34,107 nt of DNA from a virus: positions 1 through 34,107 of the IMG/VR virus record IMGVR_UViG_3300024344_000064. One strand, given 5' to 3'. Position numbers and translations under genes: made by a program. Positions 1 to 34,107 of the stretch are shown one piece after another (within the stretch, counting starts at the first letter, position 1; every line of letters starts with the position of its first letter). The notes beneath the pieces are model-generated. The model worked only from the letters and a program-made list of their open reading frames with translations, was not told the origin of the DNA and did not search any database.

Positions 1-137
1 AGGATTTAGTTATAATAACATCAATAAGAACATTAAGGTCGCTGTCATTAGCACCTTTGAAAAGTTTTGCCTTTTCTTGCATATTAAATGGCTTACTATA
101 AATAGCTTTGTCGCCTGTTAGTCCCCATTCAGGAACT
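1..137. repeat. Terminal redundancy, left copy (circle closure)
   Basis: Positions 12-137 are identical to 33982-34107, and the alignment continues to position 1 with substitutions at 1, 2 and 11. An overlap of this kind at contig ends is the usual sign of a circular or circularly permuted molecule. Removing one copy leaves 33,970 bp. The repeat lies inside a single gene, so it looks like assembly overlap rather than a functional long terminal repeat. Confidence 0.95.
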
Positions 138-208
138 TCTATAATTTTGGTTTCAAGAGATTCAAAGTGTCCTTTAACTCCCTCAAAAAAGTCTATTTTT
201 TCAGCCAT
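1..208 (-). CDS. Tail assembly chaperone, N-terminal part (continues at 34107 across the circle join)
   Basis: This is the 5' part of a 116-residue protein. Its ATG is at 208-206, six bases after the stop of the tail tube gene. The visible start reads MAEKIDFFEGVKGHFESLET and continues IIEVPEWG, then IYSKPFNMQEKAKLF, which joins in frame to the ORF at the far end of the window. The size, acidic soluble character and position between tail tube and tape measure fit the lambda gpG-type tail assembly chaperones, which bind the tape measure protein during tail assembly. The window edge cuts the gene; joined through the circle it is 351 nt including the stop. No strong Shine-Dalgarno is visible, so coupling to the tail tube gene is likely. 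Confidence 0.85.
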   Translation of the reverse strand, partial: MAEKIDFFEGVKGHFESLETKIIEVPEWGLTGDKAIYSKPFNMQEKAKLFKGANDSDLNVLIDVIITKS

Positions 209-214
209 TCAATT

Positions 215-604
215 TTATACTGTTGATCTAGTCAATACTCCTGTGCCTTGTGCTGTGAAAGTTGATTTAATTGTATCATCTAAAGTTACTGAATGAGATT
301 CTCCTGTAACTATAGCACTTCCACTCCAATAGTAATCGCCTGAATCTGCACCCTCTGGGTAAAGATTTAATACAACTGTACTACCAACTGTTAATGCTTG
401 TTGTCCATTTGAATCTGTTTCATCAAAATGTGTTTCAACATTTGCACTCCAACTTGTTCTACCAGCTAAATATTGTCTAGCTGTTGATCCAAGATTTGAG
501 TTCTCAATTACATCTCCTGTAGTGTCAAGTGAAAATCCTGAAACACTACCGACAGCATTTGAACTAAGTTTAACTGTACCAGCTTGTCCTGTATGGTTAG
601 CCAT
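215..604 (-). CDS. Major tail tube protein
   Basis: This 129-residue protein is rich in Ser, Thr, Gly and beta-prone segments. It opens MANHTGQAGTVKLSSNAVG and contains RTSWSANVETHFDET, a pattern I associate with the small TP901/lambda-V-like tail tube proteins that polymerise around the tape measure. The placement fits: it follows the connector and tail completion genes and directly precedes the tail chaperone and tape measure. No signal peptide or membrane segment is present. The size is typical for a single-domain tube protein without an Ig-like extension. The family assignment rests on composition and gene order; the alternative would be another tail structural protein. Confidence 0.8.
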   Translation of the reverse strand: MANHTGQAGTVKLSSNAVGSVSGFSLDTTGDVIENSNLGSTARQYLAGRTSWSANVETHFDETDSNGQQALTVGSTVVLNLYPEGADSGDYYWSGSAIVTGESHSVTLDDTIKSTFTAQGTGVLTRSTV

Positions 605-607
605 ATC

Positions 608-769
608 TTACTCCTCTGTTTTTGGTTTAGGTTTAGTTTCTGGTTTCGGTTGAGGTTTTGCACCTTTCACTTTCCACCCATTCTTAACAAGATTTTCAAC
701 TTCATAAGAAAAAACTTCTCTTTCAGTTCCATTATTTGGTGATACTAAAATAACTCTGTTTGTTCCCAT
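608..769 (-). CDS. Small basic hypothetical protein with a Lys-Pro tail
   Basis: This 53-codon ORF fills most of the gap between the tail tube gene and the tail terminator gene. It starts MGTNRVILVSPNNGTEREVF and ends in a Pro/Lys repeat (PKPETKPKPK). The body has the layout of a small beta domain with a GW motif (NGWKVKG), followed by a disordered basic tail. The 59-residue protein at 2204-2383 has the same layout (RGWNLVEDKPKKK), so the two may play similar accessory roles in head or tail completion. No function can be assigned. Its TAA lies four bases upstream of the tail tube ATG. Confidence 0.65.
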   Translation of the reverse strand: MGTNRVILVSPNNGTEREVFSYEVENLVKNGWKVKGAKPQPKPETKPKPKTEE

Positions 770-790
770 AATTTACTTTCTTGTTTCATC

Positions 791-820
791 TTAACTAACC
801 TTTTTTTTAAAGTTAGTCAA
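791..820. other. Imperfect inverted repeat in an intergenic gap
   Basis: Arms 791-799 (TTAACTAAC) and 812-820 (GTTAGTCAA) pair over nine positions with one G-T, around a 12-base T-rich loop. It lies between the tail terminator gene (ends 836) and the small gene starting at 769. On the minus strand it has no following U tract, so it is not a classical terminator. It could be a processing or regulatory hairpin. Confidence 0.3.
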
Positions 821-835
821 AATATATTTTATCAA

Positions 836-1279
836 TTATGCTGTGCCTCTAACAAATTGATATAAAACTCGTACTACAACTCTAACTCCACCATAAGGAA
901 AAATTTCACCTTCATCTGTGTTAACCTCAATAATCTCAGTATTTAAAGCATTTCCGTTTCTAGTTATATCATTATCAAGTGTTTCTTCCACTACTTCAAT
1001 TAATTGGTTTCTTAATGTGTCAATATTGCTTGTTGTTCCTTTAACAAAACCAACAATTACAAAATCTATTGTACCTTGTCTTTTTCCTGTTCCAACCGCA
1101 CCCATAGTGCTAGGCTCTCTAGTTTCATCACCACTTTGCACATAACAGGCTGGAAATTGAGCATTTGATAATTCTTCAGGATCAAATGGCTCTCTAGTTA
1201 TCTTTTTTAATTCAATAGGACTAGAAACAGCATCTAGTTTTGTAATTATATCACCAGCAATATCTTCTCTTTCACTCAT
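836..1279 (-). CDS. Probable tail terminator / tail completion protein
   Basis: This soluble 147-residue protein begins MSEREDIAGDIITKLDAV and carries an alpha/beta pattern with FPACYVQSGDE, GTIDFVIVGFVKG and a C-terminal GVRVVVRVLYQF. This layout is typical of lambda gpU-like terminator proteins, which cap the growing tail: an N-terminal helix, strands built around a 'D-ILGYVKG'-like segment, and a final strand. It overlaps the upstream gene by 4 bp (ATGA) and follows the neck genes, the usual place for a terminator. Sequence identity to gpU is not evident by eye, so the call depends on pattern and synteny. Confidence 0.6.
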   Translation of the reverse strand: MSEREDIAGDIITKLDAVSSPIELKKITREPFDPEELSNAQFPACYVQSGDETREPSTMGAVGTGKRQGTIDFVIVGFVKGTTSNIDTLRNQLIEVVEETLDNDITRNGNALNTEIIEVNTDEGEIFPYGGVRVVVRVLYQFVRGTA

Positions 1280-1728
1280 AATCTAATATTCCTTAAAAAC
1301 ATATCTCTTATCTTATCTTCATCCCTTCGTCCAATGGCAAAAAAAGGTCGTCTAGGCATTTGTCCAACACCTTGATCATGAACATAGGCCTTAATTTGCT
1401 CTGATTTTCTTCTAAAAAATAATGTAGATGATGTTCTTCTTACCTTCCATGTTAAAGAATTAAACATATGACCATGAAAAGTTAAGTCAACAAATTTATT
1501 TTTTTTCTTTTTAAATTGTTCTGATCTTTTATATGCTTCAGAATATCCTTCAAAATTTCCACCATCAGGTTTTTGTCCTTTTTGTGTTTTGGTTTGAATT
1601 TGATCTACCGCATATGCAGAAACTTTATTTAATGCTTTAGTAATATCTCTTGGTATTGTTCGTTGTAGTTTCTTTATATAATTAGAAACATTTATTGTAT
1701 TAGCTTTAATCTTAACATCTGCAACCAT
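1276..1728 (-). CDS. Head-tail joining / virion morphogenesis protein (HK97 gp10-like)
   Basis: The 150-residue basic protein starts MVADVKIKANTINVSNYIKKLQ. A long amphipathic helix with ITKALNKVSAYAVDQIQTKT is followed by a Lys-rich middle and GQMPRRPFFAIGRRDEDKIR. The 'R-P-F-F' segment near the C terminus followed by a final helix is characteristic of HK97 gp10-like and phage Mu gpG-like tail completion proteins at the neck. Its place between the connector and the tail terminator agrees. It overlaps both neighbours (ATGA downstream, one base with the upstream stop), which indicates coupled translation. Confidence 0.65.
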   Translation of the reverse strand: MVADVKIKANTINVSNYIKKLQRTIPRDITKALNKVSAYAVDQIQTKTQKGQKPDGGNFEGYSEAYKRSEQFKKKKNKFVDLTFHGHMFNSLTWKVRRTSSTLFFRRKSEQIKAYVHDQGVGQMPRRPFFAIGRRDEDKIRDMFLRNIRL

Positions 1729-2204
1729 TATCTAACAAGTCGTAAAGTATGTATAGCTTCTTTTTCACTATTAGAAACTGATCCGCCACCATCTTCATCA
1801 TATTCAACACCATCTTTTAAAACAGATTGAAATTCTTCATTAAATCTATCTCTATAAAAATCTATTTGCACTTGAAAAGAATCTTTCCCATCTCCTGAAT
1901 TTCCATCTTTCCATTTAGTTAGCTGTGGAAAAATGTACTCTGCTAATGCCCTATATACTACTGATCTTTTCCATTGTGCATCAGTTAGTTTGGTATCTGT
2001 CATTTCAACAGATGTAACTTTTGTAATATCTTTAAATCGTACTGTATGTCTGTATCTTTCCCACCATTCGGCTCTTATTTTTCTTAGTACATCATCTTCT
2101 GCATATTGTAGTTGAGTACCAAAGTCAGTAATGCCATAACCTAATATATCAGGTTGTATGCCTTGAACATCACTATTTGCTACTCCGAATTGTGATGTAG
2201 CCAT
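1728..2204 (-). CDS. Probable head-tail connector (adaptor) protein
   Basis: The 158-residue protein starts MATSQFGVANSDVQGIQPDI. It has a helical central region with RKIRAEWWERYRHTV, then AQWKRSVVYRALAEYIFPQLTKW, and an acidic Gly-rich C terminus. Helical proteins of this length immediately downstream of the major capsid gene are usually gp6/gp15-like adaptors that dock on the portal. No motif proves this; the call is by position and secondary-structure pattern. Its ATG overlaps the upstream small gene's stop by one base (TAATG). Confidence 0.5.
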   Translation of the reverse strand: MATSQFGVANSDVQGIQPDILGYGITDFGTQLQYAEDDVLRKIRAEWWERYRHTVRFKDITKVTSVEMTDTKLTDAQWKRSVVYRALAEYIFPQLTKWKDGNSGDGKDSFQVQIDFYRDRFNEEFQSVLKDGVEYDEDGGGSVSNSEKEAIHTLRLVR

Positions 2205-2383
2205 TATTTTTTACCTTTTTTCTTTTTAGGTTTATCTTCTACTAAATTCCAACCTCTAAATTTCCAAACTTTTTGATTTTTTTCCCAATCAACTTTTTTT
2301 CTTTTGATAATTCTTTTACCATTAGTTAATTCAATTTTATCGTCCATAATTTTACTCATTGTTACTTTGTTATCTATTACCAT
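2204..2383 (-). CDS. Small basic hypothetical protein between capsid and connector genes
   Basis: This 59-codon ORF reads MVIDNKVTMSKIMDDKIELT and ends in a Lys-rich tail (DKPKKKKGKK). An AGAGG Shine-Dalgarno lies just upstream of its ATG, and its TAA overlaps the connector ATG as TAATG, so it is very likely translated. It starts 17 bases below the strong hairpin that follows the capsid gene. The short strand-rich body, GW motif and basic tail resemble the 53-residue protein at 608-769. No function can be assigned; a minor head or neck component is possible. Confidence 0.65.
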   Translation of the reverse strand: MVIDNKVTMSKIMDDKIELTNGKRIIKRKKVDWEKNQKVWKFRGWNLVEDKPKKKKGKK

Positions 2384-2399
2384 AAAATCCTCTTTTGTA

Positions 2400-2420
2400 A
2401 GAGGGGGATTAACCCCCTCT
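2400..2420 (-). terminator. GC-rich hairpin directly after the major capsid gene
   Basis: Arms 2400-2407 (AGAGGGGG) and 2413-2420 (CCCCCTCT) form a perfect 8-bp stem with a 5-base loop. It lies 14 bases past the capsid stop codon. In this A/T-rich genome it is one of the few GC-rich stems. No U tract follows it on the minus strand, so it could be a partial terminator, a 3' end stabiliser or a processing site that raises capsid message relative to downstream genes. Confidence 0.7.
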
Positions 2421-2434
2421 AGTTAATTAATTGT

Positions 2435-3286
2435 TTACAGTAATGATGAATCCATCATTAACTCAACACCATAAGTATCGTTTAATTCAGCAACTCCATA
2501 AACTGCTGTAGCAACAATCTCATCTGCTCTTAGAGAAGCATCTCTTTGAGTTTCAAGTTTTAAGTCTTGCATCATTGCTAGTCCTAAAGCATCTTTGTGG
2601 AATATAGCACCTTTATAATCACCAGTTGTACCAGTGTTAGAAATGTTTGCAGATTCATAAACTGGAACACCAGCTACTGTACCTACAAATCCAGATCGCA
2701 TTGCTTCATTACCAATATCTGTAGTTGCACCTGATCCAGCACCAAAAGTATTAGATACTCCTGATTTCATATCATAAGCTATGTATGGATGTACCACACA
2801 AGCTAAATCTGATGATGGTACTGCTAAGTTTCTTAATTCAGCTACTGCTTCAAACATCTTTGCCGCAGAAAAAGAAACATCTGCTCCACCTACGATTTTA
2901 CTAAATGAATCAAATAATGCGATTAAATCTACATCAATTTTTTTAGCGATTGCTTCACCAAATAATCTACCAATATCACTCGCAACATTTCTTGATGCTG
3001 AGTTTCTTGCTAAATCAGTTAGTGTAGTCATGATTCCAATTTCAGAAGCAGTAATTGTTACTGAACTTGGATTGATTGCAGTATTAGATAAATCAGTTGC
3101 CTCATTTACTGCCGCCGCACTTACAGAAGCATAAATAGGTACTTCTACCGATTTTCCGCCACCTGAAATAGTATAATTTTTAACTAATCCTCGCATAAGT
3201 GATTTCTCATTTGCTACGAACATTGCCTCTGCTATGATCTCTGTATATAGTTCCGAGATCGTTGAACTTGTTGTTTCATCAGCCAT
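2435..3286 (-). CDS. Major capsid protein (HK97 fold)
   Basis: The 283-residue protein begins MADETTSSTISELYTEIIAEA. It shows features of the phage capsid family: an N-terminal helix, a GGGKSVEVPIYASVSAAAVNEATDL segment, ITASEIGIMTTLTDLAR, a long 'spine' helix (FSAAKMFEAVAELRNLAV), a VVHPYIAYDMKS strand-helix and the A-domain stretch VPVYESANI. It follows the scaffold gene directly, and no prohead protease gene is visible. A separate scaffold rather than an N-terminal delta domain therefore probably guides assembly. The ATG has a good AAAGGAG signal. A strong hairpin follows the stop, in line with high expression. Confidence 0.85.
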   Translation of the reverse strand: MADETTSSTISELYTEIIAEAMFVANEKSLMRGLVKNYTISGGGKSVEVPIYASVSAAAVNEATDLSNTAINPSSVTITASEIGIMTTLTDLARNSASRNVASDIGRLFGEAIAKKIDVDLIALFDSFSKIVGGADVSFSAAKMFEAVAELRNLAVPSSDLACVVHPYIAYDMKSGVSNTFGAGSGATTDIGNEAMRSGFVGTVAGVPVYESANISNTGTTGDYKGAIFHKDALGLAMMQDLKLETQRDASLRADEIVATAVYGVAELNDTYGVELMMDSSLL

Positions 3287-3305
3287 TGCTAATCTCCTTT
3301 AATAT

Positions 3306-4016
3306 TTAAGTTAAATTTATGACTGTGGGCTTACTATCCCTTTCCTTTTTATATTCAGCATATCGCTTCCTATCTTCAGGTTTTGTCATATCTAAATCCG
3401 CAATATTAAAAGGTTTTGCGTCAACCTTTCCCACATTACTCACACTTCCACTCCCTGAAGGAGTTGCCGCTTGAAAGTGAGGATTCTGTGTCAAAAACTC
3501 TTGAACATATTCATCTACTGATAAAAGTTCACCTTTAGTATTATAACGAGGTTGTTTGTTTTCTGCAAGAACTTCTACTTTGCCTTCGTCATTTAATTTT
3601 ACATTTGATTTTAATAACTGAACAACTTGATCTGGTACATTTGACCTATGCTTACTTGCACTAGACAATAAACTATCATTAATTTTTATTTGTTCTAATT
3701 GTGTTTTTAAATTTGCTATTTCAGAATTAGATTTATCAGCTTGTGTTTTCATTATTTCATCAAACTCGCCTCGCTGTTTCTTAATCTCTAGTTCTTTTTC
3801 TTGTTTTTCTTGCAAGGATAATTTTGCCGCATTCAAATCTTCTGTTCCTAACTCTTTGTAAATTTTTCTTCGTTCCCTTGCTAGTCGTTCTTTAACAATA
3901 TCGTCAACCTGTGCTTTGTTAAAAGAATCTTCTTTATTTTCTTCTACTTTTACTTCTTCCTGTTGGATTTCAGTTGTTGCAGTTTCAACTGTATCCGTTT
4001 TTTGCTCGTCAGCCAT
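3306..4016 (-). CDS. Capsid scaffolding protein
   Basis: The 236-residue, highly charged protein has an acidic Glu-rich N terminus, a helical coiled-coil middle (residues about 35-130, with KQEKELEIKKQRGEFDEIM) and a short basic and hydrophobic C-terminal segment. This is the typical build of a scaffold: a long helical body and a C-terminal capsid-binding end. It sits immediately upstream of the major capsid gene with a strong AAAAAGGAG start signal. No serine protease motif is seen, so it is not a protease-scaffold fusion. Scaffolds act transiently inside the prohead and are lost from mature particles. Confidence 0.8.
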   Translation of the reverse strand: MADEQKTDTVETATTEIQQEEVKVEENKEDSFNKAQVDDIVKERLARERRKIYKELGTEDLNAAKLSLQEKQEKELEIKKQRGEFDEIMKTQADKSNSEIANLKTQLEQIKINDSLLSSASKHRSNVPDQVVQLLKSNVKLNDEGKVEVLAENKQPRYNTKGELLSVDEYVQEFLTQNPHFQAATPSGSGSVSNVGKVDAKPFNIADLDMTKPEDRKRYAEYKKERDSKPTVINLT

Positions 4017-4028
4017 AATTACTCCTTT

Positions 4029-4226
4029 TTAAATATCAATATCTTTACTAATATCTTGATATTGTTTTATTTCTTTTTCAGTTATTTGTCTATTATCTTG
4101 TAAAACAATCTCTAAAAAATCTGCTAGACTCTCTTGTTCTTCAATAGATAAATTTCTTGTTGCTATTGGAAAATCATTATATTTTTTAATGTATTCACCA
4201 GATAATGCTATTAATCTATCAATCAT
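4029..4226 (-). CDS. Hypothetical 65-residue acidic helical protein
   Basis: The protein reads MIDRLIALSGEYIKKYNDFP and continues with mainly helical, charged sequence ending in ISKDIDI. It overlaps the MuF-metallopeptidase gene by 4 bp (ATGA) and precedes the scaffold gene. No known motif is visible. Its tight coupling to the MuF fusion invites the idea of a partner, chaperone or immunity protein, but a simple minor head component is just as likely. No signal peptide or membrane helix is present. Confidence 0.6.
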   Translation of the reverse strand: MIDRLIALSGEYIKKYNDFPIATRNLSIEEQESLADFLEIVLQDNRQITEKEIKQYQDISKDIDI

Positions 4227-6013
4227 AATTTATCAAACTCCTTTATAAAATTATTAAATGAATTGGTTGTATTTTTTGCATAATACTCCATTAATTTTTT
4301 TTCAATATTTCTTACATTCATATTCATTACAGGTGTAACTGTATTTAGGTCATAAGTCATTTGGGTATAATTTGCAAAAGCCTCTAAAGATTGCCTATGA
4401 GTAAAAGTTCTTACTCCATCCTTTATAATATTAGGTGATTGATTATAATAGTATTTACCATGACCAGCACCAATAGTTTCTTTAGTAATTGAGCCAATAT
4501 AATCATTAAAGGCTGTTGTAAATTGACTATCGTATTGTCCACCATAACTATCAAATATTTTGTGTTTTAATTTTAACTTAAATTTATAAATTTGCTCTTG
4601 ACCATATGATCTTTTATTAAATTTTAAATAATCTTTAATTTCGTCATCAGATAAAATTACTTTTTCTTTTAGGTTTAAATTTTTAAAAAATTTTTCTCTT
4701 TCAACCCTTTTTGTAACAAGATCAGGTGCATCCATTTGAACTCTTTTATTTTCAAGAAAAAAAGCATCTTTTCTTTTCTTTAAATCTTTTGTAAGAATTT
4801 TTGTATCATCTATTAAAGATTGAATTTGTAAATGTGATATACTTTGAAAATTTGTATCTATAATTTTTTGTTTAGTATTTTTACCATATTTTTTTAATAA
4901 ACTTTTATCTTTTAAATAAATAGCACCTAATTGCCTATCTATTCTATGCCCATATTCGTGAATAAAAGTTCTTAATTGTTCAATATTATCTGCATGATTA
5001 CTACCCATATTTAATAAATCTTCACTTGATCTATAAAAACCACCACCTTCTCTTTTAAATTTTTTTAATGCTGGTATTGTTGATATAACCTTTGTAATAG
5101 GATTGACTTTATTTCCAAAAGCTTCTTTTAATAAATTTTTTTCACTATCTGCAACATCACCAAAAATATTTTTAATTGGTTTTTCTTCTTTTTTCTTTTC
5201 TTCTTTTTCTAACCAATCTGGATCAACAGGATTCCAAGTATGTCGGCAACGATAACCACCTCTAACAACAAATGGATCGCCACTTGATTTGCCTGTCCAA
5301 CTACCTGACCAAATACTTCTAATTTCTTCTTCAGAATATACTTGTCCTATATGTCTTTGACAAAAATCTCTTGTTGTTGTTATAGATGTTCCAGCATATC
5401 TAAAATGTGTTAGTCCAGCAGAACTAGATTTAGCCTTAACAAATTGAGCATCAAATTGCATAATAGAATCATGTGCTAATTGTCCAGCATGACTTGACAT
5501 TGGTCGTCCAGCCGCATCTACTCCGCCTGTTAATTTGCCTGATATATCTCTTACCATATCATCAAAAGACCTACCGCCAATAACATTCTGATAAACATTA
5601 GTATTAATTTCAGTTAAATAAGTATTAGCTACTTCTTCAAAACCCTGAAATGTTTGTGTTTTTAATGCACTAATTGTATCTAAATCTACCTTTGTTAAGT
5701 TCTTAAATTTATCTGGTATGTCTAATTTACCAAACTCTTTCATAAACTCACCTACTAATTGATCGTATTCCCTAATAAGAGTGTCAGATTCGGCTAGGAA
5801 AGTGTTTTGAAATTGTTTTTTAAAGTCGTTTCGTAGTTGGATAGTGATTGCTGTTTTTTGTCGTAATAGTTCAGGGCTAAATGGTTGTGTAGATAAAAGT
5901 TTTTTATGCTCTGCAATATCTGATATTATTTGTGCTTCTAAATCTTCTAATGTTTTCTTAATCTGAGTTTCATGATTAAGAGTTAGTTTGTCTAATATAG
6001 ATTGTCTTGACAT
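4223..6013 (-). CDS. MuF-type minor head protein fused to a zinc-metallopeptidase-like domain
   Basis: This 596-residue protein has two parts. Residues about 1-270 look like the Mu gpF/SPP1 gp7 minor head family: a long helical N terminus, GGRSFDDMVRDISGKL, then the Cys/His pattern C218-x2-H221 and C256-x-H258 with CRHTWNPVDPDW. A Lys/Glu linker (268-280) leads to a C-terminal region with HEYGH at 352-356, a textbook HExxH zinc-binding motif. A candidate third ligand lies much later in EAFAN at 544-548. MuF proteins sit near the portal and may be injected with DNA, and C-terminal effector domains on them are known in other phages. The domain could cleave a host or capsid target. The substrate is unknown and activity is inferred. 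Confidence 0.8.
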   Translation of the reverse strand: MSRQSILDKLTLNHETQIKKTLEDLEAQIISDIAEHKKLLSTQPFSPELLRQKTAITIQLRNDFKKQFQNTFLAESDTLIREYDQLVGEFMKEFGKLDIPDKFKNLTKVDLDTISALKTQTFQGFEEVANTYLTEINTNVYQNVIGGRSFDDMVRDISGKLTGGVDAAGRPMSSHAGQLAHDSIMQFDAQFVKAKSSSAGLTHFRYAGTSITTTRDFCQRHIGQVYSEEEIRSIWSGSWTGKSSGDPFVVRGGYRCRHTWNPVDPDWLEKEEKKKEEKPIKNIFGDVADSEKNLLKEAFGNKVNPITKVISTIPALKKFKREGGGFYRSSEDLLNMGSNHADNIEQLRTFIHEYGHRIDRQLGAIYLKDKSLLKKYGKNTKQKIIDTNFQSISHLQIQSLIDDTKILTKDLKKRKDAFFLENKRVQMDAPDLVTKRVEREKFFKNLNLKEKVILSDDEIKDYLKFNKRSYGQEQIYKFKLKLKHKIFDSYGGQYDSQFTTAFNDYIGSITKETIGAGHGKYYYNQSPNIIKDGVRTFTHRQSLEAFANYTQMTYDLNTVTPVMNMNVRNIEKKLMEYYAKNTTNSFNNFIKEFDKL

Positions 6014-6018
6014 TCATT

Positions 6019-7440
6019 TTATTCTTCGGCTGTTTCAACACCTTCAATAGCTGGTGTAGAGAATTGTCCTATAGCCACAGTAGAATTATCAATTTCATCA
6101 TTAATGGCACTAATAGTTTCATCTTCTTCTACAACTGACCTTGCAATTTGTTTATCAACCTCTTTCATAAATGTTTCTGATTTAATTCCACTTGCTTTTG
6201 CTGTTTGTAAGAATTGTAAGTCAGCCGCATAATCTCTTAAATCAAAAGTATCTGGGTAATCAATTTCACCATCAAATACTTTATTTTGCCACTTAGCAAA
6301 TAAAGACCATATTCTTTCTTCTGCATTTTCTAATAAATCAGCTTTTTCAGATAGCCTAGCATTTAATAATTGGAACTCTGTTTGTAAAGCTATGCCACTA
6401 TTAACTGTTTTTTCTGTTCCTCTTACACTTCCCATATGTGTTATTCTGTTAATAGCATCTACTTTCATACTAATTGTTTTCATTATGCTTTCTAATGATT
6501 GAGAAGAAGGTTGAATAATATAAGGCTTTAAGTTTGCATCCATATCTTCAGGCATTTCAATAATGCTACCAGCACCAGCACTCGCTTGAACATTAGGTGT
6601 TTTAACTAAATTAGGATGGTTAGATAATCTTATTAATTGCTCAATTTCAGAATAATCATTGTAAATAGACTGTTGTAATTCTGCAACATCTGACAAATCA
6701 GATATACCAATAGCTTTTCTTTGTGATTTTTGATTGTATAAAATAACTGCTGGTATTTCTCCTAAAGCATTTGGTTGTTCATCTAATAATTTTGGTTTAG
6801 CTGTACTGTGGTCGGTCATGTAATCGTCAACATGATAAGTACAAATATCTTCAGGACTCCAAACTTTTAATATGGCTCTCTCAGGATTAATGTCCTCTAT
6901 AATAATTAATGATGTTAAATAATATTTGCCATTAGCTAATCTTTCATATCTCCAATTAGTTACATTCTCTGGTGAATAGATAGACATATAAGGTCGTATG
7001 TCTTGTTGTAATTCTTCGGCTCTTGTTTTGGTAATAATGTTTGGCTTATCTATAATTCCCCAACAATGACCATAAATAGAAGCCTGAGTTTGCATTTCTT
7101 TAATTACATTTGCAAAAGACCTACCATCTAAATCACTATCTTTGAGAAATGACTCTAATTGTGGATCGCCACTCATAGAGCCATAATCTCTCGTAGGAGG
7201 AACACGAAATAAAAAACTTGAATAAATTTGTACTACATTTCGGCAATGATTATCTAAAGGTGTAAAGTCTAATCTTTTTAAATATTCTTCATCTGTTTCT
7301 AGTATGTATCTGTTTAAAAAATTACCAAGAGAAAAATCATCTCCACCAAGATAAGAACGATAATGGAAATTCCAATTATGCAAACTATCCTTATAGTCCT
7401 GATGTTTTGATATTAAATATTCCCTGTTGTAATCTGCCAT
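6019..7440 (-). CDS. Portal protein
   Basis: This protein forms the dodecameric ring through which DNA is packaged and ejected. With the ATG at 7440 it has 473 residues. That start is preferred over an in-frame GTG at 7449 because AGGTGGAG lies just upstream and the ATG overlaps the terminase stop as TAATG. Portal-like features include the N-terminal LISKHQDYKDSLHNWNFHY helix, YILETDEEYLKRLDFTPL, the central DLSDVAELQQSIYNDYSEIEQ helix and a long C-terminal helical stem. Its position between TerL and the MuF gene is canonical. The C terminus is acidic. The portal subfamily cannot be fixed by eye. Confidence 0.88.
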   Translation of the reverse strand: MADYNREYLISKHQDYKDSLHNWNFHYRSYLGGDDFSLGNFLNRYILETDEEYLKRLDFTPLDNHCRNVVQIYSSFLFRVPPTRDYGSMSGDPQLESFLKDSDLDGRSFANVIKEMQTQASIYGHCWGIIDKPNIITKTRAEELQQDIRPYMSIYSPENVTNWRYERLANGKYYLTSLIIIEDINPERAILKVWSPEDICTYHVDDYMTDHSTAKPKLLDEQPNALGEIPAVILYNQKSQRKAIGISDLSDVAELQQSIYNDYSEIEQLIRLSNHPNLVKTPNVQASAGAGSIIEMPEDMDANLKPYIIQPSSQSLESIMKTISMKVDAINRITHMGSVRGTEKTVNSGIALQTEFQLLNARLSEKADLLENAEERIWSLFAKWQNKVFDGEIDYPDTFDLRDYAADLQFLQTAKASGIKSETFMKEVDKQIARSVVEEDETISAINDEIDNSTVAIGQFSTPAIEGVETAEE

Positions 7441-8648
7441 TAACTCCACCTAGTAGGTTTGCTTGGTTTAAACTCTCTACGCAAAGGAAACATATACTCA
7501 ACCATATAACCTAAAGCATCATTCATGTGATCATGACCGCTATCTTTATCTGGAACATGAGTTCCCTCTTTGTATACTTGTCTTTCTAAACTTTTAATTA
7601 CATTTTTACAAGATTTTATAATGAAAAGACTTGACACTCCATTCGTATTTTTCAATTTAGAATTTACTGCATTAATTCTATCTCTTACTAAAGGATGTGT
7701 TGATCTTGCTCTTACTTCAAACCCAGCATTTCGTAACAAAGCTAAATCAGTAAAACCACCAGCAGATGTTTTTCTTTGTCTTGCGGCTGGATCAGGATAA
7801 ATAACTATATTAAACTTACTATATCGTCTTTTAATTTCATCAATCATTTCACTTGTATTAGAACTCCATATTTGAATTTCATCAAAAATTATTAAATCAT
7901 TATCCCTTTTCTGTGCTAAAACACATACCATAGGATCAATATTGAAGTCCATACCAATATGAATTGTTGCATTAACTACTTCATGGTTATCTATAATATG
8001 CAAATTTCTATCAAAGTTATAATAAATAACTCCTGAATAATTTACAAATGTTGCCAAATATTCTTGTTGAAAAGTTCTTTCGTCTAGGTCGTCTTTAGCC
8101 TGTTCTATTTCTTCTTCTGTTACTTGACCGCCATCTAATGTCGTAAATTTAAAGCCTTGCCATTCTTTGTTTTGTTTAGTGTATAAATCGTATGCCCAAT
8201 TATAGCCTTTAGGTGTTCCTGTAAATAAAGCATGACCTAATGTATCAGATAAAGTTGGTCTTATAACTTCAAACCAAGCCTGAGGTTTAATGTCCTGAAA
8301 TTCGTCTATACAGATAAAGTTTAAACCAACTCCTCTTAAAGATTGCTCATTATCAGCACCTTTAAGTTGGATAATAGAATTGTTTTTGAGAATGATAGAT
8401 AAATCTGCTTCATTAATTTTCTTAACCCACCTGTGATTAATCATTTGTTCTTTGAGCATAGTCCAGCAGATATTCTTACTTTGACGATAGCTTGGTGATA
8501 TGTACCAAATTTTTTGATTAGGGAATCTTGAAAATTTAGCCAATTCTTGAATGGCAACAAATGTCTTACCAAATCTTCTACCAGCAAATAATATCCTAAA
8601 TCGTTTATTACAAAGTATTACTTGTCTTTGAGGATCAGATAATGGCAC
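7440..8648 (-). CDS. terL: Terminase large subunit
   Basis: This 402-residue packaging motor has all core motifs. Walker A is G23-RRFGK-T29, Walker B is ICIDE with D115-E116, and the coupling motif is TGTPKG at 143-148. The C-terminal RNase H-like nuclease domain begins near GMDFNIDP (D234), continues through a FDEIQ segment and ends with HDHMNDALGY. It starts with GTG at 8648, overlapping the TerS stop as TAGTG, and no Shine-Dalgarno is visible, so it is probably coupled to TerS translation. It cuts concatemers and drives DNA into the prohead through the portal. Headful or site-specific packaging cannot be told from sequence alone. Confidence 0.95.
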   Translation of the reverse strand: MPLSDPQRQVILCNKRFRILFAGRRFGKTFVAIQELAKFSRFPNQKIWYISPSYRQSKNICWTMLKEQMINHRWVKKINEADLSIILKNNSIIQLKGADNEQSLRGVGLNFICIDEFQDIKPQAWFEVIRPTLSDTLGHALFTGTPKGYNWAYDLYTKQNKEWQGFKFTTLDGGQVTEEEIEQAKDDLDERTFQQEYLATFVNYSGVIYYNFDRNLHIIDNHEVVNATIHIGMDFNIDPMVCVLAQKRDNDLIIFDEIQIWSSNTSEMIDEIKRRYSKFNIVIYPDPAARQRKTSAGGFTDLALLRNAGFEVRARSTHPLVRDRINAVNSKLKNTNGVSSLFIIKSCKNVIKSLERQVYKEGTHVPDKDSGHDHMNDALGYMVEYMFPLRREFKPSKPTRWS

Positions 8649-8950
8649 TATTCAATAGACCAAGCTAAAGGCTCATTATCTTCTGTTATTGGTGTTTCAG
8701 ATTGGCCCAGCATTTGTTTACCTAACCATATCTGCATGACTACATTACCCTTTTCTGCTGAGTTCCATTGCAGTTGTCTAAGCCTTAACTTTTGTTCTGA
8801 TCGTCCTTTTGTCAAAAATTCGGAATAACTTTTCCTAATAAGGCTTTCATCACAACCAAAATAACCAGCTATTTCTATATTAGTACATCCATATTGTGCT
8901 AGTTTTTGTACCTGTTCTCCTTTGATGTCGTATTTTTTTGGTCGTGCCAT
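8648..8950 (-). CDS. terS: Terminase small subunit
   Basis: The 100-residue protein starts MARPKKYDIKGEQVQKLAQY and has a helix-turn-helix at about residues 14-46 (GCTNIEIAGYFGCDESLIRK), which would bind packaging-site DNA. The following helices (SEQKLRLRQLQWNSAEKGNVV, then MQIWLGKQMLGQ) match the oligomerisation region common in small terminases of this type. It lies directly upstream of TerL and is the first gene behind the promoter at 8987-9015. A GAGG ribosome site lies seven bases upstream of the ATG. Confidence 0.88.
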   Translation of the reverse strand: MARPKKYDIKGEQVQKLAQYGCTNIEIAGYFGCDESLIRKSYSEFLTKGRSEQKLRLRQLQWNSAEKGNVVMQIWLGKQMLGQSETPITEDNEPLAWSIE

Positions 8951-8963
8951 AATATCCTCTTTT

Positions 8964-8978
8964 ACCTAGAGTGTAGGT
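8964..8978. promoter_or_regulatory. Short palindrome near the putative terS transcription start
   Basis: ACCTA and TAGGT arms flank five bases (ACCTAGAGTGTAGGT on the plus strand). The site lies just downstream of the expected start point of the promoter at 8987-9015, where a repressor would block initiation. It is short and may be chance. Confidence 0.3.
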
Positions 8979-8986
8979 TTTGTGTT

Positions 8987-9015
8987 ATTTTAAATATTTT
9001 TTAAGGAAATAGCAA
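8987..9015 (-). promoter_or_regulatory. Putative sigma70-type promoter for the packaging/structural genes
   Basis: On the minus strand TTGCTA (9010-9015) and TAAAAT (8987-8992) are separated by exactly 17 bases. The expected start is near 8980, giving a leader of about 30 nt ending in GAGG before the terS ATG. It lies immediately below the terminator at 9024-9044, so it is well placed to start the packaging and head block. It is the best -35/-10 pair I found in the window. Confidence 0.6.
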
Positions 9016-9023
9016 TAGAAATA

Positions 9024-9044
9024 GGCGGCTCTTATTGAGCCACC
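9024..9044 (-). terminator. Terminator-like hairpin with the stop codon in its loop
   Basis: Arms GGCGGCTC (9024-9031) and GAGCCACC (9037-9044) form an 8-bp stem with one G-T. The TAA of the 197-residue gene sits in the 5-base loop. A U-rich but interrupted stretch follows on the minus strand. A very similar hairpin closes the gene at 14285. It separates the early block from the packaging promoter. Confidence 0.7.
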
Positions 9045-9625
9045 TTTATTGATTTAACAATTTTATTTTTTGCTTTTTGTTTTATTCTTTCACGAACTTG
9101 ATTTATTCTATTGGTATTATTTCTCAATTCAAAAAAATCTTGCTGTAAATCACCTCTAGTTTCTTCATCAACATTATCTTTATAAATAAATGTTCCACCA
9201 GATTTTAATTTGTTGTAATCAATTATTTCTTTATGATTTTCAACAAATTGTTTCTTTAATGAATTATGCCAAAAAGAATACCAAACTTTTTCTTTTCTTA
9301 ATTTAAAAAAACTGTCATTAATTAAATTAGAGTCAATCTTAATTTTACCATCAATATTATGGTCAAATTTAGTATTAGGTGTTAGTACATAACCTTTCGC
9401 ACCATCTTCATACCAACCACCCATACCTTGATTTACCCAACCACCACGAACACATTTTTGCCAATATAATGTTCCTTTTAATTTACCTTTGTTTTTACCT
9501 CTCGTTTTAATGCCAACAAGTTTTACAATTTCTTCAAAAGTAAAACCTGTAAGCATTTGTAAATAGTTAAAACCAAAGTCAGTATCTAGTCTTGAAAATT
9601 TATGTGTTATAACTGCTCTACCCAT
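9032..9625 (-). CDS. Hypothetical protein, monocistronic 197-residue gene
   Basis: I do not recognise this protein. It starts MGRAVITHKFSRLDTDFGFN, has a possible helical segment YLQMLTGFTFEEIVKLVG, then a Trp/Gly-rich centre (WQKCVRGGWVNQGMGGWYEDG) and a basic helical C terminus (RINQVRERIKQKAKNK). The charge and compact size suggest a cytoplasmic, perhaps nucleic-acid-binding protein. It has its own start region (9626-9683) with the early-type GGAG plus A-tract signal, and its own hairpin at the stop codon. It is therefore probably transcribed as a separate unit. The same start/stop arrangement flanks the 92-residue gene at 14285. Confidence 0.75.
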   Translation of the reverse strand: MGRAVITHKFSRLDTDFGFNYLQMLTGFTFEEIVKLVGIKTRGKNKGKLKGTLYWQKCVRGGWVNQGMGGWYEDGAKGYVLTPNTKFDHNIDGKIKIDSNLINDSFFKLRKEKVWYSFWHNSLKKQFVENHKEIIDYNKLKSGGTFIYKDNVDEETRGDLQQDFFELRNNTNRINQVRERIKQKAKNKIVKSIKVAQ

Positions 9626-9637
9626 TTTTTTTCTCCT

Positions 9638-9683
9638 TGTTAATCATATACATACTTTAATGTATTTATTGTGTAATAGTCAA
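9638..9683 (-). promoter_or_regulatory. Putative promoter/leader of the 197-residue gene, matching that at 14577-14616
   Basis: Read on the minus strand this region has TTGACT (9678-9683), then ACACAATAAATACAT, an AAAG and TGTATATGA, leading to AACAAGGAG and an A tract before the ATG at 9625. The region upstream of the 92-residue gene has the same order and spacing of blocks. A -10 element is ambiguous (TAAAGT at 18 bases spacing, or TATATG further down). The shared layout is the stronger evidence that both are regulatory. Confidence 0.5.
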
Positions 9684-9731
9684 CAATTATCGTAATTATT
9701 TTTAGGTTAAATAATGGCAGAAAACAGCCAT

Positions 9732-9911
9732 TTAATGAATAGTAATGCCTTCTCTTATAATTTCTTCCACATTTATTAGGTGATTTTTAGCTATATAATC
9801 ATTAGCTTCTTGTTCTGTTTCAAATCCAGATACTTGAATAACAGCAGAATATCCACCTTCAATATCAGGTAGAGTAAGAAAAAAACTTTTTAATTCAACT
9901 TTATTTTTCAT
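9732..9911 (-). CDS. Small hypothetical protein downstream of the replication gene
   Basis: This 59-codon ORF starts MKNKVELKSFFLTLPDIEGG and ends IIREGITIH. It is acidic, with an alpha/beta pattern and no membrane segment. The AGGA ribosome site overlaps the stop codon of the DUF1376 gene, nine bases from the ATG, so it is almost certainly the last gene of the early operon. It fills most of an otherwise empty stretch of nearly 300 bases. The 'GFETEQEANDYI' segment looks like a small ferredoxin-like fold with a final helix. Function is unknown. Confidence 0.7.
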   Translation of the reverse strand: MKNKVELKSFFLTLPDIEGGYSAVIQVSGFETEQEANDYIAKNHLINVEEIIREGITIH

Positions 9912-9920
9912 AAATTAATC

Positions 9921-10703
9921 CTACACACTAAAACCCATTTTTTCCATAGCTTCTTTTGTTATTTTTCCTTCTTTATATTTTTGCATAATATCATTATCAA
10001 AATCATTAATTGTTTTTATACCTTTTTGCCATAGAGTTAAGTTAGCAAATTTATTTCTTGGAACTATACCAAAATTATCTTCTTTAGTTTGTTTTGATAT
10101 AAGTTCTTCTGTCCAGCCTTCTGAATTTAACCATCTACTAAAATGTGGCACAAATTGTTTATCTTCCTCTGAATCACATTTTTCATTAAATTTGGCTATA
10201 AGGATTGTTGACTCTACTTTGTTATGTATTTTTGTGTAGGCTTTTAATCCATTTGCTTTCGTACCTCGTTTAATTTTAAGTTTATTCCATATCTCCTCAA
10301 AAGCATTATTTATTATTTTATTATTATTATTACTATGACTATAATTAGCATTGCGTTCGTTATGCGTTGGCATTGCGTTTTTACCCCATCTCTTTTCAGC
10401 AGATTCAGTAGCTTTATCAGATTTTTCTTGTACCCAATTCCATTCTTCTAATTGTGCTGGACAATAATAACCACTTTTATCCATCTTAAAAAATCTACCT
10501 AAAATATACTTTGTAGATTCCAAATTTGGATTTTTAATTATTCTATTAATCCTATCTATATCATTAGGTAAATGTGCTTCATTTTTCCAAGCATAACATA
10601 AAAATCTAAAATATTTACCAATTTCATCATCAGTTAAATCAACACAATCGGCAATAAATTTATCTGGACTTATACCAAACTTCCACATCTTTAATTTTGT
10701 CAT
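9921..10703 (-). CDS. DUF1376-type replication initiation protein
   Basis: The N-terminal 100 residues match the DUF1376/YdaU-type winged-helix domain: WKFGISPDKFIADCVDLTDDEIGKYFR, then a W and LPND. A low-complexity Asn linker (about 110-133) follows. The C-terminal region has VPHFSRWLNSEGWTEE, typical of phage initiators and helicase loaders. The protein would bind the origin and recruit the host replisome, since the phage has no polymerase or helicase. The linker DNA contains three 11-bp repeats and an A/T tract (10305-10379), so the origin probably lies inside the gene, as in lambda O. It starts with the early GGAG plus A-tract signal. It overlaps the small upstream gene by 44 bp. Confidence 0.75.
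   Translation of the reverse strand: MTKLKMWKFGISPDKFIADCVDLTDDEIGKYFRFLCYAWKNEAHLPNDIDRINRIIKNPNLESTKYILGRFFKMDKSGYYCPAQLEEWNWVQEKSDKATESAEKRWGKNAMPTHNERNANYSHSNNNNKIINNAFEEIWNKLKIKRGTKANGLKAYTKIHNKVESTILIAKFNEKCDSEEDKQFVPHFSRWLNSEGWTEELISKQTKEDNFGIVPRNKFANLTLWQKGIKTINDFDNDIMQKYKEGKITKEAMEKMGFSV
10305..10379. other. Candidate replication origin: three 11-bp iterons next to an A/T tract
   Basis: On the minus strand AACGCAATGC, AACGCATAAC and AACGCAATGC occur at 10370-10379, 10359-10368 and 10348-10357, an exact 11-bp period. They adjoin 10305-10347, which is almost wholly A/T. The repeats lie in the linker-coding part of the replication initiator gene. Iterons plus an unwinding tract inside an initiator gene is the lambda arrangement. 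Binding is inferred. Confidence 0.65.
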
Positions 10704-10836
10704 TTTTTTTCTCCAATTCTTTAGTAGCTGAATCTATACAATCTTGCTGATACCCTTTCCACCAATTTCTCGTTTCTTGAACAATTTTCATGTAACGATC
10801 AGATAATTCCACTATTTTATACTCCCCAGATTTCAT
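10660..10836 (-). CDS. Small hypothetical protein overlapping two early genes
   Basis: The reading frame is open from 10878, but the most sensible start is the ATG at 10836. This lies within the last codons of the exonuclease gene and gives 58 residues beginning MKSGEYKIVELSDRYMKIVQ. The protein is charged and helical with a Trp pair (NWWKGYQQDC) and a Lys/Glu-rich end. It overlaps the exonuclease by 20 bp and the replication gene by 44 bp. The start signal is weak. It may be an accessory of either partner. No family is recognised, and the overlap lowers certainty that it is a real gene. Confidence 0.5.
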   Translation of the reverse strand: MKSGEYKIVELSDRYMKIVQETRNWWKGYQQDCIDSATKELEKKNDKIKDVEVWYKSR

Positions 10837-11602
10837 TTCTTTGTTCCAATAGTTCAGCACTATTCCAAGTCCAATCATCCAATTTAGGAGGACAAAATGA
10901 CTTTAAATCATCTGCTATATTACAAGCATTAAAAACATTAGCACATTGAAATAAATTCATTTCTATTTCCTTAATATATTTTTCGTCAGGAATATAATTA
11001 ACAAACTCACATCTTTTCGGTGTGCAAATTAACATCTTAACATTTACAGGTTTTTCAAAGTTTTCATCAAAAGCCTTTTTATATACAGCCATTTGAAGCA
11101 TATCGTCATGGACAGGCATAAATTTTTGTTTAGTTTTCAAATCCACAATTAATATTTCATCCTCTTTTTCAAAAACAAAATCGGTAAATCCATAAAAAGG
11201 AACTCCCATTATAGAGGTATCTATGCGGCCTTGAAATGATAAAAAACTATCTTTGTATGGTGATAACATATCAAAACATTGCTCTACCATTGGTGCAATC
11301 ATATTGTATTGTTTATCGTCTGGATCTTCTTCAAGAAATGAGGTTGCCGATTTAAAGTAGTTTATTGCTGTATCAAAACATTCATTAGAATTTGCACTTT
11401 TTGTAAACATTTGATGTAGTCCAAACTCAACAGCATTACCTCTTTCCATTGCATGATTTGTTGTTCGTGGGTAGCCATAAATATAAGTTAATACAAATTG
11501 TGCTTGATTACTTTTCCATTTTTTTACTTTACTAATACTAAATGGAAGCATTGACTTATCTAATTCCTTATCAAATTTAGTAAATATTTCTTTATCTATC
11601 AT
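10817..11602 (-). CDS. PD-(D/E)XK (RecB/Cas4-like) exonuclease
   Basis: The 261-residue protein carries the motif set of RecB-family nucleases: ERGNAVEFGLH at 53-63, GFTDFV with D141, IVDLKTK with D154 and K156, and the downstream QMAVYKKAF helix (Q170, Y174). D141, D154 and K156 would hold the metal. The enzyme would resect DNA ends and hand single strands to the ERF annealing protein encoded about 0.9 kb upstream, a standard phage recombination pair. Several Cys occur (C192, C222, C228, C237), but I see no clear Fe-S cluster pattern. The start has an AAGGAG signal, and the ATG overlaps the upstream stop by 4 bp. Confidence 0.75.
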   Translation of the reverse strand: MIDKEIFTKFDKELDKSMLPFSISKVKKWKSNQAQFVLTYIYGYPRTTNHAMERGNAVEFGLHQMFTKSANSNECFDTAINYFKSATSFLEEDPDDKQYNMIAPMVEQCFDMLSPYKDSFLSFQGRIDTSIMGVPFYGFTDFVFEKEDEILIVDLKTKQKFMPVHDDMLQMAVYKKAFDENFEKPVNVKMLICTPKRCEFVNYIPDEKYIKEIEMNLFQCANVFNACNIADDLKSFCPPKLDDWTWNSAELLEQRNEIWGV

Positions 11603-11850
11603 AATAACTCTCCTTGTCTTTTATCTTTAGGTTTCCATTCAAAATAAAATAATCTATTCGGTTTGCCTGTAAATTTATCAGGAACAATACTTGTTTTAAT
11701 AGGATTCATTAATTGTGATTTAGCCACAATCATAGAATTACCCTTATAAATTAATTCTAAGTCTGTATTTTGACTTAATGCTTTATCAATATATCTACCT
11801 TGAACTGCTATTAAGTTATTAAACAGGCTGGTTATTGTTTTCTGTATCAT
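11599..11850 (-). CDS. Hypothetical 83-residue early protein
   Basis: I choose the ATG at 11850 because it has GGAG followed by the A-tract spacer used by neighbouring early genes; an upstream TTG at 11865 is less convincing. The protein starts MIQKTITSLFNNLIAVQGRY and contains IYKGNSMIVAKSQLMNP and a C-terminal Lys-rich RLFYFEWKPKDKRQ. It is soluble and basic and lies between the ribbon-helix-helix-like gene and the exonuclease. No family is recognised. A role in recombination or as a small DNA-binding factor would be guesswork. Confidence 0.65.
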   Translation of the reverse strand: MIQKTITSLFNNLIAVQGRYIDKALSQNTDLELIYKGNSMIVAKSQLMNPIKTSIVPDKFTGKPNRLFYFEWKPKDKRQGELL

Positions 11851-12058
11851 TTTTTTCTCCATCAATTTTTATTTGTGAAATATTAGCTTCACATTCAGCC
11901 AGAAATTCTCGCATAACTGCATTTAAAGTTTGTGCGGCACTTAAATTATCTATTCCGACCTTTGCCTGAACTTTAATTCGTGCTTTGTTATATAAGTCTT
12001 TATGTAATTCCAATGTGCTAAATCGCTTAATTGGATAGCTTCTTTTTTCCTTTGACAT
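11819..12058 (-). CDS. Possible ribbon-helix-helix-like DNA-binding protein
   Basis: The 79-residue protein reads MSKEKRSYPIKRFSTLELHK, then DLYNKARIKVQAKVG and SAAQTLNAVMREFLAEC. A basic N terminus, one strand (FSTLELH) and two helices is the Arc/MetJ ribbon-helix-helix layout, with a disordered acidic C-terminal tail. If correct it would be a dimeric regulator of the early region. The operator-like repeats at 14594-14627 are possible targets, but nothing links them directly. The start has AAGGAGAATGG upstream. Its end overlaps the next gene by 32 bp. It could equally be an unrelated small helical protein. Confidence 0.5.
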   Translation of the reverse strand: MSKEKRSYPIKRFSTLELHKDLYNKARIKVQAKVGIDNLSAAQTLNAVMREFLAECEANISQIKIDGEKNDTENNNQPV

Positions 12059-12320
12059 TTTCCATTCTCCTTTTCACTATTTCTTTTAGTGTTTCTTTTT
12101 GTTTGTTTATTATAGAACTATCTGAATGACAAGTTCTGCAAAGAGGAATGAGATTTGAGATTTTATCTCTGAGTCCTTTTTTATCTCCACCCATTCCCCT
12201 AGATTCAATATGGTGGTTATCTTGCCACACATTTTTTTCACAGTACCAACACAGTTCAGCATAACTATCAGCTTCAGTATAGCCATAGTATTTCATAAAC
12301 ATTCGTTGATACTTTTTCAT
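12027..12320 (-). CDS. HNH endonuclease family protein
   Basis: The 97-residue protein has a zinc-supported HNH core: C24-x2-C27, then DNHHIESRG (H36-H37), N56-LIPL and C61-x2-C64-H65. The spacing fits phage HNH nucleases that nick or cut DNA. It lies in the recombination block between the ERF cluster and the exonuclease, so a role in recombination, replication-fork processing or packaging support is possible. It is too short for a homing endonuclease with its own specificity domain. The ATG overlaps the upstream stop as TAATG. Confidence 0.8.
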   Translation of the reverse strand: MKKYQRMFMKYYGYTEADSYAELCWYCEKNVWQDNHHIESRGMGGDKKGLRDKISNLIPLCRTCHSDSSIINKQKETLKEIVKRRMENVKGKKKLSN

Positions 12321-12532
12321 TAAATGTCTGGTGATTGATTATACTGTTCATCTTTAAGTTCAATTTTAAAGTTTAAAGTACCATCATCATTCTTCCAAAT
12401 TGCGGCTGAATAAACCCTATTTGGATCAAGTGTTATCTTCTCTTTAATTTGAACTTTGCTATTTTGATAAACAGGTTTTGAATCTCCTTCAACTTTGTTA
12501 TCATTCTTAAATAGCTTTATGTAAGTTTTCAT
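12320..12532 (-). CDS. Hypothetical 70-residue early protein downstream of ERF
   Basis: The protein starts MKTYIKLFKNDNKVEGDSKP and continues with strand-rich sequence, including VYSAAIWKNDDGTLNFKIEL. It resembles small beta proteins commonly found beside phage recombination genes, though I cannot name a family. It overlaps the ERF gene by 4 bp and has an AAAGGAG site inside the ERF tail, so it is coupled to ERF. A single-strand DNA-binding accessory or ERF partner is conceivable. No membrane segment or cysteine is present. Confidence 0.65.
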   Translation of the reverse strand: MKTYIKLFKNDNKVEGDSKPVYQNSKVQIKEKITLDPNRVYSAAIWKNDDGTLNFKIELKDEQYNQSPDI

Positions 12533-13008
12533 ATATCTACTCCTTTATTAATTACTTTAGTTTTCGGCTCACCCTTACTAAAAGTTTCATTAGTATTTCT
12601 ACCTGATGCTTGGTTTCCATCATCTTCAAAATCTGCTTCAAGATTCAACATAGCTTGAATATGATACCTTCTCATATAGGTAATACCACTTCCAATTTGT
12701 TGAGGATTACTTGATACAGTTCCTATTGAGGATGATGATTTAATAAATTGACCACTTGTTAAATGTGTAATTGTAGTAGTCAAAAATATTAATTCGTTTT
12801 TATCTTCAATATTATATAAAATAGATAATTTATTTTCTCTTAAAGAATCTTTACAAGAATTAAATATATCATCTAATGTACTAAATTGATGTGGTTTACC
12901 ATTTTGAGTTTTAAAAAAATTATTAAGACCACTTTTATTTAGTTGTTTAAAACCAACCCTAGCTTCTTCTATGGCTGATAAAAGTAATTCAGTTCTTTGA
13001 CTGTGCAT
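12529..13008 (-). CDS. erf: ERF-family single-strand annealing protein
   Basis: The 159-residue protein contains the family signature near residues 105-135: GSGITYMRRYHIQAML followed by LEADFEDDGNQA. The N-terminal part (MHSQRTELLLSAIEEARVGF and STLDDIF) also follows the ERF pattern. ERF proteins anneal complementary single strands and promote recombination or circularisation of phage DNA, usually with an exonuclease such as the one at 10817-11602. The C-terminal 30 residues are Lys/Thr-rich and probably disordered. It starts with the early GGAG plus A-tract signal. It is slightly short compared with P22 Erf. Confidence 0.8.
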   Translation of the reverse strand: MHSQRTELLLSAIEEARVGFKQLNKSGLNNFFKTQNGKPHQFSTLDDIFNSCKDSLRENKLSILYNIEDKNELIFLTTTITHLTSGQFIKSSSSIGTVSSNPQQIGSGITYMRRYHIQAMLNLEADFEDDGNQASGRNTNETFSKGEPKTKVINKGVDI

Positions 13009-13019
13009 TTTTTTCTCCT

Positions 13020-13325
13020 TTATTTTAAAACAGAGTAACCTCTACCATACATACAGTTGATTACTATGTTTTTCTTAGTTTTTAGTTCAGGCGACAACCA
13101 CAATACTCGCCACCTCATTTTATTATAAACAACCTTACTGCCATTTATAAAATCGTTTGTATTATCATCTGCTATTGCTCTACAAGTTTCTAAATCATCA
13201 TGATATCTATCCATTGATGAATCTAAATTAGCAGATGATTTTCCTCTACTATCAACCAAAGGCTCATAATTGGTTGAACAAGCAGACAACATTAACATTA
13301 AAATAATAATACTAATTATTTTCAT
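13020..13325 (-). CDS. Predicted lipoprotein
   Basis: The 101-residue protein begins with a hydrophobic signal (KIISIIILMLMLSAC) ending in a lipobox L13-S-A-C16, so it should be lipidated at C16 and anchored in a membrane. The mature part has YEPLVDSRGKSS and a CRAIADDNTNDFINGSK segment, then a C-terminal C and GRGYSVLK. Marine bacteria carry short lipoproteins with this pattern, so host origin is plausible. An early phage lipoprotein could block superinfection, but that is inference from similar cases. It lies between two unknown early genes and starts with the GGAG plus A-tract signal. Confidence 0.75.
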   Translation of the reverse strand: MKIISIIILMLMLSACSTNYEPLVDSRGKSSANLDSSMDRYHDDLETCRAIADDNTNDFINGSKVVYNKMRWRVLWLSPELKTKKNIVINCMYGRGYSVLK

Positions 13326-13627
13326 TTTTTTCTCCTTTGTTCTTTTCTAAAGAAATTATTAATTGCTCTTTTCCATTTAGAATCAAATAGTTTCATTTGT
13401 ATTGGCTCTAAATAAAAATCATATCCAGAATCTTGATAAATATTTACCCAAAGACCATACAAATAAGTTCGTGTAATAGGATTTTTTCTACTCAACGATT
13501 TTTTATACTTATTAGCTTTATCAATAAGTTCCTTATCTTTTTCTTCTGAAATAAGATATGTTCTATTACCAACTCTAACAGAAACATTTTTTTGATTATT
13601 AGGAACTAATCTTATTTCTGGTTTCAT
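13322..13627 (-). CDS. Hypothetical basic 101-residue early protein
   Basis: The protein reads MKPEIRLVPNNQKNVSVRVG, then a Lys-rich helix (EKDKELIDKANKYKKSLSRK), aromatic TRTYLYGLWVNIYQDSGYDF and a C-terminal KWKRAINNFFRKEQRRKK. High charge suggests a nucleic-acid-binding or protein-binding role, but no family is recognised. Its C-terminal WKR-N pattern is faintly like that of the 101-residue protein at 13782. It overlaps the lipoprotein gene by 4 bp (ATGA) and the small gene upstream by 4 bp. Confidence 0.65.
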   Translation of the reverse strand: MKPEIRLVPNNQKNVSVRVGNRTYLISEEKDKELIDKANKYKKSLSRKNPITRTYLYGLWVNIYQDSGYDFYLEPIQMKLFDSKWKRAINNFFRKEQRRKK

Positions 13628-13785
13628 TTTTTTTCTCCTTCAAAACTTAGTTTAGGTTTATACACTACAACTGACTTTGAAAGTCTAGGTTGCTTTTTAT
13701 AAACTTTTTTAATTTGTTTTTTTGTTGGTTCTTTTTTTAAAGCACCTTCGTGCTGCTCTAAAACCCAATCTCCAAATCCACTCAT
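13624..13785 (-). CDS. Small basic early protein (53 residues)
   Basis: This short ORF starts MSGFGDWVLEQHEGALKKEP and continues Lys-rich, with VVVYKPKLSFEGEKK at the end. Both junctions are ATGA overlaps (start over the upstream stop at 13782, stop over the downstream start at 13627), and AAGGAG precedes the ATG. That is strong evidence of translation. The Trp-containing N-terminal helix and basic middle suggest a small DNA- or RNA-binding protein, though no family is recognised. Confidence 0.7.
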   Translation of the reverse strand: MSGFGDWVLEQHEGALKKEPTKKQIKKVYKKQPRLSKSVVVYKPKLSFEGEKK

Positions 13786-14087
13786 ACTTGCTCCTTTATT
13801 TGTTTAAGTACCTCTTTCATAAGAATTGTTTTGTTTAATCGTTTCCAAATCTTATTATAAAATTTATGAGTTTTATTATTAATAATACATGGTTGTTTTT
13901 CAAAACCCTCATAACTTAAAAAACATTTTAAATTACCATATTTAGTTTTGTCATTTAAGTTTTTTACATAGTTATTTTTAATAGGTAATTTTTTGTGTTC
14001 TCCATCAACTGAATAAACACAATGAAAATATTTATTAGATTTTTTGACAAACCACAAATAAGTTCCACAATCTATAAGTTTATACAT
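13782..14087 (-). CDS. Hypothetical 101-residue early protein
   Basis: The protein starts MYKLIDCGTYLWFVKKSNKY and is rich in Lys, Tyr and Asn, with a predicted strand-rich N-terminal half (FHCVYSVDGEHKKLPI) and a basic helical end (NKIWKRLNKTILMKEVLKQI). No known domain is seen. It starts with the GGAG plus A-tract signal and overlaps the genes on both sides. Four cysteines (C7, C23, C55, C67) are scattered and do not form a clear zinc site. Confidence 0.65.
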   Translation of the reverse strand: MYKLIDCGTYLWFVKKSNKYFHCVYSVDGEHKKLPIKNNYVKNLNDKTKYGNLKCFLSYEGFEKQPCIINNKTHKFYNKIWKRLNKTILMKEVLKQIKEQV

Positions 14088-14259
14088 TTTTTTCTCCTAT
14101 AATTTTACTAGACATAACGACCTTACCATTTTGATCTAGTACAGTTGTTGAATTATCTAACCAAGTTATTTTTAAATCGTTGTTACTTACTTGAAAGCTA
14201 AAACCCAAAATTAATTTTTTAATTTTTAGCAATCTCATTAATGCTCTTTCTTGTTTCAT
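14080..14259 (-). CDS. Small hypothetical early protein (59 residues)
   Basis: This short ORF fills the stretch between the 92-residue gene and the gene at 13782. It starts MKQERALMRLLKIKKLILGF, has a strand-rich part (SFQVSNNDLKITWLDNST) and ends SSKIIGEKNV. The start signal is AAAGGAG with the A-tract spacer, and its TAA overlaps the next gene's start region by 8 bp. The basic N-terminal helix is not long enough for a clear membrane anchor. It is first after the hairpin at 14277-14296, so its expression may depend on read-through. Confidence 0.7.
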   Translation of the reverse strand: MKQERALMRLLKIKKLILGFSFQVSNNDLKITWLDNSTTVLDQNGKVVMSSKIIGEKNV

Positions 14260-14276
14260 TTTTTCTCCTTTGTTAA

Positions 14277-14296
14277 GCGGCTCATTATTGAGCCGC
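14277..14296 (-). terminator. Hairpin with the stop codon in its loop (attenuator or weak terminator)
   Basis: Arms GCGGCTCA (14277-14284) and TGAGCCGC (14289-14296) are a perfect 8-bp stem with a 4-base loop that holds most of the TAA of the 92-residue gene. The hairpin closely resembles that at 9024-9044, including GGCTCAATAA. Here the ribosome site of the next gene follows instead of a U tract, so partial termination, processing or translational coupling is likelier than full termination. Confidence 0.6.
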
Positions 14297-14563
14297 CTTA
14301 AAATCTGAACATAGATTTCTTAATTCAAGATCGTCTTTTCCTTTCATGTCCATGTAATCAAAGAAAAGATAAAGATTACCTCTTTGAGATAATTCATCAA
14401 AAGAAATTTTATGTTTAGAATTGTCTGGTAAAATTATTTCATGGTGTGAACCTATGATTGATCTCATAACAACACAGTTTTCAAAAACTTTACCCATAAT
14501 AGTAGTTATTGTAATAACTGAATTTTCAGTAGCAAAATCTTCGTAGTTACATTTGTCTAACAT
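14285..14563 (-). CDS. Hypothetical first early protein (92 residues)
   Basis: I choose the ATG at 14563, which has GGAG and the A-tract spacer; the frame is open to 14599, but the upstream ATGs lack a ribosome site. The protein starts MLDKCNYEDFATENSVITIT. It is strand-rich in the middle (VFENCVVMRSIIG, HHEIILPDNSKHKISFDEL) and ends in a helical CSDFKAAQ. No family is recognised. It is the first substantial gene behind the main leftward control region and has its own hairpin at the stop. Together these suggest strong, early, largely independent expression. A host-takeover or regulatory role is possible but unproven. Confidence 0.7.
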   Translation of the reverse strand: MLDKCNYEDFATENSVITITTIMGKVFENCVVMRSIIGSHHEIILPDNSKHKISFDELSQRGNLYLFFDYMDMKGKDDLELRNLCSDFKAAQ

Positions 14564-14576
14564 TTTTTTCTCCTTG

Positions 14577-14616
14577 TTCATATACACCTTTCTATACATT
14601 TATTATGTATTTGCAA
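14577..14616 (-). promoter_or_regulatory. Putative early promoter/leader, matching that at 9638-9683
   Basis: On the minus strand, TTGCAA (14611-14616) is followed by ATACATAATAAATGTAT, then GAAAGG and TGTATATGA, leading into ACAAGGAG and the A tract before the ATG at 14563. The same blocks occur in the same order before the 197-residue gene. The likely -35 is TTGCAA; the -10 is not clear-cut. It overlaps the repeats described at 14594-14627. Confidence 0.5.
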
Positions 14617-14627
14617 TACATTTATTA
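14594..14627. repeat. Operator-like repeats in the early control region
   Basis: ATACATTTATTA occurs at 14594-14605 and again at 14616-14627, a spacing of 22 bp (about two helical turns). Between and overlapping them, ATGTATT and AATACAT (14605-14611 and 14615-14621) form a 17-bp palindrome around TGC. The arrangement suits cooperative binding of a regulator over the early promoter. Confidence 0.55.
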
Positions 14628-14667
14628 ACAATTTGTAATTTTTTTTTATTTTGCTATAAATAATTAC

Positions 14668-14733
14668 CTAAAACATAAAAGGAATAGGGCAGTTTATCAG
14701 GGAAATATTTAGGTGTTCCTTGTTTTTTTTCAT
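14668..14733 (-). CDS. Putative 21-codon leader peptide ORF
   Basis: This ORF has the strongest class of early start signal in the window (TTTGGAG, A tract, ATG at 14733) yet encodes only 21 residues, starting MKKNKEHLNISLIN and ending PFMF. It lies in the leader upstream of the 92-residue gene, and its second half forms one arm of an inverted repeat (14687-14699) whose other arm (14753-14764) lies upstream of its ribosome site. Such an arrangement suggests a translated leader rather than a functional protein. It could also be a remnant of a deleted gene. Confidence 0.45.
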   Translation of the reverse strand: MKKNKEHLNISLINCPIPFMF

Positions 14734-14764
14734 TTTTTTCTCCAAATCTTAATGATAACTGCCC
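14687..14764. repeat. Inverted repeat flanking the leader ORF start
   Basis: GGGCAGTTTATCA (14687-14699) pairs with TGATAACTGCCC (14753-14764) with a single bulged T. The 53-base interval contains the ribosome site and start codon of the 21-codon ORF. In leftward RNA this would be a 12-bp stem enclosing a start region. As DNA it could be a pair of operator half sites between the divergent genes. Confidence 0.6.
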
Positions 14765-14787
14765 TTCTTTTATGCTACATATAGTGC

Positions 14788-15150
14788 ATGAAAGAGTCTG
14801 ACATACAAATTGCAGTAGTAGAATATCTTAAAGAAAAGCAAAAAACCTATAAATTTCGCTATTTTTCTGTACCTAATGAAGGGCAAAGAAAAGTTTGGTT
14901 TCTTAATAAGCTGGTTCGTATGGGTTTAAAGTCTGGTGTTCCTGATCTAGTGCTGGAATTTCCTGAAGGAAAAATTGTTTATTTAGAAATTAAAACTGAA
15001 AAAGGAAGGCTGTCAGATACACAAAAAAAGTGGCTAGAAACATCTGAGCAGTTAAATACCCCTCATTATGTCTTAAAAGGCTCTGTAGAGGCAAATTTAA
15101 GCCTTTTAGAAGGTATTTTTGCCCTGTTCCCTAATGCTAGAGTTGTGTAA
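14788..15150 (+). CDS. VRR-NUC domain nuclease
   Basis: This is the only plus-strand gene. Its 120 residues match the VRR-NUC fold of the PD-(D/E)XK superfamily: KESDIQIAVVEYL at the start, PNEGQR, SGVPDLVL with D53, then YLEIKTEKGRLSDTQKKWLE with E67, K69 and Q79. Stand-alone phage VRR-NUC proteins are thought to act on branched DNA, much like Holliday-junction resolvases, which would help recombination or packaging. It starts close to a TATGCT element (14771-14776), so its message may be nearly leaderless; no Shine-Dalgarno is visible. Its 3' end overlaps the opposing gene by 14 bp. Confidence 0.85.
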   Translation: MKESDIQIAVVEYLKEKQKTYKFRYFSVPNEGQRKVWFLNKLVRMGLKSGVPDLVLEFPEGKIVYLEIKTEKGRLSDTQKKWLETSEQLNTPHYVLKGSVEANLSLLEGIFALFPNARVV

Positions 15151-15442
15151 TGCTTTTAACTAATCCAACAGGAATAATATTTCTATCACCAAAAAATCCA
15201 TCCTCTGAGTAAGAGGCGAAAGTCCATAAATATTTATCGTTTTTTTTGTATATGTAAGCGAAGGTTGTAATTATTGATGTTTCCATTTTGTCAAAATCAT
15301 TAAAACTTACAATCGTTGAATCGCCTGTAATATCTTCCCAAATTATTTTATAAAAATTATAAGACTTGTCGCCTATTACTTGATTACTTTTTTTTTCTTT
15401 TTTTAGATTTTTTTTTAGGAGGTCTGCCTTTTTTAGAGCCAT
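15137..15442 (-). CDS. Hypothetical 101-residue phage protein
   Basis: From about residue 19 the sequence looks like a compact conserved domain: SNQVIGDKSYNFYKIIWEDI, then VSFNDFDKMETSIITTFAYI and YLWTFASYSEDGFFGDRNI. Proteins with 'KFYKI-WEDI-GDS ... FAY-YKK-DKYLWTFASY ... DRN-P' are widespread in tailed phages without known function; I recall the pattern, not a name. The first 18 residues come from a poly-A-rich stretch that is also coded in another frame by the basic peptide at 15384-15464. The start at 15442 (AAAGGAACTT before ATG) is therefore uncertain. The C terminus overlaps the VRR-NUC gene on the other strand. Confidence 0.65.
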   Translation of the reverse strand: MALKKADLLKKNLKKEKKSNQVIGDKSYNFYKIIWEDITGDSTIVSFNDFDKMETSIITTFAYIYKKNDKYLWTFASYSEDGFFGDRNIIPVGLVKSITQL

Positions 15443-15464
15443 AAGTTCCTTTGCCCTTCGGCAT
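15384..15464 (-). CDS. Very basic 26-residue peptide with an AT-hook-like core
   Basis: The ORF starts MPKGKGTYGS and continues KKGRPPKKK before ending in a run of Lys and Arg. 'MPKGKGTYGS--GRPPKK' is a short motif I recall from other marine phages, and GRPPKK resembles an AT-hook minor-groove binder, apt for A/T-rich DNA. Its ATG overlaps the stop of the upstream 37-residue gene as TAATG, indicating coupling. It overlaps the next gene by 59 bp in another frame, and its end lies in a run of nine A, where slippage could join the two frames. Confidence 0.55.
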   Translation of the reverse strand: MPKGKGTYGSKKGRPPKKKSKKRKKK

Positions 15465-15577
15465 TAATGTAAAATCCAGTTATGAATAGCAATAGTTATT
15501 ATTATAATAATAATTGCTTGAACCCACCACTTTAAAGAAATAAATGAATCCCACCACTTTTCAATTCTCTCTCTCAT
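15464..15577 (-). CDS. 37-residue single-span membrane peptide
   Basis: The ORF starts MRERIEKWWDSFISLKWWVQ and continues with a hydrophobic run AIIIIIITIAI, ending HNWILH. That is one membrane span behind a charged, Trp-rich amphipathic helix. Its ATG overlaps the holin stop by 4 bp (ATGA), so it is translated with the holin and may modulate it, for example as an antiholin or second holin. This is inference from position and topology. Confidence 0.65.
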   Translation of the reverse strand: MRERIEKWWDSFISLKWWVQAIIIIIITIAIHNWILH

Positions 15578-15972
15578 TTTGTCAATCCTTTCGCTTTTTC
15601 AAAACTTCTTAAACCCCCAAGACCCAAAATTCCGAGAACTAAAGGCATTAGCTGACCTAAGTCTAAGACAACCCAATCTACTTTAATATTAAACATTTGT
15701 AAAATCATATCTAATAAAGGTTGCAACAAATATACATAGGCAATACTACAACCTGAAACCCAACCCAAAAATGGTCGCCACCCAGCAACAAATATTGATT
15801 TGTGTCCAGCTTCAATTTTATTTATATCTAATTGTTTTTCTTTTAACTTTGCATCAATCTCTTTCATTTGTAGTTTTAGCTTTTCTTTTTCTTCTCCTGA
15901 GAAATGAAGATCGTCTATTACATTACCAACTGTTTTGATTGTATCACCACCAAATATTTTACCTAATACCAT
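15574..15972 (-). CDS. Holin (three-TM, GTA-holin-like)
   Basis: The 132-residue protein has a charged N-terminal helical region (about 1-58, with GEEKEKLKLQMKEIDAKLKEK), then AGWRPFLGWVSGCSIAYVYL, a second hydrophobic region (LLQPLLDMILQMF) and a third around 100-120 (LMPLVLGILGLGGL), ending RSFEKAKGLTK. The 'GWRPF-GW' and 'R-FEK-KG' motifs are characteristic of the three-transmembrane holins found with gene transfer agents and many marine phages (PF11351-like). It would open the inner membrane to release the lysozyme encoded nearby. No clear ribosome site is seen upstream; a GAGG lies 7 bases before the ATG. Confidence 0.8.
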   Translation of the reverse strand: MVLGKIFGGDTIKTVGNVIDDLHFSGEEKEKLKLQMKEIDAKLKEKQLDINKIEAGHKSIFVAGWRPFLGWVSGCSIAYVYLLQPLLDMILQMFNIKVDWVVLDLGQLMPLVLGILGLGGLRSFEKAKGLTK

Positions 15973-15976
15973 TTTA

Positions 15977-16234
15977 TTACCTCCACGATTTTATTGACCA
16001 ATATGCTGGACTTAAATTTTTTTGACCTTTTACTTTTTTTAATACTCCACCCATTCTAGCCATAAAACTTCTTTTTCTTGCTGGAATATTTTTTTTAATT
16101 CGCATAGTTTTATCACCAAAATTTACTTTTTTAATGTTACCTGTTGATCTATCTCTTACAAAAACTTTAAATTTTTTAACATCTCCTCGTTGAATTTTAT
16201 TTAATTTAACTGTTCTGCCTTGATATTTAGCCAT
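15977..16234 (-). CDS. DUF5872-like small phage protein
   Basis: The 85-residue basic protein starts MAKYQGRTVKLNKIQRGDVK. It has KKFKVFVRDRSTGNIKKVNFGD, RIKKNIPARKRSFMARM and LSPAYWSIKSWR. This matches a family common in T4-like and marine phages: KKF-VYV---G--KKV-FGD, then a basic 'R-SF-AR' and a final YW---WR. Those relatives usually have Cys residues after the 'ARH' position; here they are missing (MGGVLKKVKG instead). Function is unknown; nucleic-acid binding is possible. Its ATG overlaps the upstream stop as TAATG. Confidence 0.7.
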   Translation of the reverse strand: MAKYQGRTVKLNKIQRGDVKKFKVFVRDRSTGNIKKVNFGDKTMRIKKNIPARKRSFMARMGGVLKKVKGQKNLSPAYWSIKSWR

Positions 16235-16368
16235 TATTTTTTTCCATTAAATGCTCTATGAAAAGCGGCAAACAAACCATAAGGATCATTAACAGGATAA
16301 CCTAATTCATTTAATTTTTTATTTTTAATTTCTTTTTTCTTTTTTTTAACTATTTTTTTCTTTTTCAT
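16234..16368 (-). CDS. Small Lys-rich protein (44 residues)
   Basis: The ORF starts with MKKKKIVKKKKKEIK and continues LNELGYPVNDPYGLFAAFHRAFNGKK. Both its ends overlap neighbours (ATGA with the gene at 16365, TAATG with the gene at 15977), good evidence of translation. A very basic N terminus followed by a short Gly/Pro/aromatic segment suggests a nucleic-acid or membrane-surface peptide. No family is named. Confidence 0.65.
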   Translation of the reverse strand: MKKKKIVKKKKKEIKNKKLNELGYPVNDPYGLFAAFHRAFNGKK

Positions 16369-16505
16369 AATTTACCACACTCTCTTAATTGATCTGATAT
16401 TCTTTGCATTTTTGCTCTTAAATCTTCTTCTCTATATTTTTTTCTATTATCATGTATCTCTTTTATTTCCTCTGGTGTTGTTAATCTTTTTCGCATTGTT
16501 CTCAT
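16365..16505 (-). CDS. Small charged helical protein (46 residues)
   Basis: The frame is open to 16565, but I prefer the ATG at 16505, which overlaps the lysozyme stop as ATGA and avoids a 64-bp overlap. The protein starts MRTMRKRLTTPEEIKEIHDN and continues as one highly charged helix ending QLRECGKL. No signal peptide or TM segment is present. It lies between the lysozyme and the small Lys-rich gene. A coiled-coil regulator or partner is possible. The longer version would add a 20-residue Lys/Asp-rich N terminus. Confidence 0.55.
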   Translation of the reverse strand: MRTMRKRLTTPEEIKEIHDNRKKYREEDLRAKMQRISDQLRECGKL

Positions 16506-16933
16506 GTCAATTTTTTCATTTTCTCGCTTAATCTCATCACTCGGTTTGGTGTCTGTTTTGCCCATAAACTTGATTCCATTTGTAATCCAGCCTCAATATA
16601 ATCTTTATTTCGTAATGCTTCAAACATCTTCTTAAATTTGGTGGTTTTTGGCTTTCCAAGTTGGAAACACATATGAATTATAATCTCTTTTGCTTCATCA
16701 TGAATATCTAAATCTTTACATAAATCCATTGAATCTTGATAAGAAATTTGAAAGTCATAATCAAAAACCTTTAATAATCTTTTTCGGTCATATTTTACAC
16801 CTTCTTTAAAATTATCACTTGGTCTAACTAAATGTCCATAACCTATTGTAGCAAAGCCAAGATGATCTTTGTATATAGTATCTCTGTAACCTTCTTCTTT
16901 TTGTATTTCGTCTTTTAATTTTTCTATATTCAT
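16502..16933 (-). CDS. Endolysin, T4-type lysozyme (GH24)
   Basis: The 143-residue enzyme hydrolyses the glycan backbone of peptidoglycan at lysis. The GH24 active-site triad is intact with T4 spacing: E14 in KEEGYRD, D23 in YKDHLG and T29 in FATIGYGHL. A second hallmark is the MCFQLGK helix region, followed by a C-terminal segment with AKQTPNRVMRLSE, equivalent to the 'W-QTP-RA-R' motif. No signal or SAR anchor is seen at the N terminus, so export depends on the holin encoded 0.5 kb downstream. It is shorter than T4 gpe. An AGGAG site precedes the ATG. Confidence 0.92.
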   Translation of the reverse strand: MNIEKLKDEIQKEEGYRDTIYKDHLGFATIGYGHLVRPSDNFKEGVKYDRKRLLKVFDYDFQISYQDSMDLCKDLDIHDEAKEIIIHMCFQLGKPKTTKFKKMFEALRNKDYIEAGLQMESSLWAKQTPNRVMRLSEKMKKLT

Positions 16934-16934
16934 A

Positions 16935-17177
16935 TTAATCTCCTGTTATATTTTTTATTTTAACAGTTTCACCTTCCCAAGAAACAACTGATTCATCTTC
17001 AATACACTTTTCTAAATAAACAGCCATATCTAAACATTCTTGTTGGGCTTCTTTTAACCACTCAATTTTAGATTTTTTAGCATCTTCCATAGTATTGCCA
17101 AATTTAATCATTCCTTGATTTGCTCTTAAAGACATTTTATTAATTACTCTTTGAACAAGTTTATCTGGTGTTTTCAT
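16935..17177 (-). CDS. Small helical protein, possibly MazG-like
   Basis: The 80-residue protein starts MKTPDKLVQRVINKMSLRAN. The middle has MIKFGNTMEDAKKSKIEWLKEAQQECLDMAVYLEKCI. The 'G--KFG ... EWL-EA--E-LD-AVYL' pattern is common in short phage proteins and resembles the E--D metal-binding helix of all-alpha NTP pyrophosphatases (MazG type). It is much shorter than a full MazG domain, so enzymatic activity is doubtful. It overlaps the metallophosphoesterase gene by 17 bp, with AAAGGAG inside that gene's end. Confidence 0.5.
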   Translation of the reverse strand: MKTPDKLVQRVINKMSLRANQGMIKFGNTMEDAKKSKIEWLKEAQQECLDMAVYLEKCIEDESVVSWEGETVKIKNITGD

Positions 17178-18240
17178 ACTTCTCCTTTAGTTCTATCATA
17201 CTAACAAAATTATGTCCTTGTATATGTCCATCAGCTAATAATAACTGTGAAATACCATAAGACCATCCATTAGCATTATTTATAGCATAACTTTCAATAT
17301 GACCAAAGTTCATTGCTGTTCCTACATTCACAATTTTAACATAATTACCTCTACCTAATTTACTTGCTCTCCAAGATCGTTCCCTATGACTATGACCAAA
17401 TACTATGTCGTGTGTAGCAGAATTAGATATTTGACTTGCTTCTGCCATTTTACCACCAATTTCTCTACCCATTTCATTTAAAGGAACATGAACAAAAGCT
17501 ACTCCTTTAATAAAGAAAAAATCTCCATATTCAGAAATTCCCCAACCTCTTATTCGCCATAAGTTTTCGTATTGCTGTGAAAATGCACCAACAACTTCTT
17601 TGTGTTCGTTTTCATATTTATATAATCGTAATTCGTGATTGCCTAAACAATAATGTTTATAGCATTGATGATCGCCCATACCTTCATGTAATAATATTAA
17701 TGCTTCTTTTGTTGCTTCTATATCTGCTGAAATAGGTGGTTTTGCTCCACCTTTAACAGTATGGTTTTTATCAAAAGTATTAACTGAATCAAAAGAACAA
17801 AAATCTCCAATACAAACAACATAATCAGGTTTGTATTCATTTATTTGTTTTCCTATCCAATAAAATCTATCTAAATTTTCATCTGGTGAAACATGAGCAT
17901 CTGGAATTACAAATACTTTTGTTGGCTGTGAGAAGCTAGTTGTTTGTGCGGCTATTCTTACAATCGGTTTTTTATATTCTTCTATAATAACTTGCGGCTT
18001 AGTATCTTTGTACCTGTGCCATTCAATAGTCCAATGAGAACTACCTAATGCTAACTTTTCTATTTTATCTATTTTTCTTTGTAGTGTTGTTCGTGGAATA
18101 TCTAAAACATCTTCAACTATTTTTTTTGCACCTGTAGGATTATTTAAACCACCTTTGCCAACAGGCGGATAACCTTTATCTAAAGCTTCATGTAGCTTTT
18201 CTTGGATAAGTTTTAGCTCGTCCCATTCCTTATCTTCCAT
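17161..18240 (-). CDS. Calcineurin-like metallophosphoesterase with N-terminal HTH
   Basis: The 359-residue protein has an N-terminal helical part with a possible helix-turn-helix (about 36-62, GAKKIVEDVLDIPRTTLQRK), followed by a metallophosphoesterase core: DAH at 114-116, GD at 145-146, GNHE at 200-203, H251 and GHSH at 282-285. These residues form the two-metal site of phosphodiesterases such as Mre11-like and nucleotide phosphatase enzymes. The HTH suggests a DNA- or RNA-targeted activity. It starts at an ATG with no Shine-Dalgarno, only eight bases after a TATAAT box, so the message may be leaderless. Substrate is unknown. Confidence 0.85.
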   Translation of the reverse strand: MEDKEWDELKLIQEKLHEALDKGYPPVGKGGLNNPTGAKKIVEDVLDIPRTTLQRKIDKIEKLALGSSHWTIEWHRYKDTKPQVIIEEYKKPIVRIAAQTTSFSQPTKVFVIPDAHVSPDENLDRFYWIGKQINEYKPDYVVCIGDFCSFDSVNTFDKNHTVKGGAKPPISADIEATKEALILLHEGMGDHQCYKHYCLGNHELRLYKYENEHKEVVGAFSQQYENLWRIRGWGISEYGDFFFIKGVAFVHVPLNEMGREIGGKMAEASQISNSATHDIVFGHSHRERSWRASKLGRGNYVKIVNVGTAMNFGHIESYAINNANGWSYGISQLLLADGHIQGHNFVSMIELKEKYENTR

Positions 18241-18248
18241 AGAAGATT

Positions 18249-18276
18249 ATTATACTAATTTTTAAAATTTTGCAAA
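18249..18276 (-). promoter_or_regulatory. Putative promoter of the metallophosphoesterase operon
   Basis: A perfect TATAAT (18249-18254, minus strand) lies 16 bases from TTTGCA (18271-18276). It sits in one of the few gaps of the leftward genes. Transcription would begin about two to three bases above the ATG at 18240. Confidence 0.6.
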
Positions 18277-18282
18277 AAATGG

Positions 18283-18486
18283 CTATTTTAGTAATTTAAT
18301 AAAAGTATAAATTCCAGCTAAAATTGTTCCAATAAATAAAGCAACTTTTAATCCGCCCATTCCTTTATTAGATATAGAATTAAGATCACGAATTTGTTTT
18401 TGCATAATATTTATATCTTCACGAATATATTTAACATCTGTTTTTAACTCAGCAATAATAACTCTTTCTTTTTCCCAATCAGACAT
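18283..18486 (-). CDS. Small XhlA-like membrane protein
   Basis: The 67-residue protein has a charged coiled-coil-like N terminus (EKERVIIAELKTDVKYIREDINIMQKQI) and a C-terminal transmembrane helix at about 45-66 (LKVALFIGTILAGIYTFIKLL). This is the layout of XhlA/hemolysin-type accessory lysis proteins, which sit in the membrane with the coil in the cytoplasm. It overlaps the glucosaminidase gene by 8 bp. It could support the holin at 15574. A tail or adsorption-related membrane protein cannot be excluded. Confidence 0.6.
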   Translation of the reverse strand: MSDWEKERVIIAELKTDVKYIREDINIMQKQIRDLNSISNKGMGGLKVALFIGTILAGIYTFIKLLK

Positions 18487-19033
18487 CTTGCATACTTTCT
18501 ATTTGAAAAATTTCTGGGTATTCTTGTATTAGAAAATAAACTGTTTTACTAATCTTTTTTGTATAATTTTTATCTATTGCAAAAGTATGTAAGCTATTAA
18601 TTAATTCATCTAAATTTATTTCCTGTAATAGTGTTTGTTTATTTCTTAGTTTTCTATATTCTTTAAAATCTGAACCTCTATTAAGTAAGGTAATATAATC
18701 AGCAACACTTTCACACTTTCTATTATATTTTTTTATCATTACATTACTATTTAATGCTTTTATATGAGGCTGTGTTTTGTCAGTTTCTATCATTCCATAA
18801 AAATTATTACCTTCTAAAGCAAATCTTGATAAACCCCAATTAGATTCAAGTATAGCTTGAGCAACAGAAACAACTACTATTACTCTTGATTGTGGTGGAA
18901 TTTTAGAATTAAATTCAATCGTACATTCTGCAATACCATAAACAAATTCATCTTTATTTTTATAACTAAAATCCCATTCATAATTAAAAGAACTACATAA
19001 TAGAACTAAAGTTGCACAAATTGTTTTAATCAT
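18479..19033 (-). CDS. Exported glucosaminidase-family peptidoglycan hydrolase
   Basis: The 184-residue protein starts with a hydrophobic signal (MIKTICATLVLLCSSFN). The core has SVAQAILESNWGLSRFALEGNNFYGMIE, the signature of Bax/FlgJ-like glucosaminidases, with E63 as likely catalytic acid. RGSDFKEYRKLRN and a FAIDKNYTKKI segment complete the domain. It would cut peptidoglycan from the periplasmic side. Because a T4-type lysozyme is also encoded, this enzyme may serve DNA entry or later lysis. The signal peptide makes it independent of the holin. The ATG overlaps the upstream gene's stop (ATGA). Confidence 0.8.
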   Translation of the reverse strand: MIKTICATLVLLCSSFNYEWDFSYKNKDEFVYGIAECTIEFNSKIPPQSRVIVVVSVAQAILESNWGLSRFALEGNNFYGMIETDKTQPHIKALNSNVMIKKYNRKCESVADYITLLNRGSDFKEYRKLRNKQTLLQEINLDELINSLHTFAIDKNYTKKISKTVYFLIQEYPEIFQIESMQDV

Positions 19034-19173
19034 GCTTTGCCTTGCCTATTATATTTTTTCCATGATTTTAATTTATGTTTATTTTTTGGCTTAGAACGAG
19101 AAGAATTTCCTATTGATGTTCTTTTAACTACTTTATCAAAAATTGATTTTTGAACTAAAGTTTGTTTTGCCAT
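19030..19173 (-). CDS. Small conserved basic phage protein (47 residues)
   Basis: The ORF starts MAKQTLVQKSIFDKVVKRTS and continues IGNSSRSKPKNKHKLKSWKKY before ending in RQGKA. I recall the 'TSIGNS--S-PKNKHK--SWKKY' pattern from short proteins in many marine phages; function is unknown. Both ends overlap neighbours (TAATG and ATGA), strong evidence that it is real. The basic composition suggests nucleic-acid or ribosome contact. Confidence 0.75.
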   Translation of the reverse strand: MAKQTLVQKSIFDKVVKRTSIGNSSRSKPKNKHKLKSWKKYNRQGKA

Positions 19174-19655
19174 TATTTCATATTTGATAATGGATTTTCT
19201 AAAGCAAGTTTTATTTTTTTATCAATTTTTTCTTCTAATGATTTCATTTCATCTTTTAAATCATTAACAGTTTCTTTTAAATCTTTAGAATTTTCTCTAC
19301 CATCTTCTTTAACTTGTTGCTCTACATCATTAACAATTTTTTCAATTCGTCTTACATCTTGTCTAAGATCATTCTTTAACTCGTTAGCAACATCAGAAAC
19401 TAATTGTACTTCCTGAATTATCATACTCATTTCTTGAGTTATCATTTCAGTTTCTTGTTGCAGTAATTCTAATCTTTTATCAAAACCACTTAAATCTGGT
19501 GCTGAATAATGCTCTATCTTATCTTTCATGTTAAGATAGTCTTTATAAAACTCAAAACCAGCCCATAAACCACCACCAAGAGTAGTTAAGGCAGTAATAA
19601 TAACAAATATCTTGCCACCTTTAAACTTTATTCCAGCAAATTCCATTTCTGCCAT
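19173..19655 (-). CDS. Membrane-anchored coiled-coil protein
   Basis: I choose the ATG at 19655 (160 residues, MAEMEFAGIKFKGGK) because CGGAG lies upstream and it avoids overlapping the previous gene; the frame is open to 19679. One N-terminal transmembrane segment (about 16-38, FVIITALTTLGGGLWAGFEF) is followed by about 100 residues of coiled coil (LLQQETEMITQEMSMIIQEV and onward). This is the general build of an inner-membrane spanin, but no outer-membrane partner lies beside it. It could also be a phage exclusion or lysis accessory. Confidence 0.65.
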   Translation of the reverse strand: MAEMEFAGIKFKGGKIFVIITALTTLGGGLWAGFEFYKDYLNMKDKIEHYSAPDLSGFDKRLELLQQETEMITQEMSMIIQEVQLVSDVANELKNDLRQDVRRIEKIVNDVEQQVKEDGRENSKDLKETVNDLKDEMKSLEEKIDKKIKLALENPLSNMK

Positions 19656-19657
19656 AG

Positions 19658-21172
19658 CTACTCCGAATCCGTCTGCCATTGGCTGTCTATCATATCGTTC
19701 ATTAATCCATCACTTCCCGCAAATAAAAAATAACTCGCTATATTATTATCAGATATAACTGTGTCTGGTAAAGTAACATCTGAAAAAAAATCAACCCTAT
19801 CATTTAATGCTTGTTGAGTATCAAAAAAAGTTCTAGTGTTGCCTAATACTTGCATAACAACCAATGTTTTAGTTTGGCTTACATCATCATATCTTTTTTT
19901 ATCATCTATTTTTTTCATAATTTTTTTAACAGCTTTTTCTTTAGATGATTCTTTCTTCGCTATTTCTTTTGGTTTCTCAACTTCTTCTTTTTTTTCTTGT
20001 TCTTTTTCTATTGGTTGTTCTTTTTTTTCTTCAACTACTTCGCTTGTTGATTCAGTTTCTTCCTCTTTTGTTTCTTCTTGTGATTCCAATTCTTGCGGTG
20101 CTTCTTCTTTTATATCTTCTGTTACCTCAATGGTTTCTTCAACAGTTTCCTCAATCTCTAACTCTAACTCTGCTTCAACTTCTATTTCCATTTCCATGAC
20201 CTCAATTTCTATTTCTGCCATTTCTATTTCTTCTATTTCAACAACAACAGCATCATAATCAACTTCATCAATTTGTATAGGTTCTAAAACAAAATCGTCA
20301 TTCATTTCATTTGAATCAAATATATCTTCAACAACATCAATAACATCTTCTGGTGTATCTATATTTAAAGCAATAAACATTTCTACTGATGTTATTTGTT
20401 GGGTAATAATGGTATTGACAACATTATATAACACGGAGACTGTAACATCATCAAACAAGGGTCCAATGCTTAGACTAATATCCCTACCTCCTATTTCAAT
20501 AATGACAGTAGTTAAACTTCCTGAAAAATCCCAACCACCCTCATAAGATTTATAACCAGAATTTGTGCCACTAGCAGATAAAATATCAGTACCACTAAAA
20601 ACATTTGTATTTCCATTTTTACCTGTGATGTGCATATAAATGGAATCATTTGCATCTTGTTTATCTACTTTAATTGTATAGTTAGTTTCTCCACCTTTAG
20701 TTATATTAAGACTTGATATATCTATCGTATTAATAAAAGTAGTTCCCATACCCTCAACACCCATTGCACTTGTACTATTTCCTGATCCTGTTATCATTGC
20801 ACATTTATCAGTTCCTAAATTTCCGCAACCAGAACCACTAGGCATAGAAGCTGGGCCTTGACCTCCCCAATCAATATCCATATCGCCCTCAAATTTTGAA
20901 GTTACATAATTATTATCACCATCTAATAAATCTCCAGAGTCCTCATTAATAATAGTAGTTGTTGTAATGTCAGTTGTTGTAGTTGTTATTATTGTTATTC
21001 CATCTGCTTCATGGATAATTTCTTCTGTTATAGATTCTTCAATTATTTCTTCTATTGTTGGAGTACAAAGACCTATGGTGTCAGTTGTGCAATCTACAGC
21101 TTTACTAGAAAAGGATAGGGAAACCGATCCACAAAGCCATAGCAGATATAATAAATTTCGCAAATTGGTCAT
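19658..21172 (-). CDS. Large exported acidic protein with Glu-rich repeat region
   Basis: The 504-residue protein has a signal peptide (about 1-25, LLYLLWLCGSVSLSFSSKA). It then has a Thr/Ile-rich low-complexity stretch (57-75), a Gly/Ser-rich domain with DMDIDWGGQGPASMPSGSGC and a beta-rich part to about 260. Residues 300-345 alternate Glu with hydrophobic residues. A Glu/Lys-rich, probably disordered region runs to 425, and a folded C-terminal piece (QVLGNTRTFFDTQQALNDRV, then FFSDVTLPDTVI) follows. Relatives seem to occur in other marine phages, but I know no function. It is encoded with other exported and membrane proteins below the fibre genes, so a cell-envelope or virion-surface role is possible. 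Confidence 0.75.
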   Translation of the reverse strand: MTNLRNLLYLLWLCGSVSLSFSSKAVDCTTDTIGLCTPTIEEIIEESITEEIIHEADGITIITTTTTDITTTTIINEDSGDLLDGDNNYVTSKFEGDMDIDWGGQGPASMPSGSGCGNLGTDKCAMITGSGNSTSAMGVEGMGTTFINTIDISSLNITKGGETNYTIKVDKQDANDSIYMHITGKNGNTNVFSGTDILSASGTNSGYKSYEGGWDFSGSLTTVIIEIGGRDISLSIGPLFDDVTVSVLYNVVNTIITQQITSVEMFIALNIDTPEDVIDVVEDIFDSNEMNDDFVLEPIQIDEVDYDAVVVEIEEIEMAEIEIEVMEMEIEVEAELELEIEETVEETIEVTEDIKEEAPQELESQEETKEEETESTSEVVEEKKEQPIEKEQEKKEEVEKPKEIAKKESSKEKAVKKIMKKIDDKKRYDDVSQTKTLVVMQVLGNTRTFFDTQQALNDRVDFFSDVTLPDTVISDNNIASYFLFAGSDGLMNDMIDSQWQTDSE

Positions 21173-21674
21173 TTTTGACTTCCTTTATTTCTTTTTTAGT
21201 TAATTCTTTATTAGCAAATACAACACTTCCTTCTGGTACTAATTCTGGATTTTCTTCCCAACCTTGTTTTGCTTCTGTTCCTATCTTTGAATCATAAGGA
21301 CAATAAGTTCCAGCAAACCACATAGCATCAAACACTCTATGGTCAGTACATAATGTTGAAACAGCCGCAACTTTCATTCCCATAGAATATAAACTACGAG
21401 CAAGTTTAATTCTTTCACAGTTTTCATCTGTGATTGTGATACCACTAGCGATACCAAAAATTTGAGTTTGTACTGCACCACTCGTTGCTGTTTTACAAAT
21501 ATCAGAATTATTTACAACAACACTTGGAGCATTAGCTGTTGGTGGTGCTTTATCAGTTACTACAGTTGAAGAAACAGTATTTGTGTCAGCACCAAGAACA
21601 GAGTTCATCATACTATTAAGAAAAAAAATTATTATTGTTGCTAATATTATTCCAATTATAACAGGACTTTTCAT
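21105..21674 (-). CDS. Conserved marine-phage membrane protein, function unknown
   Basis: The 189-residue protein has an N-terminal transmembrane helix (about 5-22, VIIGIILATIIIFFLNSMM), a Thr/Val/Pro linker, and a soluble domain with CKTATSGAVQTQIFGIASGI, DENCERIKLARSLYSMGMKV and RVFDAMWFAGTYCPYD. A hydrophobic C terminus (FIISAMALWIGFPILF) may be a second span. I recall the 'SGAVQTQ-FG ... CER-KL-R-LY-MGMKVAAVS ... CPYD' pattern from other marine phage genomes, always without function. It overlaps the next gene by 68 bp. Four cysteines in the soluble part could form disulfides in the periplasm. Confidence 0.75.
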   Translation of the reverse strand: MKSPVIIGIILATIIIFFLNSMMNSVLGADTNTVSSTVVTDKAPPTANAPSVVVNNSDICKTATSGAVQTQIFGIASGITITDENCERIKLARSLYSMGMKVAAVSTLCTDHRVFDAMWFAGTYCPYDSKIGTEAKQGWEENPELVPEGSVVFANKELTKKEIKEVKNDQFAKFIISAMALWIGFPILF

Positions 21675-21901
21675 TCAAAATCACCATCTATTTCTAATCT
21701 TAGCGATTTGATCTTATAAGAGTTTTCTAAAATTTCATTTTTTAATTCAAGCACATTTTGATTAGCTTGAACATTTTCTATGTTTGTTTTTAATAATTCA
21801 AAGTCAGAAAATAATTTACCTACTATAAAAACATTACCACAAGCGGCACTAATTAACCCTACAGCTATTAAAATATTTTTTATTGATAATTCTATTTTCA
21901 T
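21671..21901 (-). CDS. Small membrane protein with coiled coil
   Basis: The 76-residue protein has one N-terminal transmembrane span (about 7-28, IKNILIAVGLISAACGNVFIV) and a helical, coiled-coil-like C-terminal part (FELLKTNIENVQANQNVLELKNEIL). It overlaps the next gene by 4 bp (ATGA), so the two membrane proteins are co-translated and may form a complex. No family is recognised. The design resembles a small spanin or holin accessory. Confidence 0.65.
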   Translation of the reverse strand: MKIELSIKNILIAVGLISAACGNVFIVGKLFSDFELLKTNIENVQANQNVLELKNEILENSYKIKSLRLEIDGDFE

Positions 21902-21988
21902 TTATGCTCCACATGAATCGCAACCATCTTCACAGATACAATTATCACAGCCACATTCAGGGCATTTAGGATTTATCTTGCTGTACAT
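21902..21988 (-). CDS. 28-residue cysteine-rich peptide
   Basis: The ORF reads MYSKINPKCPECGCDNCICE and ends DGCDSCGA, with seven cysteines (9, 12, 14, 17, 19, 23, 26) in C-x2-C and C-x-C patterns. A GGGAG site lies five bases upstream of the ATG, inside the end of the adhesin gene, and its stop falls two bases before the next gene. Both points favour real translation. It would bind zinc or other metals, like a minimal zinc ribbon or metallothionein. Confidence 0.65.
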   Translation of the reverse strand: MYSKINPKCPECGCDNCICEDGCDSCGA

Positions 21989-23052
21989 GGAACTCCCTTA
22001 CTAGATACAAATGGATGTTCTGCCCAAGCCATATAAATATATGATTCTGCATCATTAACATCTTCGTTATCACCTCTAATTTTAATACCATTAGAAAGAA
22101 AATCAACAGCATGACCTGTACCTGATTCAGCTTCATTTGTATTAGGATATAATACTCGGTCTAAATCATTAAATCCATTTTGATTTGAAATTTTATTTGA
22201 ATATAGTCTCCAAGCCGCTGTTGAATCTACATTTTTAACTATAAATAATTGAGGCTTAAAACCAAGATAAATAAATGGCCCATCTGAATTATTATTACCC
22301 TCGTAAGTTCCGTATTTACTGTAGCCTTGTATATCTGTAAAACAATAAGCTACATGAGTTCCACTAGATGTATTAACATCTCCAGCACTACCTACTGTAA
22401 AAACAGTAGATGTAGGACTTGTATCATTAAAATAAGTTGCTTGGTCTCCCATAGCATTTGTACTATTTAATCTTAAAAACTTTTCATCTCCAATAGGAGA
22501 ATGAAAACTTGTCCAATCTGCCGCTCCATCCCTTCTTCTAATAATAATTACTGTTGGTGTTGCTCCTAAACCATGAGCAATAGTTTGATTGCCACCCGCT
22601 CCTGTATAAGTAACTATACTAAATCCAGCAGTAGTATTAGCTTGATAAACAGAATCAATACTACCTATACTTGTTGCTGAAGCATCATTAGTTGTTGTTG
22701 TTCCACCATTAGCTTTCCATTGCCAAGATATATAATTATCAGTATTGTTATTAACTGTACCACCAGAATCTATTGTAAATCCATCTGAATTAAATGATTT
22801 AACTGCATTTGTTGTAGTGTGTTCTGCTTCATCATTATTCATGTGAAAATCTTTATTAGCACCTCTTGAACTATCAACGATAAAATGTGGGCCAACTCCA
22901 CCTGCTGATGATCTATTTTTTATCCAAAGCCAATCAGGTTGAAAGTTACCTGAATTTGCATCATTAGTTATTGAGGTACTGTCAGTTGCATTACCTGTAT
23001 ATAACTGTGCATGAAAATATGCTGATGGATCATCTATTGTTGTATAAGCCAT
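21973..23052 (-). CDS. DUF7483-like tail adhesin / fibre protein
   Basis: The 359-residue protein starts MAYTTIDDPSAYFHAQLYTG and continues NFQPDWLWIKNRSSAGG, an AVKSFNSDGFTI segment, ISWQWKANGG, then FSIVTYTGAGG and IAHGLGATPTVIIIRRR. The C-terminal part has YCFTDIQGYSKYG, FIYLGFKPQLFIVKN and YIYMAWAEHPFV. This set of strands is the repeated unit I know from marine phage tail proteins under DUF7483. It is probably exposed on the virion and helps receptor binding. It follows the LamG-type protein with a 3-bp gap. Confidence 0.8.
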   Translation of the reverse strand: MAYTTIDDPSAYFHAQLYTGNATDSTSITNDANSGNFQPDWLWIKNRSSAGGVGPHFIVDSSRGANKDFHMNNDEAEHTTTNAVKSFNSDGFTIDSGGTVNNNTDNYISWQWKANGGTTTTNDASATSIGSIDSVYQANTTAGFSIVTYTGAGGNQTIAHGLGATPTVIIIRRRDGAADWTSFHSPIGDEKFLRLNSTNAMGDQATYFNDTSPTSTVFTVGSAGDVNTSSGTHVAYCFTDIQGYSKYGTYEGNNNSDGPFIYLGFKPQLFIVKNVDSTAAWRLYSNKISNQNGFNDLDRVLYPNTNEAESGTGHAVDFLSNGIKIRGDNEDVNDAESYIYMAWAEHPFVSSKGVPCTAR

Positions 23053-23055
23053 ATA

Positions 23056-25140
23056 TTATCCGTGTTTCGCTAAATTTTGGGTACATACAGCATAATAACC
23101 ACTAGGTGGTGCATACTCAAAAGTACCATACCCATTTGCATCAGAATTACCACTTGCTATTTCAAAAGCTGGATTTCCAAAATTCATCATTACTATTGAA
23201 TCACTCTGATAAGGAGAACAACCAAAAAAATAATTTTTAGATGGTGTAAATGTCATAGCAGCATTTGTTTTACTTGCACCTGATGTTGGATCGCCACTAT
23301 TTTGAAAAGTTCCACCTTTAGAAAAATAAACTGCTCCATTATCACAATCTATTGCAATACCTAGTATATCATTATCTGTAAATGAATTCCCATAAGATGA
23401 CCCACTATCATTAATAATTTTATTTCCATTTGGACTATAGCCAACTGTATCTGTTGACGCATATCCTATAGTTCCAAAATTACCAGAACACTTTTCAATA
23501 TTATCTTGAGGTACAACCCCTACTATAGGATAAAGTGTACCATTCACATCAAGAATTTTTGCTTCACAATACCATTTACCACTATTAAACCCTATTGTTG
23601 AATGTGCATTTCCATTATTTGTAGCACTAGTTCCATCAACTCTTGTATTTCCTTCAGATAAAGCTGAATAATTAGCACCAGTATTATTATTTAAAGTTAA
23701 AGGATTAAATGTAGCAAAATTGTTCGTGGGTGTATCAGTACATTGATCATTTAATGTAAAATTATAAGATACAAAATGATTTCCTTCTCCGCTTGAATCT
23801 GTACCTATTGAGTGATCTGCATCCATATGTAATAATAATTTTGTATTACTATCAACATCAAATTGAGATGTAGCTACTGAAAAATTTCCTGTGTATCTAG
23901 CTGTATTTGAAATTCTTAATTCATCAATATAACCATCAAAAGTATCTGCATCTGTATAACCTATATATAAATTATTTGGCGAACTTACAGTTTTGCCAGA
24001 AATATCGTGTGTTGTTCCGTCAACAGTACCATCTTTGTAAATTTTTAATGTTCCACCTTCATTGACAATAGCTATATGTGTCCAAGTTGTATTAGATAAA
24101 GCTGGAGAATTATTGCCAAAAGAATATTCTGTTCCTCCAACAGTTACCTTAAACTGTGGATCTGCTGGTCTATAGTTAACAACAAAAGAGTTATTATCTC
24201 CATAAACTATAAAATCAGAACCACTTGAAGAATTTGCTAATTTATAACACCAAAATTCTATTGTGAAATTATTAGAATTACAAGCACCAAAACCAAAATC
24301 ACCTCTATTAACTCCAATAATATCTAAATAATTATTTGTATTATCTAAATATAAACTTGAACCTCCAAATTTTTTAACAGATGTATTAAATGTAGCACCA
24401 TTAGATGCACTTATTTTATGTCTGCCAACAGCATCTCCTAAAATTGGATTTACATTTTTAAATTCCAAATAAAATCCATTAGTTGAGTATGACCCACCAT
24501 CATATTCTTTTGGTATCCAAACTCCGTTATCATTAAATTCACCAAAATCTGTATGTGCTTTAGCTGTCCCATCTATATAATGAAATTCAGATAAATAACC
24601 ACCTAATGCTTTTCCTGAATTATTTTCAGAATGACCAATATCACAAGCATCAGCTGAGCCTACATACCCAGCATAATTTTCACTTGCGTCAACAGAAGTT
24701 CCAAAAGAAGTTTCTTTAACTCCGTTTATATATAATTGTACTCTATCTCCAGCAGTTCCATCAGTTGTATCTACTGCTAAAAAAATATGATACCATGCAG
24801 ATGGATCACGGAATCTTCTATTTGTTATTTTATGCCAGTTATAACTAGCACTACCACCAAAATCATTTCCATAATCATAAATTCTTAGAGTATCATCAGC
24901 TTCAAAAAATAATTGAAAATCATCACTACCTGTTTGTTTTCCCCAATTAATAATACCTTGTTCTGAACTTATTTTTGATCTTTTAATCCAAAAGCTAAAA
25001 GTATATTTTCTTTTATTAGCATCACTTGATGTACCACTAGGTGTATAAGTTAATATAGAATTATCACTTGCATTAAATCTAAGTGAATTATCTATATCAT
25101 AACTACTATCTAAAGTGTTCGCTGGGAGAATTAATGGCAT
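23056..25140 (-). CDS. LamG/SPRY-like tail fibre or receptor-binding protein
   Basis: The 694-residue protein seems to hold two concanavalin/LamG-type units and a C-terminal SPRY-like unit. The first spans about 20-200 (KYTFSFWIKRSK, WYHIFLAVDTTDGT and DRVQLYINGVKE). The second spans about 240-440 (NFTIEFWCYKL, TWTHIAIVNEGGTLKIYKDG and GYIDELRISN). The third spans about 500-690 (GKWYCEAKIL, IGYASTDTVGYSPNG and GAVYFSKGGTF). Such domains bind glycans, so it is the prime receptor-binding candidate. No signal peptide is present. It lies between the DUF7483-like adhesin and the small fibre-associated protein. Confidence 0.75.
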   Translation of the reverse strand: MPLILPANTLDSSYDIDNSLRFNASDNSILTYTPSGTSSDANKRKYTFSFWIKRSKISSEQGIINWGKQTGSDDFQLFFEADDTLRIYDYGNDFGGSASYNWHKITNRRFRDPSAWYHIFLAVDTTDGTAGDRVQLYINGVKETSFGTSVDASENYAGYVGSADACDIGHSENNSGKALGGYLSEFHYIDGTAKAHTDFGEFNDNGVWIPKEYDGGSYSTNGFYLEFKNVNPILGDAVGRHKISASNGATFNTSVKKFGGSSLYLDNTNNYLDIIGVNRGDFGFGACNSNNFTIEFWCYKLANSSSGSDFIVYGDNNSFVVNYRPADPQFKVTVGGTEYSFGNNSPALSNTTWTHIAIVNEGGTLKIYKDGTVDGTTHDISGKTVSSPNNLYIGYTDADTFDGYIDELRISNTARYTGNFSVATSQFDVDSNTKLLLHMDADHSIGTDSSGEGNHFVSYNFTLNDQCTDTPTNNFATFNPLTLNNNTGANYSALSEGNTRVDGTSATNNGNAHSTIGFNSGKWYCEAKILDVNGTLYPIVGVVPQDNIEKCSGNFGTIGYASTDTVGYSPNGNKIINDSGSSYGNSFTDNDILGIAIDCDNGAVYFSKGGTFQNSGDPTSGASKTNAAMTFTPSKNYFFGCSPYQSDSIVMMNFGNPAFEIASGNSDANGYGTFEYAPPSGYYAVCTQNLAKHG

Positions 25141-25142
25141 TG

Positions 25143-25766
25143 TTATTCCTTCTCAGGAAATTCGCCTAGTGGTCTTGTAAATGAACCATCTTCTTGCTCG
25201 GTGTAAGTAAACAAAGTAGCAAGAGCATCAACATCACTAGCACTATCTATTTGTGTTTGCATAGAGTTACATTTTGCTCTAACACTTGCTCTCCAAGTTT
25301 TCCATCCACTATTCATTGTACCGCCTGTTTCTTTTGCTTTGATAACTCGCCAATCACTAGGTCTTAAAATACCCTCGCATTGATTGTTTATCATTTCTTT
25401 TTTAATTGTTTTTAAACCTTTAGTTGCTACATCTCCTACATCTTCGCCATCTCTAATTACACCATCAGTTTTATCTTGAGATGTCCATAAGGTATCAGCA
25501 ATTTTTTTAGCTGTTGCTGTACCATAACTTGCAACAACTTTATCACCACTAGAATCATAAGCTAATGTTTGATTTGTATTAATATACCATTCTTCATCTT
25601 TTTTATTAGTATTATCATATTCTACTTCATATAACCCAATCGCTTTTTTTTCTTCTACTGACCATAAAGAATAAATTTTAGTTGAATACCGAATATCGTT
25701 AATAACTAATTTTTTAGGATTATTAAATGTTTGGGTAATGCTACCACTTTCTACTATTGCATACAT
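25143..25766 (-). CDS. Probable fibre-associated or tail-fibre assembly protein
   Basis: The 207-residue protein starts MYAIVESGSITQTFNNPKKL and continues with a short strand-rich domain (YSLWSVEEKKAIGLYEVEYD), a middle helical part and a C-terminal segment with ILRPSDWRVIKAKE, GWKTWRASVRAKCN and LFTYTEQEDGSFTRP. The 'PSDW--I-A-E' and 'W--WR--VR' motifs are frequent in tail fibre assembly-type proteins encoded beside fibres. It may be a chaperone for the fibre or a baseplate-attached component. The gene lies between fibre genes with gaps of a few bases. Confidence 0.65.
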   Translation of the reverse strand: MYAIVESGSITQTFNNPKKLVINDIRYSTKIYSLWSVEEKKAIGLYEVEYDNTNKKDEEWYINTNQTLAYDSSGDKVVASYGTATAKKIADTLWTSQDKTDGVIRDGEDVGDVATKGLKTIKKEMINNQCEGILRPSDWRVIKAKETGGTMNSGWKTWRASVRAKCNSMQTQIDSASDVDALATLFTYTEQEDGSFTRPLGEFPEKE

Positions 25767-25769
25767 ATT

Positions 25770-26777
25770 TTAACTCTCACTTAAATTCATTGTTCTACCT
25801 ACTTCTTGCCAAATAGCACCATTGTATCTGAATACATGAATATCAGTTTTACCATTTGTTGCAGTTTCAGTTGGTTCGGTTGAAGCCGCAAATTCAAAAA
25901 TAGTGTTCCACCCAATAGTGTGAGAGCCATCAAAATTTATTTCTAAACAAATAAAAGCACCTTCAACAGCATTAGTCGGAGCAGAGAAAGTCGTATTTTC
26001 TGTTGTTAAATGATAAGCATTTGGTTTAGCTTGTGTATCCCAAGCAACAGCATTTGATGAAGATGTTAATGCTTGTTGAGGAATATAAGCTAAATCATTA
26101 AATTTAATTTTTCCTGTACCATTAGTAGTAATATCAATATCGCCATTAGCACCATCAGTTATAGTTATATTTCCAGAATTAGTTCCTTTATTAGTATCTA
26201 AAACTAAATCATAAGTACCACTTGTTGTTAAAGTAGCCGCCGCACCACCTGATCCAATAATTGTTTCACCTGAGCCTTTTGGTTTAATATGTAAATCAAC
26301 ATTCGTTTCACCACTTGCTCCTAATATTGGTGCATTACCTGTCGCACCATTCGTTATTTCTAATTCATTAACTGCTGAAGCAGTTGTTTGAAATATAATT
26401 TGTTCATTATTGTTTTCATCAGAAATAAAATGAGCATCATCAATTATAATATTATGTGAATTAGTATCTAAATTGCCACCAAGTTGAGGACTTGTGTCAT
26501 TAACAATATCAAATGTTACTGAACTATCTGTCCAATCTACAGTATTTGCTGTTGAGTTAATTGTGCCTAAAGCAATATGATCTGAGCCATCATATAATTT
26601 TAAAATCCAACCTGTAGCACCAGCAGATGTATCAATCCACAAACTACCTTGTGCCAAACTTGATGGAGCAGAACTCCCAATATGAGTAGTGTTTATTGCA
26701 CCTAAAATATTATTTAATTCTGTACGAAAGGCTGAGAAACCTTGATTCGCTATACTTACATCTGAAACTTGACTCAT
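25770..26777 (-). CDS. Tail fibre protein
   Basis: The 335-residue protein starts MSQVSDVSIANQGFSAFRTE, then SAPSSLAQGSLWIDTSAGAT, a common N-terminal module of phage fibres. A beta-repeat body follows (NSHNIIIDDAHFISDENNNE, DLHIKPKGSGETIIG, SGNITITDGANGDIDITTNG and GKIKFNDLAY). The C-terminal part has FICLEINFDGSHTIGW and a DIHVFRYNGAIWQEVG strand pair. This repeat build is typical of trimeric beta-helical fibres. It is encoded directly after the tail tip gene and should attach there. Confidence 0.78.
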   Translation of the reverse strand: MSQVSDVSIANQGFSAFRTELNNILGAINTTHIGSSAPSSLAQGSLWIDTSAGATGWILKLYDGSDHIALGTINSTANTVDWTDSSVTFDIVNDTSPQLGGNLDTNSHNIIIDDAHFISDENNNEQIIFQTTASAVNELEITNGATGNAPILGASGETNVDLHIKPKGSGETIIGSGGAAATLTTSGTYDLVLDTNKGTNSGNITITDGANGDIDITTNGTGKIKFNDLAYIPQQALTSSSNAVAWDTQAKPNAYHLTTENTTFSAPTNAVEGAFICLEINFDGSHTIGWNTIFEFAASTEPTETATNGKTDIHVFRYNGAIWQEVGRTMNLSES

Positions 26778-26795
26778 AATACCTCTATATCATTA

Positions 26796-29768
26796 TTAAC
26801 TAGATGATTTCAACCCATAACCTTGAGCAACATAATCAAATGTGCGATTAATACCACTCCCAGATGAATTTGTAAATGCAATAGAAAAACCTGTCGCACT
26901 TTTTGAACTTATTGTATAGGTGTCGCCTGTTGCCATATTTTGAGCAGAAATACCAACTGCTGGACTTTCATAAAAGGCATTAGTATAAGTTATGACTTTT
27001 GTTCCTGTTGTACTTGCAACATCATTATCGCTTTCAGTTCTTTTTTCTAAATCAACCGATATAGATATACCACTTACAAATCCTTTAACTTTGTTATTTT
27101 TATTTGATAATTTTAATCTAAATTTAAAATATCTTCCTTTATAAGTTGTAGTCGCATTCATATTAAAAAAGTTAGTACAATCTCCTAAACTTGTAGTTGA
27201 ACTTGCTACTTGTAAATTTTGATTAGCATTGGTTGGGTCATTACCATCAAAAGGTGCTGGAGCATCATCAAAATTAGTAAAACCACGACCAGAATCAAAT
27301 AAATCGTATGGATCAGATATTTGGTCTATTGTTAAATTTTTAGTAAATGAAACATCAAATATACCTGTCAAAGTTAAAGTAGAATTAAGAGTATAAAAAC
27401 CTTCATTATCTATATTAGCAGTTGAGTTATTTGGATTAGAAGTTGTATCAGTTCCCCCTAAATCAAAATTCCCAGAAACACTATCAAAATTTCCAACAGT
27501 ATCTTCAAAATCTGTAATGGTGTCTAACACTATAGAATTAGTTCCAGATGAATCAGTTAAAGCCACATCACTATCATAAGTTCCTAAAGTAATATCTTCA
27601 GTAAGTGTAGAAATATTTTTATATGCTTGTAAACCAGATATATTAGAATAAATTATTGTTTCATTATTTGATTCGTTTCCTAACTTATCTACTGCTTTAA
27701 TTAAAAAAGCACCTGTTTTGGCATTAGTAGTTTTTGTTGTTCCACTTGTTCTAGGAACTTGTAACCAATTATTTGACTTATTCCATTGACCACCTGTTGT
27801 TACATTTTGATAACGAATTTCATAATACGATACATCTAAATCTGCAACAGCATCCCAATTTAATTGCATTTGATTTGAGCCTTGCATATTTACAGAAAAA
27901 TTTGAAACATCTGCTGGTGGTTCTGTAGCACCAACAATTAATCTACTTGCGGAGGTATAACTTGAACTAACTCCAAATCCATTAATACATTTAACTCTTA
28001 CATTATAAGTTTTATCATCAATAACATTTAACATTTCATATTTTAATTGTGTTCCTTTTGCTATTATTTTAAAAGCTGATTCTGTACTTAATTTAGTTTC
28101 AATTTGATAATATTGAGTAAATTTATCTGGACTTGCACCAACAGTAATATTTAATCTTGTTAAAGCAGTTCCCTCATTATATAAAATTAATTCATCTGTT
28201 AAAGTAACACTCGCTGGAGGAGAAACACTAAAAGGATTAGGTAAGGTTGTATCTGGTATTGTTGCTACTGCTGTTTGTGTTCCAAAAGTATAATATGAAT
28301 CTTGATGTTCTGATAAAGTTAAACTTGTTGTCATATCACTTGCTATAGTCATTGCTTGAACTCTAAAAGGTTTTGCAGAAAAGCCTGTACTAGCATGAGT
28401 TATATTTACTATATCGCCTATTGATAATTCTAACGCATTACCATCAGCTTTTAAAGAAACATCTAAACTTGACCTTGATCTTCGTAATATTATTTCTGCC
28501 ATTTCTCTTGCTTGATAAGGACTTGTTATTGTAGGAAAATCAAATCGTCCTTCTAAAACTATACCACCATCAGCAGTTTTCATATTTGCGTGTTGATCTG
28601 CACTTGCTTCAGCAGAATCATCAATAGGTGGATATTGTACTTCATCAGATTGATAATTTTTATCTGGATTAATAAAAGCAACTAATACTCTATTAAATCG
28701 TGAATTTTTATTTTTAGAAGATACTTGAATACCACCAATAATATTATCTTCAGTTAAAGTTATAGTAGCACTACCAGTTGTTTCTACTAATACTTTATAA
28801 ATTCCAGAGGTATAATTTAATAATCCTCTACAACCTGTTAAAAAATTTTTAACATTTTGTATTGCTTTTTTAGATGTATCAACAACTGCATGACTATCCA
28901 TTAAATCAATTTGACTTGCACCAGAATAAGGAGTTATATTTGCATCACAAACATCACCAGCAGTTTGCCAATCAGCAAAATTTGTATCAAAATAACTATT
29001 AGCAATACCCATACCAAAACGAGTATTTCTTAAATAATCTAATAATTGATAAACTGGATTATCAGAATATTCCCATGTGCTTGATGTATCTGCTCTATGA
29101 GAGCCTGAACCACCTGTTAATGTTCCATCTAAATTTGGATTATAAATTTTTCTTCCTTTTACTAGTGCATGAACTTGAGGTACACCACCAAAAGCATCAC
29201 TATTCCATTTAAACTTTAAAGATATATAAGCTAAACCTCTTAATCTATGATTACTTGTCCAAGAAGTTAAACCACCAACTAATGTATCGTAAGTTTGACT
29301 ATCAGTACCATAATGTGGTCTTACTGTTATTAAACTTTCTGCTGATGAATCTGGATCATTTGGATCAGCTTTATAAAAATTAGAATCACTACTATTTACT
29401 GTTCTTTCTGTGTTATCTGCTAAATCTCCAGACCAAGTAACAATATTATCATTTACAAAAATAGAAGTTATATCATCAATTTCTCCTTCGCTTAAAACTA
29501 AAATTGCATATAGATATTCATTATCAGTTCCTGATGTTTCCATAAAAACTAAATTACCACCTACTTTCCTTGTTCCATAAATTATTGGTATTCCACTATT
29601 AGAAGATTTTTTATTTAATAATACTCCTTTAGCTGTATTATCTAATTCGCCAAAATCTGGTATTTCTGGAATTGGAACTATCCAAGATATAACACTATCA
29701 ACAATATCTACTATGACATCAATTACATCACCGATAACATCTTCTATAAAATCAGGTACATCACACAT
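26796..29768 (-). CDS. Central tail tip / host specificity protein (gpJ-like)
   Basis: This is the largest protein, 990 residues. It starts MCDVPDFIEDVIGDVIDVIV, with an amphipathic N-terminal stretch, and continues PIIYGTRKVGGNLVFM and YLYAILVLSEGEIDDI, typical of the gpJ and GTA tip family. A middle part (about 240-500) has NPVYQLLDYLRNTRFG and AREMAEIILRRSRSSLDV, again family-like. Fibronectin-III-like units follow at roughly 500-720 (YYQIETKLS and YYEIRYQNVTTGG), and a long beta-rich C terminus ends the protein. It would sit at the end of the tail and carry the fibres. It spans about 9% of the genome. Confidence 0.88.
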   Translation of the reverse strand: MCDVPDFIEDVIGDVIDVIVDIVDSVISWIVPIPEIPDFGELDNTAKGVLLNKKSSNSGIPIIYGTRKVGGNLVFMETSGTDNEYLYAILVLSEGEIDDITSIFVNDNIVTWSGDLADNTERTVNSSDSNFYKADPNDPDSSAESLITVRPHYGTDSQTYDTLVGGLTSWTSNHRLRGLAYISLKFKWNSDAFGGVPQVHALVKGRKIYNPNLDGTLTGGSGSHRADTSSTWEYSDNPVYQLLDYLRNTRFGMGIANSYFDTNFADWQTAGDVCDANITPYSGASQIDLMDSHAVVDTSKKAIQNVKNFLTGCRGLLNYTSGIYKVLVETTGSATITLTEDNIIGGIQVSSKNKNSRFNRVLVAFINPDKNYQSDEVQYPPIDDSAEASADQHANMKTADGGIVLEGRFDFPTITSPYQAREMAEIILRRSRSSLDVSLKADGNALELSIGDIVNITHASTGFSAKPFRVQAMTIASDMTTSLTLSEHQDSYYTFGTQTAVATIPDTTLPNPFSVSPPASVTLTDELILYNEGTALTRLNITVGASPDKFTQYYQIETKLSTESAFKIIAKGTQLKYEMLNVIDDKTYNVRVKCINGFGVSSSYTSASRLIVGATEPPADVSNFSVNMQGSNQMQLNWDAVADLDVSYYEIRYQNVTTGGQWNKSNNWLQVPRTSGTTKTTNAKTGAFLIKAVDKLGNESNNETIIYSNISGLQAYKNISTLTEDITLGTYDSDVALTDSSGTNSIVLDTITDFEDTVGNFDSVSGNFDLGGTDTTSNPNNSTANIDNEGFYTLNSTLTLTGIFDVSFTKNLTIDQISDPYDLFDSGRGFTNFDDAPAPFDGNDPTNANQNLQVASSTTSLGDCTNFFNMNATTTYKGRYFKFRLKLSNKNNKVKGFVSGISISVDLEKRTESDNDVASTTGTKVITYTNAFYESPAVGISAQNMATGDTYTISSKSATGFSIAFTNSSGSGINRTFDYVAQGYGLKSSS

Positions 29769-30209
29769 TTATTTCATTCTCCAAATTCCACCCATTTGCT
29801 CAAATCCAACTCTTTCTAATAATTTACTTGCAACAAGTTTTGTTGAAATACTTAAATGAATTGCTTTTTTATTTGCTTGTGTTTTAATTATTTTCATAAT
29901 GTTATTAAATATTTCTAATGACCTATATTCTGGTAATACATATATAACCTGAACATTTAAAATATTTTCTTTACTCCATAAATATTCTGTATTGTGCATT
30001 ACTGATACACCTATTAATTTATTTTTATCTAAATTTTTAACCATTAAAATTTTACCTTTTTCTATAAAATAAAATATTCTTGATTTTAATTTATCGTTAT
30101 CTACTTTTGGATAATTTAATTCCTTAACTTCTTCTTCAAAATTTTTTAATATTTCAAAAATTTCATCAGTATCTTCATTCTTCGCTTCATAAAAATGATA
30201 ACTAGACAT
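29769..30209 (-). CDS. GNAT-like acetyltransferase in the tail module
   Basis: The 146-residue protein has a GNAT pattern: an N-terminal strand-helix (YHFYEAKNEDTDEIFEILKN), a GVSVMHNTEYLW strand, NVQVIYVLPEYRSLEIFNNI and a C-terminal LLERVGFEQMGGIWRMK. The 'V-PEYR' strand and following helix form the acetyl-CoA site, but the usual Gly-rich loop (R-x-x-G-x-G) is altered to RSLEIF, so activity may be reduced or changed. It lies between the tail tip and hub genes and overlaps the hub gene by 8 bp. It might modify a tail protein or a host factor. The target is unknown. Confidence 0.7.
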   Translation of the reverse strand: MSSYHFYEAKNEDTDEIFEILKNFEEEVKELNYPKVDNDKLKSRIFYFIEKGKILMVKNLDKNKLIGVSVMHNTEYLWSKENILNVQVIYVLPEYRSLEIFNNIMKIIKTQANKKAIHLSISTKLVASKLLERVGFEQMGGIWRMK

Positions 30210-30774
30210 CAGCTTTCCCCCATCTTAAATCTAAAATATTTAGAGCCGCAAACTCCATACCTTTATCGCCACTAAAAAATCTTTGTTGTGAATTATCAGA
30301 AGTTGTTCTTCCACTTTCTTTATCAAATGTTGCCCAATGTGAGGTTACATTAATAATTACATTTGCTGTATCAGTTGTATCAACAATTTTATATTCATCT
30401 ATTGTTCCATAAAATAATAAAAATGGATCAGATATTAAAGCATTAGAACTGTCTAATAATCCTCTATAAATTTTAACTTCTTTTCCTATAACATTTTCTC
30501 CTAAAACTACTGCTGAATATGTTTGATCTACTGCTGATAATTGTATTGCTAAAGAATTTTTTGTTGGTTGATTAGTTTCACTTACTCCTGTTATAGATCG
30601 TAAATGACCAGAAGCAGTATAAGTAACAGAACTACCTGAAACACTAGAGGTTAAAGGAAAAGCACAATTAGTTAAATATATTGGTGTAGCAAAACCTAAA
30701 TGAACTAAAAAAACAGGACTAATATTGCCTGTTGCTAATTCAGTTTTAACATTAGCTGATAAACCTCTTGCCAT
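30202..30774 (-). CDS. Tail hub / minor tail protein (DUF2163-like)
   Basis: The 190-residue protein starts MARGLSANVKTELATGNISP and continues VFLVHLGFATPIYLTNCAFP, a strand-rich region with SITGVSETNQPTKNSLAIQL, KIYRGLLDSSNALISDPFLL and WATFDKESGRTTSDNSQQRF. The pattern follows minor tail proteins at the tail tip, such as GTA/DUF2163 hub and lambda gpL-like proteins. It follows the distal tail gene with a one-base overlap, as in gene transfer agents. No cysteine cluster is visible (lambda gpL has an Fe-S site; only C37 is seen here). Confidence 0.7.
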   Translation of the reverse strand: MARGLSANVKTELATGNISPVFLVHLGFATPIYLTNCAFPLTSSVSGSSVTYTASGHLRSITGVSETNQPTKNSLAIQLSAVDQTYSAVVLGENVIGKEVKIYRGLLDSSNALISDPFLLFYGTIDEYKIVDTTDTANVIINVTSHWATFDKESGRTTSDNSQQRFFSGDKGMEFAALNILDLRWGKADV

Positions 30775-31385
30775 TATATTGCCTCAATAACATCTAACTC
30801 ATAACTAAATAAAAGATTACCAGAACTATCAATAGCACCTGTTTCAAACTCTTGCACATCAGAATTCATGTGAACAGTAAAAGGAACTGAATCATAAGTA
30901 ACAGCACCATTATTAGCTAAAGCAGTTGTTAATGGTGGTTCTATTGTAACAGTACAAGCATTACTTGAACTTGTGGCATCAGCAACAACCATATAAACTT
31001 TACTATGCGAATTAAATTTTATAAAATCACCAGCTTTTAATCTTCCAGCACCATCACCAGCAAAACCATCAATAGCAATAGTTGTATCAGCAACAGCATG
31101 AACTCCATCAACTAAAAGTGAACCTGTTTCATTACCTAAAGCATTAAGATAACTTGGGAAAGTAACTGTAAAATTTTCTTTTCGTGATCGTTGTTTAATC
31201 ATAAAAGCCATAATTGGAGCAAAGTCAGAACGAGTCATAGGTGGATATTTAATTGTAAAAGACCATCTTTGACCTTGAACTTGTCGTCTAAATGTTTTTC
31301 CACTATCTGTTTCACTTACTAAAGTTTTTTGATTACTCTTAATATTAATAGCTTCAAAATCTGTGTTAGGTAATGCACCACTCAT
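30774..31385 (-). CDS. Distal tail protein
   Basis: The 203-residue protein starts MSGALPNTDFEAINIKSNQK. It has RRQVQGQRWSFTIKYPPMTR, FAPIMAFMIKQRSRKENFTV and a C-terminal PFTVHMNSDVQEFETGAIDS, followed by LFSYELDVIEA. This matches lambda gpM or DUF2460-like proteins that ring the tail end between tape measure and hub. An inserted strand-rich part (about 90-165) may be a small carbohydrate-binding or Ig-like unit. It overlaps the tape measure gene by 4 bp (ATGA). Confidence 0.7.
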   Translation of the reverse strand: MSGALPNTDFEAINIKSNQKTLVSETDSGKTFRRQVQGQRWSFTIKYPPMTRSDFAPIMAFMIKQRSRKENFTVTFPSYLNALGNETGSLLVDGVHAVADTTIAIDGFAGDGAGRLKAGDFIKFNSHSKVYMVVADATSSSNACTVTIEPPLTTALANNGAVTYDSVPFTVHMNSDVQEFETGAIDSSGNLLFSYELDVIEAI

Positions 31386-33655
31386 ATAATTGCCGCCCTT
31401 CCTTTTTCATTAACAGCATTATTAATCATATTTACTATTACCCCTCTACTATTAATTAATAATTCATTAAATCCTCTAGCATCTACTGTATTAATATTAA
31501 AATTAACTGTTACAGGTTTTCCACCGCCTAATTGATTATTGGGAATAATAGTACCAGCAGAGTTAGGTACAAATAATTCAGGGCCACCTTCTCCAACAAT
31601 ACTTGGTTTATTTATTGGAGGTCTGCCTCCTTTTTCAAAACCTTTTATTCTATTTAATAAATTCATACCCATTTTTATTGCTAATCCTGTTACCGCAATA
31701 TTAAATGGAAAAGGTATTGAAGCAAAAGTTTCTAAAGCACCTTTATAAACATTAATCATTCCCTCTTTTATAGCTTTAACTTTAAAAAGTTCTGAGGACT
31801 TAGAAATAGCACTTTGAATAGCATTTCCTATTAATGCTTCAACAATTAATCTTATAACTGTTCTTGCAAAATCTTCAAAATTTAATTTACCTGTCATAAC
31901 AAAATCAGTTAATGTTTTTTCTAATTCTGCAAATGATTTTTGCCCAGCATCTTTAAATCTTTCCATTGCATTAGCACCTTCTGACATAGCTTCTTTAAAT
32001 CCAGTTATAAAAGATTGTATTCTTGTAGGATCAAATGTATCTTCATTAAAAATGCCTGTTTCATCCATCATTTTATTTGCTAATTCTTTGTCTAAAAAAT
32101 TTTCTAAACTTGTATCAACAAATTCATATGCTTCTCCTATTTTATTTAGTGCTTCTTTGTATTCAGTAAGAGTAGGAAATAAATCTTTTAAATCATTATC
32201 TAGTATTCCATGTGTTTCTATTAGTTTTTCAGTTTCTTCATTATTTGATTTTACTGCTTTTCCTAGTGAACCATCAATCCAAGCATTAGGTTTAAGTGGT
32301 GGAAACATATTTAAAGCACTTTCATTATGAGCATCCATTATTTTATTTAGCATTTCTAATTCTGCTTTTAATTTTGCTATTGTTTCAGCATTTTCTAGCA
32401 TTGAATCTGTTACCCCATCTGTAAGATCAGGAATTTCTATTATTTTATCTTTAAATTCATCTAACTCATCTAAATCTAAAGTTGGTATTTCTATATTAGG
32501 CTCTAACTCTTTAAGTGAATCAGATAATTTTTTATTTTGTTCTTCTAGTTTTGTTATTTCTTCTGTTACTTGATTAATTTTCTTTTTAAGGTCTGGTTTT
32601 GTTAATTTTGAAAATTCATTAAATGTTTTTTCTAAAGGATCAGGCAATAACATTGCGGCTGTTGTCATTGCTCCAATAGAAAGTGCAACTAAACCCAAAC
32701 CTCTTGGGCCACTTAATGCAGTTATACCTACTAAATGTAATTGCATTTTTCTTAATGCAGAAGCAATTTTTAATACAGTTCCAGCGAGTTTAAATGCAAT
32801 AAATCCACCAACTGCCGCTTTTAATATTTTAAAATTATCTGCTACAAATTTTACTGACTCAGATAATGCTACAACTGATTTAGCTAAACCCTCTCCTAAT
32901 TGAACAGCAATATCTTCTATAGTATCTGAATTATCAGCTAAAAATTTATCTAAATCTCCAAATTGTTTTTTTAATTCTGGAAAAAAACCAGCTTCTAAAA
33001 TAGTTCTTTTAAAATTAAAGAACTTATCTCCAATCATAGATAAAGTTCCCTCAAATGTTTGTGCTAATTCATCTGTTGCTCCAGAAAATTCTCCTCCAGA
33101 ACCAAATACTCTATCAAATGCTTCTCTAGTTTCTTCAACTGATACTTTAGCACCAGCAGAAAAACCAAGCATTGATTTAACACCTTTATCTCTAAATAAA
33201 TCTGCGGCAGATATACCAGCAGAAAGTGATCGTTGAATTTGTTCAGCAGTAGTTTTAAAATCAAGTCCTGTTACAGCCGCAACATTACCTGTTAATTCCA
33301 TATTTCTTTTAAGTTCTTCAGCATCTTTAGAAACAACAGCTAAAACACCAGCACCTTTTTGTATTTCTTCTAATGAAAATGGTACTTTTGCGGCAAATTT
33401 TGACATTTCATCAAATGCTTTTGCTCCTTCTTCTGCTGTACCAAATAAAAATTTTAATCTTACTTTTAGACTTTCAATTTCCATTCCTGTTTTAACAAGA
33501 GAACGGATAGCCATTCCTGTTCCCAAACCAATAAAAGCATTACGAAGATTAAAGACTGATTTTTTTACACTATCAAGATTGCCACGAACTCCTTTAAGTG
33601 CCTGTTTGGACTTATCTTTAGCAACTATGTCAATATTTACTTTTTTTGTAGCCAT
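31382..33655 (-). CDS. Tail tape measure protein
   Basis: The 757-residue protein starts MATKKVNIDIVAKDKSKQAL, with an N-terminal helical domain (LRNAFIGLGTGMAIRSLVKT, then FSLEEIQKGAGVLAVVSKDA). Hydrophobic segments occur near 275-345 (AAVGGFIAFKLAGTVL and GLGLVALSIGAMTTAAMLL), and long helical coils fill the middle (EITKLEEQNKKLSDSLKELE). The C-terminal part has LNFEDFARTVIRLIVEALIG, as in lambda gpH C termini, and PFPFNIAVTGLAIKMGM. At about 0.15 nm per residue it would set a tail near 110 nm. Its ATG overlaps the stop of the frameshifted chaperone extension (TAATG). Late hydrophobic segments may insert into the host membrane at DNA entry. Confidence 0.88.
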   Translation of the reverse strand: MATKKVNIDIVAKDKSKQALKGVRGNLDSVKKSVFNLRNAFIGLGTGMAIRSLVKTGMEIESLKVRLKFLFGTAEEGAKAFDEMSKFAAKVPFSLEEIQKGAGVLAVVSKDAEELKRNMELTGNVAAVTGLDFKTTAEQIQRSLSAGISAADLFRDKGVKSMLGFSAGAKVSVEETREAFDRVFGSGGEFSGATDELAQTFEGTLSMIGDKFFNFKRTILEAGFFPELKKQFGDLDKFLADNSDTIEDIAVQLGEGLAKSVVALSESVKFVADNFKILKAAVGGFIAFKLAGTVLKIASALRKMQLHLVGITALSGPRGLGLVALSIGAMTTAAMLLPDPLEKTFNEFSKLTKPDLKKKINQVTEEITKLEEQNKKLSDSLKELEPNIEIPTLDLDELDEFKDKIIEIPDLTDGVTDSMLENAETIAKLKAELEMLNKIMDAHNESALNMFPPLKPNAWIDGSLGKAVKSNNEETEKLIETHGILDNDLKDLFPTLTEYKEALNKIGEAYEFVDTSLENFLDKELANKMMDETGIFNEDTFDPTRIQSFITGFKEAMSEGANAMERFKDAGQKSFAELEKTLTDFVMTGKLNFEDFARTVIRLIVEALIGNAIQSAISKSSELFKVKAIKEGMINVYKGALETFASIPFPFNIAVTGLAIKMGMNLLNRIKGFEKGGRPPINKPSIVGEGGPELFVPNSAGTIIPNNQLGGGKPVTVNFNINTVDARGFNELLINSRGVIVNMINNAVNEKGRAAII

Positions 33656-33831
33656 TATTTTCTTTTCATTTGAGCAATTCTGTTTTGCCTATCTTGTTCT
33701 TCTTTTTTTAAATCAAAATAAGCCATCCACATATTAAACTCTGTAACTGACATTTGCAAGATTTCACTTACAGTCTTATGCAATACTTCTGCTAGAGAAA
33801 GTACATTATAAATTTCAGATGTATTTTTTAT
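33655..33831 (-). CDS. Tail chaperone -1 frameshift extension (T part of G-T)
   Basis: This 58-codon open stretch lacks a good start codon of its own but joins the chaperone gene after a -1 slip. It reads IKNTSEIYNVLSLAEVLHKT and ends NMWMAYFDLKKEEQDRQNRI followed by AQMKRK. The 'FNMW-AYF---KEEQ-R-N' end is the classic sequence of gpGT-type C-terminal extensions, which bind the tape measure and tail tube. The fusion would have 174 residues. Its TAA overlaps the tape measure ATG. Confidence 0.8.
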   Translation of the reverse strand: MKNTSEIYNVLSLAEVLHKTVSEILQMSVTEFNMWMAYFDLKKEEQDRQNRIAQMKRK

Positions 33832-34107
33832 TTTTTTTTAAGTGTAGATAAATCAGATGTTTCAGATTGCATAATTGCATTTGAAACTTTTGCAATAACA
33901 TCTGTATCGGCTTTTAATTTGAAAGGCATTTTATGTTCTAAAGTGAACATTTTGTCGCCATCTTTGGTTAGTGATTTAGTAATAATAACATCAATAAGAA
34001 CATTAAGGTCGCTGTCATTAGCACCTTTGAAAAGTTTTGCCTTTTCTTGCATATTAAATGGCTTACTATAAATAGCTTTGTCGCCTGTTAGTCCCCATTC
34101 AGGAACT
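33828..34107 (-). CDS. Tail assembly chaperone, C-terminal part (continues at 137 through the circle join)
   Basis: This is the 3' part of the 116-residue chaperone whose start is at 208. Within the window it contains IYSKPFNMQEKAKLFKGAND and continues VLIDVIITKSLTKDGDKMFT to a STLKKK end. The internal Met at 34052 is not the start: the frame remains open to the window edge and continues in frame at 137-208. Its last codons, CTT AAA AAA AAA TAA, are a slippery site for a -1 shift that adds the T extension at 33655-33831. Confidence 0.85.
   Translation of the reverse strand, partial: VPEWGLTGDKAIYSKPFNMQEKAKLFKGANDSDLNVLIDVIITKSLTKDGDKMFTLEHKMPFKLKADTDVIAKVSNAIMQSETSDLSTLKKK
33831..33841 (-). 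promoter_or_regulatory. Slippery sequence for -1 programmed frameshift
   Basis: On the minus strand CTT is followed by nine A and TAA (A run 33831-33839). Re-reading one base at the end of the run leaves the zero-frame stop and continues ATA AAA AAT ACA into the T extension. Runs of A at this place are a well-known frameshift signal in tail chaperone genes. No strong downstream pseudoknot is evident by eye. Confidence 0.8.
33971..34107. repeat. Terminal redundancy, right copy
   Basis: This copy matches 1-137 at an offset of 33,970, exactly so from 33982. The three differing positions (33971, 33972, 33981) change no amino acid in the chaperone gene. Confidence 0.95.

Follow-up and report, generated by a model that had tools for sequence, protein, structure and literature searches.

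The window, i.e. the whole stretch of DNA analysed here, is the 34,107-base virus record IMGVR_UViG_3300024344_000064 (positions 1 to 34,107). According to its sequence it belongs to a siphovirus-like phage of marine bacteria. Several of its proteins resemble tail and head proteins of the lambda type, and for a single large protein the phage collection held matches only in cultured Pelagibacter phages. The minus strand carries nearly all genes, and no integrase or repressor was found among the window proteins scanned, i.e. part of the ORFs. The hairpin considered in the following lies upstream of a plus-strand VRR-NUC nuclease gene (Table 1), which in the window family is preceded, after the hairpin, by a promoter-like TGCTAnATnTAGT of its own. 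A conserved, near-palindromic TGCTAnATnTAGTnn directly precedes the VRR-NUC start (window 14773-14790); it resembles an extended -10, and a leaderless VRR-NUC mRNA could be possible.

Table 1. Features of the hairpin region, predicted target sites in the window and hairpins of cultured pelagiphages
Feature	Position	Strand	Remark
RBS, early gene	9627..9636	-	Predicted target
RBS, primosomal/DUF1376-like replication protein	10705..10714	-	Predicted target
RBS, early gene	11851..11860	-	Predicted target
RBS, Erf-like annealing protein	13009..13018	-	Predicted target
RBS, early gene	13326..13335	-	Predicted target; best duplex, -21.6 kcal/mol
RBS, early gene	13629..13638	-	Predicted target
RBS, early gene	14088..14097	-	Predicted target
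RBS, early gene	14259..14268	-	Predicted target
RBS GGAGAAAAAA, first early gene (start 14563)	14564..14573	-	Predicted target
Early promoter-like TTGTTA-18-CATAAT	14602..14631	-	Consensus match only; below the hairpin
Promoter-like TTGTAA-16-TATAAA, TG before the -10	14633..14660	+	Putative; similar in relatives; absent from the consensus scan list
Predicted small RNA, about 105 nt	14667..14771	+	Ends placed by promoter-like and terminator-like sequence
21-codon leader ORF MKKNKEHLNISLINCPIPFMF, then stop	14668..14733	-	ATG at 14733, end at 14668; not conserved
Outer stem arm CATAAAAG	14674..14681	+	Pairs with 14767-14774; differs in some relatives
5' arm of conserved stem, AGGGCAGTTTATCA	14686..14699	+	Covaries with 3' arm in relatives
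Anti-RBS loop CATTTTTTTCTCC	14731..14743	+	Complement of early-gene RBS GGAGAAAAAAATG; predicted mostly unpaired
3' arm of conserved stem, TGATAACTGCCCT	14753..14765	+	Covaries with 5' arm in relatives
Outer stem arm CTTTTATG	14767..14774	+	T run after GC-rich stem, terminator-like
VRR-NUC nuclease gene	14788..15150	+	Downstream of hairpin; no Shine-Dalgarno; preceded by TGCTACATATAGT
CTCTC-loop hairpin, HTVC202P (L130)	4012-4045		
CTCTC-loop hairpin, HTVC111P (L131, plus strand)	4008-4040		
CTCTC-loop hairpin, HTVC026P (L202)	805-839	-	

The initial annotation had described a 12-bp stem with one bulge, and this was correct, the arms being GGGCAGTTTATCA (14687-14699) and TGATAACTGCCC (14753-14764). 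The repeat even exceeds that description, i.e. the outer arms extend the helix to 22 pairs with no mismatch apart from bulges. The folding suggested there as a check also bore out the hairpin, with z = -4.03 for the minus strand (14668-14775), where none of 200 shuffles folded as well. The plus strand (14668-14787) reached z = -3.02, with one of 200 shuffles as good. Therefore, since both strands fold better than shuffled sequence, and the minus-strand value is at least as good as the plus-strand values (-3.02 and -2.05), the window alone leaves the strand undecided.

Conservation and covariation of the two arms, the other check that had been asked for, were found among the relatives, i.e. 27 distinct VRR-NUC upstream regions collected by protein similarity together with a DNA pattern at the gene start. 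Five of the nine base pairs change on both sides (11 distinct arm pairs), and complementarity is kept throughout, as in GGGCAGT/ACTGCCC, GGACAGT/ACTGTCC, GGCTGGT/ACCAGCC, GGGTGGT/ACCACCC, GGGTCGG/CCGACCC and GGGCTGG/CCAGCCC. With the register set by hand from the sequences, the covariation score was 0.566, compared to 0.188 for shuffles (none of 500 as high) and at most 0.141 for slid registers. Considering that the arm sequence varies freely while its complementarity stays, the alternative that the arms are operator half sites for the divergent pair is unlikely and was rejected.

The 21-codon ORF itself is real in the window sequence, and the minus-strand start signal is present as described, i.e. 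a GGAG (CTCC at plus-strand positions 14740-14743), an A tract and the ATG. The ORF is, however, not conserved among the 27 related regions. Its start codon is absent in six of them (e.g. GGAGAAAAAAATTTAA), and in the other 21 regions the frame comprises 4 to 45 unrelated codons, several frames being too short to reach the second arm. A conserved short ORF overlapping the stem, by which leader-peptide attenuators are recognized, was thus not found among these regions. In the sister family described below, the opposite strand carries no ATG after the motif, so an ORF is unlikely to be the reason for keeping the motif.

These results bear on the translation-dependent switch proposed initially, in which ribosomes on the 21-codon ORF open the stem and alter the expression of the downstream early genes. 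While the full RBS and ATG in the window, the position of one arm inside the ORF and the good folding of the minus strand are all in line with such a leader-peptide switch, the lack of ORF conservation leaves it unsupported, and it would not explain why the loop changes together with the RBSs of other genes (see below). In addition, a transcription start below position 14687, which had been named as an argument against the switch, would fit the early promoter-like site at 14631-14602, a consensus match only. Therefore, we regard a leader-peptide switch as very improbable. What stands of the initial annotation in this respect is that the element probably bears on early-gene expression, but not via a leader ORF.

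A different role is suggested by the loop. On the plus strand, the loop motif UUUUUUCUCC exactly complements the RBS GGAGAAAAAA, and its TTTTTCTCC core, complementary to the RBS GGAGAAAAA, was found in the loop of all 27 related regions, with both loop length and stem sequence varying. The window contains 10 copies of TTTTTTCTCC, all on the plus strand, i.e. nine at minus-strand early starts (9.6-14.6 kb) and one in the loop, the latter being the only one of the 10 flanked by a stem. The late genes of the window, those for head and tail included, do not carry the motif at their starts, and in relatives it likewise occurs at early starts left of the hairpin, with one exception on the late side. 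Accordingly, the mean energy of the loop-RBS duplex was -15.5 kcal/mol for 12 early starts compared to -7.9 kcal/mol for 34 other starts (Mann-Whitney p = 1e-5). Complementarity to the RBSs of several genes in one genome is a feature that the loop shares with the functional class of trans-acting anti-RBS small RNAs. When the whole RNA was cofolded with its targets, the result was uninformative, because pseudoknots between loop and target cannot form in this method.

The strand was further assessed by the wobble pairs. The G-U pairs counted here hold only on the anti-RBS strand. In the window family, a symmetric helix search over 13 distinct helices gave 16 G-U to 7 A-C pairs, of which the sequence L032, with an AT-rich helix chosen by the search, contributes 7 of 23 (15 to 1 without L032). 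This excess, together with the match of the loop as antisense to the RBSs of its own genome, favours the plus strand as the RNA.

Evidence in this direction is also given by a sister family reached via the more distant VRR-NUC relative L113, in a search that returned 68 loci, a few of which are window-family contigs or fragments. It harbours a different hairpin upstream of VRR-NUC, the loop of which complements the early RBSs of its own genome. The pairs of loop and RBS complement are TGAACTCC with TTTTGAACTCC, TGATCTCC with TTTGATCTCC, TATGCTCC with TTTATGCTCC, TATTTTCC with TTTATTCTCC and, in one genome, TCGATCTCC with TTCGATCTCC. For a comparison over five classes, loops were taken by position rather than by match, RBSs were taken by a GGAG-to-ATG rule, and the three bases beside CTCC were compared; since CTCC is common to all Shine-Dalgarno complements, only the 3-4 nt next to it are informative. 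The mean match to the own RBS was 0.60, compared to 0.03 for the other classes, and the class diagonal was the best of 120 permutations. The own match exceeded the cross value in 73 of 73 genomes, behind which, the genomes being related, stand only few independent switches (about four). In a few genomes, L173, L177 and L182/L183, the first early gene has another RBS, and the loop-RBS pairing of L184/L186 includes one G-U. The wobble test was neutral in the sister family (10 G-U to 10 A-C).

The joint change of loop and RBS also bears on whether the uniform RBSs are merely recombination boundaries of shuffled early-gene cassettes, with the copy in the hairpin a remnant beside a terminator. First early genes do differ among close relatives with the RBS unchanged, as expected for such cassettes, but neither a covarying stem around the copy nor anti-RBS hairpins in phage groups with different RBSs would be predicted, and we give this explanation very little credence. 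Two further observations were made in the sister family. A conserved G5/C5 stem, GGGGGTAA..TTACCCCC (e.g. in L133), reaches to within 1-3 nt of the start codon of VRR-NUC; it seems to covary and might control VRR-NUC translation. Upstream of the first early gene, an early promoter-like TTGACT-17-TAAAAT overlaps the palindrome AACCTAG..CTAGGTT, possibly an operator. A pattern scan with the clade-B form for other copies returned the known loci and L129, the latter a chance match at a gene start.

Similar hairpins are found in the cultured pelagiphages HTVC202P, HTVC111P and HTVC026P. They comprise 12-13 pairs, lie in the divergent region ahead of the operon that runs opposite to the early genes, and carry CTCTC loops on the strand opposite the GAGAGA-type early RBSs. 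Shuffled genomes of the three phages yielded no such hairpin in 10 trials each. The loop paired more strongly with the RBSs of early starts than with those of late ones (p = 0.012 in HTVC202P, 0.003 in HTVC111P and 0.0007 in HTVC026P), the anti-RBS strand folded better than its complement in all three cases, and G-U pairs outnumbered A-C pairs. A scan of cultured pelagiphages for TTTTCTCC had returned no equivalent hairpin, which is misleading because their RBS class is GAGAGA. HTVC112P, with the RBS type AAGGAAAA, showed no clear anti-RBS hairpin; at about 4348-4360 of L201, this phage contains CCTTTCTAGTT, which is complementary over 11 nt to the gp09 RBS region and lies in no obvious hairpin.

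In STAB-SD leaders, ribosomes load at a site of the 5' leader that is not translated, and the mRNA is thereby protected from decay. A site of this kind in the minus-strand leader of the early mRNA would account for a GGAG kept without a conserved ORF and for the good folding of the minus strand. However, it would leave unexplained why the 3-4 nt next to the GGAG change with the RBSs of their own genome, why G-U pairs are in excess on the plus strand, and why the hairpins of the cultured phages are positioned in the leader of the opposite operon. Such a loading site is therefore, in our view, highly unlikely.

Taken from the sequence comparisons above, the reading we consider probable is that a plus-strand RNA hairpin pairs in trans with the early RBSs and blocks their translation, thus down-regulating the early genes collectively. 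The RNA would start at about 14667 from the plus-strand promoter-like site at 14633-14660, divergently from the early operon, fold into the hairpin and could terminate in the T-rich stretch that follows the 3' arm. Its loop would expose CAUUUUUUUCUCC, which is complementary at every position to the ribosome-binding sequence GGAGAAAAAAAUG common to the early genes, and by pairing in trans would block ribosome loading, i.e. it would presumably repress rather than activate. Late genes and VRR-NUC would be spared, as the former have no motif and the latter no Shine-Dalgarno. The early mRNA itself would start below the hairpin, from the minus-strand promoter-like site in Table 1, and the anti-RBS RNA would thereby bring about an early-to-late switch, the presumed timing of its action.

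In the window family, a GC stem followed by a T-rich stretch lies at the predicted 3' end across relatives, and most likely the hairpin RNA is a small RNA, about 105 nt in length, with this terminator-like stem at its end, although at about 50 nt its loop is long for an intrinsic terminator. The GC-rich stem adjoining VRR-NUC in the sister family has no T run, so the RNA may be a leader there, and in the cultured phages, too, the hairpin may belong to the leader of the opposite operon and not to a free small RNA.

This leads to the question of whether the hairpin is the plus-strand leader for VRR-NUC, or for whichever gene comes first in the opposite operon, and acts mainly in cis, the early RBSs then being its signal and not its target. 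The gene immediately downstream of the hairpin is always VRR-NUC or the first divergent one, and the second stem at the VRR-NUC start is conserved in the sister family, as would be expected of such a leader. On the other hand, the promoter-like sequence between hairpin and VRR-NUC in the window family speaks against it, and pairing with many RBSs is hard to fit to a purely cis role. We therefore consider a cis-acting leader unlikely, and the same holds for one example of it, an attenuator that folds according to the level of early mRNA.

With regard to known systems, no match was found in Rfam at gathering score, and nothing was credible by E-value over 14550-14850. The ar14/NfeR1 or 'cuckoo' small RNAs of alphaproteobacteria carry anti-Shine-Dalgarno motifs in unpaired hairpin regions and have multiple mRNA targets at the translation start; they are bacterial, with three hairpins and the fixed motif CCUCCUCCC (PMC10746234). 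As in these RNAs, the loop motif described here is conserved and the stems vary in sequence. Unlike them, it is a putative phage gene with one anti-RBS hairpin bearing UUUUUUCUCC, and the motif varies with the RBSs of its own genome. Considering the single hairpin, the different motif and the lack of an Rfam match, it is not an ar14 member; as judged by these comparisons the hairpin RNA belongs to no known family, with ar14/NfeR1 nearest in its predicted working, together with P1 c4 RNA. The c4 RNA of phages P1 and P7 is an antisense RNA blocking the RBS of ant, with the complementary parts in loops (PMC12197685). The predicted RNA would likewise be phage-encoded, block RBSs and have its complementary parts in loops. 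While c4 has the single target ant and acts in lysogenic immunity, the RBS concerned here is common to many early genes, and the window proteins scanned include neither integrase nor repressor.

Lambda OOP RNA is a short cis antisense RNA of cII, transcribed opposite the early genes, with promoter and terminator close together. The predicted RNA is similar in being short, opposite the early genes and, by its promoter-like and terminator-like sequences, closely bounded, but its action would be in trans on many genes. No published description of such an RNA in pelagiphages was found in a literature search largely confined to non-subscription papers.

The early-to-late control of phages is usually ascribed to promoters, sigma factors or antitermination. 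Here it would involve a translational regulon, i.e. a shared RBS and one matching RNA, in relatives of phages that infect SAR11, which is among the most abundant bacteria in the sea. With somewhat less than even confidence, we propose that these hairpins represent a widespread pelagiphage RNA class serving as a programmable off switch for early genes, in which the shared RBS is an address tag of the lineage and co-evolves with the anti-RBS hairpin as a private code. If true, such a code of tag and RNA could also keep co-infecting phages apart, and an anti-RBS RNA could also explain why the early-gene RBS is so uniform in these phages. The joint change of loop and RBS provides a clear prediction, testable by reporter assays as well as in the cultured phages HTVC026P (on HTCC1062) and HTVC111P (on HTCC7211).

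Finally, the rightward operon of two of the cultured phages carries a second hairpin at its 3' end, i.e. in HTVC202P (L130, 32039-32074) and HTVC111P (L131, 31388-31427). These hairpins carry a GAGAGAGA loop on the plus strand, which is RBS-like, and the anti-RBS sequence on the minus strand, and could act as a decoy that captures the anti-RBS RNA or be a further RNA of this kind.
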